Assembly: GCA_021372375.1 (NCBI GenBank)
Contig: JAJFUN010000078.1
Location: forward strand, 1 to 64,000
DNA length: 64,000 bases
Reading direction: 5' to 3'
From: Pelosinus sp.
Lineage (GTDB): Bacteria > Bacillota > Negativicutes > Propionisporales > Propionisporaceae
In this document: piece after piece, positions 1 through 64,000 of the stretch
Layout of the letters: the number at the start of each line of letters is the position of its first letter
Numbering within the stretch: the stretch's first letter is position 1
Notes under the pieces: generated by a model
Databases searched by the model: none
Told to the model about the DNA's origin: nothing
Seen by the model: only the letters and a program-made list of their open reading frames with translations
Position numbers and translations under genes: made by a program

Positions 1-1157
1 CAAATCTTACCGTACTATGGTCCACTGGCCTCCCGGAAAACTTCAAAGCCTTCTGCGCTAAAGTATCCATTGATACAAGTGCCATTCAATATGAAAATGA
101 TGATTTAATGCGGCCTGTTTATGGCGATGATTATGCCATTGCCTGCTGCGTATCAGCTATGCAGGTAGGCAAACAAATGCAGTTTTTCGGTGCACGGGCT
201 AATTTGGCGAAATCCTTACTTATGGCCATTAATGGCGGTCGTGATGAAAAAACTGGTCAGCAAGTCGGCCCTGAGCTTCCCATTCCTACTGGCGAATACC
301 TGGACTATGCTGAAGTAAGAGCCAATTATTCAACAACTTTAGCTTGGCTGGCTAATCTTTATGTCAATACCATGAATGTCATCCATTTCAGCCATGACAA
401 ACATGCCTATGAAGCTTCCCAAATGGCGCTCCATGATACCGATGTAGAACGGCTAATGGCCTTTGGCGTAGCCGGCTTATCTGTAGCAGTAGACTCACTG
501 AGCGCCATCCGTTATGCCAAAGTTAAGCCCATTCGCGATGAACGTGGTATTGCCGTGGATTTTGAAATAGAAGGTGACTTCCCCTGTTACGGCAATGATG
601 ATGATCAAGTAGACCAATTGGCCGTAGAACTAACCAGCGAATTTTCCGATAATCTTAAACAGCATCCGGCCTATCGTAATGCTAAACACACTTTATCCGT
701 GCTAACAATTACTTCTAATGTCATGTACGGCAAAAAAACCGGCGCCACACCAGACGGCCGCAAAGCAGGTGAGCCTTTTGCCCCTGGCGCTAACCCCATG
801 CATGGCCGTGATAAACGCGGCGCACTCGCTGCGATGAATTCGGTAGCTAAAATTTCTTATGGTAAATGCCAGGACGGAATCTCCTATACATTTTCGATCA
901 TTCCGGCCGCACTTGGTAAAACGCCCGAGAATCGTATTAACAATCTGATGGCGCTCCTTGATGGTTATACCGCACAAACAGGGCATCACATCAACGTCAA
1001 TGTTTTAGACCGTGAAGTCCTGGAAGATGCCATGAAACATCCGGAAAACTATCCTCAGCTCACAATTCGCGTGTCAGGTTATGCCGTAAACTTCATTAAG
1101 TTAAGTACCGAGCAGCAGCTCGAAGTTCTGCACCGTACCTTTTATCAGGCGGTATAA
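1..1157 (+). CDS. pflB: Formate C-acetyltransferase (pyruvate formate-lyase), C-terminal part, cut by window start
   Basis: Cytoplasmic glycyl-radical enzyme converting pyruvate and CoA to acetyl-CoA and formate. The reading frame is open from base 3, so the start lies outside the window; about half of the usual ~750-residue protein is present. Visible landmarks are the adjacent catalytic cysteines in [10 protein letters not shown] near base 140 and the C-terminal glycyl-radical loop RVSGYAVNF near base 1070, which carries the radical glycine. Similarity to the E. coli PflB C-terminal half is strong throughout (recognised from memory). It is followed by a palindromic repeat and then by its activase pflA on the same strand. 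The stop codon is TAA at 1155-1157. Confidence 0.97.
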
Positions 1158-1188
1158 GTAAATCACCCTCACAAAGAGGACGATTTCA

Positions 1189-1296
1189 AAATTCCCCTCT
1201 AGAGAGGGGTGCCCGTTAGGGCGGGGTGTGTTAGGTTTCCAAGCCAAAAATCAACACACCCCGTCGCTTCGCGCCACCCCTCTCAAGAGGGGAATT
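1189..1296. repeat. Palindromic repeat R1a (MITE-like), between pflB and pflA
   Basis: A 108-bp imperfect inverted repeat starting AATTCCCCTCT and ending AGAGGGGAATT. Both arms share the terminal block and an inner GGGGTGTGTT block. They differ between these: the left arm has a CCCGTTAGGGC mini-hairpin, the right arm a GCGCGAAGCGAC type. A second copy with the same arm order is at 9907-10014, and the same ends flank the DUF559 gene at 38447-38968. Transcribed from pflB it would fold into a long hairpin, so it may lower read-through into pflA (inference). Confidence 0.85.
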
Positions 1297-1329
1297 ATAA
1301 AAAATGCATATTTATGAGGAGCATGACTT

Positions 1330-2058
1330 ATGTCCTTGAACTTTGCCTATTATCATTCTATCGAAACCTTTGGTACCGTTGACGGACCCGGTATCCGCTA
1401 CGTTTTGTTTTTAAGCGGCTGCGGTCTCAAGTGTAAATTTTGCCATAACCCGGACACCTGGCAGCAAGGTGAGAAAACTATTACGGTAGAGGAAGTTTTC
1501 GCTGATATAAAGCGTTATAAAAATTTTTATGACCGGTCCGGCGGAGGCCTGACGGTGAGCGGCGGCGAACCGCTCCTGCAGCCTAAGTTTGTTGCCGAAT
1601 TATTTAAGACCTGCAGATTAGCAGGCATACATACTTTACTCGATACATCAGGCTCTGCCCCGATAGAGAGCTTGCAGCAAATACTTCCTGTTACTGACCA
1701 AGTACAATTTAGTATCAAAGCGTCCTCCAAGGCCTTGCACAATGAACTAACTGCTATGGACAATACTATCATCTTGACTAATCTTCGTTATATTGCCCAA
1801 AGCCAGGTTCCCTTAGTTATCCGGTTTGTACTCATTCCTGGTATTACCGATTCAGCATATGAACTAAGTGAACTAGCCAATTTAATAAACTCTCTGCCAG
1901 GCAAGATAAAACTAGAGTTACTCCCCTACCACATTCTTGGCAAAGAAAAATGGGCAGCATTAGGTAAGTGCTACTCACTTGAAGACATACCACCAGCCAC
2001 ACCTGAGAATATAAAAAGCGCCGCAAGTTTCTTGCAATCTATGGAAATCATGATGTAA
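1330..2058 (+). CDS. pflA: Pyruvate formate-lyase-activating enzyme, radical SAM
   Basis: Radical-SAM enzyme that uses a [4Fe-4S] cluster and S-adenosylmethionine to install the glycyl radical on PFL. The CX3CX2C motif is visible as C31, C35 and C38 (GCGLKCKFCHNP), followed by a glycine-rich SAM-binding stretch GGGLTVSGGEPLLQ around residues 71-84. The 242-residue length is normal for the family. The ATG at 1330 has a GAGGAG ribosome site about 10 bases upstream. It lies 172 bp after pflB on the same strand; the gap is largely the R1a palindrome, unlike the compact pflBA spacing common elsewhere. Confidence 0.96.
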   Translation: MSLNFAYYHSIETFGTVDGPGIRYVLFLSGCGLKCKFCHNPDTWQQGEKTITVEEVFADIKRYKNFYDRSGGGLTVSGGEPLLQPKFVAELFKTCRLAGIHTLLDTSGSAPIESLQQILPVTDQVQFSIKASSKALHNELTAMDNTIILTNLRYIAQSQVPLVIRFVLIPGITDSAYELSELANLINSLPGKIKLELLPYHILGKEKWAALGKCYSLEDIPPATPENIKSAASFLQSMEIMM

Positions 2059-2072
2059 TCAAAGGAGACCTT

Positions 2073-2597
2073 ATGAAGTTTACAACACGTGATATTGTTT
2101 ATTTGGGCTTATTCATTGCTATAAATATAATACTTACCCGTGTAACCAGCATCAAACTCAGCTTCGGCGGTGTGGAATATATACGAATTGGCTTTGGTGC
2201 TCTGCCTTTATTATTTTGCAGCATCTTCCTCGGTCCCAGGCAGGGAATGATTGCTGGAATCTTAGGTGATCTCATTGGTTACCAAATCAATCCGTCTGGT
2301 ATATATCTGCCGCAGTTTACCATGATTGCCGGATTTACTGGTTTTCTGCCAGGTTTATTATTTAGACTATTCAAATGCAAAATGGTCTTTTCTCAATTAC
2401 TATTGGTTATCGCGATTACACAGCTTATTACTACTGTCCTCTTGGCACCTTATGTACTGTGGCAGATATTCGGCATTCCGCTGATTATCAATATCCCGCC
2501 CCGTCTCGTTTCACTGGCGGCCACTGCTCCTTTATTTGCTTATCTAATTCTAACTATGCAAAAGCGTTTATTCTTTCGCACGAATCTTCAACATTAA
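2073..2597 (+). CDS. ECF transporter S component, folate-type
   Basis: A 174-residue integral membrane protein with about five to six hydrophobic segments, the size of substrate-binding (S) subunits of energy-coupling factor vitamin importers. The central IRIGFGALPLLFCSIFLGP segment, the GDLIGYQINPSG loop and the YLPQFT turn resemble the folate-family S components (from memory). The shared EcfA/EcfA'/EcfT module is not in this window. An AAAGGAG ribosome site precedes the ATG, and only 14 bp separate it from pflA, so it may be co-transcribed. The substrate is inferred; another vitamin is possible. Confidence 0.75.
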   Translation: MKFTTRDIVYLGLFIAINIILTRVTSIKLSFGGVEYIRIGFGALPLLFCSIFLGPRQGMIAGILGDLIGYQINPSGIYLPQFTMIAGFTGFLPGLLFRLFKCKMVFSQLLLVIAITQLITTVLLAPYVLWQIFGIPLIINIPPRLVSLAATAPLFAYLILTMQKRLFFRTNLQH

Positions 2598-2689
2598 AAT
2601 AAGAATTATCTAATTTCCTTGTATTTAAGCAATTGGCGTGCTACTATTGTGTCAAATACACTAAAAATATAAATCAAGGAGATGTTACA

Positions 2690-2893
2690 ATGAAAATCAG
2701 CGGAAGAAATAAGTTGCAAGCTACTGTAAAAGAAGTGATCAAAGGCGCAGTTATGGCTAAAGTTGTAATGGATTATAAGGGCGACGAATTAGTAGCAGCT
2801 ATTACCGTAGATAGTGTAGAAGACCTCGATTTAAAAGTTGGTGACAAAGTTACTGCACTGGTTAAAGCCACCGAAATGATGGTACTAAAATAA
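2690..2893 (+). CDS. Molybdenum-pterin/molybdate-binding Mop protein (single TOBE domain)
   Basis: A 67-residue protein consisting of one Mop/TOBE domain, starting MKISGRNKLQATVKEVIKGA and with the KVTALVKATEMMVLK C-terminus typical of molbindins, which oligomerise to store molybdate or tungstate in the cytoplasm. The ATG at 2690 is chosen over an upstream in-frame codon because AAGGAG lies 7-8 bases before it and the family starts at MKIS. It stands alone; modABC is 44 kb away. The stop codon TAA coincides with the first bases of repeat R2a. Confidence 0.9.
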   Translation: MKISGRNKLQATVKEVIKGAVMAKVVMDYKGDELVAAITVDSVEDLDLKVGDKVTALVKATEMMVLK

Positions 2894-3081
2894 GCATGTT
2901 TTTAAAAGCCTCCCCCTGTCGCTAAACGCGACATCCCCCTCGAAGAGGGAGACTAAAATAAAAGCCTCCATCCCTGAGGGAGGTGGCGCAAAGCGACGGA
3001 GGGAGTTCCTTCAGATGGGATTACAGTTAAACGGGGCTGTTCGCATTAGCAATAATACTAATGCGAACAGCCCCTTATTTT
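2891..3081. repeat. Dispersed repeat R2a (about 190 bp, two nested palindromes)
   Basis: Begins TAAGCATGTTTTTAAAAGCC and contains CCTGTCGCTAAACGCGACAT followed by CCCCTCGAAGAGGGAGACT, then GAGGGAGGTGGCGCAAAGCGACGG, and ends with a 17-bp perfect hairpin. A diverged full-length copy (R2b) is at 27964-28157. The half-element (CCGTCGCTTTGCGCCACCTCCC on the minus strand) resembles the inner arm of the R1 family, so the two families may be related. Confidence 0.85.
3033..3080. terminator. Strong hairpin terminator at the end of repeat R2a
   Basis: Arms 3033-3049 and 3058-3074 (GGGGCTGTTCGCATTAG and its complement) form a 17-bp perfect stem with an 8-base loop, followed by TTATTTTG. It lies between the convergent mop gene and the amino-sugar operon and could end both. 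Confidence 0.75.
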
Positions 3082-3128
3082 GTGCAGAGTTGCCAGCAAA
3101 TGGGTAAGGTAATCAAGCTCACGTTACT

Positions 3129-4043
3129 TTATACCCGCATCGCCATCCTTCTAAAAGTATGACGCCTGCCGCGAATGGCTATCGAATACGCTAAGATATT
3201 CTCCGGTATGGCAAAACCCGCATAACCAGCATCGCCAATATGATGAATATCCGCCCCCGCCATTTTAGAATACAGCGCAATTTGCTTAATGGTATCCGTA
3301 TCTGCCCCTTCCTGCGAAGTGCCGATAGTCGTCATGACTAAAGCGCCTTGGCTATGCACAAAATCACAAATTCGTTTAACAAAATCCAGCGTAATGCCAG
3401 GTACCGTCCCGGGCGCTGGTACTAAAATAATATCTGCCCCGGCTGTCAAAAACTTTTCTACAACGTCCTCAGTAATAATATTGCCGCCGCTTTCGCCTTT
3501 GATGCCTGCGGAATGCATCTTGCCGGCAATAATGACAATATCAGACCCTAGTTCATCACGAATTTCGGCAATAGCTTTTTGGATAGTAGTATTATCAACG
3601 CCGACCTCAGGATTGCCTGTTAGTGTAATAATGCTGGCGCCCTGCTCATACGCCAGCCTGGCTGTAGCACGATTAGCCTGCCGTCCAACAGAGAGCTCCT
3701 CTTTATCCCCCATAATCTCTGCGTTTTCGGCAACAGGCTCAAGGTTTATCCCAACCACCCGGCCGCTTAGGCGCTTTATTGCTTCAATAACACTTTCGTG
3801 CTGATTGGGAATAATACCGAAAACAGCCGGTTTATATACATCATATACATTGAGCAGTACAATATCTGCGCCAAGACCTGCGGCCAGCTCCGGGTTACTG
3901 ACATCATACAACATCGACATCATAGGACAAACCATTTCACATAAAATCGTACGTCCTTCTGCGGCGCGAATACTATCTAAGAGAGCCGTCCCCTTTAGTT
4001 TTACCAAAACGCTTGGGCGTAAATCCAGCATGCGTTCACTCAT
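3129..4043 (-). CDS. Uncharacterised TIM-barrel-like protein of the amino-sugar operon
   Basis: A 304-residue soluble protein without transmembrane segments. Alternating hydrophobic strands and glycine turns (ADIVLLNVYDV, IITLTGNPEVG, DIVIIAGKMHS, GADIILVPAPGTVPG) suggest a TIM-barrel of the phosphate-binding kind, but no catalytic motif could be assigned. I recall similar proteins beside nagA/nagB in other Firmicutes, annotated only as DUF or, doubtfully, as hydrolases. The ATG has AGGAGG 7 bases upstream and overlaps the nagB stop by 8 bp, so it is translationally coupled and probably serves the same pathway. Confidence 0.6.
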   Translation of the reverse strand: MSERMLDLRPSVLVKLKGTALLDSIRAAEGRTILCEMVCPMMSMLYDVSNPELAAGLGADIVLLNVYDVYKPAVFGIIPNQHESVIEAIKRLSGRVVGINLEPVAENAEIMGDKEELSVGRQANRATARLAYEQGASIITLTGNPEVGVDNTTIQKAIAEIRDELGSDIVIIAGKMHSAGIKGESGGNIITEDVVEKFLTAGADIILVPAPGTVPGITLDFVKRICDFVHSQGALVMTTIGTSQEGADTDTIKQIALYSKMAGADIHHIGDAGYAGFAIPENILAYSIAIRGRRHTFRRMAMRV

Positions 4044-4779
4044 CTTGCATCCTCCTTAATAAACTGCCTGCCGCTTCATCAACAAGTACCGTCACATCTT
4101 GATGCAGCTGCAAAATTGAGGCTGGAATAGTTGGGGTGATCCCTTCATACAAAGCCTTGTAAATTACGACTCCTTTACTCTCACCGCTAGCTAACAGCAG
4201 CACCCTTTTTGCATGCATTATCGTCTTAATTCCCATACTAATGGCAAACCGCGGCACTTCCTCAATTGTCTTGAAAAAACGCGCATTAGCATTAATGGTT
4301 TCGTCATCAAGCTTTACTTTATGGGTAGTCGCTTCAAATTTTATATCCGGTTCATTAAACCCAATATGCCCATTTACGCCAATTCCCAAAACCTGGAGAT
4401 TAATACCGCCCTTTTCTTTGATTTGGCGGTCGTAAAAACAGCACTCCGCTTCCACATCGCCTGGCATGCCCGCTGGAATAAAAATATTTCCCGGCCTTAT
4501 ATTAATATGCTTAAAAAAGTTATGATTCATGTAATAATGATAGCTCTGACTATTACTTGGCGGCAATCCTAGATACTCATCAAGGTTAAAGGTTATCGCT
4601 TCGGCAAAATCAAGGCCAACCTCCTTATGTACGCGTATGAGTTCATGATACATACCAAGCGGCGTACTGCCAGTTGCCAAGCCAAGTACACTATCAGGCT
4701 TTAGATATAATTGCCCGGCAACAATTCTGGCGGCCTTGGCACTCATATCTTCATAACTTTTAGCAATTAGTATACGCAT
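4036..4779 (-). CDS. nagB: Glucosamine-6-phosphate deaminase/isomerase
   Basis: Converts glucosamine 6-phosphate to fructose 6-phosphate and ammonia. The 247-residue protein shows the family signatures GLATGSTPLGMY near residue 37, FNLDEYLGL and GIGVNGHIGFNEP. The start at 4779 (MRILIAKSY) is chosen because the longer frame overlaps nagA in another reading frame and because family members start with MR(I/L)I; GGAG lies about 8 bases upstream inside nagA. One base separates it from the nagA stop, so the two are coupled. Confidence 0.95.
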   Translation of the reverse strand: MRILIAKSYEDMSAKAARIVAGQLYLKPDSVLGLATGSTPLGMYHELIRVHKEVGLDFAEAITFNLDEYLGLPPSNSQSYHYYMNHNFFKHINIRPGNIFIPAGMPGDVEAECCFYDRQIKEKGGINLQVLGIGVNGHIGFNEPDIKFEATTHKVKLDDETINANARFFKTIEEVPRFAISMGIKTIMHAKRVLLLASGESKGVVIYKALYEGITPTIPASILQLHQDVTVLVDEAAGSLLRRMQDE

Positions 4780-4780
4780 T

Positions 4781-5920
4781 TTATTGTCTCCAATACTCCA
4801 ATTTACCACCAACAAAGGTTGCCCGCACGTTAATATCTTTATCAAAAATGGTTAAATCAGCGTCTTTTCCTACCGTGATGCTGCCTTTTCTTTGCTCAAG
4901 CCCCAAAAGGCGTGCCGGATTACTAGTTACCAATTGCACAGCCTTGTAAACAGGCAGCTTAGCATTGTTCATAAAATTATATACTGCCTTATTTAGCGTC
5001 AGCACACTTCCCGCAATTACACCATTACTTAACCGGGCTTCATTCTTGTTAACAAACACGGTTTGTCCGCCAAGATCATATTGCCCTTCGCCCAGCAAAC
5101 CCGCCCGCATAGCATCGGTTATCAGTATTATCTTATCCAGACCCTTCACTTTTAATAAAATGCGCTGCATCACCGGATGAACATGAACGTTATCAGCTAT
5201 TAATTCACAGGTAACTTCGCTGTCCATAGCGGCGCCAATCAGTCCGGGCTGGCGATGATTGAGCGGCGGCAAGGCGTTAAAAATATGCGTTACATGGCTT
5301 GCCCCACATTTAATAGCAGACATAGCTTCTTCATAAGCAGCGCTGCTATGTCCCAAGGAAACTACAATATTTTGTGCTTGGCACTTTTTTATAAAAGTTT
5401 CACTGCCTGTAAGCTCTGGCGCAATGGTGATAAGCCTAATTACATCAAGGTAAGGCTCTATTTTAGCATAGTCAAAGGCACTGATAAATTTTTCATCATG
5501 CGCTCCTTTATTTTTAGGATTGATAAACGGCCCCTCTACATTACAGCCTAAAATTTGCGCCCCTTCCTCTATTTTGCCGGCTATTCTAATCCGTGCCAAG
5601 GCAGCCTTGATTTTTGCAAATTCCATCGTCATCGTCGTCGGTAAAAATGCCGTAACCCCTGTACTAGGAAGCTTGCTGCGCATAATACTTAGAGCATTTC
5701 CCTCAGCATCCATGGTATCTGAGCCACTGCAGCCGTGTATATGAATATCAATAAAACCTGCAGCTAAAAAAGATTTTTTTGCATCAATAAATTCTTCTAT
5801 GCTATACTTGTCCAATTCACTTTGCGGTACAACCGCCCGTATTTTATCGGCAAAAATAACTGCCATATCTTCAAGCAGACCATCATCTGCGATAATTTTT
5901 GCGTTAACAATTGCTTTCAT
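4781..5920 (-). CDS. nagA: N-acetylglucosamine-6-phosphate deacetylase
   Basis: Amidohydrolase-fold enzyme removing acetate from GlcNAc-6-P. Visible features: the metal-binding HxH in DIHIHGCSGSDT, the conserved glutamate in CNVEGPFINPKNKGAH, GHSSAAYEEA, and HIFNALPPLNHRQPG, and a C-terminal strand with GKDADLTIFD typical of the amidohydrolase beta-sandwich. The 379-residue length is normal. The start at 5920 (MKAIVNAKII) is preferred to the upstream GTG at 5929 because AAGGGTGA sits 5 bases before it. Middle gene of the ROK-HAD-nagA-nagB operon. Confidence 0.95.
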   Translation of the reverse strand: MKAIVNAKIIADDGLLEDMAVIFADKIRAVVPQSELDKYSIEEFIDAKKSFLAAGFIDIHIHGCSGSDTMDAEGNALSIMRSKLPSTGVTAFLPTTMTMEFAKIKAALARIRIAGKIEEGAQILGCNVEGPFINPKNKGAHDEKFISAFDYAKIEPYLDVIRLITIAPELTGSETFIKKCQAQNIVVSLGHSSAAYEEAMSAIKCGASHVTHIFNALPPLNHRQPGLIGAAMDSEVTCELIADNVHVHPVMQRILLKVKGLDKIILITDAMRAGLLGEGQYDLGGQTVFVNKNEARLSNGVIAGSVLTLNKAVYNFMNNAKLPVYKAVQLVTSNPARLLGLEQRKGSITVGKDADLTIFDKDINVRATFVGGKLEYWRQ

Positions 5921-5951
5921 TTCGCTCACCCTTTACGCATAATTAAGAATT

Positions 5952-6779
5952 TCACTCGGCTAAAATAAACTTATTGATAGCCAGACTTACACCATCCTCG
6001 TCATTTGATGCTGTTATATAATCAGCTCGCTCTTTGACTTCCTCTGATGCATTGCCCATAGCCACGCCCAGACCGGCATATTCGATCATGGATAAATCAT
6101 TTTGACTATCGCCGATAGTCATGATTTCTTCCTTGCTAATTCCATATACCTTGGCCAGCATGGCTACCGCCCGACCTTTAGATACACCATGGCGGGTAAT
6201 TTCGATATTGCGAAGACCGGAATTGACAATTTCGAGTTCCGGGATGTTTTTGAGTTCATTTCTGAGTTTTGCTAACAAATCCGTATTACTATGAAAAATC
6301 TCGCATTTTACAATATTGTCTTTTTCCTGGTCAACAACCTTTCGGCACCGCTGCCAAGAAAACAGATATTCAGTTTTAATTTTATCGCTTCTAATTCTTC
6401 GGAGCTTTGCAATTAAGTAAAACAGTTTAAAGAGCAGATAGCCATAATAAAACTTTTCCGGTGTACTAAAGCAAGGCTTAATGCGGTACTTACTAAATAC
6501 TCTGAGCAGCTTTTGCAAAACCTCTGCGCCAAGTACACTTTTATAGATTACATTATTATTTTCTTGAATAAAAGCCCCGTTTGAGGCAATAACCGCCGAC
6601 CTCACGCCAAGCAGGCTTGAGTAAAACTGCGCATCAGTATACATTCGGCCTGTACTGATTACAATATGTACACCCTTATCATGCGCCATTTTTAAACTTT
6701 GTTTGGTACTTTCCGCGACAACACGCCGGGAATTCAGGAGTGTACCATCTACATCAACACAGACTAATTTATATGTCAT
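5952..6779 (-). CDS. HAD-superfamily (Cof-type) sugar-phosphate phosphatase
   Basis: A 275-residue type IIB HAD hydrolase. Motif I is VCVDVDGTLLN at the N-terminus, motif II ISTGRM, and motif III/IV GDSQNDLSMIEYAGLGVAMGN near the C-terminus. The start at MTYKLVCVDVDG (6779) matches family N-termini and has GGGA 7 bases upstream; an in-frame ATG at 6791 is the alternative. It overlaps the ROK kinase gene by about 11 bp. A role in dephosphorylating an amino-sugar phosphate intermediate is inferred from context only. Confidence 0.85.
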   Translation of the reverse strand: MTYKLVCVDVDGTLLNSRRVVAESTKQSLKMAHDKGVHIVISTGRMYTDAQFYSSLLGVRSAVIASNGAFIQENNNVIYKSVLGAEVLQKLLRVFSKYRIKPCFSTPEKFYYGYLLFKLFYLIAKLRRIRSDKIKTEYLFSWQRCRKVVDQEKDNIVKCEIFHSNTDLLAKLRNELKNIPELEIVNSGLRNIEITRHGVSKGRAVAMLAKVYGISKEEIMTIGDSQNDLSMIEYAGLGVAMGNASEEVKERADYITASNDEDGVSLAINKFILAE

Positions 6780-7668
6780 GTCTTTTCCCATTAATAATAG
6801 CCCCTAAAATATTGGCGTCATTGGTATATTTACAAGGACGAATCTCTGTAGTAAGCTCAATCGCGCCGCTAAATTGAGCTGAAAGTATATTACCAAACTT
6901 TTCCCGCAGCAAATTAATAAACCAGGCTTCTTCGGAAATCCCGCCGCCAATACAAATAACCGCAGGATTATAAAATACGGTAATGGCTAATAACTGTATT
7001 ACGATATTTGTAGTCCACTCGTCCACAGCAAGTTTTGCTGTTTTGTCCCCTGCCAGATAGGCTGCCGTAATTTCTTCACCTGTCTCGGCCTTTTGCTGGT
7101 CAGTTTTGCTGTTATATATTTGCAGTAGTGCAGTCATCGAAGCATGGTTACCTTGTACATCTATTGAATTATTTCTAAAATCAACAAAAGGTATAAAGTG
7201 AAATTCCCCCGCAAAGAAATCTTTGCCGTAAATAACATCATCTTTATCGCAGAGACAGCCGCCAATTCCTGTGCCAATAATTAAAAAAGCCGAACTTTCC
7301 GTGTTTCGAGCATTGCCGATTTTTAATTCGCACAGTCCCGCCGCCTTGGCATCGTTAATAGCTGCCGCCGTTTTGCCTGTACGCAGCGCGACTTCAGCCG
7401 CCACATTGGTGCCATGCATAATCCGCACATTCGGCGCTGCATATGATTTTAAAATTCCGTCTTGATCAAATACCCCGGGCGCACTGATACCAATAGCCTT
7501 CACTAAACTCAAGTCCTTGCAGTTTGCACATACATAATCATAAAATTCATTCTTCGCATTAAAACCGACCGTAGGTACTTTCCACTTTTCTATTATTTGA
7601 TACGTGTCATCCACTAAAGCGTATTTGATAAAAGTACCGCCAATATCAATTCCTAAATGATATTTCAC
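6769..7668 (-). CDS. ROK-family sugar kinase
   Basis: A 299-residue kinase of the ROK (repressor, ORF, kinase) family. The N-terminal ATP-binding loop is GIDIGGTFIKYAL, with GISAPGVFD and the GTGIGG loop further on and CIGGGIS near the C-terminus. No HTH is present, so it is an enzyme rather than a repressor. The CGxxGCxE zinc signature of many ROK kinases is not visible. It starts with GTG behind an AAGGAGG site. As first gene of the nag operon it probably phosphorylates GlcNAc, glucosamine or a wall-derived amino sugar; no transporter is in the operon, so recycling or uptake by an unlinked system is likely. Confidence 0.85.
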   Translation of the reverse strand: MKYHLGIDIGGTFIKYALVDDTYQIIEKWKVPTVGFNAKNEFYDYVCANCKDLSLVKAIGISAPGVFDQDGILKSYAAPNVRIMHGTNVAAEVALRTGKTAAAINDAKAAGLCELKIGNARNTESSAFLIIGTGIGGCLCDKDDVIYGKDFFAGEFHFIPFVDFRNNSIDVQGNHASMTALLQIYNSKTDQQKAETGEEITAAYLAGDKTAKLAVDEWTTNIVIQLLAITVFYNPAVICIGGGISEEAWFINLLREKFGNILSAQFSGAIELTTEIRPCKYTNDANILGAIINGKRHDI

Positions 7669-7744
7669 TTATTACGTTCCTCCTTCTATCCAACAAATAC
7701 CTTATTTATCTATATTTAACGCACAAAAGAATTTTGCTAGCAAA

Positions 7745-7802
7745 CGGCACGGGGCACTTGGTTTTAAAGCTAATATCCCTGAGCTAAAAGCCCCGCGCCA
7801 GA
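7745..7802 (-). other. Stable inverted repeat in the divergent nag/nadE promoter region
   Basis: Outer arms GGCACGGGGC and GCCCCGCGCC pair over 10 positions, with an inner AGCT-containing stem. It lies about 80 bases before the ROK gene, so it could fold in a leader RNA of the nag operon or act as a DNA operator. The rest of 7669-7933 is AT-rich divergent promoter DNA; no known riboswitch core was recognised. Confidence 0.4.
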
Positions 7803-7933
7803 TATTTAATGCGTTTTATATATTATGCTTTTAATTTATATAATTATATATACGGTGGCAAATGGTCACAAAAAATGGTATTCTATATTATATTATCTGT
7901 AAAATTCGTTAATCCTTTATTGAGGTGAATACT

Positions 7934-9835
7934 TTGCTTAAAATTGCTTTAGGACAAATAGAAGTTATCCCTGGCCAGCCAGACCGGAACACACACAATA
8001 TGCTGGATATGATAGCTGAGGCACGGAGGGCCAAGGCGCATATTATTGTTTTTCCTGAAATGGCAATCCCCGGTTACCTCCTTGGTGATACCTGGGAGCA
8101 GACAGCCTTTTTACAAGACTGTGAAGCATTTGGACAAGAAATCATTGCGGCCTCAACCGATATTTGTGTACTGTTCGGCAACGTCGCCATAGACTGGAAA
8201 AAGCGCGGTGACGATGGCCGGGTACGCAAATACAATGCCTTTTTTGCCGCGCAAAATGGTAAATTGTTAGGTGATGACAATTTTATTTACCCTTTCCGCA
8301 TCAAAACACTCTTACCCAATTATCGTGAATTTGATGATACCCGCCATTTCTATAGTATGCGCAAATTAGCGCTGGAATTAAATAAGCCCTTAACAGAGCT
8401 GCTTAAGCCTGTTAATGTGACAATTGCCGGACAAAAAATAAAACTTGGCTGTATTCTTTGCGAAGATGGCTGGGGCGACGATTATCACCTGCAGCCGCCA
8501 GCTATTTTACATAATAATGGTCCGGTAGATTTATTTATCAATATTTCGAGCTCGCCCTATACCTTTAATAAAAATAATAAACGTAATCGAGTATTTTCCC
8601 GCGAAGCTAGCGAATTAAATACGCCGCTCATCTATGTAAATAATGTGGGACTGCAAAATAACGGGAAAACCATCTATACCTTTGACGGTGCCAGCACTGT
8701 TTACAGCGGCAGCGGCGAAATCATTGCATATTGCCCTACCTTTAGAGCCGAAATCCAATATCTAACACTAAATCTAATTGATAAAGGAACTTCTTTACCA
8801 ATGCTATCTGCGCCAAGCGATGATACCATTGCTGATATTTACCAAGCAATACACTACGGTGCGGAAAAGTTTCTAGTATCTATCGGCATGAACAAAGTTG
8901 TTGTCGGCATCTCCGGCGGCATCGACTCAGCCGTTGCCGCTGCACTCTATACAGATATTTTGGGGCCAGAAAATGTACTTTTAGTAAATATGCCTAGCAT
9001 CTACAATTCAGCAACCACTAAGGGTCTCGCTGCTAAACTAGCCAAAAATCTGGGCTGTTTGTATACGGTAATTCCTATTCAGGAAGCAGTCGACCATACT
9101 ATTAACCAGTTAAAAACCAGCCCTATTACTAATTTGACCACAGGAGCGGAGACAAACCTTACTGTTTCAGGGTTTGTAACAGAAAATATTCAGGCCAGAG
9201 ACCGCAGTGCCCGTATTCTGGCTGGTGCCGCAGCAGCCTTTGGCGGCGGCTTTACCTGTAATGCCAACAAAAGTGAAATGACCGTCGGTTACTCCACCTT
9301 GTATGGTGACCAAGCAGGCTTTCTAGCAGCGCTCTCTGATTTATGGAAACACCAAGTGTACGCCCTTGCTGAATATTTTAATACCAAAGTATTTGGGCGA
9401 ACCGCAATTCCCCAGGAAACCATTGATATTGTGCCTAGTGCGGAACTGTCTTTTGCGCAAGCCGTAGATGAAGGCAAAGGTGATCCGCTTATTTATCCCT
9501 ATCACGATTATCTCTTCCGAGCGTTTGCCGAACGCTGGAATCGTGCTACTCCGGAAGATATCCTGACCTGGTATAGCAAGGGAATTCTTGAACAGGAAAT
9601 TGGCTGCCAGAGAGGTCTTGTAAAACGCATTTTCCCTACCCATCAAGACTTTATTGCCGATTTAGAACGCTGGTGGAAACTATATAGCGGGATGGCTATC
9701 GCCAAAAGAATTCAGGCGCCGCCGGTGCTCGCCATCAGCCGCCGCGCCTATGGCTTTGACCACAGGGAAGCCCAAAACAGGCTATACTTTACCACTCGCT
9801 ATAACAAGCTAAAAGCCGAATTGTTGAATAAATAA
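7934..9835 (+). CDS. nadE: Glutamine-dependent NAD(+) synthetase
   Basis: Last step of NAD synthesis: amidates deamido-NAD using ammonia from glutamine. The N-terminal nitrilase-type glutaminase domain (about residues 1-260) shows FPEMAIPGY and the catalytic cysteine in GCILCEDGWGDDYH; the C-terminal synthetase domain has the PP-loop GISGGIDSAVAAAL near residue 325. The 633-residue length fits the two-domain form. The TTG at 7934 (MLKIALGQIE) is chosen because GAGGTG lies about 6 bases before it; a GTG three codons upstream would overlap that site. A monocistronic gene, followed by a terminator. Confidence 0.95.
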   Translation: MLKIALGQIEVIPGQPDRNTHNMLDMIAEARRAKAHIIVFPEMAIPGYLLGDTWEQTAFLQDCEAFGQEIIAASTDICVLFGNVAIDWKKRGDDGRVRKYNAFFAAQNGKLLGDDNFIYPFRIKTLLPNYREFDDTRHFYSMRKLALELNKPLTELLKPVNVTIAGQKIKLGCILCEDGWGDDYHLQPPAILHNNGPVDLFINISSSPYTFNKNNKRNRVFSREASELNTPLIYVNNVGLQNNGKTIYTFDGASTVYSGSGEIIAYCPTFRAEIQYLTLNLIDKGTSLPMLSAPSDDTIADIYQAIHYGAEKFLVSIGMNKVVVGISGGIDSAVAAALYTDILGPENVLLVNMPSIYNSATTKGLAAKLAKNLGCLYTVIPIQEAVDHTINQLKTSPITNLTTGAETNLTVSGFVTENIQARDRSARILAGAAAAFGGGFTCNANKSEMTVGYSTLYGDQAGFLAALSDLWKHQVYALAEYFNTKVFGRTAIPQETIDIVPSAELSFAQAVDEGKGDPLIYPYHDYLFRAFAERWNRATPEDILTWYSKGILEQEIGCQRGLVKRIFPTHQDFIADLERWWKLYSGMAIAKRIQAPPVLAISRRAYGFDHREAQNRLYFTTRYNKLKAELLNK

Positions 9836-9886
9836 AAAAAGGCTATGCAAAATCGATTGCATCGATTTATGCATAGCCTTTTTTTA
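9834..9886. terminator. nadE terminator
   Basis: A long near-perfect hairpin AAAAAAAGGCTATGCA...TGCATAGCCTTTTTTT with an inner ATCGAT pair. It has A- and T-runs on both sides, so it can work in either direction. Confidence 0.9.
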
Positions 9887-9906
9887 ACTATAAATAATGC
9901 ACTAAA

Positions 9907-10014
9907 AATTCCCCTCTTGAGAGGAGTGCCCGATAGGGCGGGGTGTGTCAGCGACTGCAAGCTCGAATCAACACACCCCGTCGCTTACGCGCCACCCCTC
10001 TCTAGAGGGGAATT
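9907..10014. repeat. Palindromic repeat R1b (MITE-like)
   Basis: A 108-bp copy of the R1 family with the same arm order as R1a: left arm with CCCGATAGGGC, right arm with GTCGCTTACGCGCC, both ending in AATTCCCCTC. The roughly 18-base loop between the arms differs from that of R1a. It lies in the convergent gap between nadE and the zinc-ribbon gene. Confidence 0.85.
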
Positions 10015-10032
10015 AAATTAACACGATTTTGT

Positions 10033-10380
10033 TTAGCGAAACAGTCGTAATACAAACCAAACGACACTGCCAATCAGTACGAAAAAACCAATAGTCCCGA
10101 AAATGGCCATCGCTAAAACCAGCAGTCCTGCTCCAATTAACAGCTTGACAAAAAAGCCTGTCTTCGGTAAGGAAAAGCTAGCCTGACGCACATAAATCCG
10201 GTCACGGGCACCTTGCTGATAACTTTCCTCCGCGCTATTTTGTCCTGACTGATCAATGGTAATTCCCTGAAAATTACGTTTTTCTTCCGGCGAAAGAACC
10301 TTGATTTCTGCATTATTACTATGGCAATTACTACATTCTTCATTGGAATCCAGCTCAGCGCCACAATTCGCACACCGCAT
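10033..10380 (-). CDS. Zinc-ribbon membrane protein of unknown function
   Basis: A 115-residue protein with an N-terminal zinc ribbon (MRCANCGAELDSNEECSNCH: two CxxC knuckles), a polar linker of about 50 residues and two C-terminal hydrophobic segments (FFVKLLIGAGLLVLAMAIFG and TIGFFVLIGSVVWFVLRLFR). The second ATG at 10380 is taken as start because GAGGAG is about 8 bases upstream, while the first ATG is too close to it. It follows the 512-residue gene by 17 bp and is probably co-transcribed. Function unknown. Confidence 0.75.
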   Translation of the reverse strand: MRCANCGAELDSNEECSNCHSNNAEIKVLSPEEKRNFQGITIDQSGQNSAEESYQQGARDRIYVRQASFSLPKTGFFVKLLIGAGLLVLAMAIFGTIGFFVLIGSVVWFVLRLFR

Positions 10381-10397
10381 GTTCATCTCTCCTCAAT

Positions 10398-11936
10398 TTA
10401 TGGCATAAATAAGGAAAAAACAAAGCCTTCCTCACTTAAATAACGCGGATCAAACGACTCCAGCCCCAGCTTGTCAAAAATTCTATGGCTATTTGTCCGC
10501 ACACTGCCAACGCTGATATCTAAATGCTCCGCTATTTCACCCATATGGAAATTGCTGCTGTAATTTAGCTTCATATAAGTATACATGACAGCGACCGCCC
10601 ATACAGCAGGCTTGCGTACAAGGAGTTTATCACGCTGGTTAAAATCAAACCAAAGCCTCTGCATAAGTTTGATGTCCTGCCGCGAAAAATTATATTTTAA
10701 GGATCCCTTCTCAATCCATTTAGTAACTTCTTCATTCGCTGTCCTTGGCTCTAGGGCCGGCGGAAACTTTCGTTCCAGTTGAGCGGCAGGCGTAACATTG
10801 ACTTTGGCCAGTGTTACCAAAATATCAATCGTGTGCCTAACAACAAGCGCATGGCGAGTAAAAAAGCCCTGCATATCAGCTTCCGGCTCTTGTATCTGAA
10901 AAACTTTGTGCTGTCTGATTACTTCGTCCTTAATTCGCCTTCTCAGCCTAGTACTTACTTCCATACTTGTAACATAATTAATCATCATTAGGCCGCGGGA
11001 AAATACATGACCAAAAAACAGCATTTTTTTCAGAGAAGTAAGATCAAACATAAAAGGCAATTCAAATTTTTCCTCAGTAAATAGATTGATACATTCAACC
11101 CAGTCGTGATTGACTACACGGTTGACATAAAAAACTGTAAACTGCGCACTCAGTAAATCGTTTAAAATTCTTTTCTCATCAGGCGTCAGTTTATCGCCAT
11201 AATCCAAATTGAAGTGGTTTAATGGGGTAGTGTCATCCTGCATTAAATGATAATCAAACAAAAAATAATCCCAAAACCCCAGCCAAAATTCTTCCTGACC
11301 TTCTTCCGGTACATTATCAAGTGGTCCTGTATACAAATATAAAGCCCGCTCAAAATCATCATTAAAGCTTCTATGCTGAAAATAAGTGCCAAGCTTGCTC
11401 ATTAATTGTTCAACCATTTCGCCGACTAATTGCGCTGTATGACTAGATAATTCGGAAAGTCCCTGGGACAAATCAACTGGCTTATCAACAAACAATTCAG
11501 CTGGCTCAAGCTCATCCTCCAGCGCCTTTAGGTTGAGCGTATCACCGCCTGCAATCTCCTTAGCGGCCTGTTCTAATCCCAATAAATTGCTAATTACTTT
11601 TTTACTAATTAAATATCGATAAAAATCAATCAAAACAGCAAAAAATTCCCGAACAGCTGCGAGATCCTTCACAAAGTCAGTAATATTATCATCAAGCCAC
11701 TCAATAAGCAGGCTATAATCTTCAAGCGATATATTTTCTAAATCACGGGTTTCTTCATACTCAAGGTACATGATAAACATACGTAAGTTTTTCCATATAT
11801 TTTGCAGCTTTTCATCCGTTAACCCTTGCCAAGCCTTTTGACGAAAAAAGCCTTCTACCAATTCTTGCTCTATGACAGGTTCCCATTCGTTTTCCTGATC
11901 ATAAAAAAGCTTTACCTGGTCATAAATATTTTTCAT
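10398..11936 (-). CDS. Unknown protein with C-terminal HTH-like domain
   Basis: A 512-residue, acidic, soluble, helix-rich protein without signal peptide. Residues ~1-400 resemble nothing I can name. The last ~70 residues (AVWAVAVMYTYMKLNYSSNF, then MGEIAEHLDISVGSVRTNSH) look like a cyclin-like or sigma-like helix-turn-helix, of the kind seen at the C-terminus of SEC-C/DUF6398-type proteins. It could be a DNA-binding regulator working with the downstream zinc-ribbon membrane protein. The ATG has AAGGAG somewhat far upstream (13 bases). Confidence 0.65.
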   Translation of the reverse strand: MKNIYDQVKLFYDQENEWEPVIEQELVEGFFRQKAWQGLTDEKLQNIWKNLRMFIMYLEYEETRDLENISLEDYSLLIEWLDDNITDFVKDLAAVREFFAVLIDFYRYLISKKVISNLLGLEQAAKEIAGGDTLNLKALEDELEPAELFVDKPVDLSQGLSELSSHTAQLVGEMVEQLMSKLGTYFQHRSFNDDFERALYLYTGPLDNVPEEGQEEFWLGFWDYFLFDYHLMQDDTTPLNHFNLDYGDKLTPDEKRILNDLLSAQFTVFYVNRVVNHDWVECINLFTEEKFELPFMFDLTSLKKMLFFGHVFSRGLMMINYVTSMEVSTRLRRRIKDEVIRQHKVFQIQEPEADMQGFFTRHALVVRHTIDILVTLAKVNVTPAAQLERKFPPALEPRTANEEVTKWIEKGSLKYNFSRQDIKLMQRLWFDFNQRDKLLVRKPAVWAVAVMYTYMKLNYSSNFHMGEIAEHLDISVGSVRTNSHRIFDKLGLESFDPRYLSEEGFVFSLFMP

Positions 11937-12064
11937 CTGGTATAAAAATCTCCTTAACTATCTTCGGATTCCAATCATCGTAAGTTTTATTATAACATTT
12001 TTATATACACACTACCAGTATACAAAACCAATGTATCGCGAAAAGTACCCTTCTCCTCCTGATT

Positions 12065-12093
12065 GAAAAAGAGGCCGCCTAACGGCAGCCTCT
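12065..12093 (-). terminator. ptsG terminator
   Basis: On the minus strand GAGGCTGCC-GTTA-GGCGGCCTC followed by TTTTTC, 18 bases after the ptsG stop. Confidence 0.85.
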
Positions 12094-12110
12094 GCATATA
12101 CTATTTTTCT

Positions 12111-13637
12111 TTAGGCACCTTTACTGATAATTTCCTGAATTCTTGTTTTGATATTATCAGACTGTGGTCCATAAATAATCTGTAGATTATTTCCTACTTC
12201 CATAATGCCTGATGCCCCCAGGTTTTTCAAAGTATCCTTGTCAACATTTTTAATTTGGGCCACACTAACACGCAGTCTGGTAATACAGGCGTCCAAATTA
12301 GTGATATTCTCTTTACCACCGAGTGCCTTGAGGATACCTGCAGCAAGCTCGGTTCCTTTAACTGATCCTGCTGCGGTACTTGCTGCTTCCTCGTCGTCTT
12401 TCTCACGACCAGGAGTCATAAGGTCAAACTTACGAATGGCAAAACGGAAACCGAAATAATAAACCGCAGCAAACACTAAACCAACAGGTATGACCAGCCA
12501 CCAAGCAGTACGATTAGGAATAACGCCAAACAGCAAATAGTCAATAACACCCCCGGAAAAGGTCATACCGATTTTGATATTTAAAATATGCATCAGCATA
12601 AATGAACAGCCCGCAAAGAGGCAATGAATACCAAAGAGTACCGGTGCGACAAACAGGAACGAAAATTCAATAGGTTCGGTAATTCCTGTCAGGAAAGAAG
12701 TAAGTGCTGCTGAACCCATAAGCCCGGCAACTAACGTTTTCTTCTCCGGTTTAGCCTCATGATAAATTGCCAGAGCTGCGGCCGGCAGGCCAAACATCAT
12801 AAAGGGGAATTTACCTGCCATAAAAGTACCAGCGGTAAAAGGTACGCCGTCTTTAAGCTGTGCGAAGAAAATACTTTGGTCACCATTTACTACTTGGCCA
12901 GCCTTATTAATGTATTCACCAAACTGATACCAAAACGGATTATAGAAGATATGATGGAGACCGAATGGAATCAGTGAACGTTCAATTACACCAAAAACGA
13001 AAGCCGCCAGCGTTTTATTCGTATCAATCATATTACGAGAAAAATAAGTCAGTGCGTGCTGAATCGGCGGCCACACAAACACCATAGCAATACCTAGAAG
13101 CAGTGCCGCTACTGCAGTAACAATGGGCACAAAACGTTTTCCCGCAAAAAATCCCAAATAGGACGGAAGTGAAATAGTATAAAATCGTTTGTAAAGCTGA
13201 GCGGCAATAATACCTACGATAATACCGCCAAACACACCAGTTTGTAATGTAGGAATACCCAAAACATTAACATATGCAGGGTTTTTACCCACCATATCTG
13301 GCGTAATGCCCGCCACAAGCCCCATAGAAACATTCATAATCAAATAACCAACAAGAGCGGCAAGCCCCGCAACGCCTTCCCCGCCAGCCAAGCCTACAGC
13401 AACGCCAACTGTAAATAGTAAAGAAAGATTAGCAAAAATAATACCGCCAGCTTGCTCAATAATTTTAGCAACGGCCTGAATCGAATTTACTTCCAAAAAA
13501 GGCAACAAATTTATCAGTTGTGGATTTTGCAGGGCATTCCCTACCGCGAGTAAAATACCTGCGGCCGGCAATAATGCTACAGGCAGCATTAACGCCTTAC
13601 CAATTTGCTGTAAAACACCAAACGAATTTTTAAGCAT
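12111..13637 (-). CDS. ptsG: PTS glucose-type EIICB permease
   Basis: Membrane sugar permease of the phosphoenolpyruvate phosphotransferase system. The IIC domain (about residues 1-400) has about ten hydrophobic segments and the substrate loop [12 protein letters not shown]; a short charged linker leads to the IIB domain (about 425-508), whose phosphorylated cysteine C451 lies in [10 protein letters not shown]. The IIB sequence resembles E. coli PtsG more than NagE, so glucose is the likelier substrate, though GlcNAc cannot be excluded beside a nag operon. Controlled by the RAT/terminator at 13721-13781 through GlcT. Confidence 0.9.
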
Positions 13638-13720
13638 ATTTTTTCCCCTCTCTTAATAAAATATATTTTATCTTGCTTCAAAAACTGACTCTCCATCCCT
13701 CCTTTACCAAAGCCACTTTA

Positions 13721-13781
13721 CTAAAATAAAAAACGCAGGCAAAAGTTATAGTAACTCTTGCCTGCGTTTTGCAGTAACATG
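13721..13781 (-). promoter_or_regulatory. RAT antiterminator site overlapping a terminator before ptsG
   Basis: Minus-strand leader: a RAT-like sequence TGTTACTGC-AAAAC-GCAGGCAAGA (13753-13781) overlaps the 5' arm of a terminator hairpin AAAACGCAGGCA...TGCCTGCGTTTT followed by TTTATTTT (13721-13770). This is the classical BglG/LicT/GlcT arrangement: the regulator binds the RAT hairpin and prevents the terminator from forming. Confidence 0.88.
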
Positions 13782-13839
13782 TTACGAAAAAGATTCGTTT
13801 TTATTGCTTTTTGCCAAAATACACTTATAAATATCATTA

Positions 13840-14685
13840 TCAAATTTCACGATTTCGCAGTTTTTCTATGTGAATGGCTAAATAGCCTAATTCATCCTCA
13901 GGTACAGCCTTAATCGCAAGTTCACTAGCAATAATCTGACCAATTTTCTCGGCCAAAGCATAGGAATCGCGATATTTTTCCTTGATTGCATCTAAAAGCT
14001 CATTTTTAATTGGTGCATTGCTCATTAAACGCTCTACAGTAAAGCGCACATGGGTAATAAATCTGGCATAATCTAAGGATTGACGATCAATTTCTGTATT
14101 GGTATTTTCCTCAATCAATTCAATAATGCTGTTCGATAAAAATGCACTTTTTATTGTTTGCGAGAGTTTGCCATTATTACGCGCCGAATGAATATGCATG
14201 GCAATAAAGCCAATTTCACCATCAGGAATCTGGAGTTTTGTACTGTCTTCTAATATAGCAACAGCCTTTTCTGCCAGTTCAAATTCTCGTTTATACAAAA
14301 TAGCCACTTCGATCTGAAATGGATTAACAATTTCATCGCCGTTGCTCACCCGTTTTATCATAAAGGCTATATGATCTACCAGATTTATATGGATCTTTTC
14401 ATCTAATTCTTCGCCAAGCTCAGAGCTTACCATATGGATAATATTTTCGCACAAAATAAATATATCATCACTTACTTGCTTTAACAGCTGTCGAAAACGC
14501 CCGGAATTTTCTGCATCGTCTATTGTAAATACTTTTTCGAAAGGAGTGTCATGTTTTATAATATCGCCAGTCTTTTTACCAAAACCAATGCCTTTAGCAA
14601 TAAGAATGCGTTCTTTGTTTTCCTCTAACGCCAGTACTACACTATTGTTAAAAGCCTTGATAACCCGATAATCAGAGTTTTTCAA
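13840..14685 (-). CDS. glcT: BglG/GlcT-family transcription antiterminator
   Basis: RNA-binding antiterminator of about 281 residues. The N-terminal CAT RNA-binding domain (about 1-55, YRVIKAFNNSVVLA and KGIGFGKKTGD) is followed by two PTS-regulated domains with conserved histidines (LVDHIAF and MHIHSA in PRD1, THVRFTVERL and IHIEKLR in PRD2). The TTG at 14685 is the start because AAGGAGG lies 7-8 bases before it; the longer frame to 14721 runs through that ribosome site. It sits between crr and ptsG, both of which carry matching RAT sites. GlcT rather than SacT/LicT is inferred from the glucose-type PTS genes. Confidence 0.9.
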   Translation of the reverse strand: MKNSDYRVIKAFNNSVVLALEENKERILIAKGIGFGKKTGDIIKHDTPFEKVFTIDDAENSGRFRQLLKQVSDDIFILCENIIHMVSSELGEELDEKIHINLVDHIAFMIKRVSNGDEIVNPFQIEVAILYKREFELAEKAVAILEDSTKLQIPDGEIGFIAMHIHSARNNGKLSQTIKSAFLSNSIIELIEENTNTEIDRQSLDYARFITHVRFTVERLMSNAPIKNELLDAIKEKYRDSYALAEKIGQIIASELAIKAVPEDELGYLAIHIEKLRNREI

Positions 14686-14732
14686 GAATAGACCTCCTTT
14701 CGCAAAATTCCTTAGCAGCAAAAGTACCGAGG

Positions 14733-15215
14733 CTATTTTTTCTTAAAAGTAATAATTGTATCTTTGGCAACGTTAACCCGACTTCCTACTTGCACTTCCA
14801 AATTACTAACTTTGTCCATATTAGTAATCACGACAGGGGTCACTAAGGAAAAACCGGCTTCTGTAATAAGCGCTTTATCAATTTTAATAACCGGATCACC
14901 GGCTTTTACCGTCTGTCCTTCTTCAACAAGACGCTCAAAACCTTTACCGCCTAATTCTACAGTATTAATCCCTATATGAACCAATACCTCAACGCCACTT
15001 TTTGTCTTTAACGCAAAAGCATGATTGGTGCGAAAAACCAGTTCGATAGTACCATCTACCGGTGCACAAACCACATCACCAGAGATTTCATCGATGGCTG
15101 CGCCATCACCCACTGTTTTTTGCGCAAATACTGCATCAGGTACATTTTCAATGGCAATTACTTTACCGGAAACCGGAGCCAATAAATTTATTTTCTTACT
15201 AAATATATCAAACAT
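14733..15215 (-). CDS. crr: PTS glucose-type EIIA component
   Basis: Cytoplasmic phosphocarrier of 160 residues, the usual IIA-Glc length. The phosphorylated histidine is H80 in EVLVHIGINTVELGG, with the partner H65 in FRTNHAFAL; the N-terminus LLAPVSGKVI is typical. It is a separate protein here instead of being fused to EIICB. AGGAGG precedes the ATG. Transcribed from the consensus promoter at 15305-15333 through its own RAT/terminator. Confidence 0.94.
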   Translation of the reverse strand: MFDIFSKKINLLAPVSGKVIAIENVPDAVFAQKTVGDGAAIDEISGDVVCAPVDGTIELVFRTNHAFALKTKSGVEVLVHIGINTVELGGKGFERLVEEGQTVKAGDPVIKIDKALITEAGFSLVTPVVITNMDKVSNLEVQVGSRVNVAKDTIITFKKK

Positions 15216-15241
15216 TTGTGACCCTCCTATTATTCAAAATT

Positions 15242-15293
15242 AAAAAGGGGCATGAGTTTATTAAAACTCATGCCCGCTTAAAGCAGTAACACG
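15242..15293 (-). promoter_or_regulatory. RAT antiterminator site overlapping a terminator before crr
   Basis: Minus strand: RAT-like TGTTACTGC-TTTAA-GCGGGCATGA (15265-15293) overlaps a hairpin GGGCATGAGTT...AACTCATGCCCC followed by a T-run (15242-15275). It is the second copy of the switch seen before ptsG, with a different stem but the same GTTACTGC core. Confidence 0.88.
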
Positions 15294-15304
15294 TTTATGA
15301 GTTT

Positions 15305-15333
15305 ATTATAAAATGTCTTTATCCAAGTGTCAA
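15305..15333 (-). promoter_or_regulatory. Sigma-A-type promoter of the crr-glcT-ptsG operon
   Basis: On the minus strand TTGACA (15328-15333), a 17-bp spacer and TATAAT (15305-15310): both boxes match consensus. The transcript would start about 5 bases before the RAT site. Confidence 0.88.
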
Positions 15334-15361
15334 TGCTTTTTTTGAAAATTATTACAACTAA

Positions 15362-15937
15362 CTAGCTATGGAGTTTTTGCAATAGGAGTGCCATATTTTC
15401 ACCAAGAATCTTCATATTTTGCATTGCTTCCTCATCTTGATCAACTTCCCCTTTGCCGCGGGCAAAGCCCATATTCCAATAATTTGCACCCACAATATAG
15501 GTCTGCATCATATACAAGAAGTGATTCATGGTATCAAAGGCATGAATGGCACCGCCGCGCCTCAGGGCAACTACCGCGGCGCTTGCTTTATGCTTTAATA
15601 AATTACCGTTTGACCTCGAGACAACCCCGGCCCTGTCGATTAGGGCCTTCATCTCGGCTGTTACATCTGTGAAATAAGTTGGCGAACCTAAAATAATTCC
15701 ATCGGCGGCCGCCATTTTGGCAATGCACTCATTAATTTTATCGTCTTTAATTACACAAGTGCCATCTTTAGTTTGTGCACATTTATAGCAAGCCATACAG
15801 CCCCGCACCGGCTTACCAGCCAGTTCAATCAGTTCTGTTTCTATACCATGTTTCTCTAATTCAGCAAATACAGCACGAATCAAGACAGCTGTATTGCCAT
15901 CCTTGCGTGCACTTCCATTAATTCCAACTACTTTCAC
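15362..15937 (-). CDS. Iron-sulfur flavoprotein / flavodoxin-family NAD(P)H oxidoreductase
   Basis: A 191-residue flavodoxin-fold protein. GINGSARKDGNTAVL forms the FMN phosphate loop and GSPTYFTDVTAEMKALIDR the flavin-binding segment. A compact cysteine motif CMACYKCAQTKDGTC (CX2CX2CX7C) fits the [4Fe-4S] site of Isf-type iron-sulfur flavoproteins of anaerobes, which reduce O2, peroxide or quinones (family knowledge). The GTG at 15937 is chosen since GGGGGG lies 7 bases before it; the longer frame runs into the preceding hairpin. Probably monocistronic. Confidence 0.85.
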   Translation of the reverse strand: MKVVGINGSARKDGNTAVLIRAVFAELEKHGIETELIELAGKPVRGCMACYKCAQTKDGTCVIKDDKINECIAKMAAADGIILGSPTYFTDVTAEMKALIDRAGVVSRSNGNLLKHKASAAVVALRRGGAIHAFDTMNHFLYMMQTYIVGANYWNMGFARGKGEVDQDEEAMQNMKILGENMALLLQKLHS

Positions 15938-15961
15938 GCTGATTCCCCCCATAAATAAAAA

Positions 15962-16004
15962 TAGCAAGCATCCCATATGTTACATCATACGGCGATGCTT
16001 GCTA
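15962..16004 (-). terminator. mdh terminator / hairpin before the flavoprotein gene
   Basis: An 11-bp perfect stem TAGCAAGCATC...GATGCTTGCTA with an inner CCGTATG/CATATGG stem, then ATTTTTATTT on the minus strand. It ends about 25 bases before the flavoprotein start, so it terminates mdh and could also attenuate the next gene. Confidence 0.75.
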
Positions 16005-16061
16005 ATTATCCTGCTTTTTTAAAATATAAAATTATTTAGAAACCTTACCGCAGTCGGCCTC

Positions 16062-17000
16062 TTAGATCAATTTCATATCATGCAAAACACTGTTCATGCC
16101 GCGAACAGCTTCGGCACTTGCATTAAATTTAGCCTGTTCTTCAGCATTAAGTTTGTAATCAACAACTTTTTCCCAGCCGTCTTTACCGATAACAACCGGT
16201 ACACCCATGCAAATATCGGATTGTCCATATTCACCATCCAAATAAACACAGCAAGGATATACTTTCTTCTGGTCACCAACAATGGCTTCAACCAAAGCGC
16301 CGCAAGCAGCACCAGGAGCGTACCAAGCAGAAGTTCCAAGAAGTTTAGTCAAAGTTGCGCCGCCTACCATGGTAGCTGCTGCTACTTTTTCAACAGCTTC
16401 TTTATCCAAAATTTCAGATACAGGAATGCCATTATATGTTGCAAAACGAGTCAAAGGAATCATAGTTTTATCGCCATGACCACCAATTACAACGCCCTGT
16501 ACATCAGTTGCCGCACAGCCAAGTGCTTGGCTCAGATAATATTTGAAACGGGAGCTGTCCAAAATGCCGCCCATGCCAATAATACGGTTTTTCGGTACGC
16601 CAAGTGATTTGAGTGCAAGATAAGTCATAGTATCCATCGGATTACTAATTACAATAATAATAGCTTCCGGAGAATATTTAAGAATATTTTCTGCTACACC
16701 TTTTACAATACCAGCGTTTGTGCCAATCAAATCTTCACGGGACATGCCTGGTTTACGCGGAATGCCGGAAGTTATTACCACAACTTTTGATCCAGCTGTT
16801 TTAGTATAATCATTAGTAGAACCAATTACACGGGTATCAAATTGAAGCGTAGCAGATGTCTGCATCATATCCATGGCTTTGCCTTCAGATATGCCTTCTT
16901 TGATATCTAATAATACAACTTCACTTGCCAATTCCTTTTGTACAATAACATTTGCGCAAGTTGCGCCTACATTACCAGCACCAACAACAGTAATTTTCAT
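16062..17000 (-). CDS. mdh: Malate dehydrogenase (LDH/MDH type 3)
   Basis: NAD-dependent enzyme interconverting malate and oxaloacetate. The 312-residue protein has the Rossmann loop VGAGNVGATCA, substrate arginines R82 and R88 in IPRKPGMSRED (arginine rather than glutamine at the discriminating loop position points to malate, not lactate), DSSRFKYYLS and the catalytic histidine in VIGGHGDKTM. The ATG is preceded by AGGAGGATG. Single-gene unit, ended by the hairpin at 15962-16004. Confidence 0.93.
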   Translation of the reverse strand: MKITVVGAGNVGATCANVIVQKELASEVVLLDIKEGISEGKAMDMMQTSATLQFDTRVIGSTNDYTKTAGSKVVVITSGIPRKPGMSREDLIGTNAGIVKGVAENILKYSPEAIIIVISNPMDTMTYLALKSLGVPKNRIIGMGGILDSSRFKYYLSQALGCAATDVQGVVIGGHGDKTMIPLTRFATYNGIPVSEILDKEAVEKVAAATMVGGATLTKLLGTSAWYAPGAACGALVEAIVGDQKKVYPCCVYLDGEYGQSDICMGVPVVIGKDGWEKVVDYKLNAEEQAKFNASAEAVRGMNSVLHDMKLI

Positions 17001-17232
17001 TCTGACATCATCCTCCTAATATTGTGCACTTTAGCAATAATTCTAAATTTTACTTCATCGCTATTAATTATACATCTTTTTGCGTATAATTTCACTATAG
17101 AATGTGAAATAAAATACAATATTTTTTTAATTTTTTTAATTAAGTTTATTGTTCCCAAAAATGGACAACTTAATACTGCTAGATTACCTATGTATGCTAT
17201 CATTTGGAAATGACATTTTTGTCCATTATATA

Positions 17233-17373
17233 TTACTTGATATATTTCTTTACTTCAACATCAACGATAGGCTCAATAATCTCTTTGATTTTCAAAAACT
17301 GCTCCACCCCATGTCCCTCCTTTGCAAATTCCTGCATTCTTCCCAATATTTTCACCATGGCATAGGTATCCAT
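17233..17373 (-). CDS. Small protein (46 residues) downstream of the nuclease-like gene
   Basis: ATG at 17371-17373 to TAA at 17233-17235. The product begins MDTYAMVKILGRMQEFAKEG and ends PIVDVEVKKYIK: charged, helical, no membrane segment. It starts 7 bases after the stop of the nuclease-like gene, so it is probably co-translated. I recognise no family; a weak ribosome site is the main doubt. Confidence 0.45.
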   Translation of the reverse strand: MDTYAMVKILGRMQEFAKEGHGVEQFLKIKEIIEPIVDVEVKKYIK

Positions 17374-17380
17374 CCGACAA

Positions 17381-17911
17381 TCACCCAACGTAAAAATATG
17401 CTAACATCTGCCGTATTTCTTCAGTTAATTGCAAACTGCCCTGCTCAGGATATATTTCTGCGTTGTCCCATAAAGAATTAATCACACTTGTGGCAATCCC
17501 AATTTTAACCTTGCGTAATTTCAAAATTTCAATTAACTTGTTAGCATCAAATAAAAATACGGAATTAATAGCGAAAGGCCTTGTTTGACCTTTTGAGGAA
17601 ACAGCTTTTCCTCTTGGTCCTGTCAATACTAGATAATAGTCAGGAAGTGCATTAGGCGTAATATCCAACAAATGTTCCGCCTTGCCATAATATTTGATAT
17701 TCACGCTTTTACCCATTAATTTCCCAGAGTTAAAGAACCCATCTATTGCCTTATTAGTTGCTGAATCGCACAATTTAATATCAAATATTTGCGATGCTAT
17801 ATATTCTCCCATATGACCAACTAAAGCCGGTCTGTTTATCTTAGCAGCTATCAAATCATCAATCACATTCCTAGCCTTTATGAGTTGTGCAAGTTCAGCA
17901 AGCTTATCCAT
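17381..17911 (-). CDS. Unknown protein, possibly PD-(D/E)XK nuclease-like
   Basis: A 176-residue soluble protein. After an N-terminal helical stretch (MDKLAELAQLIKARNVIDDL) comes GHMGEYIASQIF, then KAIDGFFNSG...SVNIKYYG and DYYLVLTGP. The order Glu-(helix)-Asp-(strand)-x-x-Lys resembles restriction-endonuclease folds, but the usual ExK is NIK here, so activity is uncertain. The start at 17911 has GGGGAGGA 8 bases upstream. Local AT content is higher than in the neighbouring mdh, which may hint at transfer. Confidence 0.55.
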   Translation of the reverse strand: MDKLAELAQLIKARNVIDDLIAAKINRPALVGHMGEYIASQIFDIKLCDSATNKAIDGFFNSGKLMGKSVNIKYYGKAEHLLDITPNALPDYYLVLTGPRGKAVSSKGQTRPFAINSVFLFDANKLIEILKLRKVKIGIATSVINSLWDNAEIYPEQGSLQLTEEIRQMLAYFYVG

Positions 17912-18067
17912 TTTCAACTTCCTCCCCATCATCTATGCCACCGCTTTCTACATATTTACTCTACATTTTACACAATAGCAAAAATCTCCTGCTAATATGC
18001 AAAGGAAAATATTATACATACGGATAACCAAAGTGTATAATAATAGTTGAAGAAAAGAGGTGGCCTG

Positions 18068-18568
18068 ATGACGAATGAAGATTTTCAAAAGCTGCTATTA
18101 GAAGAATTAGCAAATATCAAAACACGACTAACAAGCATTGATGGCCGTGTAGGCAACATCGAAAGCCAACAAAAAAACGCTGATGTACGCCTAACTAATA
18201 TTGAGAGTCAGCTTAAGGCCACTGATGTTCGCTTAGCTAATGTCGAGAGTCAATTTAAAATCACCGATGTACGCTTAACTAATATTGAGAGCCAGCTTAA
18301 GACCACTGATGTTCGCTTGTCTAATGTCGAAAGCCAGCTAACCGAAACCAACGGAATTGTAAAAGCCCTAATGCATCGCACAGAAGAGCTAGATGCCAAA
18401 CTGGATGGATTAGCTATGAATACCGCCAGCAAAGAAGCGCTCACACGTATAGAAGCGAACATGGCCACAAAGAGAGACTTGTTTAATGTGGCTGATGATG
18501 TCTCCTTTCTTGTCCGCAAAGCTGCCGAACACGACCTAGCTATCCGCAAGCTGCGCATGGCTGAATAA
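18068..18568 (+). CDS. Coiled-coil protein with 14-residue tandem repeats
   Basis: A 166-residue all-helical protein. Residues 39-94 are four near-identical 14-residue units (DVRLTNIESQLKAT type), preceded by one degenerate unit. The hydrophobic spacing is that of a long coiled coil, probably homo-oligomeric. The C-terminal ~60 residues (EANMATKRDLFNVADDVSFL) are unique. The ATG at 18068 has GAGGTGG 5 bases upstream. No signal peptide; similar proteins are annotated only as hypothetical. Function unknown. Confidence 0.75.
   Translation: MTNEDFQKLLLEELANIKTRLTSIDGRVGNIESQQKNADVRLTNIESQLKATDVRLANVESQFKITDVRLTNIESQLKTTDVRLSNVESQLTETNGIVKALMHRTEELDAKLDGLAMNTASKEALTRIEANMATKRDLFNVADDVSFLVRKAAEHDLAIRKLRMAE
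18182..18349 (+). repeat. 42-bp tandem repeat, four units, inside the coiled-coil gene
   Basis: Four in-frame 42-bp units (starting GATGTACGCCTAACTAATAT). Units 1 and 3 are more alike, as are 2 and 4, suggesting an 84-bp duplication of an older pair. Confidence 0.9.
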
Positions 18569-18571
18569 AGA

Positions 18572-18633
18572 ATAAAACTTAATAATAAAAGCCGGTTGGA
18601 AAATTCCAACCGGCTTTTATTATTAAGTTTTAT
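18572..18633. terminator. Perfect 30-bp inverted repeat; bidirectional terminator
   Basis: Arms 18572-18601 and 18604-18633 are exact complements (core AAAAGCCGGTTGGAA) with a 2-base spacer and flanking A/T runs. It lies between two convergent genes; the right arm includes the last codons and stop of the RND gene. Confidence 0.92.
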
Positions 18634-21600
18634 CCGGCACATTACTACGTTTCTTAACACGCCAAGAGGCGGGAATAATAAATTTTATACTTAATTTCCC
18701 CTGTCTGATATCATCAAGCAAAGTATACACTACAGGCACAACAACCAATGTCAAGATTGTTGACGTGATAAGCCCGCCAATAATGGCATGGGCCATTGGT
18801 GCACGCGTTTCCGCCCCGGGACCAATGCCGAGTGCCAGCGGTATCATGCCAAAAATCATGGCTGTTGTTGTCATCATAATCGGCCGCATTCTGATAACAG
18901 CAGCATCAACCAAGGCTTTGTTGCGCTCTGTGCCCTGCTCGATAAGCTGCTTAGCAAAATCAACCAGCAAAATGGCATTCTTGGTTACGAGGCCCATCAG
19001 CATGATAATCCCGATAAGCGACATCATACTTAGCGAACTATGGGCAATAAGGAGGCCAACAATGGCACCGATAATCGCGAGCGGCAGCGCCAGCATAATA
19101 GAGAGCGGATCAATATAGCTTTCAAACTGGGCGGCCAGTACAAAAAAGATAAATAGTACCGCCATGGCCAGCGCCATTAGTATGCCCTTAAAGGCATCAG
19201 CCATTTGCTGCGATTGACCTGTAGCCACAAATTTATAGCCGTCAGGCAATTTAATATCTGCCAGCCGTTTATTTAATTCTTTATTGAAATCACCAAGCGC
19301 CACACCACGCAGGTTAGCCGAAATGGTAACCTGATCCTGACGGTCATAACGTTTTATCTGCGTAGGAGTTGTAGTATACACTGTTTTAGTAACCTGTGAC
19401 AGTGGAACCATGACGGCTTGCCCGTTTTTATCGCGATTATTGCTTGCAACATAAATATTACTCATATCTGTTAGGCTATTACGGTCACTATCGGCCAAAA
19501 TAAGTCTCACATCATAAGAATCATCTGCATCCTTATATTGTGTTACAACCGTCCCGTTGAACATAGTCTGCAAGGTACTAGCCACAACTGCTGTTGATAC
19601 ACCAAGGTCAGATGCTCTGTCCCGATTTACCACAACCTGGGCATCAGGTTTACCAGCTTCGTAGCTTGACGAAACATCAACCGCCCCTGGTAGACTAGCC
19701 ATAAGCTTTTCAACTTGCTCAGAAATTTCCGCAAGTGTATCAAGCGATTGTCCTTGAATCACAAGGGATATAGGCTTACCGCCTGACATACCTGATTTTT
19801 TCGTAACACTTACCTTGACACCAGCAATATCGCTTAGCTTCTGCCGAAGATCGGCACTAATATCATTATCGCTGACCTTACGCTCATTCTTTGGTGTTAG
19901 CTTGGTCAAAATACTAATATTGTTGCTATTTGACACGCTATAAGTCATAGTAACTTCCGGCTTACTATGAATAATTTCAGCCATTTGATCGGCAATTTTC
20001 GCAGCCGCCTGTACACTCATTCCTGGGTCAACGTCTGCCGCTACCGTTATTTCCCCGTTATCAGCATCTGGCACAAAAGTTGTACCAAGCAGCGGCACAA
20101 GTGCCAAACTGCCGACAAATAATACCACAGCTGCCGCCATCACTTTACTGCGATGACCAAGCGCATAGGTGAGAAATTGTCCATATTTCACTGTCCATGC
20201 ATCAAATTTTTCGTTCCAGTTCAACCAAAGCTTTCTCAGCTTACCGCTTGCCTCTGCCGGTGCTTTTGCTAAATACCTTGCGGACAGCATCGGGGTAAGC
20301 GTAAACGCCACAAATAAAGAAACCAGCACACTTACTGCTACCGTAATCCCAAACTGCTTAAAAAACTGTCCGATAATGCCTGTCATCATACCAACAGGCA
20401 AAAATACAGCAACAAGTGTAAGTGTTGTGGCCGTAACAGCCAAACCAATCTCAGCCGTTCCCTCTAAAGCTGCCTGGTACTTGCCTTTCCCCATCTCTAC
20501 ATGCCGCACAATGTTCTCAATAACTACAATGGCATCGTCAATCAAGAGTCCGACAGATAAAGACAGTGCTAATAGAGACATGGTATTTAACGTAAAGTTT
20601 AACGCCTTCATGGCTAAAAACGAAGTAATAATCGAAGTAGGAATGGCAATTGCCGCAATAAGTGTACTTTGCCAGTTACCCAAAAATAACAGCACAATAG
20701 CAACAGCAAGTGCCCCGCCTAAGAGTAGGTTAAACAGTACATCATTAATGGAATCCTTGATGTTTTTGGAATTGTCTCTGACTAACGCTATTTCTACGCC
20801 TGCCGGTAAATCATTTTTAATTTTTGCAAGTTCTGCTTTAACATTTCCTACAACTTCTACTGTATTGGTGCCCGACTGCTTCATGATATCTAGGCCAATA
20901 GCCGCTTTATCATTTAGCTTGGCAATCGATAAAGCTTCCTTGGTGGTATCATCAACTGTGGCAATGTTCTGCGCAAAAAGCTGCACGCCATCTCGGCGCG
21001 CAATCGGCAGACTCCGAAACTTCTCTGGTGAAGTAATGGTGCCGACAGACCGTAAATTGGTCTCGCGATTGCCATCGGCTACTTTACCGCCCGGAGTCTC
21101 CATATTCTCACTCTTAAGACTATTTATCACATCTGAAACAGTTAAGCCATAGGCTGCGATCTTGTCGCTATCCATATTTATGCGAATTTCTCGGTCTACA
21201 CCGCCTTGTACATTGACTGAAGCCACCCCGCCAATTGCTTCTAATCGCTTGGTAATATCCTGGGAAATTACGGTGAGTTCCCTTGGTGTAATACTCCCGG
21301 TTAGCGCAATTGAGGCAATCGGCGTTTCAGTAGGGTCAAACCTGGTAACAATCGGCGAATCCGCCTCTTGCGGGAGACTTCCTGCAAGCCTTCCTACTTT
21401 ATCCCGTACATCCTGCGCCGCAGTGGCGGCAGACGTTTCCATAGTAAACTGAATTACAGTCGAAGAAGTACCTTCTTTTACAGTAGACGTTATATGGTCT
21501 ACACCTGGTACAACACTAACGGTTTCCTCGACTTTTTGCGTGATTTTGGCTTCTACCTGTTCCGGCGAAGCGCCGGGATAATTTACGGTTACCGCCACAA

Positions 21601-21730
21601 CAGGAAACTCCACACTAGGATACTCGTCAACATTTAAAGATATATAACTAAATAAGCCTAGAACCACAAGGGCCAAAATAGTCACTGTCGCAAATACCGG
21701 ACGCTTTAAACTAATCTCCGTAAGTTTCAT
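18623..21730 (-). CDS. RND-family multidrug efflux transporter (AcrB/HAE1 type)
   Basis: Proton-driven inner-membrane pump of 1035 residues, full length for the family. It starts MKLTEISLKRPVFATV with the first membrane helix, has the large periplasmic loops (YPGASPEQVEAKITQKVEE; FDPTETPIASIAL), and the helix-4 signature LALSLSVGLLIDDAIVVIEN with the proton-relay aspartates. The second half repeats the pattern (MGLVTKNAILLVDFAKQ). Second gene of an operon with the adaptor, 11 bp downstream. No outer-membrane TolC-type gene is beside it. Expected to be repressed by the TetR gene product. Confidence 0.95.
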   Translation of the reverse strand: MKLTEISLKRPVFATVTILALVVLGLFSYISLNVDEYPSVEFPVVAVTVNYPGASPEQVEAKITQKVEETVSVVPGVDHITSTVKEGTSSTVIQFTMETSAATAAQDVRDKVGRLAGSLPQEADSPIVTRFDPTETPIASIALTGSITPRELTVISQDITKRLEAIGGVASVNVQGGVDREIRINMDSDKIAAYGLTVSDVINSLKSENMETPGGKVADGNRETNLRSVGTITSPEKFRSLPIARRDGVQLFAQNIATVDDTTKEALSIAKLNDKAAIGLDIMKQSGTNTVEVVGNVKAELAKIKNDLPAGVEIALVRDNSKNIKDSINDVLFNLLLGGALAVAIVLLFLGNWQSTLIAAIAIPTSIITSFLAMKALNFTLNTMSLLALSLSVGLLIDDAIVVIENIVRHVEMGKGKYQAALEGTAEIGLAVTATTLTLVAVFLPVGMMTGIIGQFFKQFGITVAVSVLVSLFVAFTLTPMLSARYLAKAPAEASGKLRKLWLNWNEKFDAWTVKYGQFLTYALGHRSKVMAAAVVLFVGSLALVPLLGTTFVPDADNGEITVAADVDPGMSVQAAAKIADQMAEIIHSKPEVTMTYSVSNSNNISILTKLTPKNERKVSDNDISADLRQKLSDIAGVKVSVTKKSGMSGGKPISLVIQGQSLDTLAEISEQVEKLMASLPGAVDVSSSYEAGKPDAQVVVNRDRASDLGVSTAVVASTLQTMFNGTVVTQYKDADDSYDVRLILADSDRNSLTDMSNIYVASNNRDKNGQAVMVPLSQVTKTVYTTTPTQIKRYDRQDQVTISANLRGVALGDFNKELNKRLADIKLPDGYKFVATGQSQQMADAFKGILMALAMAVLFIFFVLAAQFESYIDPLSIMLALPLAIIGAIVGLLIAHSSLSMMSLIGIIMLMGLVTKNAILLVDFAKQLIEQGTERNKALVDAAVIRMRPIMMTTTAMIFGMIPLALGIGPGAETRAPMAHAIIGGLITSTILTLVVVPVVYTLLDDIRQGKLSIKFIIPASWRVKKRSNVPDKT

Positions 21731-21741
21731 ACGCTTCTCCC

Positions 21742-22839
21742 CTAATCTGCCACTTTTACAGTTTGGCCGTCTTTAAGCTGATTAACACTGCTAATAATTA
21801 CCTGTTCACCCGGCTGCAAACCGCTTTTAATCTGAATAGTTTCGCCTGTAACCTCGCCAATTTCCACTTGATGTCGGACCGCCTTGCTATTTTCTCCTGT
21901 GAAAATATAGTATAGCCCTTGCTTTTGAATAACAGCGGACTGCGGCACAGCTAAAACCTGCATAGAGTCTCCTGTTGCCAGCTGTACCTTGGCAAACATA
22001 CCGGCCCTGAGGGCTCCATCTAGATTATCAAGCTTTACCCTGGCGCGAAACATGCGGCTGCTGGCGCCTGCTTCAGGATTTATCGTTTCAATTGTTCCAG
22101 TAAATACTTTACCCTCATATGCATCAACTGTTACCGAGGCCTGCTGCCCTAGCTTTATACGGCCCAAATCCTTTTGCTCAATATTAACGACCGCAAATAC
22201 CTGATTGATATCTTCCACAACCATTAATGCAGCGCCTGGTGAAATGACCTGCCCAACCGTTGCCGTTTTATTGGCAACTACACCGTCAACAGGCGCTAAA
22301 ATAGTACCATTGCCATATTGCTTGTCGGCGCTGTCTAAATTAGCTGTTGTACTAGCTAAATCTGCCTCGGCGCTTTTGAGCTTGGCTGTAGCATTATCTA
22401 GCTGCTGCTGGGATATAGCACCCTGATTATTTAGCGTCTGATAACGATTAAAATCATTCCTGGCTAAATCATAATTAATCTGGGCTTTTGCCGCAGCTTC
22501 CTTGGCGGCGCGAAGGGAATTGGCCAGCTCGGCGCTTTCTAATTTTACTAGAGGATCGCCGACCCTTACTTTTTGCCCTTCTTCAACAAGTACTGCTTCA
22601 ATCCGTCCGGCAATTTTGGCACTGATTGCTGCTGTTGTTTTGCCTTCAATGGAACCGTTAAGCAGCAGCATTGGTACATAATTTGTATACTCAGCTTGGA
22701 CCATTTTTACACTTACCGCACTATCACTAACCGGCAGTTTGGCTTTGCCGCCGGAAACGGCGCCACTTTTTAAAATCATTGTCAAACCAAAAAACAAGAT
22801 AACAGGAATAAGCCAATATTTAAGCTTAAAGCCTTTCAT
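21742..22839 (-). CDS. RND efflux periplasmic adaptor subunit (membrane fusion protein)
   Basis: A 365-residue HlyD/AcrA-type protein: N-terminal hydrophobic anchor (WLIPVILFFGLTMIL), a split lipoyl/barrel-sandwich domain (AAISAKIAGRIEAVLVEEGQ and GTILAPVDGVVANKTATVGQ) around an alpha-hairpin (~100-170), then beta-barrel and membrane-proximal domains. It links the RND pump to an outer-membrane exit channel (family knowledge). AGGAGG precedes the ATG. It is the first gene of the pump operon, behind the TetR operator at 22888-22910. Confidence 0.93.
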   Translation of the reverse strand: MKGFKLKYWLIPVILFFGLTMILKSGAVSGGKAKLPVSDSAVSVKMVQAEYTNYVPMLLLNGSIEGKTTAAISAKIAGRIEAVLVEEGQKVRVGDPLVKLESAELANSLRAAKEAAAKAQINYDLARNDFNRYQTLNNQGAISQQQLDNATAKLKSAEADLASTTANLDSADKQYGNGTILAPVDGVVANKTATVGQVISPGAALMVVEDINQVFAVVNIEQKDLGRIKLGQQASVTVDAYEGKVFTGTIETINPEAGASSRMFRARVKLDNLDGALRAGMFAKVQLATGDSMQVLAVPQSAVIQKQGLYYIFTGENSKAVRHQVEIGEVTGETIQIKSGLQPGEQVIISSVNQLKDGQTVKVAD

Positions 22840-22887
22840 TTAGTTTCCTCCTAACATTTTTTAACAGCCTCTTCGTAAATCATTGTC

Positions 22888-22910
22888 ACATACCTACCAG
22901 TCGGTATGTA
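22888..22910. promoter_or_regulatory. TetR-type operator before the efflux operon
   Basis: Palindrome ACATACC-TACCAGTC-GGTATGT. The same sequence pattern occurs before the tetR gene at 23552-23575, which makes it the likely binding site of that regulator. Confidence 0.85.
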
Positions 22911-22949
22911 TCTAATAAAAACAAGTTAACTCTTTTAAAGACCGCAAAC

Positions 22950-23534
22950 TTACCCCGCAATTAGTTTCCAGATGTTATCCATCATCTGCTGTCTCATCGG
23001 CAGTGTACTCAGCGGCAGCCCCAAGGAGTTTTGTCCATGAAAAATGGATAAAATAATGGCTGCAAGTGTAGCTATATCCACATCGCAGCGAACCTCTCCA
23101 GCCTGAGCTGCAGCCTCCAGCCTTTTTTGAATAACTTTGCATAGCTGCAAATGACTATCGTCCAGCCGCTCTTTTAGTTCAGGAAAGTTATACATAACCT
23201 CCAGGGCAAAGCTGGCATAGTTTATCCGATAATCCCCCTGACAAATACCCAGCAAGGTATTCGTATACTTTTCCAGTTCACGTCCTACGATAATGGCTGT
23301 TAAAACCTCCTGCAAACTAGCTCCATTACTAAACAGCTTTTCATATTTTGCTTCAATTAAGCCAAACAAAAACTCAATCGCCTGATTTAAGAGTTCTTCT
23401 TTACTGGCAAAGTAATGGTATATACCTCCCTTGGTAATCCCGACTTCCTGTGCTACATCAACTAACGATACATTTTTATACCCGCGCAGTAAAAAAAGAC
23501 GCAGCGCAGCAATTGTAATCTTATCTTTTGTCAT
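22950..23534 (-). CDS. TetR/AcrR-family transcriptional repressor
   Basis: A 194-residue regulator with an N-terminal helix-turn-helix (KITIAALRLFLLRGYKNVSLVDVAQEVGITKGGIYHYFASKEELL) and a helical ligand-binding domain. The ATG at 23534 (MTKDKITIAAL) is preferred over the longer frame because GGGGGAA lies 7-8 bases upstream and the longer frame would include its own operator and promoter. It sits directly upstream of the pump operon, on the same strand, and probably represses both itself and the pump. Confidence 0.93.
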   Translation of the reverse strand: MTKDKITIAALRLFLLRGYKNVSLVDVAQEVGITKGGIYHYFASKEELLNQAIEFLFGLIEAKYEKLFSNGASLQEVLTAIIVGRELEKYTNTLLGICQGDYRINYASFALEVMYNFPELKERLDDSHLQLCKVIQKRLEAAAQAGEVRCDVDIATLAAIILSIFHGQNSLGLPLSTLPMRQQMMDNIWKLIAG

Positions 23535-23551
23535 CAACACATTCCCCCATA

Positions 23552-23575
23552 GTATACCTACCAGACGGTATGTAC
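23552..23575. promoter_or_regulatory. TetR-type operator before tetR (autoregulation)
   Basis: GTATACC-TACCAGAC-GGTATGTAC, sharing TACC-TACCAG-C-GGTATGT with the site at 22888-22910. It lies just downstream of the -10 box of the tetR promoter, so bound repressor would block transcription. Confidence 0.85.
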
Positions 23576-23577
23576 AC

Positions 23578-23606
23578 ATTATCACCAAATTAAGACCCAC
23601 TGTCAA
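23578..23606 (-). promoter_or_regulatory. tetR promoter
   Basis: Minus strand TTGACA (23601-23606), a 17-bp spacer and GATAAT (23578-23583), with the operator immediately downstream. Confidence 0.75.
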
Positions 23607-23706
23607 TAAGATTTGCTGTGCTAGTATCACTTAAATATTTCCAGGTTAGAATTATACCAAATTCACTGCCACTTTAGCTAATAAAGTTGTATATAGGAAT
23701 TTTTTA

Positions 23707-24219
23707 TTAAAACGACAGCCGATAAATAATAAGCACTGACATACCAATTGCGACCGAAACTTTAAGCAACATGCCCCACAGTTGTCCTTTTACTACCCCG
23801 CTGGCAACCTTTTGTGCCCTTTCTTTATCTCTGGTATATATATATTCAATAGAAAAACTGGCCATAAACCCACCAACAAGCGCCCCCAGCAAAGTCCCAA
23901 GCAGCGGCAGTATACCTGTGCCTAAGATTCCGCCAGCTATCGACCCAATACCGGCAGCAAGCATGGCCCACCTAGATGCCTGCTGCTTTTTCGCCCCGCT
24001 AATACCAGCAATGAATTCCATTAATTCACCGCCGCCCCACAGGCTGGCAAGCACCAATAACCAGGCATATGTTAAATGCAAAAAATTTTCCTGCCAGCCA
24101 TAAATAACGGCTGCTGCAAGGATCAAAAAATTGCCCGGCAAGCCGATTAAGGTAAGAATAATGCCGCAAGCTACCGCCGCAGCCATGATTACATTGCCGA
24201 GTAAGGGGATATATTCCAT
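23707..24219 (-). CDS. DUF456 family membrane protein
   Basis: A 170-residue membrane protein with about four hydrophobic segments and the glycine-rich GTGILPLLGTLLGALVGGF stretch typical of DUF456 (PF04306, recalled). The cytoplasmic loop ISGAKKQQASRWAM and the C-terminal ARG/LYS-rich turn fit the family. Function unknown. A bidirectional terminator separates it from the upstream permease, and it appears to be a single-gene unit. Confidence 0.8.
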   Translation of the reverse strand: MEYIPLLGNVIMAAAVACGIILTLIGLPGNFLILAAAVIYGWQENFLHLTYAWLLVLASLWGGGELMEFIAGISGAKKQQASRWAMLAAGIGSIAGGILGTGILPLLGTLLGALVGGFMASFSIEYIYTRDKERAQKVASGVVKGQLWGMLLKVSVAIGMSVLIIYRLSF

Positions 24220-24272
24220 GTTTTATGCACCTGCCACTTTCTCTCTTGATTTATCTTTGCTAATACTATAAC

Positions 24273-24304
24273 AAAAAACCAGTTGGACTATCCAACTGGT
24301 TTTT
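24273..24304. terminator. Bidirectional terminator
   Basis: AAAAAACCAGTTGG-ACTAT-CCAACTGGTTTTT, a perfect hairpin following the amino acid permease (minus strand). Confidence 0.9.
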
Positions 24305-24318
24305 AAACGTATCTAAAG

Positions 24319-25698
24319 CTAAATAATATTTTCCTTATTAAACCCAAGCATGTAATAGGAGGCAATAATGCCGCCGAACCAAATTGGCGCAACATAGAGC
24401 GCCACCCGCGTATCGGCATCAAAAAACATAATAACAACAACCAGCAGCAAAAATGCCAGGCTAAGCCAGTTACCAAACGGATAATGCGGCATGGGGTACT
24501 TGAGCTTGGCTTTTTGCTCACTACTAAGACTTTTTCTAAAATTCATCTGCACAAGTAAAATAACTGCCCACACCCAGATAGCGCCAAAGGTTGCCACACT
24601 GGTAACGTAAGTAAATACTTTGGCTGGCATTAAATAATTAAGCACTACGCCAATTAGGAGGAATACGGCAGAAACTAAGATACCATTTTTCGGTACCTTC
24701 CGTGCCCCAAGCTTACCGAACATCGCCGGTGCTTTCTTTTGCAGCGACAGGTTATATAACATGCGGCCTGTGCTGAAGATACCGCCGTTACACGAAGATA
24801 AAGCCGCGGTTAAAACCACAAAATTAATAATACCGGCCGCCGAACGAATGCCGAGCTTTTCAAACGTCAAAACAAACGGACTGCCGATTGTCCCGATTTG
24901 ATCCCAGGGATACAGCGACATTATAACAAACAATGCGCCAACATAGAAAATCAAAATTCGCCAGAAAACCTTATCAATAGCAGCAGGCAATGTTTTTTCC
25001 GGATCTTTGGCTTCGCCTGCAGTTACGCCAACCAGTTCAATACCAAGATAAGCGAACATAACCATAACCAAAGACAATGCGACCCCCTCTATTCCGTTAG
25101 GAAAGAAGCCGCCATGACTCCAAAGATTTGAAATACCAAGGGCAATACCGCCATTGCCGATGCCAAATAAAATCATACCAAGCCCAGCGGCAATCATCGC
25201 CAAAATGGTAAAGACTTTTATAATGGCAAACCAGAATTCAAACTCACCATATACTTCAACCGCAATCAAATTAACGCTGGTCATACACACCAGTGCCAAC
25301 AGTGCAGGAATCCACTGCGGCAACTCCGGCAGCCAAAAATGCACATAAACCCCTACTGCGGTGATTTCGGCCATACACGTAACAATCCACATAAACCAAT
25401 ATGTCCATCCGGTTATATAACCGGAAAGCGGGCCCAAAAATTGATTGGCGTATGCACTGAAAGACCCGGAAACCGGATACGCAACTGCGACTTCCCCGAG
25501 TGCCCTCATAATATAAAACATAACAATCCCGGCGATAAAATACGCCAGCATTAAGGCCGGACCAGCCGTCTTTATAGCTGCCCCTGAACCAAGAAATAGT
25601 CCTACACCAATAGCACCGCCTAGCGCAATGAGCTGAATGTGGCGTTCTTCCAAACCACGGTGCAGGTCTTCTTCTAACCCGGAACTTTCTTTTTTCAC
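24319..25698 (-). CDS. Amino acid permease (APC superfamily, ProY/AroP/GABA-permease type)
   Basis: A 459-residue transporter with twelve predicted membrane helices. The N-terminal GLEERHIQLIALGGAIGVGLFLGSG is the amino-acid transporter signature with the unwound helix-1 glycines, and the helix-3 GEVAVAYPVSGSFSAYA segment is also typical. Closest by eye to E. coli ProY/GabP/AroP; the substrate cannot be told from sequence. Single gene with a good AGGAGG site and its own terminator. Confidence 0.88.
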   Translation of the reverse strand: MKKESSGLEEDLHRGLEERHIQLIALGGAIGVGLFLGSGAAIKTAGPALMLAYFIAGIVMFYIMRALGEVAVAYPVSGSFSAYANQFLGPLSGYITGWTYWFMWIVTCMAEITAVGVYVHFWLPELPQWIPALLALVCMTSVNLIAVEVYGEFEFWFAIIKVFTILAMIAAGLGMILFGIGNGGIALGISNLWSHGGFFPNGIEGVALSLVMVMFAYLGIELVGVTAGEAKDPEKTLPAAIDKVFWRILIFYVGALFVIMSLYPWDQIGTIGSPFVLTFEKLGIRSAAGIINFVVLTAALSSCNGGIFSTGRMLYNLSLQKKAPAMFGKLGARKVPKNGILVSAVFLLIGVVLNYLMPAKVFTYVTSVATFGAIWVWAVILLVQMNFRKSLSSEQKAKLKYPMPHYPFGNWLSLAFLLLVVVIMFFDADTRVALYVAPIWFGGIIASYYMLGFNKENII

Positions 25699-25872
25699 TC
25701 TTTCTCCTCCTTAGTAATAACTATCAGCGTAATATCTGGACAAATCTTCGGGGAAATACTTAATATAAACCACACCGTATGCCAGTATCCACATCATGTA
25801 TACTTTATTTACCATAATATAAAAAAGTCCTGCTATATCTCCTTTTATTCGCGAATTTTTTTGTGTTTATCA

Positions 25873-26403
25873 TCAGTCATAGACGCTATGCTCTTGTTTC
25901 AGCAGCCTTAAAGCATTTCTTTCTGCTGGCAGACGAATACCCAGAATAAGTATAGCATTCAAAAAAGTAACAATCGTTGCTGTTATAACAGCCCCAAAAA
26001 TTAGGGGTACACAAAATATTTCAAAGGCCACCGCCGCATAATTGGGATGTGCAATAAAACGGTATGGCCCCTTACAAACAGCAAATTCTCCGGGAATGAC
26101 TAAGATACGAGTATTCCAGTGCCGCCCCAGGCTAACCATACACCAATATCTGAGCCCCTGTGCCATAATAAACAGACTAAGCCAGATATACCAATACGCA
26201 CTGACTGCTCCCCACAGACAGCTTTCCGTTATCCAGCTAATAAACCAACCGATATGCACAATAAAAAACAGCGGATAATGTCGAGCCCCAAATTCCCGGG
26301 CCCCCGCAGCTAATGACCAGCTACGGTTTTTTCTGGCAATGTATAGCTCGACCATCCGCTGACAAATAATCACAATAGCCAAACAGCTGCACCAGCCTAC
26401 CAT
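25873..26403 (-). CDS. bpsB: Isoprenylcysteine carboxyl methyltransferase-like membrane protein
   Basis: A 176-residue protein with four to five membrane segments and the ICMT-family C-terminal motif GPYRFIAHPNYAAVAFE with RLPAERNAL beyond it, which binds SAM and the carboxyl substrate. Genes of this type are often paired with bacterial type III polyketide synthases (BpsB, SrsB), where they O-methylate the alkylpyrone or alkylresorcinol product (family knowledge). The ATG overlaps the stop of the upstream synthase gene by 7 bp, confirming the pairing. The symbol is by analogy. Confidence 0.82.
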   Translation of the reverse strand: MVGWCSCLAIVIICQRMVELYIARKNRSWSLAAGAREFGARHYPLFFIVHIGWFISWITESCLWGAVSAYWYIWLSLFIMAQGLRYWCMVSLGRHWNTRILVIPGEFAVCKGPYRFIAHPNYAAVAFEIFCVPLIFGAVITATIVTFLNAILILGIRLPAERNALRLLKQEHSVYD

Positions 26404-27443
26404 TGGAATAACACCTTTTCAGCACTAAAGCCTGGTCCTAGCGCGAGCATAACGCCATAATGCCGTGCTGGAAATGTTTCCGCCAAAAATTTTTCTAATA
26501 CAAACAGCACTGTTGAGCTGGACATATTGCCATAATCAGCTAATATATTGTAGGCATAGTTCAATTTATCTTCAGCTATATCAAGACTTTCCTTATAGGC
26601 GCTAATTACCTTAGCCCCGCCGGGATGCACAATATAGTGGCAAATTTCCGACCGAGTCATTCCCCATTCCTCACAAGCATTATCGAAGAGCTCTGGCAAG
26701 TAAGTTTTTACAATAGTAGGAATATCACGTGAGAACCTTACTTTAAAGCCGGCATCAATTAAATCCCACCCCATTACCTGAGCAGAGTTTGGCAGCAATG
26801 TACTATAATTACCAAGAATGGCTGGTCCCGTACCATTCATTTTTATCAGGGCCGCTGCTGCTCCATCAGCAAACAGACTTGTTCCAACCAAATTGGATTT
26901 CGAATAATCCTGCGCCTGAAAAGTAAGACTGCATAATTCAACTGTCACCAAAAGAACTGACTTCTCTGGCATGCTCTGCGAAAATTCAGCTGCCCGTGCA
27001 AGTCCTGCTACACCGCCCGCACAGCCAAGCCCCCAAATTGGAAGTCTCCTAGTATGAGGGGATAGACCTAATTTTTGAATTAATTTAGAATCTAAACTTG
27101 GTGTGGCAATACCTGTTGTGGAAACAAAAATCACCATACCAATATCATCCGGGTCTACGTGCGACTTTTGCATAGCCTGCAGTGCAGCCCTTAGGGATAA
27201 TTCGAGAGCCGCCTTTTCAAAAATTTTATTTGTTTCCGCAAATGAGTGGGGCCTCCCATACCACTCCAGCGGCATTACAAAATGCCTAAACTTGATGTAG
27301 CTATGTTCAAATATGGGGAGCAACCGTTCAAGATGTTCCACATGCGGCTTAAAAATGGCCGTCACAAATTCCTTTATCTCCCCCTGTGTAAAAGCATAAT
27401 CTGGTACTGCGGTACCCACTGCTTGAATTTTCGGCATCCCCAT
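26397..27443 (-). CDS. bpsA: Type III polyketide synthase (chalcone/stilbene synthase family)
   Basis: Homodimeric ketosynthase of about 348 residues. The catalytic triad is visible: Cys in LPIWGLGCAGGVAGLARA, His in HYIVHPGGAKVISAY and Asn in ADYGNMSSSTVLF, with the C-terminal GPGFSAEKVL loop. Such enzymes extend fatty acyl-CoA with malonyl-CoA to alkylpyrones or phenolic lipids (family knowledge). The ATG at 27443 has GGTGAT 4-5 bases upstream; an ATG at 27458 lies behind a poly-A stretch with no ribosome site. Two-gene operon with the ICMT-like gene. Confidence 0.9.
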   Translation of the reverse strand: MGMPKIQAVGTAVPDYAFTQGEIKEFVTAIFKPHVEHLERLLPIFEHSYIKFRHFVMPLEWYGRPHSFAETNKIFEKAALELSLRAALQAMQKSHVDPDDIGMVIFVSTTGIATPSLDSKLIQKLGLSPHTRRLPIWGLGCAGGVAGLARAAEFSQSMPEKSVLLVTVELCSLTFQAQDYSKSNLVGTSLFADGAAAALIKMNGTGPAILGNYSTLLPNSAQVMGWDLIDAGFKVRFSRDIPTIVKTYLPELFDNACEEWGMTRSEICHYIVHPGGAKVISAYKESLDIAEDKLNYAYNILADYGNMSSSTVLFVLEKFLAETFPARHYGVMLALGPGFSAEKVLFQW

Positions 27444-27607
27444 AAAAATCACCGCCATTTTTTTTTACTACTATTAGATTATTTAAAAATATTTTCAAAA
27501 ATGCTACTTTTAAGTTTTTGGTAATAATAAGATTTGAACATAATGTATATCCAAATTTTAATAGGCGGTGAATTATTGTTCTCAAAGATTTCAGTTCTCC
27601 CCATAAA

Positions 27608-27643
27608 AAACCTACTTTTCACCCAGCAATCGAAAAGTAGGTT
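27608..27643 (-). terminator. Hairpin terminator-like element
   Basis: AAACCTACTTTTC...GAAAAGTAGGTTT (12-13 bp stem) with a T-run on the minus-strand side. It lies about 165 bases upstream of the polyketide synthase gene; no gene that it would end was found. Confidence 0.6.
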
Positions 27644-27750
27644 TACCATACAAAATCTCAAAGGTTACTCATAACTTAACCTCTGAATAATAACTATAAA
27701 TAAGCATACAATAAACCTGTTTCAAATAACTATAACAGGGAGGAATAAAC

Positions 27751-27909
27751 ATGAACCATAATTCCAGCATAGGCTGCGAGGTAGCAGAATGTGCCTATCA
27801 TTGCAAGGATGATAACTATTGTACTTTAAACAAAATTCAGGTTGTAAAACATTCTCAGCAGGCTAATACGGTTGAATGTACAGACTGCGGCAGTTTCAAG
27901 AAAAGCTAA
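27751..27909 (+). CDS. DUF1540 small cysteine-rich protein
   Basis: A 52-residue protein from ATG 27751 to TAA 27907-27909 with a GGGAGGA ribosome site 6 bases upstream. The cysteine pattern CEVAECAYHCKDDNYCTL followed by ECTDCGSF is that of DUF1540, a probable metal-binding protein common in spore-forming Firmicutes. The core holds the usual polar segment between the two cysteine clusters. Function unknown. Repeat R2b begins about 55 bp downstream. Confidence 0.85.
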   Translation: MNHNSSIGCEVAECAYHCKDDNYCTLNKIQVVKHSQQANTVECTDCGSFKKS

Positions 27910-27963
27910 GTATGCATCGCAATTTGACAAACATACACTAGAAACTCGAACGCAGCTGTCACA

Positions 27964-28157
27964 CTAAGCATGTTTTAAAAGCTCCGCCTGTCGCTAAAAG
28001 GGACATCCCCCTCGAAGAAGGAGACTGAAATTAAGAGCCTCCACCCATGAGGGAGGTGGCGTAAAGCGCCGGAGGGAGTTGCTTCAGAAGAAATTACTGT
28101 TTGTTAAACAGGGTTGTTCGCATTAAAGATAATATTAATGCAGCAGTCCTGTTTTGC
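27964..28157. repeat. Dispersed repeat R2b
   Basis: A second, diverged copy of the ~190-bp R2 element: TAAGCATGTTTTAAAAGC start, CCCCTCGAAGAAGGAGACT, GAGGGAGGTGGCGTAAAGCG, GGAGGGAGTTGCTTCAGA, and a decayed terminal hairpin around GTTGTTCGCATTA. Same orientation as R2a. The flanking gap up to 28279 shows no gene. Confidence 0.85.
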
Positions 28158-28279
28158 TTTAACTTTCTATTATCGACAAATACCTAGCTTGACCAAAACG
28201 GCTATACTTGTGACCGCATAGACAGCCTAAACGGTGAATATATATGGCAATAAATTGATTTCACAAGGAGGGCCCCGCC

Positions 28280-28750
28280 ATGCATGTTCGCCTTACCTCC
28301 AATGCTCTTGGTCTCATCCTATTACTTTTGATCCTCATAATAACCTATGGTCTCTATGTGTCAAATAAATCACATCAACCCCAAGACAATGTCGTAGCAC
28401 TTTCTAAGGAATATTTAGGCGTGCCCTACCGCTATGGCGGCTCAACGCCAGCAGGCTTTGACTGCTCCGGCTATATCATGTTTCTATTTCATCAATGCGG
28501 TAAAGATTTGCCGCGCACCGCAGATAAACAGGCCACTGTCGGTATTCCAGTAAGTATCAATAACTTGCAGCCTGGCGACCTGCTATTTTTTGCCACCACC
28601 GACCAAGCAGACATTACGCACACCGGCCTTTACCTTGGCAGCCATATGTTTATCCATGCCTCTTTTACCGCCCAAAAAGTCATTATCAGTAACCTCGATG
28701 AACCGTATTGGCAAAAAGCCTTTCGCACAGCTCGGCAGATAAGACAATAG
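28280..28750 (+). CDS. NlpC/P60 family cell-wall hydrolase, membrane-anchored
   Basis: A 156-residue protein with an N-terminal hydrophobic anchor (LGLILLLLILIITYGLYV) and one NlpC/P60 domain: VPYRYGGSTPAGFDCSGYI carries the catalytic cysteine, DITHTGLYLG the catalytic histidine. Such enzymes cut D-glutamyl-diaminopimelate bonds in peptidoglycan. The domain is minimal, with no SH3 or LysM repeats. A GGAGGG ribosome site precedes the ATG. It may form a unit with the DUF421 gene 86 bp downstream. Confidence 0.9.
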   Translation: MHVRLTSNALGLILLLLILIITYGLYVSNKSHQPQDNVVALSKEYLGVPYRYGGSTPAGFDCSGYIMFLFHQCGKDLPRTADKQATVGIPVSINNLQPGDLLFFATTDQADITHTGLYLGSHMFIHASFTAQKVIISNLDEPYWQKAFRTARQIRQ

Positions 28751-28836
28751 GGTCACAGGCAAATATCTATAAACTGATAATTTAGCCGCTAACAGGGGAA
28801 TATAACATTAAAATCCACTAAAGGAGACTCCTGATA

Positions 28837-29565
28837 ATGCAGCCTACCAACTTTTCCATGTTTGAACCCATACTACGAGCAAGCCTCACCTTTTTTATCG
28901 TGCTGATAATAGCCCGCATATTAGGTCGAAAGCAAATTTCACAGCTTACTTTTTTTGACTATATTGCCGGCACTGCTATCGGATCACTCTCAGCTTCAGG
29001 CATGGCCAATAACTCTATTCCGCTTGTCACCTACATACTATGCTTTATTACCTGGACTATATTGATTATGAGCTTAAATACAATATCGCAGCACTATGTA
29101 CCCGCGCGCAAACTAATTGCTGAAGAGCCGATAGTTGTCATACGCAGCGGCAAAATATTAGAACAAAATCTTGGCAGCAGCCAATATACTGTTAATCACC
29201 TGTTAATGCAGCTAAGAGAAAAAGCGGTTTTTGACCCCAGTCAAATTGATATTGGTATACTCGAAGCCAATGGAGAATTGAGTATACTAAAGAAGGCCGA
29301 ATATCAAAATATAACAGCCAAAGATTTAAATATCTCCTGTCATTACAAAAACACCGGTGCATTAAAATGCACCGGCTTAGAATTAGTTATGAACGGCAAA
29401 ATTCTTGAGCAGAACTTATCCGCACTCAATATTTCCAAAAAATGGTTGGAAGGTCAACTAAGAAAACAGGGGATTTCTGATATACATAATGTAACAGTTG
29501 CAGCAATGACGCCAAGCGGCAAGCTTTATATTGATATGGAGTTCGACCTAAGTGACATTGTCTGA
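28837..29565 (+). CDS. DUF421 family membrane protein (YetF-like)
   Basis: A 242-residue protein with three N-terminal membrane helices, the RILGRKQISQLTFFDYIAGTAIGS motif of DUF421, and a cytoplasmic domain where PIVVIRSGKILEQNL and LELVMNGKILEQNL form two related halves. Similar proteins (B. subtilis YetF/YdfS) act in spores or in stress, with unclear biochemistry. AGGAGA precedes the ATG. Confidence 0.88.
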   Translation: MQPTNFSMFEPILRASLTFFIVLIIARILGRKQISQLTFFDYIAGTAIGSLSASGMANNSIPLVTYILCFITWTILIMSLNTISQHYVPARKLIAEEPIVVIRSGKILEQNLGSSQYTVNHLLMQLREKAVFDPSQIDIGILEANGELSILKKAEYQNITAKDLNISCHYKNTGALKCTGLELVMNGKILEQNLSALNISKKWLEGQLRKQGISDIHNVTVAAMTPSGKLYIDMEFDLSDIV

Positions 29566-29581
29566 CGCGATTCACAAAAAT

Positions 29582-30772
29582 TTAGCGAGCGGCTAGGGCG
29601 GCTTTGATACGCTGCAATCCGGCCAGAATGTTATCTGGAGAAGTTGCGTAGGAAAACCTCAGATATTCATTATCTTCGCCGATATTCTTAGTGCCGAAAG
29701 CTGTGCGAGGCAAAACAGCTACGCCGGCATTATGCAATAAATATTGCTGCAATTCCTTGGAATCGGTAAACCCATGCTGTCTACAGGCCTCCGTTACATT
29801 AGGAAAAGCATAAAAGGCTCCCGCCGGCTGCTTGCAGGAAAACCCAGGAATTGAATTAAGACCCGCGGCGATAAGGTCGCAGCGCTGTCTAAATTCAGCA
29901 ACCATATTGCTTACTGAATCCTGTGAGCCTGTCAGGGCCTCAATACCGGCATATTGAATAAACGTATTGGTACAGGACTCACAATTGGTAATCAGGCGGG
30001 CAACAAGCTCGGCCAGTTTTTCAGGCATTACACCATAGCCCAGCCGCCAGCCAGTCATAGCATAAGTCTTAGAAAACCCATCAAGAATTATCGTGCGTTC
30101 TTTCATACCAGGCAGAGAACTGATGCTGTTAAACTCGCCATCATATACCATACGGCTGTAAATCTCATCAGATAATACCCAAAGATTATGTTCGACAGCC
30201 AATTCAGCGATTGCTGCCAAATCATGGGCACTTAACATGCCGCCTGTCGGATTCTGGGGACTGTTTAATATAATGAGCTTGGTCCGCGGTGTAATTAGCT
30301 CTTTCAGGTGCTCAGTATCAAGAGAAAAATTTCTTTCCTCCAGTAGCGGCATCGGCACCGGGATACCATCAAGAAAACGAATTACTGATTCATAAATTGG
30401 AAATCCAGGGTTAGGATAAAGCACTTCATCCCCTGGGTTAATCAGCGCATGCAGCGAATAATATATAACCGGCTTGCCGCCAGGGGTAATTACCACTTCG
30501 TTAGGATTTACAGCTATCTTGCGGGTTCTGCCAATATAGTCCGCCACTGTTTCCCGCAAAGGAAGAATACCTGCTGACGGTCCATAATGGGTTTTATTTT
30601 GCTCAATAGCCAGAATGCCGGCCTGTTTTATATTGTCAGGAGTATCAAAATCCGGTTCGCCAATCGCAAAGCTAATAATGTCTTTGCCAGCTGCGTTTAA
30701 CTTGTTTACCTCATTTAGTACTGCAAATGCGTTTTCCATACTAAGTTTTGTAAGACGAATCGCTGTGTCCAT
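29582..30772 (-). CDS. Class I/II PLP-dependent aminotransferase (aspartate/aromatic type)
   Basis: A 396-residue fold-type I aminotransferase: the PLP lysine lies in LDGFSKTYAMTGWRLGY, with SPQNPTGG for cofactor phosphate binding and the C-terminal arginine in YLRFSYATS. It most resembles aspartate/PatA-like enzymes. Its position beside acyl-CoA ligases and the indolepyruvate oxidoreductase suggests it makes aryl-2-oxoacids from aromatic amino acids, which is inference. The gap to the upstream ligase gene is about 110 bp. Confidence 0.9.
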   Translation of the reverse strand: MDTAIRLTKLSMENAFAVLNEVNKLNAAGKDIISFAIGEPDFDTPDNIKQAGILAIEQNKTHYGPSAGILPLRETVADYIGRTRKIAVNPNEVVITPGGKPVIYYSLHALINPGDEVLYPNPGFPIYESVIRFLDGIPVPMPLLEERNFSLDTEHLKELITPRTKLIILNSPQNPTGGMLSAHDLAAIAELAVEHNLWVLSDEIYSRMVYDGEFNSISSLPGMKERTIILDGFSKTYAMTGWRLGYGVMPEKLAELVARLITNCESCTNTFIQYAGIEALTGSQDSVSNMVAEFRQRCDLIAAGLNSIPGFSCKQPAGAFYAFPNVTEACRQHGFTDSKELQQYLLHNAGVAVLPRTAFGTKNIGEDNEYLRFSYATSPDNILAGLQRIKAALAAR

Positions 30773-30882
30773 TTTCAGTCTCCTTCTTCACAAAAGTTAC
30801 TGTGTATGTTCTTCAATAAGTTTTGCTATTGAATTGAAAGCTGCGGTGCAAAAGAGTAAGGGTGATACAATTACCGCCAGTC

Positions 30883-32364
30883 TTAGACTTTCTTCAACAA
30901 CACTTCACGCAGCGTGGTTTTCATTACTTTCCCGGTAGCATTTTTCGGCAGGTCATCTATAAACAGAAAATCACGCGGCACTTTATAGGCAGCGAGATTA
31001 CTGCGCAGATAATCGCGCAGCGTTCGTTTATCCGCAGAAGAGCCCTCTTTAAGGACGACAAAGGCATAGGCTGACTGCCCGCGCAGCTTGTCAGGAATAC
31101 CGACAACAGCGGCTTCTGAAACAGCAGGATGTGAAAATAACAGTTCTTCAATTTCGCGCGGATATATATTTTCACCGCTCGTAATAATCATGTCTTTTAA
31201 ACGGTCAACAATAAAAATATAGCCTTCCTCATCAATATAAGCTAAATCGCCTGTGTGAAGGCAGCCGCCCCGCAAGGCTTCTGCTGTAGCCTCAGGCAGA
31301 TTATAATAACCCTTCATAACGATCGGCCCTGATATAACCAGTTCCCCAACCTCGCCGGTTTTTAACCACTGCCCATCATTTCCGGCAATCTTCGCGGTAA
31401 TGCCTGGCAGAGGTTTGCCGATTGAACCTGGTTTTACCTTTTCTACCGGATTGAGAGCCACAACAGGCGAAGCTTCTGAAAGTCCATAGCCTTCCACAAT
31501 CTGTCTACCTGTCCTGAGGGCAAATTGCGCTAAAATCTCTTGCGGCAGCGCCGCACCACCGGAAACAAATATCCGTACCTTAGCAAAGTCTTCTGGCTTA
31601 CCCCAGGCGGCATACAGTTTGTACATTGTCGGCACACCATAGATAACAGTTAGCTCGCCTTTACTGATTGCAGCAATAGCTTCCCTAATGGAAAACGAAT
31701 CAAGGATGGTAATACTGTTCCCGTTAAATAGTGCAGTCAGCACGCAGCAAGTCCAGGAAAAACAATGATACATCGGCAGGACGCAAAATACTTTATCACT
31801 AGGCATAAAGCTAAATGTCTGAGAATAGGCCATGGCATCAGCAAGTAAATTATGATGCGTCAGCATAGCTCCTTTAGGATGTCCGGTAGTACCTGAGGTA
31901 TAGATAATTACACAAAGCTCATTTTCATCAAACGCTTCCGGCACAGGCGCCGGCGGGTAAACGGTTTCGGCTAAACTGCATTCTATTTCCGAAATGACCT
32001 CTTGCGTTACTTGGTGCGGGCAGCCATTTTTCTGAAGTTCCTGCGCTAAATCCAGCTCTTTCATGGTAACAAGTGTTTTTATATTGCCATCTTTTAAAAT
32101 AAAAGCTACTTCCCGCGCCGCCAGTAAAAAATTAATGGGCACAACTACCGCCCCTAAACTGGCAATAGCCATATACACATAAATAAATTCAGCCGAATTT
32201 TTTGCAAGCAGGCCTACATTTTCTCCAGATCGTACGCCTTGCTGATAAAAATAATTGCGGTATAGCTCCACCTTTTTTTGTAATTGTAAATAGGTAATCG
32301 GCTCCTTATCAATTAAGGCAATATCAGTATCCTTACCACGATAAATTAATTCATGTACGAGCAT
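30883..32364 (-). CDS. AMP-forming acyl-CoA synthetase (long-chain fatty acid-CoA ligase type)
   Basis: A 493-residue adenylate-forming enzyme: P-loop IIYTSGTTGHPKGAMLTHHN, the A5 motif EGYGLSEASP, the A7/A8 hinge GDLAYIDEEGYIFIVDRLKDMI and the C-terminal catalytic lysine in KNATGKVMKTTLRE. It activates a carboxylate with ATP and transfers it to CoA. Acid specificity cannot be read from sequence; the neighbours suggest an aryl or medium-chain acid. Confidence 0.9.
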   Translation of the reverse strand: MLVHELIYRGKDTDIALIDKEPITYLQLQKKVELYRNYFYQQGVRSGENVGLLAKNSAEFIYVYMAIASLGAVVVPINFLLAAREVAFILKDGNIKTLVTMKELDLAQELQKNGCPHQVTQEVISEIECSLAETVYPPAPVPEAFDENELCVIIYTSGTTGHPKGAMLTHHNLLADAMAYSQTFSFMPSDKVFCVLPMYHCFSWTCCVLTALFNGNSITILDSFSIREAIAAISKGELTVIYGVPTMYKLYAAWGKPEDFAKVRIFVSGGAALPQEILAQFALRTGRQIVEGYGLSEASPVVALNPVEKVKPGSIGKPLPGITAKIAGNDGQWLKTGEVGELVISGPIVMKGYYNLPEATAEALRGGCLHTGDLAYIDEEGYIFIVDRLKDMIITSGENIYPREIEELLFSHPAVSEAAVVGIPDKLRGQSAYAFVVLKEGSSADKRTLRDYLRSNLAAYKVPRDFLFIDDLPKNATGKVMKTTLREVLLKKV

Positions 32365-32419
32365 AGCTTCACCTCATATATTTGATTATACATTAGTAAT
32401 TATCTTTTTAGGATATAGT

Positions 32420-32672
32420 CTACAAAATTATCATAAAATAATGCAGTGTTCCTGTCAGCTGTATGACAGCCATTAAGAGCCCCACAGCTATCGCCAAAGA
32501 CCACCAATGCGTCTGCATAATATTATAACACAATATACCAATTATACTTGATAATAAATTACGAAAATTATGCTTTGAGGCAGAGCCTAATCACTATCCA
32601 GAATGCCCCGCCGATTGATCAACCAAAGATTCTTTGGTAATTAAGTTTTTTCCTTTTAGCTGCGTAATTCAT
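32420..32672 (-). pseudogene. Decayed small membrane-protein gene
   Basis: An ATG at 32672 with GGAG 8 bases upstream opens a frame (MNYAAKRKKLNYQRIFG) interrupted by a TGA; the same frame continues with SIGGAFWIVIRLCLK. It then shifts, and in the next frame ASKHNFRNLLSSIIGILCYN continues through two hydrophobic segments to a TAG at 32420. The pieces read as one ~85-residue membrane protein broken by one stop and one frameshift. The 433-bp gap holds nothing else but the terminator at 32757. Confidence 0.5.
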
Positions 32673-32756
32673 CACGATTACTCCAATTATTTTTAGGTAA
32701 TGTAAACTACTTTATACTGGCATTAATAATTGTCTTTATTATATAGTAATACTGGT

Positions 32757-32786
32757 AAAAAAAGCACCCTATTGGGTGCTTTTTTA
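32757..32786 (-). terminator. Terminator after the ACT-domain gene
   Basis: AAAAAAAGCACCC-TATT-GGGTGCTTTTTT, a perfect hairpin ending the iorAB-paaK-ACT operon. Confidence 0.92.
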
Positions 32787-32797
32787 CAAAAAACATA

Positions 32798-33229
32798 TTA
32801 AAATGACATACTTGTGATTTCCTCGGAACTCCAAACCTCTATGCCGTCTTTTTCAATAAGTTCAGCGACTTTTTCCGGCTGGGAGAACTTCATTACCGCT
32901 GAAGCATATTTCCCATTAGCAAAGGCATACATGTATTCCACACTGATATTTTCCGCCAATAAAATATCAAGTACCTTACTGAGCGAACCTGTTTTATGGC
33001 TAACCTTAATGCAAATTACGTCATTTACCATAGCGGAAAAGCCAGCTTCTTTGAGCACAGCCTTGCCTTTTTGCGCATCAGATACCATCATCCGCAAAAT
33101 TCCATATTCTGATGTATCCGCCAGACTTACAGCAATAATATTGATTTCATTGTCACGGAGTATATCTAATATACTGTTTAATCTTCCGGCCCGGTTTTCT
33201 AAAAAAACACATAGCTGTTTTACAAACAT
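32798..33229 (-). CDS. Tandem ACT-domain protein
   Basis: A 143-residue protein of two ACT domains (FLENRAGRLNSILDILRDNE and SHKTGSLSKVLDILLAENIS start each). ACT domains bind amino acids; stand-alone pairs like this often accompany phenylacetate-CoA ligase and indolepyruvate oxidoreductase genes (family knowledge). The start at 33229 has a GGAGGG site upstream; a longer frame would run into paaK. It is the last gene of the operon and may sense an aromatic amino acid. Confidence 0.88.
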   Translation of the reverse strand: MFVKQLCVFLENRAGRLNSILDILRDNEINIIAVSLADTSEYGILRMMVSDAQKGKAVLKEAGFSAMVNDVICIKVSHKTGSLSKVLDILLAENISVEYMYAFANGKYASAVMKFSQPEKVAELIEKDGIEVWSSEEITSMSF

Positions 33230-33242
33230 GGTCTTTCCCTCC

Positions 33243-34541
33243 TTAGTAAAGCTTTCTTTTATCAATAACTCGCTTGGCTTTGCCTTCACTGCGTTCAATG
33301 GTTTTCGGCTCGACCAGTTTGACCTTGACGGCAATGCCTAATGCGCTTTGCAGCACTTTGGCAATTTTCTTGGTCAGTTTATCAAGTTCCCTGATTTCAT
33401 CAGAGAAATAGCGTTCTTCTACTTCTACAAGTACCTCAAGCGAATCTAGGTTGCCTACCCGGTCAACCACCATCAGGTATTGCGGTTTCACGCCATCAAT
33501 GTTTAAGAGTGCGCTCTCAACCTGGGACGGGAATACATTGACACCGCGGATGATGAGCATATCGTCTGAGCGTCCTTTAAAGCGCGAAATACGGGCCTGG
33601 GTCCGGCCGCATTCACATTTTTCATAAGAAATGCTGGTTAGATCCTTGGTCCTATATCTAAAGAGTGGCAAAGCTTCTTTGGTAAGCGTTGTAAAGACTA
33701 GCTCGCCAACCTCGCCGAATTCTACTGGTTTCAGAGTATGAGGATCAATAACTTCCGGCAGGAAGTGGTCTTCTTGTATATGAAGACCTTTGTGGTATAT
33801 ACAATCGCCTGCTACGCCTGGCCCCATTACCTCACTTAAGCCATAGATATCAAACGCATGGATATTAAGCTTGGTCTCAAGGTGCGTCCGCATATTGTCT
33901 GTCCATGGTTCAGCGCCCATTATAGCAGCTTTTAGCTTTATTTTATCAAGCCGTCCCGTTTCCTCCAGCGCTTCCGCCAGATGCATGGCATACGAAGGCG
34001 TACTGGCCAGCACTGTAGCCCCAAAATCCATCATGATATTGAGCTGCTTCTCGGTATTGCCTGTTGACATAGGAATGGCGGTAGCGCCCAAATATTCTGT
34101 GCCGTAATGCACGCCAAGACCGCCTGTAAAGAGACCATAGCCATAGCAAACCTGTATACTGTCCTCTCTGGTCACGCCGGCCATAGTGAGAATTCTCGCC
34201 ACACACTCAGACCAGATGGCAATATCTTTTTTGGTATAACCTACAACAGTAGCTTTGCCGGTCGTGCCGGAAGAAGCATGCACCCTGGCTATGTCCGACT
34301 TGGGCACCGCAAATAAACCAAAAGGATAGTTATCCCTTAAGTCAGCCTTTGTAGTAAATGGCAGCTTATTTAAATCCTCAATACCAGTAATATCACCTGG
34401 TTCAATACCCATTTGCTGCATTTTCTTACGATAAAACTCTACATTGTGATAAACCCGGTTTACCATCTTTACCAGTCTGCTGGACTGCAGATTAGTCATT
34501 TCATCCCGGCTCATACATTCTTTTGTTTCATTCCAAATCAT
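33243..34541 (-). CDS. paaK: Phenylacetate-CoA ligase family enzyme
   Basis: A 432-residue AMP-dependent ligase: [14 protein letters not shown] is the phosphate loop, [13 protein letters not shown] the adenine motif, and [20 protein letters not shown] the hinge of the PaaK family. It activates phenylacetate, indoleacetate or related aryl acids to CoA thioesters. The ATG at 34541 has AAAAGGAG 6 bases upstream, better than the TTG at 34565. In this context it probably uses the products of iorAB or works in reverse to harvest ATP; that is inference. Confidence 0.92.
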
Positions 34542-34574
34542 ATGCTGCTCCTTTTCTAAGTTCAATTTTTTAAA

Positions 34575-35144
34575 TTACAGCTGATAACCTGCATCAAAGG
34601 CTTTCTTATTAATTTCCACGGTTTTAGGAGGAACAGTTTTTTCAATAACTTTATACCATTCTTCTTTAGAAAACTTCATATGTTTTGCGACAAGACCTAA
34701 AACAATGATATTAAATACCCTTGAATTACCAAGCTGCTTGGCTTGCTGCATGGCATCCACAGAAAATAGCGTATACTTTTTTGCTAGATTTTCTAGTACA
34801 TTTTCCGGATAATCGGCCATACCTAATAAAACAGGCATTGGTTCTATTTTTTGATCATTAGCAATCAGCACGCCGTCCTTTTTGAGAAAATGGGCATATC
34901 TGAGGGCTTCCAGCCGTTCAAAGGCAATGATTATGTCCGCCATGCCTTCTTCAATGATTGGCTCAGCGACTTTCTCACCGTACCTGACATACGTAACAAC
35001 ACTGCCGCCGCGCTGCGCCATGCCGTGAACCTCAGACAGCTTGACATCATAGCCCGCATCAAGCGCAAGGCCGCCTAAAATCCTGCTGGTTAAGAGCGTT
35101 CCCTGGCCGCCCACGCCGACAATCATGATATTTGTTGTTTTCAT
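34575..35144 (-). CDS. iorB: Indolepyruvate oxidoreductase subunit beta
   Basis: A 189-residue gamma-type domain of 2-oxoacid:ferredoxin oxidoreductases, with IMIVGVGGQGTLLTSRILGG and EVHGMAQRGGSVVTYVRYG as the CoA-proximal motifs. Its ATG overlaps the iorA stop by one base (TAATG), so the subunits are translated together. It forms the second subunit of the complex that oxidatively decarboxylates aryl pyruvates. Confidence 0.95.
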   Translation of the reverse strand: MKTTNIMIVGVGGQGTLLTSRILGGLALDAGYDVKLSEVHGMAQRGGSVVTYVRYGEKVAEPIIEEGMADIIIAFERLEALRYAHFLKKDGVLIANDQKIEPMPVLLGMADYPENVLENLAKKYTLFSVDAMQQAKQLGNSRVFNIIVLGLVAKHMKFSKEEWYKVIEKTVPPKTVEINKKAFDAGYQL

Positions 35145-36883
35145 TATTTTTCACCTGCCTGTTCAATCGCGCCAAATTTACACAATGATTTACATAAGCC
35201 GCAGCCATTACACATTGTTTCATCAATTTGAACCGTGCCATCAGCACTTTTCCTCATCGCCGGGCACCCTGGCTTTAGACACATGCCGCACTTTTTACAC
35301 TTATCCGCTAAAATTCTATAGCCTTGCCGTTTCTGCTTGTCAAGAAGAACACAGGGCGATTTAGCAATAATTACAGATATTTCATCTTTATTAATGGCTT
35401 CTTTAACAGCGCTTTCCATCGCTGCCAGGTCAAAGGAATTGACTTCTACGACATGATTAATGCCCATGGCTACGCACAACGCCTTTAAATTCATCATGTA
35501 CGTAACTTCACCCATCAAGGTTTTACCTGTAGCCGGATGGTCCTGATGGCCTGTCATGCCTGTTGTCGAGTTATCTAAGATTATCACCGTACTGGTTGCT
35601 TTATTGTAGACCATATTCATAAGTGAATTGATGCCTGTATGCAGAAAAGTTGAATCACCAATCACAGCAACCCACTCTTTGGAAAACTCTTTGCCTTTGG
35701 CCTTTTCAATTCCGTGCATGGTGCTGATACTTGCGCCCATACACACAAATTCATCAATAACCCCGAGCGGCGGGAGTGCCCCCAGCGTATAACAGCCAAT
35801 ATCACCAGCGGCATGGAGCTTTAGCTTACTGAGCACAGAAAATACGCTCCGATGCGGACAGCCCGGACATAAAACCGGCGGACGGGCCGGTACTTCTGCT
35901 GGCTGCTCTAAGGCTAAAACTTCCCCGCCAATGGCCTGACGCAACATGTTGGCGCTATATTCACCCTGCACCGTTAATATTTCTTTACCAACAGCCTTGA
36001 TACCCCAGGATGTCACCTGCTGTTCAATAACCGGATCTAATTCTTCGATAATATATAACTTTTCAACCTTACCCGCAAAATCTTCAATTAATTTACGCGG
36101 CAGCGGATTTATAATGCCCAGTTTCAGTACAGAGGCCCTAGGCAAGGCTTCTTTCACATATTGATACGACATACCGCTGGTAATAACACCGATTTTGGTA
36201 TCGTTCATTTCTACTTTATTAATAGGCAGCTCTGAAGCATCCTTGGTCAGCGCGATATCTCTTTGTTCTACCGCAACATGACGAAACTTGGCAAACCCAG
36301 GAATCATGACGTTTTTCCTAATGTCTTTTTTATAAGGCTTGTCAGCGATTTCAGCGCGGTCATTCAGCTCTACAATACCTTGTGAATGCGACAATCTGGT
36401 AGTTGTACGCACAATAACCGGCGTATCATATTTTTCACTCAGCTCATAAGCAAATTTAACAAAATCTTTGGCTTCCTGACTGTCTGAAGGCTCAAGTACC
36501 GGAACATGCGCCGCACGGGCCACTGCTCTGGTATCCTGCTCATTTTGCGAGCTATAGAGACCAGGATCATCAGCCACGACAAACACCATACCGGCGTTCA
36601 CACCCATATACGAAAAAGTATATAAGGGGTCTGACGCCACATTTAACCCCACTTGTTTCATCGAAGCCAAAGAACGTACGCCAGCCAGCGATGCCCCGAT
36701 AGCGACTTCAGCGGCGACCTTCTCATTTGGTGACCATTCCGCATAAACTTCCTTATATTTTATAATACTTTCGCTAATTTCCGTACTAGGCGTCCCGGGA
36801 TAAGCGGCCGATACTTTGACGCCTGCTTCATAAGCGCCGCGGGCAATGGCTTCATTGCCAAGCATAATTACCTTGTTTGTCAT
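35144..36883 (-). CDS. iorA: Indolepyruvate ferredoxin oxidoreductase subunit alpha
   Basis: A 579-residue TPP enzyme: N-terminal pyrimidine-binding part (MLGNEAIARGAYEAGVKVSA; AYPGTPSTEI), a TPP pyrophosphate motif (GDSTFLHTGINSLMNMVYN), and a C-terminal two-cluster ferredoxin domain (CKKCGMCLKPGCPAM and CNGCGLCKSLCKFG, two sets of CxxC). It oxidises indolepyruvate or phenylpyruvate to aryl-acetyl-CoA, reducing ferredoxin. First gene of iorA-iorB-paaK-ACT. Some bases upstream show an AT-rich leader, but no T-box was recognised. Confidence 0.96.
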   Translation of the reverse strand: MTNKVIMLGNEAIARGAYEAGVKVSAAYPGTPSTEISESIIKYKEVYAEWSPNEKVAAEVAIGASLAGVRSLASMKQVGLNVASDPLYTFSYMGVNAGMVFVVADDPGLYSSQNEQDTRAVARAAHVPVLEPSDSQEAKDFVKFAYELSEKYDTPVIVRTTTRLSHSQGIVELNDRAEIADKPYKKDIRKNVMIPGFAKFRHVAVEQRDIALTKDASELPINKVEMNDTKIGVITSGMSYQYVKEALPRASVLKLGIINPLPRKLIEDFAGKVEKLYIIEELDPVIEQQVTSWGIKAVGKEILTVQGEYSANMLRQAIGGEVLALEQPAEVPARPPVLCPGCPHRSVFSVLSKLKLHAAGDIGCYTLGALPPLGVIDEFVCMGASISTMHGIEKAKGKEFSKEWVAVIGDSTFLHTGINSLMNMVYNKATSTVIILDNSTTGMTGHQDHPATGKTLMGEVTYMMNLKALCVAMGINHVVEVNSFDLAAMESAVKEAINKDEISVIIAKSPCVLLDKQKRQGYRILADKCKKCGMCLKPGCPAMRKSADGTVQIDETMCNGCGLCKSLCKFGAIEQAGEK

Positions 36884-37017
36884 TACATTAGTCCCTTCCT
36901 AATAGATTAAATTATAAAAAACTGTAATCTATCACAAAACTTTGTTAGATTTTTTTATAATTTTGCACACTATTGTAATTATAACGCAAACTAACAAGTT
37001 TATAAATACATAAAACA

Positions 37018-37059
37018 AAAATAAGGGATTGTTGCCTTAGTACAACAATCCCTTATTTT
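37018..37059 (-). terminator. panE terminator overlapping its stop codon
   Basis: A 17-bp perfect stem AAAATAAGGGATTGTTG...CAACAATCCCTTATTTT. The 5' arm, on the minus strand, encodes the last panE codons and the stop sits in the loop. Confidence 0.88.
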
Positions 37060-37963
37060 GCTCAATCAACTTAATTATGGTGTAAAGCGTCCGATTAACC
37101 GGTGTATCTATATTATGCTTGGCTCCAAGCGCGCAAACCGCTCCGGCGAAGGCGTCGACTTCGGTTTTGCGTCCGCATTCCACATCTTCAAGCATTGAAG
37201 TCCGGCTGGCCGGATCAAGACTATCTAGCACCTCATCCCATCTATTAATATCAGCCTCAGTTAACTTGATGCCTTCTTTTTCGGAGACTGCCACAACTTC
37301 CCGCATGGCTGTTTTCATAAACTTCCTGGCCTCATTCACAGACTGAAAAAGTCCGTAGCGGCCTCTGGTCACGGCAGAGCACTGATTAATACCAACATTG
37401 ACCATAAACTTCCACCATAATGTGTGCAGCATATCTTCCGGAATGTTATAGGGAATACCAGCTTTGTCAAACAGTGCTTTGACAGCATTTACTTTAGCCG
37501 AATACTGTGTATTGTTTTTTTCACCAAAGGACAAATTACCTCGGCCGACAAAACAAATCTGCCCGTCTTGCCGATTAGGTGTCAGCGCAAAAGATACGGC
37601 ATACAGCATTTTTTCCCTACCAAATTCATGACCCAGCATATCTTCACTGGTAATACCGTTTAACAGTGAAAGGATAATAGTATTTTCACCCACATAGTTT
37701 CTCATATCTTTTATTGCCTGCGGCAAATGATAGGTTTTGACCGCCACAATGATTAGATCAGCCTTGTCACCGTCTTCTTCCGGTGCAACAAAATCAAAAT
37801 CATATCGTTTACCGTTAATGAGCAGGCCCTGCTCATTGTAACGTCTGGCACGTTCACCACCAGCAATAATTTTTATTTGCCGGGGATCACTATCATAGAG
37901 CATGCTGGCGTAGGCCGAACCTAGCGCGCCAAGGCCGATTAATAAGACTTTGTTAATTTTCAT
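37037..37963 (-). CDS. panE: Ketopantoate reductase family protein (2-dehydropantoate 2-reductase)
   Basis: A 308-residue NADPH-dependent reductase: Rossmann loop LIGLGALGSAYASMLYD, the conserved lysine and asparagine of VAVKTYHL and LLNGITSEDMLG, and the C-terminal WWKFMVNVGINQCSAVTRG motif. It reduces ketopantoate to pantoate for CoA synthesis, though such homologues also reduce other 2-oxoacids. No panBCD genes adjoin, so the exact substrate is open. It ends inside its own terminator. Confidence 0.85.
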   Translation of the reverse strand: MKINKVLLIGLGALGSAYASMLYDSDPRQIKIIAGGERARRYNEQGLLINGKRYDFDFVAPEEDGDKADLIIVAVKTYHLPQAIKDMRNYVGENTIILSLLNGITSEDMLGHEFGREKMLYAVSFALTPNRQDGQICFVGRGNLSFGEKNNTQYSAKVNAVKALFDKAGIPYNIPEDMLHTLWWKFMVNVGINQCSAVTRGRYGLFQSVNEARKFMKTAMREVVAVSEKEGIKLTEADINRWDEVLDSLDPASRTSMLEDVECGRKTEVDAFAGAVCALGAKHNIDTPVNRTLYTIIKLIEQNKGLLY

Positions 37964-38023
37964 TTTTAGTACCTCTCTAACTTGGTGTAAGCCACAATTT
38001 CATCCCGTACCAATATAAGCAAT

Positions 38024-38206
38024 CTATATCTTTTCATTCACGAATTTCATTTCAACTTGTTTAAAAACACCTTCAGCCATCAAAACCTTGCCGGTTCGCA
38101 CCTCATCCAGCCCTTGGTCAAGCAGTTTATATAATTCAAGCTTACCAACAAGACATTCAAAAGTCTCAATACTCATTATCCTTAGCTGCGAAAGCATGTG
38201 AGTCAC
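38024..38206 (-). CDS. Small protein, resembles the C-terminus of a type II antitoxin
   Basis: A 60-residue protein starting with GTG behind GGGGGG. The pattern LELYKLLDQGLDEVRTGKVL followed by AEGVF resembles the C-terminal half of Phd/RelB-type antitoxins, but no DNA-binding half and no toxin gene are beside it. It may be a solitary or truncated antitoxin, or an unrelated small protein. An internal ATG would give 50 residues. Confidence 0.4.
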   Translation of the reverse strand: MTHMLSQLRIMSIETFECLVGKLELYKLLDQGLDEVRTGKVLMAEGVFKQVEMKFVNEKI

Positions 38207-38446
38207 TGCAAACGCCCCCCCTGCTTAAAACTATGCTTGACCCACAACGTTACCATTATAATCCAAAAAGATGTAAGCCTTAAAAATAGCGGATTTTCGA
38301 GATTTTAAAAAATTATAATTTGTAACGTATTTTATTACCATTAACGGTAAATGGTAATAAGTAATTCAAACATTCTCGCCGCTCTGACCGAATTTTTAAA
38401 ACCGCTTTATGACCCACCACTTCCCCCAATTAGGCGTGTATTTATC

Positions 38447-38968
38447 AAGTCCCCTCTCGAGAGGGGTGGCACGGAGTGACGGGGTGTGTTGTATTTTGCC
38501 ATTAGGGAGTAGCCATTTTGTATAGCAACAAACTTGCATATGACCCGATTCTAAAAAAACTGGCGCGGGACTTACGAAAAAACAGTACCTTATCTGAAAT
38601 ATTACTTTGGCAGCATTTGAAACACTCATATATGGGGTATGATTTTCACCGACAAAAGCCCATTAGCAAATATATAGTTGACTTCTTTTGTCCCACTTTA
38701 ATGTTGGCTATCGAAATTGATGGTGTTACACATAACGAAAAGTCCAATGAAGATAAAATACGACAACAACACTTAGAACAGTTGGGCATTTCTTTTTTAC
38801 GTTTTTCTGATAATGAGGTTAAAACGAATTTATTAGGGGTGTTATCATCAATTCAGAGCTTTATTGTAGATAACAGGTAGACATATATTATACAGGGATT
38901 ATTTTCGATCGAAATACAAAGGCAACACACCCCGTCGCTCACGCGCCACCCCTCTCTAGAGGGGACTT
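38447..38968. mobile_element. DUF559-carrying element with R1 terminal inverted repeats
   Basis: Left end AAGTCCCCTCTCGAGAGGGG continues to GGGGTGTGTTG at 38491. The right end, from CAACACACCCCGTC at 38933 to AGAGGGGACTT at 38968, is its inverted copy. Together they enclose only the DUF559 gene. The same ends occur without a gene at 1189-1296 and 9907-10014. This looks like a parent element with its non-autonomous derivatives. No target-site duplication was established. Confidence 0.7.
38518..38880 (+). CDS. DUF559 (Vsr/MTES_1575-like) endonuclease-domain protein
   Basis: A 120-residue protein of the DUF559 group, related to very-short-patch-repair endonucleases: KLARDLRKNSTLSEILLWQH at the N-terminus, YDFHRQKPISKYIVDFFCP, then LAIEIDGVTHNEK with acidic residues of a restriction-endonuclease-like active site, and LGISFLRFSDNEV at the end. 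Starts with TTG behind AGGGAG. The gene is enclosed by inverted R1 ends, making it a candidate mobilising nuclease; that role is inference. Confidence 0.85.
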   Translation: MYSNKLAYDPILKKLARDLRKNSTLSEILLWQHLKHSYMGYDFHRQKPISKYIVDFFCPTLMLAIEIDGVTHNEKSNEDKIRQQHLEQLGISFLRFSDNEVKTNLLGVLSSIQSFIVDNR

Positions 38969-39065
38969 TAAGTAAAGCCTGCCTATCTATGAATTGGCGA
39001 GGGATTGCATCCAGGAGACAGGCTACTAAACCAAACTACCTCAGCCGCTCTGGCATAATTGCTTT

Positions 39066-39521
39066 CTACTTTTGCAATCCTACTAAATTTACCTTAAGCA
39101 ATCCTGTTTCTTCAAACTCGTTATTATATGCGTCTTCAATGATAGACATTTCTTCCATAACCTGTGCCATAGACATTTTGTTTAACTGTTCCCGACCATA
39201 TTTCACTTCCATATCTCGTTGTGCCAGTCGATGCGCCAATTCATCCCAAAAAGTATCGTTATCGTATTCATCTATAATCCCTTGAGCTGTTGTTTCATCC
39301 TCAAACTGTCTCGAAGGGTAATATCGCCCGTTGGATTTATCATGCTCCACATAGTCCTCAAAGCCAAAATCCTTTGCGTGCGACAGCAATTTTTGCGTTA
39401 CCTGATCATAGGCAGCCATTTTGCTATCTCCAGTTTCATCAAACGCAGATGTAATCCAATCAGCGATATATAGTATATCCAGCAAATTCTTATACTCTTG
39501 TTTGGTAAAATTAATTTTCAT
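39066..39521 (-). CDS. Unknown protein, 151 residues
   Basis: Soluble, acidic, with an N-terminal helical pattern MKINFTKQEYKNLLDILYIADW and a central stretch of charged residues. No motif was recognised. The ATG at 39521 has AGGAGG 6 bases upstream; the longer frame to 39662 runs into repeat R5a. It is isolated between the DUF559 element and R5a in the accessory island. Confidence 0.65.
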   Translation of the reverse strand: MKINFTKQEYKNLLDILYIADWITSAFDETGDSKMAAYDQVTQKLLSHAKDFGFEDYVEHDKSNGRYYPSRQFEDETTAQGIIDEYDNDTFWDELAHRLAQRDMEVKYGREQLNKMSMAQVMEEMSIIEDAYNNEFEETGLLKVNLVGLQK

Positions 39522-39574
39522 AAAATACCTCCTCATAGGGATGGCCCCTGTGCCCAATATCATCAGGCTAGTGT

Positions 39575-39645
39575 GAAACATGGGGGCAGGTGAGATGTTT
39601 ACCGGAAAAATTAGTAAAAAAACAACTGCCCGGTCCCTATGTTTC
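39575..39645. repeat. Palindromic repeat R5a
   Basis: Ends GAAACATGGGGGCAG and (complement) GAAACATAGGGACCGGGCAG, with inner GGTGAGATG and CCAACTGCC-like blocks. It is matched by R5b at 41083-41163. Both lie about 50 bases upstream of a minus-strand gene start. Confidence 0.6.
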
Positions 39646-39658
39646 TTCTTATCAATAT

Positions 39659-40366
39659 TCATTTCGATAAATTTACCGAAAACTTCAATATTCCTTCTGC
39701 AAAAGATGCTGCCTCATAAGGCTCAAATATAATCATTGATTTATCTTTGCTAACTAGATAGTAATTAAAAGTGTAATTGCTGTCTAATATTTTATCAGCC
39801 AAGAGATTTCCAGGAATTATAGGCTTAAATGAACTTTTAAACAGTAATCGGATTTTTCTTTCTTGTGCTTGATTAAAAATATCATTCAAAATAGCTTTTC
39901 TATTTTCTGTATTTAAGTTAACAAAATTACTAAAAGGCACTGTATTTCCCGTATCTAGATTGAAAGTATAGCCATATAAATACATATGACCATGGGCACC
40001 ACTAAAATATGAACCCAAATAAACATCTTTATATATTGTTAAGCTCAATAAATTATCATTATTATATTGAACCTCATATTTTAGATTGGCATGACAATAA
40101 TCAGAAAGTTCACCATGATCAGATGCTACACTTTTCCCTTTCTGTGATTCAGCTATGAATGTATTAACTATCCCCTCAATAAAATAATTCATTTTAGTTT
40201 GTACTTCTTGGTTAGCCATACCGTCAAGATGAGGATAATTAGCCGTAATATAATCTTCTTGATAGTCATACGGCTCAACAATTGCCCTTGGGCTGGCTTC
40301 AATTATACTTAAATTTAATGAAAAAACAATTAATGCTAGTAAAAAAAATAATAATTTCTTTTTCAT
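39659..40366 (-). CDS. Secreted DUF3298/DUF4163 domain protein (RsiV-like)
   Basis: A 235-residue protein with a clear signal peptide (MKKKLLFFLLALIVFSLNLS, cleavage near IEAS). The mature part shows ITANYPHLDG near the start, then a repeat-like β-strand region with GSYFSGAHGHMYLYGYTFNLDTG, characteristic of DUF3298 (the extracellular domain of RsiV). The last ~40 residues (YYLVSKDKSMIIFEPYEAAS) complete the domain. It has no anti-sigma domain, so it is a free secreted protein of unknown role. Confidence 0.8.
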   Translation of the reverse strand: MKKKLLFFLLALIVFSLNLSIIEASPRAIVEPYDYQEDYITANYPHLDGMANQEVQTKMNYFIEGIVNTFIAESQKGKSVASDHGELSDYCHANLKYEVQYNNDNLLSLTIYKDVYLGSYFSGAHGHMYLYGYTFNLDTGNTVPFSNFVNLNTENRKAILNDIFNQAQERKIRLLFKSSFKPIIPGNLLADKILDSNYTFNYYLVSKDKSMIIFEPYEAASFAEGILKFSVNLSK

Positions 40367-40409
40367 TTAATTTCACCGTCTTCAAAAATTAATGTTTTAG
40401 AATTTCACC

Positions 40410-40459
40410 GGGACGGGACAAAATTGATACTTAATAAAGTAACAATTTCGTCCCGTCCC
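40410..40459. repeat. Palindromic repeat R6
   Basis: Arms GGGACGGGACAAAATTG (40410-40426) and CAATTTCGTCCCGTCCC (40443-40459), complementary but for one base, with a 16-base AT-rich loop. No second copy was found in the window. Confidence 0.7.
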
Positions 40460-40495
40460 CAACTGTCTCTTAAAAAGAATCTGATCGTTTTTCAT

Positions 40496-40665
40496 GTAGG
40501 GGCAATCCCTCTGTGGTTGCCCGCGTAGAGACGCTCTAACAAGAAGAAACTAATCTGTGGTAATAAGAAAACCCAAACTTATAACCGATGCCTTTCTTAA
40601 TACCACAGAAAGTTATTCATAATAGATTGTTTGTGCGCGGGCAACCACGGAGGGATTGCCCCTAC
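40496..40665. repeat. MITE-like element R3 with 30-bp terminal inverted repeats
   Basis: Arms 40496-40525 and 40636-40665 (GTAGGGGCAATCCCTC then TGTGGTTGCCCGCG) differ at one position and enclose 110 bp without a gene. Length, ends and lack of a gene fit a miniature inverted-repeat element. The intergenic stretch 40367-40794 holds only R6 and R3. Confidence 0.8.
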
Positions 40666-40794
40666 GAAGGCAAACATTCCACTTCTAATTATACTTACAT
40701 TGTATTCCATAATAGCCTGTTGACATTGGGCTCCTAGCTTTCTGATTTTTAATACAGGGACAATTCCCCTTAAGTGCACAACGAGCGAAATCGA

Positions 40795-41031
40795 TTATTT
40801 CAATGCTCTCAACTTCTTACTGTACCTTTCCTCATTATAAGCTTCATTCGTTTTCATTACATCGTATATTTCCTCAATAAGAACAACAGCCATTTTTTCT
40901 TTGGCGATCTTCTCGGTGTATCCCAATTTTTTTAATCTTTCCAATGTCATTCTTGTAATTGGCGGATTATTCTCTCTAAGCTGATTGTCAAGAACCGCCA
41001 AAATGGTCATTTTAAAATTTTGATTGGCCAT
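40795..41031 (-). CDS. Small conserved-looking protein, 78 residues
   Basis: MANQNFKMTILAVLDNQLRE then TLERLKKLGYTEKIAKEKMA, and VVLIEEIYDVMKTNEAYNEE at the end. Soluble and helical; the C-terminal pattern is often seen in DUF1841-like or SEC-C-associated proteins, but I cannot name the family. GGAG precedes the ATG. Function unknown. Confidence 0.6.
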   Translation of the reverse strand: MANQNFKMTILAVLDNQLRENNPPITRMTLERLKKLGYTEKIAKEKMAVVLIEEIYDVMKTNEAYNEERYSKKLRALK

Positions 41032-41082
41032 ATTTATAATCTCCTGATATTTATTTTTCTAGTTTTGTTTTCAGTCCCACAT

Positions 41083-41163
41083 GAAATATAGGGACAAAAA
41101 ACTTGACAGGTGAGATGGGCACCGAAAAAAGGGAGAAAACCAACTGCCCTGTCCATATGTTCC
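41083..41163. repeat. Palindromic repeat R5b
   Basis: Contains GACAGGTGAGATG and CCAACTGCCCTGTCC-type blocks in the same order as R5a, with diverged ends ATATAGGGAC and GTCCATATGTT. Same orientation relative to the downstream minus-strand gene. Confidence 0.6.
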
Positions 41164-41212
41164 TGTTTCTTTTATAGCGACCCTTAGTTTCGGTGCCCTT
41201 TCCGTAATTTAC

Positions 41213-41704
41213 TTATTCTAAGTTACTTTTAATCACCCAACCATCATCGTCTAATTTTAATTTTCCCGTATTAACCATATCCGTTATATATCTATTTATA
41301 CCTCGTTCAACTGGACCTGCCTGACAATAGCTACTATTTTTTGTGTGATTACTTATATTATTATCGAAATCATAGCATGTCATCTCAATTAACTTTTTTG
41401 ATTCATTTTTCTCAGAAAGATAAATCATGCAATGCTCTTCATTATATTTAAGCTTATTAAGATTAGGGTATTCTTGCCAAAATTTATCCTTAAATACGTG
41501 TTTAATCCAAGCATTAATGGTTACGGCATTATTATATTCGTCATATTGACGATTCAGCTTATCAATGTCGACATAGCTATCCATGTATACGTCACTAGAA
41601 ATTAGCCGCCAGTCTCGTATCTGCGGCGCTGCTATTCCGATTGACATTACACACATTACCTGAATTATTACCAATAACATAATTACTGATTTTTTATTTC
41701 TCAA
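41213..41704 (-). CDS. Secreted protein of unknown function (surface-adhesin-E-like?)
   Basis: A 163-residue protein with a signal peptide (RNKKSVIMLLVIIQVMCVMS, cleavage near GIAA). The mature part DWRLISSDVYMDSYVDIDKL and the later MIYLSEKNESKKLIEMTCYD resemble the short surface proteins called surface-adhesin E-like that are common in Negativicutes (recall, not certain). The start is a TTG behind GGGGGG. Tail-to-head with the next secreted-protein gene, with an 18-base gap. Confidence 0.6.
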   Translation of the reverse strand: MRNKKSVIMLLVIIQVMCVMSIGIAAPQIRDWRLISSDVYMDSYVDIDKLNRQYDEYNNAVTINAWIKHVFKDKFWQEYPNLNKLKYNEEHCMIYLSEKNESKKLIEMTCYDFDNNISNHTKNSSYCQAGPVERGINRYITDMVNTGKLKLDDDGWVIKSNLE

Positions 41705-41722
41705 TCTTATTATTCCCCCCAC

Positions 41723-42115
41723 TTAACGATGTAATGCCGCACCATGATCAATCTTAAGATATGGAGTCAAACCATCATATGTCGCGGTATTCCAGTCAAT
41801 CCACATATAGCGTATACCACCGGCTTCACGAATAGCAAATTTACCACCGCCCGGATTACCACCAGCAAAATCATATCCTGCTACTACCTCACAGCCATTA
41901 ATATAGCGGTCATGCACCTCAATGGCTAAATTCCCATTATTATCATACCAGTTACCAGCAATACGATTTAATACGTTCTGGACATACCGGTATTCCATCT
42001 GCATAGCATTCGCTTTACCAAATTCAAAATTAGTCGTAGACACATTAAAATTATAACTACCAGCAAATGCACCGATAACCGCTATAGCTAAAACAAATCT
42101 TTTAAAAGCCCTCAT
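41723..42115 (-). CDS. Secreted protein of unknown function
   Basis: A 130-residue protein with a signal peptide (MRAFKRFVLAIAVIGAFAGS) and a mature part rich in aromatic residues and glycine (NRIAGNWYDNNGNLAIEVHD; FAGGNPGGGKFAIREAGGIR; WIDWNTATYDG). The layout recalls small β-barrel exported proteins. Start at 42115 behind AGGAGGATT. Likely co-transcribed with the secreted-protein gene that follows. No family recognised. Confidence 0.6.
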   Translation of the reverse strand: MRAFKRFVLAIAVIGAFAGSYNFNVSTTNFEFGKANAMQMEYRYVQNVLNRIAGNWYDNNGNLAIEVHDRYINGCEVVAGYDFAGGNPGGGKFAIREAGGIRYMWIDWNTATYDGLTPYLKIDHGAALHR

Positions 42116-42364
42116 TTTTCTAATCCTCCAGCAGCTAAAGGCCATTCTACCGCTTGACCTGATTAAAATAAAAAAGTTTAACGCCTTTTCATTTTCAATC
42201 CAAACCATAAAACTACAGGTTCAGACTTGAGCTTCTAAGGAAAAACGAGTGTCAGGTATGAATTATTTTATTCCGCTATCAGTATGTTATATTTTTATAA
42301 TCTTTCATTGTTTTCCATACCTTTACACAAAAGTCCTGCACAATATGCCAAAAGTTATTTGCCT

Positions 42365-42403
42365 AAAAATGCTCCGACCATCTCGCAGGCCGGAGCATTT
42401 TTT
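42365..42403. terminator. Hairpin terminator
   Basis: AAAATGCTCCGACC...GGCCGGAGCATTTTTTAT, usable in both directions; it probably ends the 42621-43456 operon. The rest of 42209-42620 shows no convincing gene, only this hairpin and repeat R4. Confidence 0.8.
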
Positions 42404-42483
42404 ATCCTATATAAGCGACATTGGAACAAGGTCCACGCCACCGTTATATTCCATTTAGATGTTATTTGTGGCATTTGTCAGTC

Positions 42484-42569
42484 CAGGGGACAGGCGCCTA
42501 GTCCCACGCAACATTTGTGACAATCTAGCTTTTTGATTCTTAACAGAGGGACAAGGCGCCTGTCCCCTT
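42484..42569. repeat. Short inverted-repeat element R4
   Basis: Ends AGGGGACAGGCGCCTAGTCCC and its inverted partner GGGACAAGGCGCCTGTCCCC, about 40 bases apart. Each end is itself a GGCGCC-centred palindrome. Similar GGGGACAGGCGCCT elements are scattered in many Firmicutes genomes (recall). Confidence 0.7.
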
Positions 42570-42620
42570 CAGTGCCATTAAAATAGCTAGAGAAAAATCG
42601 GTTTATTGTTCTATGCTCTA

Positions 42621-43091
42621 CTACTGAGTATAACTAATACTATTCCGCTCACACCAACTAATAGCAATGCCGCGCAGTGCTTCTTCTCGATAACTATACC
42701 ATCTATCCTCAATCCCATACCTATTTACAGTATACTTAAAGCGCCGGAAAGCTCCTTTCCCATTAATTGCATCATACAATGCTGCTGATATTTTTCCGTT
42801 ATCCAGTGAATTACAAAATCGTTCCATTATACGATATTCATCAATTTCCTGTTTATCAGGCAATCCAATATACTTGTCCCAATTCACATCAATGTCAAAA
42901 GCATCTTTAATTGACGCCCTCTGCCAATCTGGATACTGTGAAAAGTCATCATCTTCTTCCGATTCCTCGGCAATAGCCATTTCCTCTTTACTAACAGTAA
43001 CAATCAGCCCTGTTTCCTTATTCAAATATTTATAGAATTCATCCATTTGCATTTCCATTTCAGCAACTAAGTCTTTTATTTTCATAATCAT
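42621..43091 (-). CDS. UPF0158 family protein
   Basis: A ~156-residue soluble acidic protein. The N-terminal EMEMQMDEFYKYLNKETG, the aspartate-rich middle and the ending GAFRRFKYTVNRYGIEDRWY then SYREEALRGIAISWCER are hallmarks of UPF0158 (PF03682, recalled). Function unknown. The ATG at 43091 overlaps the TGA of the upstream gene (TGATG); an ATG 6 bases later (43085) is the alternative. Second gene of a two-gene operon. Confidence 0.8.
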   Translation of the reverse strand: MIMKIKDLVAEMEMQMDEFYKYLNKETGLIVTVSKEEMAIAEESEEDDDFSQYPDWQRASIKDAFDIDVNWDKYIGLPDKQEIDEYRIMERFCNSLDNGKISAALYDAINGKGAFRRFKYTVNRYGIEDRWYSYREEALRGIAISWCERNSISYTQ

Positions 43092-43456
43092 CACCCTTCC
43101 TCTTCACCAACCATAGATTTTGCTTCTTCCCAGGTTATGCCGTATGGTGCACCACCGGAAGTATATCCGGCAATAAAATAAAATGTATCATCACTATCAG
43201 CAAATACTAAAGCATCCAGCTCCTTTTGCTGCTTTTTTTGTAGGCGCTTCATGCGCTGAGCTTCAACGCCTTTTTTTACACAATCAATATATTGGGCAGT
43301 AAATTTATGTCCCAGCAGTTGAAGCTCTGTAATAGCGCATAGTATATCTACACCAAAACGTTTTCTATAACCCTTAACAAGGTTATTTCCTTCATATTTA
43401 GCTATCCATTGTTTTGCAGCCTGAAGCCGTCTCTCTCTTTTCTTGACTTTTTGCAT
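43091..43456 (-). CDS. Unknown protein preceding the UPF0158 gene
   Basis: A 121-residue basic, soluble protein: MQKVKKRERRLQAAKQWIAK, EGNNLVKGYRKRFGVDILCA, then a conserved-looking LQLLGHKFTAQYI and a C-terminal YTSGGAPYGITWEEAKSM. The start at 43456 has AGGAGA 6 bases upstream. Coupled to the UPF0158 gene by a TGATG overlap; the basic/acidic pairing would suit interacting partners. No named family recognised. Confidence 0.65.
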   Translation of the reverse strand: MQKVKKRERRLQAAKQWIAKYEGNNLVKGYRKRFGVDILCAITELQLLGHKFTAQYIDCVKKGVEAQRMKRLQKKQQKELDALVFADSDDTFYFIAGYTSGGAPYGITWEEAKSMVGEEEG

Positions 43457-43581
43457 ATATTCTCCTAAATATCTCGCTTCTAATATATGAATTATTTTAG
43501 CACACATCATACAATCACCCTAGATTTGAACGATAATATTTTGCCCCAAAAACAAAAACAAGGTAAAAAGAAATATCCAAA

Positions 43582-43622
43582 CAAAAAACCGGTCAAGGGG
43601 TTCACTTCCCCTTCAACCGGCT
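43582..43622 (-). terminator. thiH terminator
   Basis: Minus strand CCGGTTGAAGGGG...CCCCTTGACCGG followed by TTTTTTG. Confidence 0.88.
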
Positions 43623-43681
43623 AGTTCCATTTGCAGATTATTTTATTTAGACCAATCCTATACTTGGTACATCCAAAGTTT

Positions 43682-44905
43682 TTAAAGATAAATATAATCA
43701 CTCATCACAGGCTGCAGCCCCTGGTCGACTAAATCGTCGTAAACTTCTTTGACCGTACGGGCGTCTGATATTTCAAACTGCTCATCCCCTTTGGCCTCGC
43801 TATCATCACTATGCCCGCCGATGGCTACCGAGACGCCGGCCGAAATCTTGGTGGCTCCCATCTGAACGAGATGCTGCCTGACCTTAGCGCATTCCCGGGT
43901 AGAAACTGTAATATTGGCATAAGGCAAAAATAGCCGATAGGCTGTTACTACCTGTACAAGCTGCGCTTCGTGTACATCCATGGGATTGATTTTTTCATTG
44001 TTGATAATTGGTCTGAGGCGCGGACACGACAAGGCTATTTCCGCCTGTGGGTATTTGCGCTGCAATAAATATGCATGATACCCTGTCGCAAAAGCATCCT
44101 TACGGAAATCGTCAAGTCCAAGTAAAGCCGCAAAACCAACGCCGCGCATGCCGCCCATGAGCGCCCGTTCCTGCGCATTGAAGCGATACGGGAAAATCCG
44201 TTTGTGCCCGGCAAGGTGCAGTGTTTCGTACCGGTCAGAATCATAGGTTTCCTGAAACACCGTCACATAATCCGCACCGCATTTTTGCAGGTAAGCATAA
44301 TCCTCGCTATTCATCGGATAAACCTCAAGGCCGACGACATTAAAATATTCCCGGGCAATTTTACAGGCCTCGCCGATATATTTTACGTCAGACATCTTAG
44401 AACTCTCACCTGTCAGAAGCAGTATCTCCTTTAAGCCAGTTTCGGCAATGGCCTTCATTTCGGTTTCAATTTCTTTTGCATTTAATTTGGCTCGTTTAAT
44501 TTTGTTATGACAGTTAAAACCGCAGTAAATGCAGTAATTTTCGCAGTAATTGGCAATGTATAACGGCGTAAACATATAAATAGAATTACCGTAATGCTCC
44601 CTTGTTCTTACCTTGGCTGCCTGTGCCATCTCTTCTAAAAAAGGCAGCGCTGCCGGTGAAAGAAGCGCTTTAAAATCTTCCGGACTAAGAGAATCTTTGT
44701 TTAAAGCCTGCCGAACTTCCTTTGGGCCATAGGCCTTGTAATCATACCCTGCTCTGGCCGCAATCACCTCTTTAAGTACATCCGATTTGATAGCTTCCAT
44801 ACCAGGTAAATACTTCATATGATTAATCCGGTTCTTCGGCAAATGCTCGCGAATCTCCTCACTAAAAATACCTGTTTCTAGTCGTGCTTCGTTTGCTTGT
44901 CCCAT
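43682..44905 (-). CDS. thiH: 2-iminoacetate synthase (tyrosine lyase)
   Basis: Radical-SAM enzyme that cleaves tyrosine to dehydroglycine and p-cresol for thiazole synthesis. The 407-residue protein carries the CX3CX2C motif in NYCENYCIYCGFNC near residue 125 and GLKEILLLTGES, VVGLEVYPMNSEDY typical of ThiH. This anaerobic-type tyrosine lyase replaces the glycine oxidase of aerobes. Two bases separate it from thiG, so they are coupled. No thiS, thiF or thiE adjoins. Confidence 0.95.
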   Translation of the reverse strand: MGQANEARLETGIFSEEIREHLPKNRINHMKYLPGMEAIKSDVLKEVIAARAGYDYKAYGPKEVRQALNKDSLSPEDFKALLSPAALPFLEEMAQAAKVRTREHYGNSIYMFTPLYIANYCENYCIYCGFNCHNKIKRAKLNAKEIETEMKAIAETGLKEILLLTGESSKMSDVKYIGEACKIAREYFNVVGLEVYPMNSEDYAYLQKCGADYVTVFQETYDSDRYETLHLAGHKRIFPYRFNAQERALMGGMRGVGFAALLGLDDFRKDAFATGYHAYLLQRKYPQAEIALSCPRLRPIINNEKINPMDVHEAQLVQVVTAYRLFLPYANITVSTRECAKVRQHLVQMGATKISAGVSVAIGGHSDDSEAKGDEQFEISDARTVKEVYDDLVDQGLQPVMSDYIYL

Positions 44906-44907
44906 GA

Positions 44908-45702
44908 TTATCCCTCCTGCTCTTGTAAAAATCCTGTTAGCGGTGAGGAAGCGGCTGCCCCTTTATCTATTACCCGCCCTAGTCCAGCAAGATACGCTGC
45001 TCGTCCGGCAATTATGGCATTTTTAAAGGCTGCCGCCATCGAAACAACATCGCGGGCAGTCGCAATCGCGGTATTTATCATAACCGCGGCAGCGCCCATT
45101 TCCATAGCCAGACAAGCATCAGAAGGACGGCCGATTCCAGCATCAACAATAATCGGCAAATCAATTTCATCAATTAAAATTTTTATGAATTCCTTGGTAC
45201 AAAGCCCTTTATTGGAGCCAATTGGCGAGCCTAGGGGCATAATGGTGGCCGCCCCCGCGTTTTTAAGATCCCGGGCCACGTTTAAATCAGGATACATGTA
45301 CGGCATAACAATAAAGCCTTCCTTGGCTAACATTTCGGTAGCTTGGATGGTTTCCTGATTATCAGGCAAAAGATACTTGGAATCACGGATAACTTCAATC
45401 TTCACAAAATCGCCGCACCCAAGTTCGCGGGCTAAACGGGCAATCCGTACAGCCTCCTTGGCATTTCTAGCCCCAGATGTATTAGGCAGCAGCGTAACTC
45501 CCTTAGGGATAAAATCTAAAATATTGCCCACGCCGCCCTGATTGGCCCGTCTAAGTGCAAGCGTAATCATTTGCGCGCCGCCATGGCTTATCGCGGCTTT
45601 GATTAAATCGAGTGAGTATTTACCTGAACCCAAAATAAAGCGCGAATCAAATACCTGACCGCCGATTACCAACTTATCTTCTTTAGTTTGCTGTGTTTCC
45701 AT
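44908..45702 (-). CDS. thiG: Thiazole synthase
   Basis: A 264-residue TIM-barrel that joins deoxyxylulose 5-phosphate, thiocarboxylated ThiS and dehydroglycine to the thiazole phosphate of thiamine. Family marks: [16 protein letters not shown], the Schiff-base lysine region [53 protein letters not shown]. Preceded by AGGAGG and by the long structured leader with a consensus promoter. Confidence 0.96.
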
Positions 45703-45939
45703 GTTTAGCTCCTCCTGTTATAAACACAATAAATAAAACGCTATGCGTTTTTAAAATAACAAGAAAGTAAGTAACGTTTCGGCTAATTCAGAAAAACAAG
45801 CTATAGCCCCTCAGCCCGAAATGTTATACTTTCTTAGATTATAAAAAAAGACCATGAAAGTATTACACCCGTGGTGGTGTACCCCTTCATGATCTTTAAT
45901 CACTCTATTGGTTCAATATTAAAATTATCATTTTAGAAC
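45703..45939 (-). promoter_or_regulatory. Structured 237-nt leader of thiGH, candidate attenuator or riboswitch
   Basis: Three predicted hairpins on the minus strand. First, about 45898-45846: stem AGATCATGAA/TTCATGGTCT with an inner TACACC/GGTGTA, then seven T's, i.e. a terminator shape. Second, about 45836-45762: outer AAGAAAGTA/TACTTTCTT perfect, inner CATTTCGGGCT/AGCCGAAACG. Third, about 45754-45735: AAAACGC-ATA-GCGTTTT before the ribosome site. The TPP riboswitch core (CTGAGA; CTGAT-GGATAATGCC) is absent. Function is inferred. Confidence 0.6.
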
Positions 45940-45945
45940 GTTTTT

Positions 45946-45974
45946 ATTATAATCGTGGAAATTTGATTTGTCAA
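45946..45974 (-). promoter_or_regulatory. Promoter of the thiGH leader
   Basis: Minus strand TTGACA (45969-45974), a 17-bp spacer and TATAAT (45946-45951), both boxes exact. It lies just downstream of the MBL gene's stop, so thiGH is its own unit. Confidence 0.88.
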
Positions 45975-45979
45975 TTATC

Positions 45980-46798
45980 CTAAAGTTCAATTTTTTCTAA
46001 GTCGTTGGGTACAAAAACCGCACCGTTAAAGACTGAACCGGCTTCTTTAGTATAGCATATTTTACGCTCGGCCAGTTTTGTATCTTCGGTGTGGTATAAA
46101 ACCAAATTTTTTATGTCAAACCGCTCTGCTAATTTACCCGCATCGAGTGCTGTACTGTGATGTTTGGCGTAAGGTTTAAAAATCTCTTTATCGCTGTACA
46201 AGCAATAGGCTTCCGACAGCATCCAGTCACACTTTTCCACATAGTCTTTACTCACTGCCTCGTTATATGGTTCATCCCCCAGACACACTAAAGTCCTGCC
46301 GTTAGGCAGCAAAGCACGAAACCCAAATTGCTTGGCTTTAGTCGAAACAATATCAAAGAACTTAATTTCCATTGTCGCAGCCTCAATGCTATCGCCATCT
46401 GCTACTTCATGAAATACAATCCGGCTACCAATAAATTGCACTAAGTTCTGTGGTAAAGTCATGCCGCAAAATGTCGTAATCATTTTAACCAATTCATCAT
46501 GGCAATATATAGTGAACTGGCCATCATACTTTTTATTTATCATTAACATAGCAACTTTTCTAACCATCCAGATGACGCCGAGCACGTGATCGGTATGTCC
46601 ATGTGTGACAAACATATGATGAATACCTGTATAGGAAATATCAGCTTCCGCCAGCTGCTTCATAATTCCATTGCCGCCGCCTGCATCCACTAAAAAATAT
46701 TCGTCCCCATTTTGCAAGGCAAAACAAGTATTATAGCACTTTGTTACCATTGCATGTCCTGTTCCTAACATAATTAATTGTGTGTCCAATTCTACCAT
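45980..46798 (-). CDS. Metallo-beta-lactamase-fold hydrolase (RNase Z-like)
   Basis: A 272-residue MBL-fold protein: THGHTDHVLG is the HxHxDH dinuclear metal site, CLGDEPYN and LYHTEDTK supply further ligands, and the N-terminus LIMLGTGHAMVTKCYNTC resembles RNase Z-type members. It lacks the RNase Z exosite, so tRNA processing is not assumed. Its own gene start is ambiguous since no good ribosome site is visible. Not part of the thiGH unit. Confidence 0.82.
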   Translation of the reverse strand: MVELDTQLIMLGTGHAMVTKCYNTCFALQNGDEYFLVDAGGGNGIMKQLAEADISYTGIHHMFVTHGHTDHVLGVIWMVRKVAMLMINKKYDGQFTIYCHDELVKMITTFCGMTLPQNLVQFIGSRIVFHEVADGDSIEAATMEIKFFDIVSTKAKQFGFRALLPNGRTLVCLGDEPYNEAVSKDYVEKCDWMLSEAYCLYSDKEIFKPYAKHHSTALDAGKLAERFDIKNLVLYHTEDTKLAERKICYTKEAGSVFNGAVFVPNDLEKIEL

Positions 46799-46974
46799 CC
46801 TTTTTAGTTATATATTCAATAACATAAGCTTGGTATTTTTAACATATTTCGCGTTATTCCAAAGTTACTCCTGCATTGCTGGAGAATTTAAAATGAGAAT
46901 GCCCCACTAAGTACGACATCCCCAATATAAAAACGCACTTATTAAATTGTCTTATATTCTACATTGCCCATAGT

Positions 46975-48036
46975 CTACTTTAGAAATAATAGCTTGTCGT
47001 CCGGAATCTGCAAACGCAAATTCTGTTTATCATGAATTTCTTGCCATTCATCTTTTGCCACTTGCCAGACAATCTCCTGGCCAAGCCCACATTCATTCTT
47101 ATTTCTAACAATAATCATCATACTAAAAGTATCTTCAATCACCCGTTCAATTTCAAAGTTCAAACAGTTTACCTGGCTGTTTTCCGCTGGATTTAAACAT
47201 AATTTCAAATAATGTGCCCGTATTCCCACATATTTTATATTGTCAGGCACAGGAATTGTACTACTTAAAATACAATTCCAATCAATTGCCCTGATTGTAT
47301 AATCAGAAATTTTTTCTGCTTTTGAATGATTTTTGCATCCAGTCAGCCGTGAGGCTGCTAATGTTTCAGGACTATTAAACAGCGCTTTTTTAGCGCTGAT
47401 TTGTTCTATCTTTCCGTTAGTAAGCACTGCGGTTCGATCACAGAGACGATAGACTTCATCCCGGCTGTGCGAAACAAAGATAATCGTGTCCTTGTACTTT
47501 TCTAAAACTTTCATGGTTTCTAGTTCAATCTGCCATTTTAAATGGTTATCAAGGGCTGAAAATGGCTCATCAAGCATAATAATATCTGGCTCTGCCGCAA
47601 ATATTCTGGCCAATGCAACCCGCTGCTGCTGTCCGCCGGAAATTTGTCCGGGATAACGCTTTTCAAGACCCGCTAAATAAAAAGAAGCTATTTTCTCCTG
47701 CACAATCTGCTTTCTGTCAGGCTTTGAGCGCTGAATGCCTGCCGCTATATTTTCTTCGACCGTCATATGCGGAAAAAGTGCATAATTTTGAAATAAATAA
47801 CCTGTTTTTCGCTCTTGCGGGGTCAAGTTAATCTGTTTAGCCGAATCAAATAATACACGATTATTTAGTACAATTTTTCCGGAGTCTGGTTTGATAATGC
47901 CCGCAATGCACTTGAGCGTCATACTTTTGCCGCAGCCGGATGCGCCGAGTAAGCCTAAGATCTCGTCTTGGGCTTCAAGCTCTACTGCCAGTGAAAAATC
48001 GCCTAAAGATTTTTTAATATCTACATAAATAGACAT
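46975..48036 (-). CDS. modC: Molybdate ABC transporter ATP-binding protein
   Basis: A 353-residue ABC ATPase: Walker A GASGCGKSMTLKC, signature ISGGQQQRVALARIF, Walker B IIMLDEPFSALD, H-loop FVSHSRDE. The C-terminal ~110 residues (from about residue 240; YVGIRAHYLKL) fit the TOBE/Mop-like regulatory domain of ModC. Order modA-modB-modC, coupled to modB by a 3-base gap. Confidence 0.92.
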   Translation of the reverse strand: MSIYVDIKKSLGDFSLAVELEAQDEILGLLGASGCGKSMTLKCIAGIIKPDSGKIVLNNRVLFDSAKQINLTPQERKTGYLFQNYALFPHMTVEENIAAGIQRSKPDRKQIVQEKIASFYLAGLEKRYPGQISGGQQQRVALARIFAAEPDIIMLDEPFSALDNHLKWQIELETMKVLEKYKDTIIFVSHSRDEVYRLCDRTAVLTNGKIEQISAKKALFNSPETLAASRLTGCKNHSKAEKISDYTIRAIDWNCILSSTIPVPDNIKYVGIRAHYLKLCLNPAENSQVNCLNFEIERVIEDTFSMMIIVRNKNECGLGQEIVWQVAKDEWQEIHDKQNLRLQIPDDKLLFLK

Positions 48037-48039
48037 GTA

Positions 48040-48723
48040 CTACCCTCCTTGCACCCAAGCAGCAGTTTTCCCTTTTTTCTGGACATTCGACCAATAATTC
48101 ATCAATATCATAATGATAAAGGAAATAATAATAATCACGCCTGCCCATACATAAGCCGTATCGCGGTCCCCCGCCTGGACGGCCGAATAAATTGCCGTGG
48201 CCATGGTCTGTGTTCTGCCTGGAATATTGCCGGCCAGCATAATGGTTGCGCCAAACTCACCAAGCGCTCTGGCAAAGGCCAGCACCGTACCGGCGGCAAT
48301 GCCCGGCCAGGATAAAGGCAAAACAATCCGCCAAAAAATCCGTTCCTCGGACATTCCCAGTGTCTGTGCTGCCGCAATCAGGTTATAGTCAATTTGCTCA
48401 AAAGCCCCCCGTGCCGTCCTATACATTAAAGGAAAGGCCACCACGGTAGATGCAATTACGGTGGCCTCCCAGGAAAAAACTATGCTGAAATCAAACTGCA
48501 GCAGGAACTTGCCAATAACACTGTTTTTCCCTAACAAGACCAGCAGGAAAAAACCGACGACGGTTGGCGGCAATACCAGCGGCAAAGTAAATATACCATC
48601 GATTATGCCCTGATATTTTTCCAGTCTCATTACATAGCGGGCGCCGTACAAACCCAGTACGAAGGTAATTACCGTGGCCAATAAAGCTGTTTTTAGTGAT
48701 ATATAGAGCGGTGCTAAATCCAT
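48040..48723 (-). CDS. modB: Molybdate ABC transporter permease
   Basis: A 227-residue inner-membrane protein with five hydrophobic segments; the EAA loop AAQTLGMSEERIFWRIVLPLSWPGIAAG contacts ModC. LPLVLPPTVVGFFLLVLLG is the ModB-type second helix region. Length normal. Confidence 0.94.
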   Translation of the reverse strand: MDLAPLYISLKTALLATVITFVLGLYGARYVMRLEKYQGIIDGIFTLPLVLPPTVVGFFLLVLLGKNSVIGKFLLQFDFSIVFSWEATVIASTVVAFPLMYRTARGAFEQIDYNLIAAAQTLGMSEERIFWRIVLPLSWPGIAAGTVLAFARALGEFGATIMLAGNIPGRTQTMATAIYSAVQAGDRDTAYVWAGVIIIISFIIMILMNYWSNVQKKGKTAAWVQGG

Positions 48724-48744
48724 CGGCGGCCTCCCAAAAAGCTT

Positions 48745-49551
48745 TTAGTTCATCTTAAAACCGTATTTTTCAAATACAGCTGCCGCTTCCTTGGTGGCAA
48801 GAAAATCAACAAAGCCTTGAGCGGCCTTTACATTTTTGCTGCTTTTTACTATGGCTACAGGATAAATGACTGGTTTGTGGCTTCCGGCCGGTGCTTCCGC
48901 GATTACTTTGACCTTGGCGGTAGTTGCGGCATCTGTAGCATATACCACCCCGCAGGCGGCTTCGCCGGCTTCCACCCAGGTCAGCACCTGGCGCACATCA
49001 GAACCATAAATGACTTTGGCTTTTACTGCATCCAAAATGCCTAAAGAGTTAAAAATTTCTTCTGAATATTGACCTACCGGCACAGCTTTTGGTTCACCAA
49101 GCGCAATTAAATTTATCTTAGGAGATGTTACATCTTTGAAATCTTTCAGCCCGGCTGCATTCTCTTTAGCGGTAATCAGCACTACTTTATTGACCAGCAA
49201 ATCTTTGCGTGATTCTTTTACAATCAAGTCTTTTTTATCTAGTTCATTCATTTGCTTCTGGGCGGCTGACATAAAAATATCCGCTGGCGCCCCTTCTTCG
49301 ATTTGACTCTGCAGCGCGCCTGAGCTGCCAAAACTATAAGTAATTTTTACATTCGGGTTTGTTTTATTGTAGAGCTGCGTAAGTTCATTCATTACATCTG
49401 TTAAACTCGCGGCAGCTGAAACAAAGATCTCGGTCTTTTTTTCTTCTGGCGAATTTACTTTTTCTTTAGTATTCGTGCCGCAGCCAGCCACTAACGTCAC
49501 TAAACAAACTGCACTAAGCATGAGCGCTGCCAATCTTTTCGCTAAATTCAT
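48745..49551 (-). CDS. modA: Molybdate-binding lipoprotein
   Basis: A 268-residue substrate-binding protein with a lipoprotein signal (LMLSAVCLVTLVAGCG; the cysteine is the acylation site) followed by IFVSAAASLTDVMNELTQLY and FSFGSSGALQSQIEEGAPAD-type oxyanion-binding segments; DVRQVLTWVEAGEAACGVVYATDA is typical ModA. The start at 49551 has AGGGAG about 9 bases upstream. No ModE gene or Moco riboswitch was recognised upstream. Confidence 0.94.
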   Translation of the reverse strand: MNLAKRLAALMLSAVCLVTLVAGCGTNTKEKVNSPEEKKTEIFVSAAASLTDVMNELTQLYNKTNPNVKITYSFGSSGALQSQIEEGAPADIFMSAAQKQMNELDKKDLIVKESRKDLLVNKVVLITAKENAAGLKDFKDVTSPKINLIALGEPKAVPVGQYSEEIFNSLGILDAVKAKVIYGSDVRQVLTWVEAGEAACGVVYATDAATTAKVKVIAEAPAGSHKPVIYPVAIVKSSKNVKAAQGFVDFLATKEAAAVFEKYGFKMN

Positions 49552-49625
49552 AAATGTCATCTCCCTAATCATTTTTATTTATAATTAAGCCTATAGCTTT
49601 TTCATATACCCGATGACTTCGCGGA

Positions 49626-49727
49626 CTATTCCTTCCAATCGTTAATATCATAACAAGGAACACCAATATTCCCTTTAACATCACAATCAATCGCAATAAG
49701 CTCGTATTTAGGCTTAAAAACATTATA
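49626..49727 (-). pseudogene. Possible gene remnant upstream of modA
   Basis: A 33-codon stretch without start reads KPKYELIAIDCDVKGNIGVP and ends with TAG. It has a protein-like composition with a catalytic-looking acidic pattern but is closed by a stop at both sides. A chance frame cannot be excluded. Confidence 0.2.
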
Positions 49728-49744
49728 TCAAATACCCGTTACTT

Positions 49745-49882
49745 TGCCCACTGGTTTGCTATGACGGATTTACTGGAGATTTATTAAAGATTGAACTTCG
49801 CAAGGGCAGTACCTATTCTCCAACGGAAGTTGAGGAGTTTTTGCAACCACTTCTAGATGAATATTTTAGTCAGCAACCCTGA
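49745..49882 (+). pseudogene. IS1380-family transposase fragment
   Basis: Without a start codon, the frame reads CYDGFTGDLLKIELRKGSTY then SPTEVEEFLQPLLDEY and TGA. TGDLLKxELRxGxxY...FLxPLLxEY is typical of the middle of IS1380-type DDE transposases (about 440 residues when whole). It is a short decayed remnant between modA and the ger operon. The rest of 49573-49945 contains nothing else certain. Confidence 0.5.
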
Positions 49883-49945
49883 GTAAATCCCCCAATATAG
49901 TGTAATAATAAAGTATCACAGGTTGTTTACAGGTGGTGTACGTTG

Positions 49946-51568
49946 ATGAAAGAGCGAAAGTGTTTACACATAAATAAGATATCGACTGTTATGCCAAAAG
50001 CATCACATTCCACGGTTAAGAAAAAGCTTTATACTTTTAGACAACTAATTATAGAAAGTGAGAAAGTCGCAGACGAAATATCGCAGATTGTTGCAAAGCT
50101 TAGACCCGTGGATGCTATGGCTGTCTTTACAACTGTAACTTCCAATAAAAGTTTTTTGGAGAAAGCATTCAAAAAGAGTGGCGACGTCACGTTTAATGAA
50201 TTCACTACCTTTTCAGGCGTAAAAGTCTTGATAGTATATATTGACGGATTAGTAAACAAGGATCTTTTGGGACGGGATGTTATAAGTTCATTTATTATGA
50301 AATCAAAAGAACAACCGGCAAATACGCTGCTTGACTCGAAATTTCTTAAAAACTTAATTTCGGCAGCAAGCGTGCAAGAAACCAAAACAATGTCTGCGGT
50401 TATTGATGATGTATTGAATGGTGATACGGCTATGTTCGTTGATGGAGTAGATACGGCCCTGCTCATCGATTGCAAAGGATGGGAAAAAAGAGCGGTAATT
50501 GAGCCGGATACCGAAACAGTTATTAGGGGACCCCGTGAAGGTTTTATTGAAAATATCAGAACAAATACTAGTTTATTGCGCCGAAAGATAAAGAACCGCA
50601 ACTTGGTATTTGAAAATATGAGCCTTGGCCAGCAGACAAAAACCAACGTTGCTATCGCTTATATTGATGGCATTGTAAACCAAGCGGTACTGGGTGAAGT
50701 GAGAAGACGCTTAAATAAGATTGATACAGATTCTATACTAGAAACAGGTTACATTGAGCAGTTTATCGAAGATAGCCCGTTTTCGGTACTGGCGACCGTT
50801 GCCAATACCCAAAAGCCAGATATTCTTGCGGCCAAAATGCTCGAAGGTCGGGTAGCCATATTTTGTGATGGGACTCCCCATGTACTTACTGTCCCCCACT
50901 TGTTTATCGAAGAGTTGCAAACCAGTGAGGATTACTATATGCGACCATTCATCGCATTTGCGTGGAGAATGCTTCGAATTTTAGCTCTGCTCATCAGTGT
51001 ATTAGTACCAGGTTTATATGTTGCTCTTCAGACTTATCATCAAGAAATGATTCCCACAATACTTCTATTACGCATGGCTGGCTCAATCTCGGATATACCA
51101 TTTCCAGCTGGAGCAGAAATGCTTATCATGATAGTCTTTTATGAGTTGCTCCGCGAATCAGGTATCAGACTCCCCAGGGCGGTAGGATCGGCAATCAGTA
51201 TCGTGGGCGCGCTAATTGTTGGCGAAAGCGCAGTTAATGCTGGCCTCGTAAGTGGTTCAGTAGTTATCGTCATCGCCATTACCGGAGTTGCTGGATTTAT
51301 TGTTCCGGCTTTATCGGAAGCTGTCATAATCTATCGATTTTTATTCTTAATTGCAGGCACCGCAATGGGTCTATACGGCATCGTGTGCGGAATATTCATC
51401 GTTGTACTGCACGCTGTTTCGCTGCGTTCATGCGGCGTTCCCTACACATCCCCGCTGGCACCTTCTGATCAAGGAGTACTTAATGATTTTATTTTAAGAT
51501 TTCCGCTATGGGCGATGAAAAAAAGGCCAGAAGCTATTGAAAAAAACAATAAGGAAAGGCGGGGGTAA
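49946..51568 (+). CDS. gerKA: Spore germination protein, GerA/GerKA family
   Basis: A 540-residue A-subunit of a nutrient germinant receptor, located in the spore inner membrane. The long soluble N-terminal domain contains VAIAYIDGIVNQAVLGEVRR; the C-terminal part has about six membrane segments with the family proline-rich GLYVALQTYHQEMIPT and PFPAGAEMLIMIVFYELLRE signatures. The ATG at 49946 has AGGTGGTG upstream. First of three genes, gerKA-gerKC-gerKB type, expected to be expressed in the forespore. Confidence 0.93.
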   Translation: MKERKCLHINKISTVMPKASHSTVKKKLYTFRQLIIESEKVADEISQIVAKLRPVDAMAVFTTVTSNKSFLEKAFKKSGDVTFNEFTTFSGVKVLIVYIDGLVNKDLLGRDVISSFIMKSKEQPANTLLDSKFLKNLISAASVQETKTMSAVIDDVLNGDTAMFVDGVDTALLIDCKGWEKRAVIEPDTETVIRGPREGFIENIRTNTSLLRRKIKNRNLVFENMSLGQQTKTNVAIAYIDGIVNQAVLGEVRRRLNKIDTDSILETGYIEQFIEDSPFSVLATVANTQKPDILAAKMLEGRVAIFCDGTPHVLTVPHLFIEELQTSEDYYMRPFIAFAWRMLRILALLISVLVPGLYVALQTYHQEMIPTILLLRMAGSISDIPFPAGAEMLIMIVFYELLRESGIRLPRAVGSAISIVGALIVGESAVNAGLVSGSVVIVIAITGVAGFIVPALSEAVIIYRFLFLIAGTAMGLYGIVCGIFIVVLHAVSLRSCGVPYTSPLAPSDQGVLNDFILRFPLWAMKKRPEAIEKNNKERRG

Positions 51569-51573
51569 AACTA

Positions 51574-52746
51574 ATGATGATATGCAAAAGAATGTTTGCA
51601 ATAACTTTAATGCTAGTGTTAGCTTTACCGCTTACCGGGTGCTGGAATCGTCGCGAGTTGAACACCCTTGGAATTATCGGCATGGTAGGCGTAGATACTG
51701 GTAATAATGGCCTTAAAACTACGTTTCAGATCATTAAGCCTGAGAAAACCAGTAAGGGTGGTGAAAAAGCCGGGATACCCGTCAAGTACATACAATCTAA
51801 TGGCAGGAGTGTTATAGAAACATTCCGAAACGCAACGGCGCAGTTTGACCGCAAACTGTTCGTATCCCACGCAAAAGAATTTTTGTTCAGCGAAGATGTT
51901 GCCAGAAATGGGCTGGCCGAGCAGCTTGATATGATTTTACGAGACCATGAACTAAGATTATCAATGCATTTAGTAATTATAAAAGACTCTTCTGCTGCCG
52001 ATGCTATGAACATTGCCAGTGGCATCAATACGATTCCTTCAAGCTATGTCGATGACTTACTTAAGCAATATAAATCCCATTCGAAAAGTGTGGATTCTAA
52101 AGTTATAGATTTCTTAAAGACATACCACGGCAAAGGAATAAACCCCGTCGTTACAGTACTAAAAAAAGTTAAGAAGGCTAAAATTGGAACAGGAGAAAGT
52201 GAAGAATACGAATTGAACCCTGAAGGAGCGGCCGTGTTTTTAAAAGATAGGCTGGTCGGATTTCTGGACGGCCCGGAAACAAGAGGTTACAACTGGGTAG
52301 TCGGCAAAGTAGCTAGTGGTATTGTTGTATCCCCTACGCCGAATAGTAACGGAACTACCTCTGTAGAAATATTAACAGCCGAGAGTAAAAATGAGGTAGA
52401 GATTACTGATAATAATATAAAGATCAAAGTAAAAATCAATATGACCGGCATGCTGGATGAAGAAACAAGTAAAATCGAACTAACAGAGCCGGCTGTAATA
52501 GACATGCTGGAACAAGTAAATTCACAGGTCATTAAACAGGAAGTGGAGCATACCTTGCTAAAAGTGCAGACAGAATATAAATCTGATATCTTTGGCTTTG
52601 GACAGCTTGTTCACCGCAAATACCCTCAGAAATGGAAAAACATGCAGGATCATTGGGATGAATTGTTCTCACAAGCAGCCATTGAAGTAGAAACTGAAAC
52701 AAAGATAACAAAAACAGGAAAATCATCATCTCCGGTGAAAGAATAA
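51574..52746 (+). CDS. gerKC: Spore germination lipoprotein, Ger(x)C family
   Basis: A 390-residue lipoprotein: signal with lipobox LPLTGCWNRRELN (acylated C23), the family opening LGIIGMVGVD and GIPVKYIQSNGRSV, and the central QFDRKLFVSHAKEFLFSEDV. It forms the C-subunit of the germinant receptor. Starts 6 bp after gerKA; GGCGGGGG is the ribosome site. The A-C-B order occurs in many clostridial and Negativicute ger operons. Confidence 0.93.
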   Translation: MMICKRMFAITLMLVLALPLTGCWNRRELNTLGIIGMVGVDTGNNGLKTTFQIIKPEKTSKGGEKAGIPVKYIQSNGRSVIETFRNATAQFDRKLFVSHAKEFLFSEDVARNGLAEQLDMILRDHELRLSMHLVIIKDSSAADAMNIASGINTIPSSYVDDLLKQYKSHSKSVDSKVIDFLKTYHGKGINPVVTVLKKVKKAKIGTGESEEYELNPEGAAVFLKDRLVGFLDGPETRGYNWVVGKVASGIVVSPTPNSNGTTSVEILTAESKNEVEITDNNIKIKVKINMTGMLDEETSKIELTEPAVIDMLEQVNSQVIKQEVEHTLLKVQTEYKSDIFGFGQLVHRKYPQKWKNMQDHWDELFSQAAIEVETETKITKTGKSSSPVKE

Positions 52747-52764
52747 AAAGGAGTCAACAACAAA

Positions 52765-53868
52765 TTGATGACAAATTCACAAAAAATATCTCCAAGACAA
52801 GCCATATTTTTACTGAGCCTTAGCCGCATATCGATAGTACTCTTATGGTTTCATTTCTCCAACCAGGATGTATGGATTACAGAAATTATCGCGCTGTTTT
52901 ACATTGCAATATTTTGTACGCCGTTATTATTTTTAAGTAAGCAGTTTGCTAATTTGACACCAATCGAGTATCTACCAATAATAACCGGTAAACTGGTTGG
53001 TAAGATACTGGGGGCTTTATATTTTGGTTTTTTTCTATTTGTTGCTACCATGGATTTATCGTTGTTTGATAACATCCTTAAGCCAATAAATTTCCCTGAA
53101 ACTCCAGATTATGCCATTGTATTACTTGCGCTAATTACTTGTGCTTATGGTGCAAATAAGGGCTTGGAATGCATTGCCCGGACGACAGAAATTTTTGTCC
53201 CGCAAATTTTAACCATTATTGTTCTTTATGCAACTCTTCAAATACCTGACATGGATTTCAAAGTATTTCTGCCAATACTAGCTGATTCCACTTTCTCGGA
53301 GATCAACTTCCAGTCCTTTAATATCGCTGCCGGAATACACGAAATTATAATCCTCGCTATGCTGGTTCCGTCCATTAATAAAAAAGAAACTCCAAATATG
53401 ATTTTTTTCTGGGCAATAATCCTTATTACCGTATTTTCCCTTATAATTATAGTTCCAACGCTAGCAGGATTAGGACTAGAACTCTCCCAAAAAACATTTG
53501 ACCCCTATTATCTCTTTATAAAACAAATTAACATCTATGATTTTATCACACGCATTGAATTTTTCATTGTTGGCGCATGGAATATTGGTATGTTTGTGAA
53601 AATTTCACTATTTTTATATTTGGCAACAATAAGTTTGGTACAAGTTTTGGGACTTAGAAAACGTAAAGTTCTTATTATCCCCCTGGCTATAGTACTATTC
53701 ATAACCGCTTTAAAAACAAACATTCTTAAGTCTGTGATAGTATTCCATATTATTGAATACTATGTACCTTATATCAACTTGATTTTTATGTTTGTTATTC
53801 CTGTAGTTGCGTTGGTTATGTTTTTTCTGAAAAAAACTATCAATGCGAAAAGCAACTGTAATAGTTAA
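52765..53868 (+). CDS. gerKB: Spore germination permease-like protein, GerKB/GerAB family
   Basis: A 367-residue integral membrane protein with about ten helices of the APC-superfamily type, the B-subunit that binds the germinant. ISPRQAIFLLSLSRISIVLL and the GIHEIIILAMLVPSINKK segment match the family. Starts with TTG (52765) or the adjoining ATG (52768) behind AAAAGGAG. Ends the ger operon. Confidence 0.93.
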   Translation: MMTNSQKISPRQAIFLLSLSRISIVLLWFHFSNQDVWITEIIALFYIAIFCTPLLFLSKQFANLTPIEYLPIITGKLVGKILGALYFGFFLFVATMDLSLFDNILKPINFPETPDYAIVLLALITCAYGANKGLECIARTTEIFVPQILTIIVLYATLQIPDMDFKVFLPILADSTFSEINFQSFNIAAGIHEIIILAMLVPSINKKETPNMIFFWAIILITVFSLIIIVPTLAGLGLELSQKTFDPYYLFIKQINIYDFITRIEFFIVGAWNIGMFVKISLFLYLATISLVQVLGLRKRKVLIIPLAIVLFITALKTNILKSVIVFHIIEYYVPYINLIFMFVIPVVALVMFFLKKTINAKSNCNS

Positions 53869-54166
53869 AAATTCACCGTTAAAAGTGCTAAACTTAGAAA
53901 GGTTATCGGCAATTTTTCAAAAATGAATATTATGCCCATAGGGCGGTAAGAAATTGTCATTTATAACCTTCCATACAAATGCATAAAAACCCTTCAAATT
54001 TCGTGTAAATATGCGACACTAATTAACAAAAAAATTCACCCGCGTTCTACAGCCCTTACGACCTCGCTGGCGTCATTCAGACATAATTAATTAAAACTTG
54101 CGGCGCCATCGCTAACGAATTCAGAAGGTAACCCGGTAAACTTGGTAAAAAAATATGGTTTATCTG
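53869..54166. other. Intergenic region without recognised gene
   Basis: Almost 300 bases between gerKB and the guaB promoter. It has stop codons in all frames, no clear hairpin terminator and no purine riboswitch core. A GC-richer block around 54038-54090 carries no recognisable motif. Confidence 0.6.
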
Positions 54167-54196
54167 TTGACAAGCTTGCTACAAAAGTAGTATTAT
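54167..54196 (+). promoter_or_regulatory. Promoter of the IMP dehydrogenase gene
   Basis: TTGACA (54167-54172), an 18-bp spacer and TATTAT (54191-54196), followed by a ~50-base leader with GAAGGGG before the ATG. Confidence 0.75.
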
Positions 54197-54250
54197 ACAA
54201 AACAATATCAATCCGTTGCAATTTAAAATTTTTAATAAAGAAGGGGTATC

Positions 54251-55753
54251 ATGGCATATTATTTTAGCGAACCGTCACATACTTTTGGTGAATATTTACT
54301 AGTTCCAGGCTATTCTTCCAAAGAATGTATACCAGCAAACGTAGATTTAAAAACTCCGCTGGTAAAATTCCAAAAGGGTGAACAATCGGCAATTACGATA
54401 AACATCCCGATGACCTCAGCAATCATGCAAGCAGTTTCTGACGACAACATGGCAATTGCGCTGGCCAAAGAAGGCGGCATTTCTTTTATCTATGGGTCTC
54501 AATCAATCGAAGCGGAAGCAGCGATGGTTGCCAAAGTAAAAAATTATAAGTCTGGCTTTGTGGCCAGCGACTCTAATATAAAACCAACAACAACATTGGC
54601 TGAAATTCTTGCATTAAAAGAACAAACCGGACATTCTACTATGGCTATTACAGATGATGGTACACCTACCGGTAAATTGGTGGGTATTGTAACAAGCCGT
54701 GACTATCGCGTCACCAGAATGAGTAAAAATACAAAAGTCGAAGAATTTATGACGCCGTTCAGTAAATTGATTTATGCTGATGCGGATACTACATTAAAAG
54801 AAGCAAACGACCTAATTTGGGAACATAAATTAAACATGTTGCCATTAGTAGATAAAGATCAACGTTTGAAATATATGGTATTTAGAAAAGACTATTCTGA
54901 TAATAAAACAAATGAAAACGAATTAATTGATGCTAAGAAGCGCTACATGGTAGGCGCCGGCATCAATACTCGTGACTATGCAGAACGCGTTCCAGCGTTA
55001 ATTGCGGCAGGTGCTGATGCGCTTTGTATTGATTCTTCGGAAGGTTTTTCTGAGTGGCAAAAGATCACTTTAGAATATATCCATAAAAATTTCGGCTCGC
55101 AAGTTAAAGTTGGCGCTGGCAATGTCGTCGACAAAGAAGGTTTTCTTTTCTTGGCAGAGGCCGGTGCTGATTTTATTAAAGTTGGTATTGGCGGCGGTTC
55201 TATCTGTATTACCCGTGAACAAAAAGGCATTGGACGCGGCCAGGCAACCGCTCTTATAGATGTTGTTGCGGCTCGCGATGAATATTTTGAACAAACGGGT
55301 ATATATATTCCTGTTTGCTCTGATGGCGGTATTGTTCATGATTATCATATGACATTAGCTCTGGCAATAGGGGCTGATTTTGTAATGCTTGGCCGATATT
55401 TCTCACGCTTTGATGAAAGTCCTACTGATAAGGTGAAAATTAACGGAAATTACTTAAAAGAGTATTGGGGCGAAGGTTCTAATCGTGCTAGAAATTGGCA
55501 GCGTTACGATATGGGCGGCGATAAAAAGTTATCTTTTGAAGAAGGGGTAGATTCTTATGTTCCCTATGCCGGCAGCCTAAAAGATAACGTCGCTATCACT
55601 TTGAGTAAAGTTCGCTCTACAATATGCAATTGCGGCGCTTTAAATCTTAAGGACTTTAAAGAAAAAGCAAAAATCACATTAGTCTCTTCAACAAGTATTG
55701 TCGAAGGCAGTTCACATGATGTTATTCTTAAAGATAAATTTTCTCATGAATAG
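54251..55753 (+). CDS. guaB: IMP dehydrogenase, Tritrichomonas-type
   Basis: NAD-dependent oxidation of IMP to XMP, the first step to GMP. The 500-residue protein has a (β/α)8 catalytic domain split by a CBS pair (about 100-220). The catalytic cysteine C319 lies in [20 protein letters not shown]261 in CIDSSEG, and the flap dyad R418-Y419 in [12 protein letters not shown]. These numbers are those of the Tritrichomonas foetus enzyme, and long stretches match it from memory. Monocistronic, with its own promoter and terminator. Confidence 0.95.
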
Positions 55754-55797
55754 TATTACAACTTATTAAATTCAGGTCTCAGAAGCTAGACTAAAGC

Positions 55798-55846
55798 AAA
55801 CACTTCCATTCTGATGGTATAACCATAAGAATGGAAGTGTTTTTTG
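55798..55846. terminator. Terminator between guaB and the sugar operon
   Basis: AAACACTTCCATTC...GAATGGAAGTGTTTTTT, a 14-bp stem with T-runs toward guaB; A-rich on the other side, so it can serve the convergent deoC operon also. Confidence 0.9.
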
Positions 55847-55864
55847 CACGCCTATCAAAGGCCT

Positions 55865-56503
55865 CTATTTCAGCAAAATCACGCCATTGCCTGCGCCGAT
55901 ACGGTCAGCACCGGCTTCAGCCAGTTGACAGGCAAATTCATGTGTGCGAATACTGCCGCTAGCCTTAACCTTAGCCTGATTACCAACAGTTTGATGCATA
56001 AGTTTTACATCTTCCACGGTTGCTCCACCGGTGCTAAAACCAGTTGAGGTCTTAACAAAAGCGGCGCCAGCACGCACAGCTGCTTTACAGGCGGCAACCT
56101 TCTCCGCATCAGTGAGCAAACACGTTTCGATGATAACCTTGACAAGCGCCGGTTTAGCCGCCTCAACAACCGCACGAATATCTTCTGTCACCAAATCCAT
56201 ATTCCCGTCTTTGATTGCACCAACATTAATGACCATATCTATTTCTTGTGCTCCGGCCTTTACCGCAGCTCTAGCCTCAAAAGCCTTAGCTTCAGTCATC
56301 ATGGCCCCCAAGGGAAACCCAACAACACAGCACGTATTAATTCCGGTATCTTTCAGCTCCGCAGCAACTAGCGCCGCATGACAGCTATTGACACAAACTG
56401 AAGCAAATCCATAAGTACGAGCCTCAGCACAATAACGACGAATTGTTTCTGTAGTTGTTTCCGCTTTTAACATTGTATGATCAATTTTTTTCGCAATATC
56501 CAT
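55865..56503 (-). CDS. deoC: Deoxyribose-phosphate aldolase
   Basis: A 212-residue class I aldolase: the Schiff-base lysine lies in [17 protein letters not shown], with VIGFPLGA-like [15 protein letters not shown] and [11 protein letters not shown]. It splits 2-deoxyribose 5-phosphate to acetaldehyde and glyceraldehyde 3-phosphate. It is the last gene of the LacI-SIS-kinase-mutarotase-ABC operon, 4 bases after the permease, which suggests the imported sugar ends as a deoxy-pentose phosphate or a compound the enzyme tolerates. Confidence 0.93.
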
Positions 56504-56507
56504 ACTA

Positions 56508-57515
56508 TCATCCCTTCATCGCTTGTCTTTTTTCACGTTCATTGACAACATAGTTGTAAATAAGGACAAAAATTAGTAATCCACCCCAAATAATTTGTCG
56601 ATAAAAATTGGATATATCTTCATACATATTGAGCCAGCTGCTAACCATTTGCACAATAATGGTCGCCACAATGACGCCACTGATATTGCCTTTTCCGCCA
56701 TATGGATCCACGCCGCCCAAAACTGCAATAAGAATAGCCTCCATCAAATAAGATGCACCATAATCCGCCTTAGCCGAGTTGAATCGTCCCAGCATAATAA
56801 TCCCTGCTGCAGCACTAAACACCGCACTTAGTACATAGTTAATAATAAACAGGCGAACATTATCGAACCCGGAAAAAGTAGAAGCTTTGGCACTTGTACC
56901 AAGCATGCGGAGCTTATACCCTAAAGTAGTCTTGCTCATAACAAAAGCAGCGATTGCCGCAAATACAACAAAAATAATAATCGGCACCGGTATGCCCATT
57001 ATACCGCTGTTGATGGTAGCCGAGAGCTGCTTGGGCAAGCCTCCGAGCGTACTGCCATTTGTCATGACAATCGCAAAGCCTGTAAAAAGAGCCTGCGTAC
57101 CAAGAGTTGCTAAAATTGGCGTAATCCCAATAACTCCAATCAAAAAGCCATTGAGGGCACCGCAAAGAATACTGACAATTATCGCCATTAAACAGGCCGC
57201 TGCAATCATCATAAATACTGTACTACTACCCATATCCGGCACGATAAGCAAAGACAAAAACTTGGCCATAAGCACGGCACAAAGATTAGCAATTGCTACA
57301 ACACTAAGATCGATCCCCGCCGTAAACAAGGTAAACGCCATAGCGATTGACAACAGGCCAAACTCAGGAAACTGTTTGCCCATAGACTGAAAGTTTGAAA
57401 CACTAATAAACATGGAGCCCTTAAGAACTGTACAAAGTACAAATACCATCAGGAAAACGACGAGGAGCCTGGTCAAATTTTTATCTCTATTTATCGCATT
57501 TTTAATTGTGTCCAT
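56508..57515 (-). CDS. Sugar ABC transporter permease (RbsC/AraH/LsrD family)
   Basis: A 335-residue inner-membrane protein with about eight to ten helices. The family motif [21 protein letters not shown] lies near residue 265 and [15 protein letters not shown] near residue 60. One of two permease subunits; 1 bp separates it from the other. Confidence 0.92.
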
Positions 57516-57516
57516 A

Positions 57517-58527
57517 TCATTTTCCCCCTTCGTTCATCTTGATGGCAAGCTTTCTTTCGTTTCGCTTGGTTTGCATGGCAGAAGCTGCCGTACCAATAAT
57601 AATAATTGCCCCCGTAAACACTTTTTGCCAAATTGTTGAAATGCCCAGTAAAATCAAACTATTATCTACAATAGTCAAAAGCGCCATGCCAAGCAGTGCA
57701 CCAAGCACACTGCCTTTGCCGCCGGTCATTCGCACCCCGCCTAGAACACAAGCAGCAATAACCGTCATTTCCATACCTTCTAAATTATTGGGGTGTACGG
57801 CAAGCAGCATCGTCGAACGGAGTACGCCAATGAGTCCTGCCATACAGCCAGAAAACGCATAAATGAAGAGCAAAATACCAAAAACATTGAAACCTGATCG
57901 CTGTGCCGCTTTCACATCACCGCCGATTGCATAAATACCGCGGCCAAGCATTGTTCTATTCAAAATAAACCATCCCAAAAAGACAAGCACTATCATCAGA
58001 ATAACAGCCACTGGCATATTAGAAGTTAATCCAGAAACTGGATTTGTCGCTGAGAATAATTTCATTTCACCAAGTTCCTTAAGCGGCTCACAAAGCGGAT
58101 ATTCCCGTGATTTGAACACCCCCTGCATAATACCAAAGCATATACTGCTTGTACCAAGGGTCACTATAAGCGCCGGGAATCTAAAACGCGCGATAATCAC
58201 ACCATTTAATAGGCCAACAGCCAAGCCGATTAACATAGCAACCAGAAAAAAGAACAGCGGGTTCGAAGCAACCTCTTCCAGCTCTGAACAAACGAAAAAC
58301 ATAGACAGCGAGGCAATGGCTGGAAAGGAAACGTCTACTCCGCCTGTAATAATGACAAACATTTCGCCGATACAAAACATCGCCGGCACCGAAAATGCCC
58401 GCACAACATCAACAAGATTATTGCCTGTAAAAAATTGTCCACTTTTCATTTGAATGGCCATACATAGGAGCAGGATGATCAAGGCTACATAAAATTCGGT
58501 TGACTTTACCGTTTTCTGCAAATTCAT
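57517..58527 (-). CDS. Sugar ABC transporter permease (RbsC/AraH/LsrC family)
   Basis: A 336-residue membrane protein paired with the preceding one; similar motifs FVIITGGVDVSFPAIASLSM and CVLGGVRMTGGKGSVLGALLG. The two permeases share about the same length and topology and form a heterodimer as in LsrCD-type importers. Located 20 bp after the ATPase gene. Confidence 0.92.
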   Translation of the reverse strand: MNLQKTVKSTEFYVALIILLLCMAIQMKSGQFFTGNNLVDVVRAFSVPAMFCIGEMFVIITGGVDVSFPAIASLSMFFVCSELEEVASNPLFFFLVAMLIGLAVGLLNGVIIARFRFPALIVTLGTSSICFGIMQGVFKSREYPLCEPLKELGEMKLFSATNPVSGLTSNMPVAVILMIVLVFLGWFILNRTMLGRGIYAIGGDVKAAQRSGFNVFGILLFIYAFSGCMAGLIGVLRSTMLLAVHPNNLEGMEMTVIAACVLGGVRMTGGKGSVLGALLGMALLTIVDNSLILLGISTIWQKVFTGAIIIIGTAASAMQTKRNERKLAIKMNEGGK

Positions 58528-58547
58528 ATATGAATCCTCCTATCCTT

Positions 58548-60032
58548 CTAATTTGCCAGCTCAGCAAGGCGGCTCTCATCTAGACCCTGGGTCGACAGAG
58601 TTTCAACCAGCCGGCCTGACTGCATGACCATAACACGATTACAGTTTGTGAGCACCTCCGGCAAGTCATCCGAGATAATAATCACCGTAAGTCCATGTTT
58701 TGCTAAGCGTTTTACCAACTCGTAAATATCAAATTTAGCACCGATATCTACACCAACCGTCGGTCCATTTAATATTAATACCTTAAGGTCAAGCGCCAGC
58801 CATTTGGCTAAAACACATTTTTGCTGATTGCCGCCCGACAATGTCCCCACAGGGTCTTCAATATTATGAAGAGCGATAGACAACTCTTTAGCCCAATGCT
58901 CTGTCATTTTCTCAATCTGAGTACGATCAATTTTACCTAAGCAGTTGGCATAATCATGCCATTTTTCTATGGAAATATTATCTACTATTGGCTGAGATAG
59001 GAAGAGTCCTTCCGTAACACGATCCGAAGGCAAATAGCCTATACCATTTTCAATGCCCTGCTTAATTGAACGGATTTCCACCTTTTTTCCTTCAATAAAA
59101 ATTTCGCCTGAATCTGCAGCATGATAACCAAATAAAGTCTCTGCTAATTCCGTACGGCCTGATCCTAACAGACCTGTTATACCAACAATTTCACCTTGCT
59201 TAAGACTAAAACTCACATCCTTAAAACCGTTTTTCAGCGAAAGATTCTTGACTTCAAGGACGTTTTGCGCATTTTCCCTTGTATATTCATAGTGCGAAGA
59301 AATTATTTCACGCCCCGTCATATAATAGGTAAACTTATTCTGGTCAAGCTCGCTCGTATTTCCCGATGCGACATTTTTCCCACTGCGAAAAATCGTAAAT
59401 CGTTCCGCAATCTCGAACACCTCATCGAGTTTATGTGAAACAAACAGCACCGCTATGCCTTGCGCCTGTAACTGCTTAATGATTTTAAACAAGGATTTAA
59501 CTTCGCGCTTGGTTATAGCTGTCGTCGGCTCATCCATAATGATGAGCTTGGCGTCATTGAGCAATGCCCGACTAATGGCAATCATTTGCCGCATACCAAC
59601 CGTAAGATTTTCCACGGTCTCATCTAAATCAATTTTAAAACCGATTTTAGCTACCGCTGCTTCGGCAATCTTACGCATACGCGCTTTACTCACAAACTTT
59701 CTACTTGCTGCGACTTCCATATTGATTGCAAGATTTTCCATAACTGTAAGGTTTGGGAATAAAGATAAGTCCTGGTAAATAACCTGTATACCATTTGCGA
59801 TGGCTTGTTTTGGGTTCATTTTTTCATATTTGGTGCCATCGATTTCAATTGTCCCGGAATCCAGTGTATAGAAGCCTGAAATAATATTGATAATTGTCGA
59901 TTTACCACAGCCATTTTCACCTGCCAGGCAATGAATTTCTCCCTTTTTAATCTCAAGGTTTACGCCATCAAGTGCCTTAACTCCACCAAAATATTTCTTA
60001 ATATTTTCTGCTTTTATAATATAATCTGACAC
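58548..60032 (-). CDS. Sugar ABC transporter ATP-binding protein (RbsA/MglA/LsrA family)
   Basis: A 494-residue double ABC protein. The first half has GENGCGKSTIINIISG (Walker A) and LTVGMRQMIAISRAL, the second GLLGSGRTELAETLFG (degenerate Walker A) and LSGGNQQKCVLAKWLAL. Two-domain fusion is the rule for this sugar family. The GTG at 60032 is the start because GGGGGGAGAAG precedes it; the longer frame to 60113 has no ribosome site. Fourth gene after the kinase. Confidence 0.93.
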   Translation of the reverse strand: MSDYIIKAENIKKYFGGVKALDGVNLEIKKGEIHCLAGENGCGKSTIINIISGFYTLDSGTIEIDGTKYEKMNPKQAIANGIQVIYQDLSLFPNLTVMENLAINMEVAASRKFVSKARMRKIAEAAVAKIGFKIDLDETVENLTVGMRQMIAISRALLNDAKLIIMDEPTTAITKREVKSLFKIIKQLQAQGIAVLFVSHKLDEVFEIAERFTIFRSGKNVASGNTSELDQNKFTYYMTGREIISSHYEYTRENAQNVLEVKNLSLKNGFKDVSFSLKQGEIVGITGLLGSGRTELAETLFGYHAADSGEIFIEGKKVEIRSIKQGIENGIGYLPSDRVTEGLFLSQPIVDNISIEKWHDYANCLGKIDRTQIEKMTEHWAKELSIALHNIEDPVGTLSGGNQQKCVLAKWLALDLKVLILNGPTVGVDIGAKFDIYELVKRLAKHGLTVIIISDDLPEVLTNCNRVMVMQSGRLVETLSTQGLDESRLAELAN

Positions 60033-60138
60033 TTCTTCTCCCCCCCTTGCTTCTACACAATACTTATTAGCTATGGCGGCACTAGTTATCGGCAAAAGTG
60101 ATGCGGCACTCACTGCCGCATCCCCTTTGCCTAATCCT

Positions 60139-61221
60139 TTAGAAATTGTAGTTATCTACGTTATCCTTATTAATAGCAATCCAGCCTGCTCCCATAAACA
60201 GTGTTGGATTATCCTTGCTCTGGAGAAGCTTGCTATAGGACTTCAAGCCAAGATCGGCGCCATCTGTAATCTTTTTACCCTCGAGAATTTGACGAGCCAT
60301 TACGCACATTGCATAGCCAGCTTCTGCCGGATCCCACAACGTAATATACGAAAGTGATCCATCTTTAATAAGCGAGCGGCATTCATTTGGCATACCAGTA
60401 CCAACAACGAAAGCTTTTCCTTTAAGACCAAGTTCATTAATAGCACGAGCAATGCCCGGTGTATCCATGGAAGAAGTACCTACAAAACCCTTAACTTCTG
60501 AATGTGACTTCATGACTTCCTTCGCAACCTGATATGCTTTTTCTGAATTATTTTCCGATTCTACACGTTTTGGATTATCAAGCAGCTGCAGCCCCGAATA
60601 TTTAGCCTGCTGCTCCGCAACAGCACCATTTGCCCATTCATTCTGAGATGCGTTCGTAAGATGGGCAACCATGGTTGTATAAACGCCTTTACCGCCCATG
60701 GATTCTTGCAGCTTATCCATAATGAAAGCACCATACCCAGCATTATTGAAAGCCTCTAGATCATAATCTACATTTTTGCAACTTGAGCCCTCATGTGTGA
60801 TAACAATGATGCCCTTATCGCGTGCTTCTTTCAGTACAGGATCACAAGCCGCCGGATCAACCGGTACAACACAAAGGGCATTGATTCCCTGATTGATAAC
60901 ATCCTGAATAACCTGTACCTGCTGTGCGGCATCCGTTGAAGCAGGACCTTTTTGGTAAGCATTGATGCCAGTATCACCGGCATACTGTTTAACACCTTGC
61001 TCCATGCGGGCAAACCAGCCATTTGACGAGTCCTTTACAACAACTGCGATTTTCCAATCCTTCTTTTCGCCTTTTGTTGCTACATCCGTTGTTTCAACAA
61101 CTTTTTTTACAGATGTCTTGGCGGAATCAGGTTTTTGACTTTTAGAATCACCGCCGCAGCCAGCTAAACCAACACAGAAAATTAATCCTAGTGCAACTGC
61201 TAAATACTTTTTCTTATTCAT
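60139..61221 (-). CDS. Sugar-binding lipoprotein (RbsB/LsrB/RhaS type)
   Basis: A 360-residue substrate-binding protein with a lipoprotein signal (LGLIFCVGLAGCGGD), two lobes and the family-4 periplasmic fold. Ligand-site clues: KDSSNGWFARMEQGVKQYA, VVPVDPAACDPVLKEARDKG, THEGSS and LWDPAEAGYAM; several of these recall LsrB (AI-2) and RhaS (rhamnose) rather than RbsB. The actual ligand is not known. Directly before the ATPase gene. Confidence 0.9.
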   Translation of the reverse strand: MNKKKYLAVALGLIFCVGLAGCGGDSKSQKPDSAKTSVKKVVETTDVATKGEKKDWKIAVVVKDSSNGWFARMEQGVKQYAGDTGINAYQKGPASTDAAQQVQVIQDVINQGINALCVVPVDPAACDPVLKEARDKGIIVITHEGSSCKNVDYDLEAFNNAGYGAFIMDKLQESMGGKGVYTTMVAHLTNASQNEWANGAVAEQQAKYSGLQLLDNPKRVESENNSEKAYQVAKEVMKSHSEVKGFVGTSSMDTPGIARAINELGLKGKAFVVGTGMPNECRSLIKDGSLSYITLWDPAEAGYAMCVMARQILEGKKITDGADLGLKSYSKLLQSKDNPTLFMGAGWIAINKDNVDNYNF

Positions 61222-61238
61222 AAAATTCCCTCCTCAAT

Positions 61239-61685
61239 TTACATGACGCCTTTTTGTAATATAATACAGCCATACGGCTGCCGTTCTCCCGTAGATACAG
61301 TAACAAACGCCGTTTTTCCCTTTTCATAAAAATCAAATCTATCAATAAATCCTATGCACTCTTCTCCTTTAGGCTCATTGCGCTTAACGGCAGCACTGAA
61401 GTCTTCCCAAACCTTAGGCTTTTCCATCTTACCCTTTAAATGATCCATAATGTCCATAATCATCACAGGGTGCTCTACGTAATCGACATCAAGCGGCATG
61501 AGCTGAAGTACTGCATCAACCATCTCTGCTGCGCCAATACCGTCAGCATTAATTGTAATGCCGTTTTTCGCCATAGATACCGCCGGATAAAAATCATCAG
61601 CGATTACAATAAGATCACCATGCCCCATATCGGCCAATGCTTTTAATAAATCTGGATTAATACATTTAGGAATTCCTTTTAGCAT
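61239..61685 (-). CDS. fucU: RbsD/FucU family sugar mutarotase
   Basis: A 148-residue protein: LLKALADMGHGDLIVIADDFYP at the start with the conserved histidine, MVDAVLQLMPLDVDYVEHPV, and the C-terminal RQPYGCIILQKGV. It converts anomers of the incoming sugar. It resembles FucU more than RbsD by its N-terminal MLKGIPKCINPDLL, so a hexose, 6-deoxyhexose or unusual pentose is as possible as ribose. Confidence 0.88.
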   Translation of the reverse strand: MLKGIPKCINPDLLKALADMGHGDLIVIADDFYPAVSMAKNGITINADGIGAAEMVDAVLQLMPLDVDYVEHPVMIMDIMDHLKGKMEKPKVWEDFSAAVKRNEPKGEECIGFIDRFDFYEKGKTAFVTVSTGERQPYGCIILQKGVM

Positions 61686-61706
61686 ATCCCTTCCTCCAAT
61701 CTACTT

Positions 61707-62636
61707 TTAAATTGTTGACCGTTGAAGAAATGCATCTACCTCCTTTCGCGTCGGCATCGCCGGAGTTGTGCCAATTTTCTGAACGGAAAGTGCAGCCAGC
61801 GCACTTGCAAAGCGGGAAGCCTCCCAAAGGTCTTTACCCTCTGATAAAGCTGTCAAAAGACCACCATTAAATGCGTCTCCTGCTCCCGTGGTATCGACTG
61901 CATCAACCTTAAATGCACTGATAATATCCTCACGTCCGTGATCAGAAATGAACACTCCTCGTTCACCTAATGTTATTAAAACGACTTGGACGCCTTTATC
62001 ATAAAATACTTGCGCGGCCTTTTTCGCTGCAGCCAAACCATCTATATGTATGCCTGTCATCATTTCGGCTTCGACCTCATTGGGCGTCACCATATAAACC
62101 TTTGATAAAAATTCGTCACTGACTGGCTGATAAGGAGCTGTATTTAAAATGACCTTGCAGCCACATTCGTTAGCAATTTCAACAACTCGCTCATTTGCAT
62201 CCTGATTGACCTCCAGCTGCAAAAGCACATAAGCGCACTGGCTAAAAAGCGGCCTCAAAGCATCCACTTCCTGTGCCGTAATCGTACTGCAGGCGCCTGG
62301 CACAATAATAATTTCATTCTGGCTTGTTTGTTCATCCACCATAATTATTGCAGAACCTGTACTAACATCTTTATTATAAAGTATGTACTCTTTGCTCCAA
62401 GCCAGCTCATCCATTGTCTTGAGCGCAACATCGGCAAATGTATCATGTCCAACCTTGGTAATCATGGCAATGTCTGCGCCTGATTTATACGCAGCCACAC
62501 CCTGATTGAAACCCTTACCGCCTGCTCCCATCTTAAATACAGAGCCCTTAACCGTTTCGCCCGCCTTCGGCAAATGCGACGCTCGTGCCATCAGATCAAC
62601 AACAAAGCTTCCAAAAACCGCAACTTTTTTTCCCAT
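61707..62636 (-). CDS. rbsK: PfkB-family carbohydrate kinase (ribokinase-like)
   Basis: A 309-residue ribokinase-fold enzyme: N-terminal GSFVVDLMARASHLPKAGET with GAGGKGFNQGVAA, and DTTGAGDAFNGGLLTAL containing the catalytic aspartate and anion hole. It phosphorylates the imported sugar. RbsK is the usual name; a deoxyribokinase or other specificity is possible given deoC in the operon. Confidence 0.88.
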   Translation of the reverse strand: MGKKVAVFGSFVVDLMARASHLPKAGETVKGSVFKMGAGGKGFNQGVAAYKSGADIAMITKVGHDTFADVALKTMDELAWSKEYILYNKDVSTGSAIIMVDEQTSQNEIIIVPGACSTITAQEVDALRPLFSQCAYVLLQLEVNQDANERVVEIANECGCKVILNTAPYQPVSDEFLSKVYMVTPNEVEAEMMTGIHIDGLAAAKKAAQVFYDKGVQVVLITLGERGVFISDHGREDIISAFKVDAVDTTGAGDAFNGGLLTALSEGKDLWEASRFASALAALSVQKIGTTPAMPTRKEVDAFLQRSTI

Positions 62637-62651
62637 AAAAACTCCCCCTTA

Positions 62652-63212
62652 TCATTCAATATTACGATGGCGCAGCTCCATCTGCCCATGGGATAAATTC
62701 ATTTTATCCGCTAGCAGCATAACAATAACATCAAAAAGGAGAAACAAATGCTGCTCAAATAGATTTCCCATAGGCTGAACAGATTTCACTACCCTCATAT
62801 CACTGCCTTTATAGACACATGCAGGCACAAACAAAGAATATTCAGCCTCTTGCGGCGTCCTTTCCAGCGGCGCACCCGTGATAACAAGGCGACTAGCGCC
62901 TGTTTTCCCCGCCTGATCAAGCAGATAATCAATATAGCCTATCTTGCCGCAGCCATTAACTGCAATAAATAAATCTCCACTTTGCATACCTGGCGTTGTA
63001 TCATCCCAAAGCCAATGAGTTTCCTTTCCTAGATGCATCAGCCGCATCGCAAAGCTGCGAGCAGCAATTCCTTCACGTCCGCAACCGGTTACAAAAATGC
63101 GTTTAGCTTTCATAATCAGCTGCATCATACTTGCTAATTGCAGCTCATCTTGCGCCGCAAAAACTTGCCGATGCTCTTCAAGTAATACTTCGTAAAGTTC
63201 CCTATAACTCAT
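62652..63212 (-). CDS. SIS-domain sugar isomerase (6-phospho-3-hexuloisomerase-like)
   Basis: A 186-residue SIS protein: KRIFVTGCGREGIAARSFAM for phosphosugar binding, GDLFIAVNGCGKIGYI and ASRLVITGAPLERTPQE, close in length and layout to 6-phospho-3-hexuloisomerase and related aldose-ketose isomerases. The start overlaps the LacI stop as ATGA (63209-63212), so the two are translationally coupled. In the operon it would isomerise the phosphorylated sugar. Confidence 0.85.
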   Translation of the reverse strand: MSYRELYEVLLEEHRQVFAAQDELQLASMMQLIMKAKRIFVTGCGREGIAARSFAMRLMHLGKETHWLWDDTTPGMQSGDLFIAVNGCGKIGYIDYLLDQAGKTGASRLVITGAPLERTPQEAEYSLFVPACVYKGSDMRVVKSVQPMGNLFEQHLFLLFDVIVMLLADKMNLSHGQMELRHRNIE

Positions 63213-64000
63213 TTTTTCGCTCCATTCCACTTCTCCGACCCCCGAAGGATCAGCCTTGTCGGCAGAAAGACTTCTTGCCGGCAAGGTATCTCATTTTCAT
63301 TGCTAGTGCCAAGTTCCTCTAAGCGTCTGGTTAAAAGCTCAATGGCATGGCAGCCCATGCTATATACGTCTCGATCCACAACACTCAAGTGAATATGGGT
63401 ATATTTTAAAACCTCCATATCATCAAAGCCAATCATTGAAATGTCTTCACCGAGTTTCAGCCCTTTTTCCGTAATATAATGAAGACAGCCCAGCGAAGTC
63501 ATATTATTTGATGAAAAAATTGCAGTCGGCGGCTCTGTTTGCTGCATAAGAGTGTGCATAAGCTCATAAGCCAATTTTTCATGAAAATTCCCCTGCAGCA
63601 CATAACGATTTTCTGGCTTAATACTCCATTTTTCTAAGGCTGCTACATACCCTAGCCAACGCTCATTTCCTGGACGAGAGTTTTCTGGTCCCTTTATAGT
63701 GGCAATACGGCGATGACCTTCTCTTAAGAGACAGTCGACAGCAGCATAAGAACCATTGAAATCTTCGGAAAACACACCATTCAAACGACAATTTTTAAGG
63801 CCGCGATCAACAAGGACAACCGGAACACCAGCCTTTTCAAACTCAAGTAACCGCTTACAAGTTTCGGCATTGTTTTCATCAATAGGAATAACAATAATAC
63901 CGCTTAAACGTTCAGCCTTAACTGAACAAAAAAACCGATGCTCTTTCTCTACACTGTCATCTGTTCCATATAAAAAGACATTGTAACCATATCGTTCTGA
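63209..64000 (-). CDS. LacI-family transcriptional regulator, C-terminal part, cut by window end
   Basis: About 263 residues of the effector-binding domain are present; the HTH is beyond the window. The frame is open to base 64000 with YGTDDSVEKEHRF, AERLSGIIVIPIDENNAETC, GVPVVLVDRGLK, GPENSRPGNERWLGY, IFSSNNMTSLG and SMIGFDDMEVLKY, all standard for the LacI/GalR sugar-binding fold. It is the first visible gene of the operon and its likely regulator. Any shorter start such as the TTG at 63784 would cut the domain. Confidence 0.93.
   Translation of the reverse strand, partial: SERYGYNVFLYGTDDSVEKEHRFFCSVKAERLSGIIVIPIDENNAETCKRLLEFEKAGVPVVLVDRGLKNCRLNGVFSEDFNGSYAAVDCLLREGHRRIATIKGPENSRPGNERWLGYVAALEKWSIKPENRYVLQGNFHEKLAYELMHTLMQQTEPPTAIFSSNNMTSLGCLHYITEKGLKLGEDISMIGFDDMEVLKYTHIHLSVVDRDVYSMGCHAIELLTRRLEELGTSNENEIPCRQEVFLPTRLILRGSEKWNGAKK

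Follow-up and report, generated by a model that had tools for sequence, protein, structure and literature searches.

A DUF559 nuclease gene between triplex-coded inverted ends: a candidate gene-bearing form of a widespread bacterial miniature element

The DUF559 box and its inverted ends

We analysed a stretch of 64,000 nucleotides from Pelosinus sp. (the window), in which positions 38447–38968 form a compact box of one DUF559 gene and two inverted ends. The gene (38518–38880, + strand, TTG start) encodes a protein of 120 aa that is predicted to be a PD-(D/E)XK nuclease of EDxHD/Vsr-like type and matches PF04480 with E=3.1e-29 and 101.5 bits, passing the Pfam cut-off of 20.6. It is the sole gene within the box, as the preliminary description had it, and a Pfam search of the box found no HUH transposase. 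That the box is enclosed by inverted ends was confirmed by arm complementarity, which reaches 93% for the outer arms (38447–38473 and 38942–38968) and 87% for the inner arms (38474–38496 and 38918–38940). Specifically, the left end (38447–38491, + strand) comprises the stem CCCCTCTCGAGAGGGG, the linker hairpin GGCACGGAGTGAC and the third strand GGGGTGTG, and the inverted right end (− strand) comprises the stem CCCCTCTAGAGAGGGG, the linker GGCGCGTGAGCGAC and the third strand GGGGTGTG; the former had been placed correctly, and the latter, previously given as 38933–38968, actually spans 38923–38968 (46 bp). No target-site duplication was seen at the box, whose flanking bases belong to the inverted repeat.

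The AlphaFold2 model of the protein (pLDDT 91) and its conserved residues, namely R20, E27, W31, Q46, D55-F56-C58, E66, D68-G69, and H72 in the numbering of the window protein, indicate that it is an EDxHD/Vsr-like PD-(D/E)XK nuclease with invariant D, E, G and H residues. The best solved match in Foldseek is 3HRL (E=1.8e-7), which is NGO0050, a gonococcal DUF559 protein. Additionally, the catalytic domain of the homing endonuclease I-Bth0305I (3R3P) is recovered by both Foldseek (E=5e-5) and hmmsearch (E=7.9e-5), and Vsr itself (1VSR) gives a weak structural match (E=0.31). DUF559 and Vsr/VsrA share one superfamily, and an earlier paper links the YcjD profile to Vsr (PMC1189080). Unlike Vsr, the window gene has no methyltransferase among the neighbour genes scanned on either side. 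PADLOC returned weak defence-nuclease matches only, and a role in defence was set aside.

Both ends of the box belong to a repeat family, here called R1. Each R1 end reads, from 5′ to 3′, CCCCTCTNNAGAGGGG, a short linker hairpin and then GGGGTGTG; the linker is GCCC...GGGC in type A and GCGCG...GCGAC in type B. GGGGTGTG matches exactly the antiparallel third strand that a purine-motif triplex on GAGAGGGG would require, with G on G.C and T on A.T. A stem with an antiparallel third strand (G.GC, T/A.AT), which can be read directly from R1, is also the hallmark of the BoxC/PIT/TM repeats, and on this reading of the sequence the R1 ends are intrastrand-triplex motifs of that known orphan class. 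The transposon-like ends proposed earlier keep their inverted arrangement and their recurrent gene-free copies, the part that falls being their nature as ordinary TIRs. Like R1, the BoxC/PIT/TM repeats (Hoyne and Maher; Holder et al. 2015, PMC4666352) have a stem, an antiparallel third strand, A/B linkers and inverted A+B pairs and lie between genes; they differ in the linker, which is 3 nt in E. coli and a longer hairpin in R1 and in the second family, R2. For the E. coli TM, triplex formation as single-stranded DNA was demonstrated by CD/NMR, and in published DMS footprinting a stable triplex was not seen in E. coli (PMC4666352). The R1 ends may form triplexes inside the cell.

Cognate repeat families and duplicated units

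The box ends had been described as recurring in short gene-free elements at 1189–1296 and 9907–10014. This recurrence is real, with the refinement that each element consists of one A end and one inverted B end, unlike the DUF559 box, which has a B-type end at both sides. The R1 stem pattern matches the window six times compared with 0.02 expected, and a triplex-motif scan gives nine matches compared with 0–1 in ten dinucleotide shuffles, which excludes chance. The source genome (3.54 Mb in 199 contigs, the window being contig C22) contains at least 65 B ends, 39 of one spacing and 26 of a second, and the reversed control pattern has 0 matches genome-wide. R1 shows the paired inverted palindromes with gene-free copies by which REPIN/RAYT systems are recognised. 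In the flanks L005–L034, many short R1 copies have extra common sequence beyond the hairpins (left ..ccagtattttgccttagtt, right aatttttaaatcacaactcttcaaagcctgc..), and the family is therefore longer, roughly 200 bp.

DUF559 occurs at four places in this genome: in the window, on C26, on C135 and, truncated, on C153. The window protein is 75% identical to the C26 copy and 37% identical to the C135 paralog, and the flanking repeats pair with the genes in a cognate manner. Specifically, R1 ends flank only the C22, C26 and C153 copies and R2 only C135, where R1 is absent and the gene is bounded by this second triplex family (CCTCCATC..GAGGGAGG + GGAGGGAG). R2 is present at no fewer than 40 places in the genome, with copies at 2908–3010 and 27982–28083 of the window. 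In the genus of G026, G055 and G065, DUF559 lies among R1 hairpins between genes of a conserved operon in three species, the G026 protein being 66% identical to that of the window. On C26 (2600–5600; L105), tip-to-tip A/B hairpin pairs stand between successive LPS-core genes with the DUF559 gene in the row, an arrangement resembling a cassette array; integron attC was considered for these tip-in pairs, which look like cassette junctions, and was rejected, as no GTTRRRY core could be made out by eye. The LPS-core genes beside the C26 copy would suit a host of Negativicutes type.

Both R1 copies and canonical DUF559 are absent from G001–G003, the other family members of the window genome. The expectation that a DUF559 gene accompanies R1 in every R1-rich genome is borne out in part: the R1 pattern occurs in ten genomes of the class, of which five have a canonical DUF559, as do roughly a fifth of the remaining 290 class genomes, and G063 has five R1-like sites and no canonical DUF559.

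Outside the window genome, near-identical hairpin–DUF559–hairpin units of ~550 bp are found at unrelated sites. G057 has two DUF559 boxes with essentially the same sequence from TTTCCGCCCC through GGGCGGGAAAA, which covers the whole hairpin-to-hairpin span; their flanks are unrelated, and no target duplication accompanies them. More units present in several copies, again with flanks that do not match, were seen in G057 and in G117, the latter having three DUF559 units, and G109 has a duplicated DUF559 gene without hairpin ends. A search for empty sites of the G057 copies within their own genus gave matches to tRNA and local repeats alone. An indel beside a DUF559 box common to G254 and G284 was tried as an R-type element and turned out to be another palindrome. 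A ~155-bp palindromic element next to a DUF559 box common to two related species is found in one of them (L262:1931–2097) and missing from the other (L263), and its sequence is unrelated to the triplex repeats.

The box in the window lies inside a larger unit (38231–~39060, + strand), which is 94–95% identical on C153 and of which only a decayed left part is found on C1. Its left outer inverted repeat CTATGCTTGACCCACAAC (38231–38248, + strand) has a right partner on C153 that is missing in the window. On C153 (3255–3974), the copy has this 18-bp outer inverted repeat on both sides and an apparent 9-bp target duplication, CCTTTAGCA, and therefore a conventional transposase can also carry the box. 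The window copy itself last moved inside the larger inverted-repeat element, as conventional-element cargo. Such a transposon signature, together with a left boundary common to the C153, C1 and window copies, would suit an account in which another agent (a DDE transposase in trans, or recombination) moves repeats and DUF559 alike, with DUF559 as a passenger. We consider this account distinctly improbable: the outer element is known from this genome alone, DUF559 and triplex ends are paired across phyla with differing end sequences, the duplicated units in other genomes stop at the triplex hairpins, and paralog-specific repeat pairing is unexpected for a passenger. On C153 the outer element interrupts the loop of a further triplex-type hairpin, with the DUF559 box as its cargo, and a C-rich sequence precedes the left part of the C153, window and C1 copies alike.

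DUF559 and triplex motifs across bacteria

We sampled 80 named DUF559 loci of many phyla among the matches listed in a scan of genome contigs; the query was a three-sequence alignment, and the sample is biased toward relatives of those three. A motif required a stem of 8 or more and a third strand, one mismatch being tolerated in each of these two parts, and both strands were searched. Motifs lie within 300 bp at 67 of the 80 loci, on both sides at 46, compared with 3.75% of random placements; at the other 13 no motif was detectable within this distance. The motif density is 6.84/kb up to 100 bp from the DUF559 domain, 2.97/kb at 100–200 bp and 0.02–0.08/kb beyond 2 kb. Among the controls, motifs accompany 25 of 458 other ORFs on the same contigs (5.5%), 5 of 166 ORFs of 90–200 aa and 1 of 160 dinucleotide-shuffled flanks, and the association of DUF559 loci relative to other ORFs has a Fisher odds ratio of 89 (p about 1e-50). 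A second set, from the window's class, has the motif at 21 of 28 DUF559 loci versus 6 of 54 distant segments.

The stems differ widely among lineages, and the third strand covaries with the stem. For instance, the Haemophilus motif is CCCCTCTTT..AAAGAGGGG + GGGGAGATTT, CCCCTCC + GGGGTGG occurs in several phyla, and members of the window's class have CCTTCCCCTC + GGATGAGGTG. Of 217 asymmetric stems, 33% are followed by an antiparallel third strand that is perfect (8/8); a parallel rule gives 9.7%, and tails reassigned among loci give 5.0%. The motifs also show polarity: 39 of the 46 two-sided loci have their nearest motifs arranged as a symmetric inverted pair, and in 27 the hairpin is outermost. 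For pairs below 55% identity, motif similarity correlates with protein similarity (Mantel r=0.20, p 0.0005), a correlation that still includes shared genome ancestry. Viral contigs gave no match to one DUF559 query, and phages only two distant DUF559 matches. The transposon/MITE logic of parent and derivative that had been proposed, with a nuclease in the usual transposase's place, holds up in the cognate pairing, the pan-bacterial association and the unit duplication; the last move of the window copy, as cargo of a larger element, departs from it.

YcjD of E. coli is a DUF559 protein, whose gene occupies the sapF-fabI locus in 3362 (62%) of 5426 complete E. coli genomes; the ycjD-minus strains examined have an RND efflux operon at this place, described as eefRABCD (PMC12817139). 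TMECO no. 9 (1351239–1351204) lies between ycjD and fabI. Among the E. coli matches listed, ycjD-plus strains have a median of 4 triplex-matching places and ycjD-minus strains 2 (p 0.009, kinship being ignored), and O157-type strains without ycjD retain motifs. One fixed locus in 62% of genomes is as expected for a domesticated gene, and VsrA, a Caulobacter DUF559 protein, is reported to cause SOS induction in cells without a cytosine methyltransferase and was proposed to be a Vsr-type mismatch enzyme (PMC12907096). Both points would agree with DUF559 being a Vsr-like repair enzyme and the nearby triplex palindromes being operators or damage hotspots kept in check. This housekeeping role seems very unlikely, as it leaves the inverted ends, the paralog-specific families, the gene-free pairs and the unit duplication unexplained, and the structural match to Vsr is weak.

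BoxC alleles at hrpB-mrcB carry either a pair or one collapsed hairpin, or lack the element, and in the last case about 20 bp of each flank is altered; at alx-sstT they carry a pair or a collapsed hairpin. No clean empty site for the DUF559 box was found among E. coli, the related-species alleles and the genus of G057. Short-flank replacement and hairpin collapse in alleles of E. coli and related species are what break repair would give, and they favour homing, in which DUF559 as a free-standing homing endonuclease cuts hairpin-like or gene-less sites, the box is copied by homologous repair, and the gene-free pairs represent decayed sites or targets rather than products of transposition. That I-Bth0305I, an EDxHD homing endonuclease, is the nearest mobile relative of solved structure, and that the G057 duplicate has no target duplication, points the same way. 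Homing should lead to an allelic or homologous destination, yet the sites that the copies occupy in G057 and G117 are unrelated, and more than 65 R1 and 40 R2 copies between genes indicate ectopic spread. Homing-type copying is the nearest rival, and passenger status the second; we judge the former to be unlikely. At E. coli flgF-flgG (L215:1601–1638), a triplex motif is present in some strains and K-12 strains differ by a stretch of similar size, which is a replacement, not an insertion. This site, hrpB-mrcB and alx-sstT were tried as clean insertions and rejected, being replaced or collapsed instead.

Proposed mechanism and relation to known systems

The box quite probably belongs to a pan-bacterial class of miniature mobile elements with triplex-coded ends and a DUF559 nuclease, and represents the form that carries the gene. 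We also favour, a little more cautiously, the general view that DUF559/YcjD and the intrastrand-triplex repeats constitute one bacterium-wide class of mobile elements, in which a free-standing EDxHD nuclease recognises the three-strand code of its cognate ends and spreads these ends without target duplication. Standing against this explanation are the 13 motif-less loci among the 80, the hairpin-less G109 duplicate, G063, the O157-type strains, the alleles that are not clean, the carriage of the window copy within a larger element with an apparent 9-bp target duplication, and the DMS footprinting (PMC4666352). In the mechanism we propose, a single-stranded or extruded end, arising in replication or transcription, would fold up as a hairpin with a third strand. 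DUF559 of the cognate type would recognise the shape and sequence of the folded end and nick or cut the hairpin base, and the freed or broken ends would be inserted or copied elsewhere, presumably by strand transfer or break repair. Insertion would leave no target duplication, often with tens of flank bases replaced, and the gene-free pairs (BoxC/PIT/TM/R1/R2) would be trans-mobilised derivatives. DUF559 would then be the enzyme that processes its cognate ends and drives their spread, and our data suggest that it is the long-missing engine spreading a very common bacterial repeat class.

In REPIN/RAYT systems, a one-gene nuclease is flanked by inverted palindromes, with many gene-free pairs, cognate families and intergenic spread; the RAYT (TnpA-REP) is an HUH Y1 transposase, and the REP ends carry GTAG/CGTC tags. 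The DUF559 box likewise has one nuclease gene, inverted palindromes, gene-free pairs and cognate families, but with a PD-(D/E)XK fold rather than HUH and a triplex code rather than GTAG/CGTC tags. It has the nuclease fold in common with EDxHD homing endonucleases such as I-Bth0305I, from which it differs in having no intron or intein and in its palindromic triplex ends and ectopic multicopy derivatives. The autonomous/non-autonomous logic and the inverted ends are as in DDE MITE/IS elements, whereas a DDE gene and a box target duplication are absent and the tips are hairpins. The box fits none of the tested families, as it has no HUH transposase (REPIN/RAYT), no target duplication of its own (DDE MITE/IS) and ectopic copies (homing genes); to our knowledge, the proposed DUF559/triplex-repeat class would be unlike any known IS family.

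Triplex-forming repeats occur in thousands of bacterial genomes and have been catalogued for about 25 years, and we know of no engine or function for them. The repeats and the DUF559 family are each known already; the new part is the link between them, which is absent from the open literature searched. No paper linking DUF559 to repeats was found in the open PMC literature, the scope of the search, beyond which lie preprints and subscription papers. A published survey of the surroundings of triplex motifs reports finding neither transposases nor integrases nor any other mobility activity, and Vsr, endonuclease and nuclease are not mentioned there (PMC4666352); the portions of the VsrA and YcjD papers covered by our search do not take up the repeats (PMC12907096, PMC1189080). 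If the proposed class is true, BoxC/PIT/TM and similar palindromes in Neisseria, Haemophilus, cyanobacteria, Bacteroidota, Chloroflexota and Bacillota would be accounted for. If DUF559 is the engine, an uncharacterised protein family and an orphan repeat class would explain each other, DNA triplexes would gain a plausible biological reader, and another nuclease type would disperse short repeats beside the HUH enzymes of REP elements; E. coli ycjD would offer a simple test bed.

DUF559 genes with hairpins were also observed in further gene contexts. In Haemophilus species (L143, L156 and L159, around 5900–6600), DUF559 and hairpins lie directly upstream of a putative glyS, apparently in the glyQ-glyS gap. 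In Deinococcus psychrotolerans (L103:1300–1900), a DUF559 box with near-perfect inverted ends stands in the phenylacetate operon, with paaD on one side and paaZ on the other.
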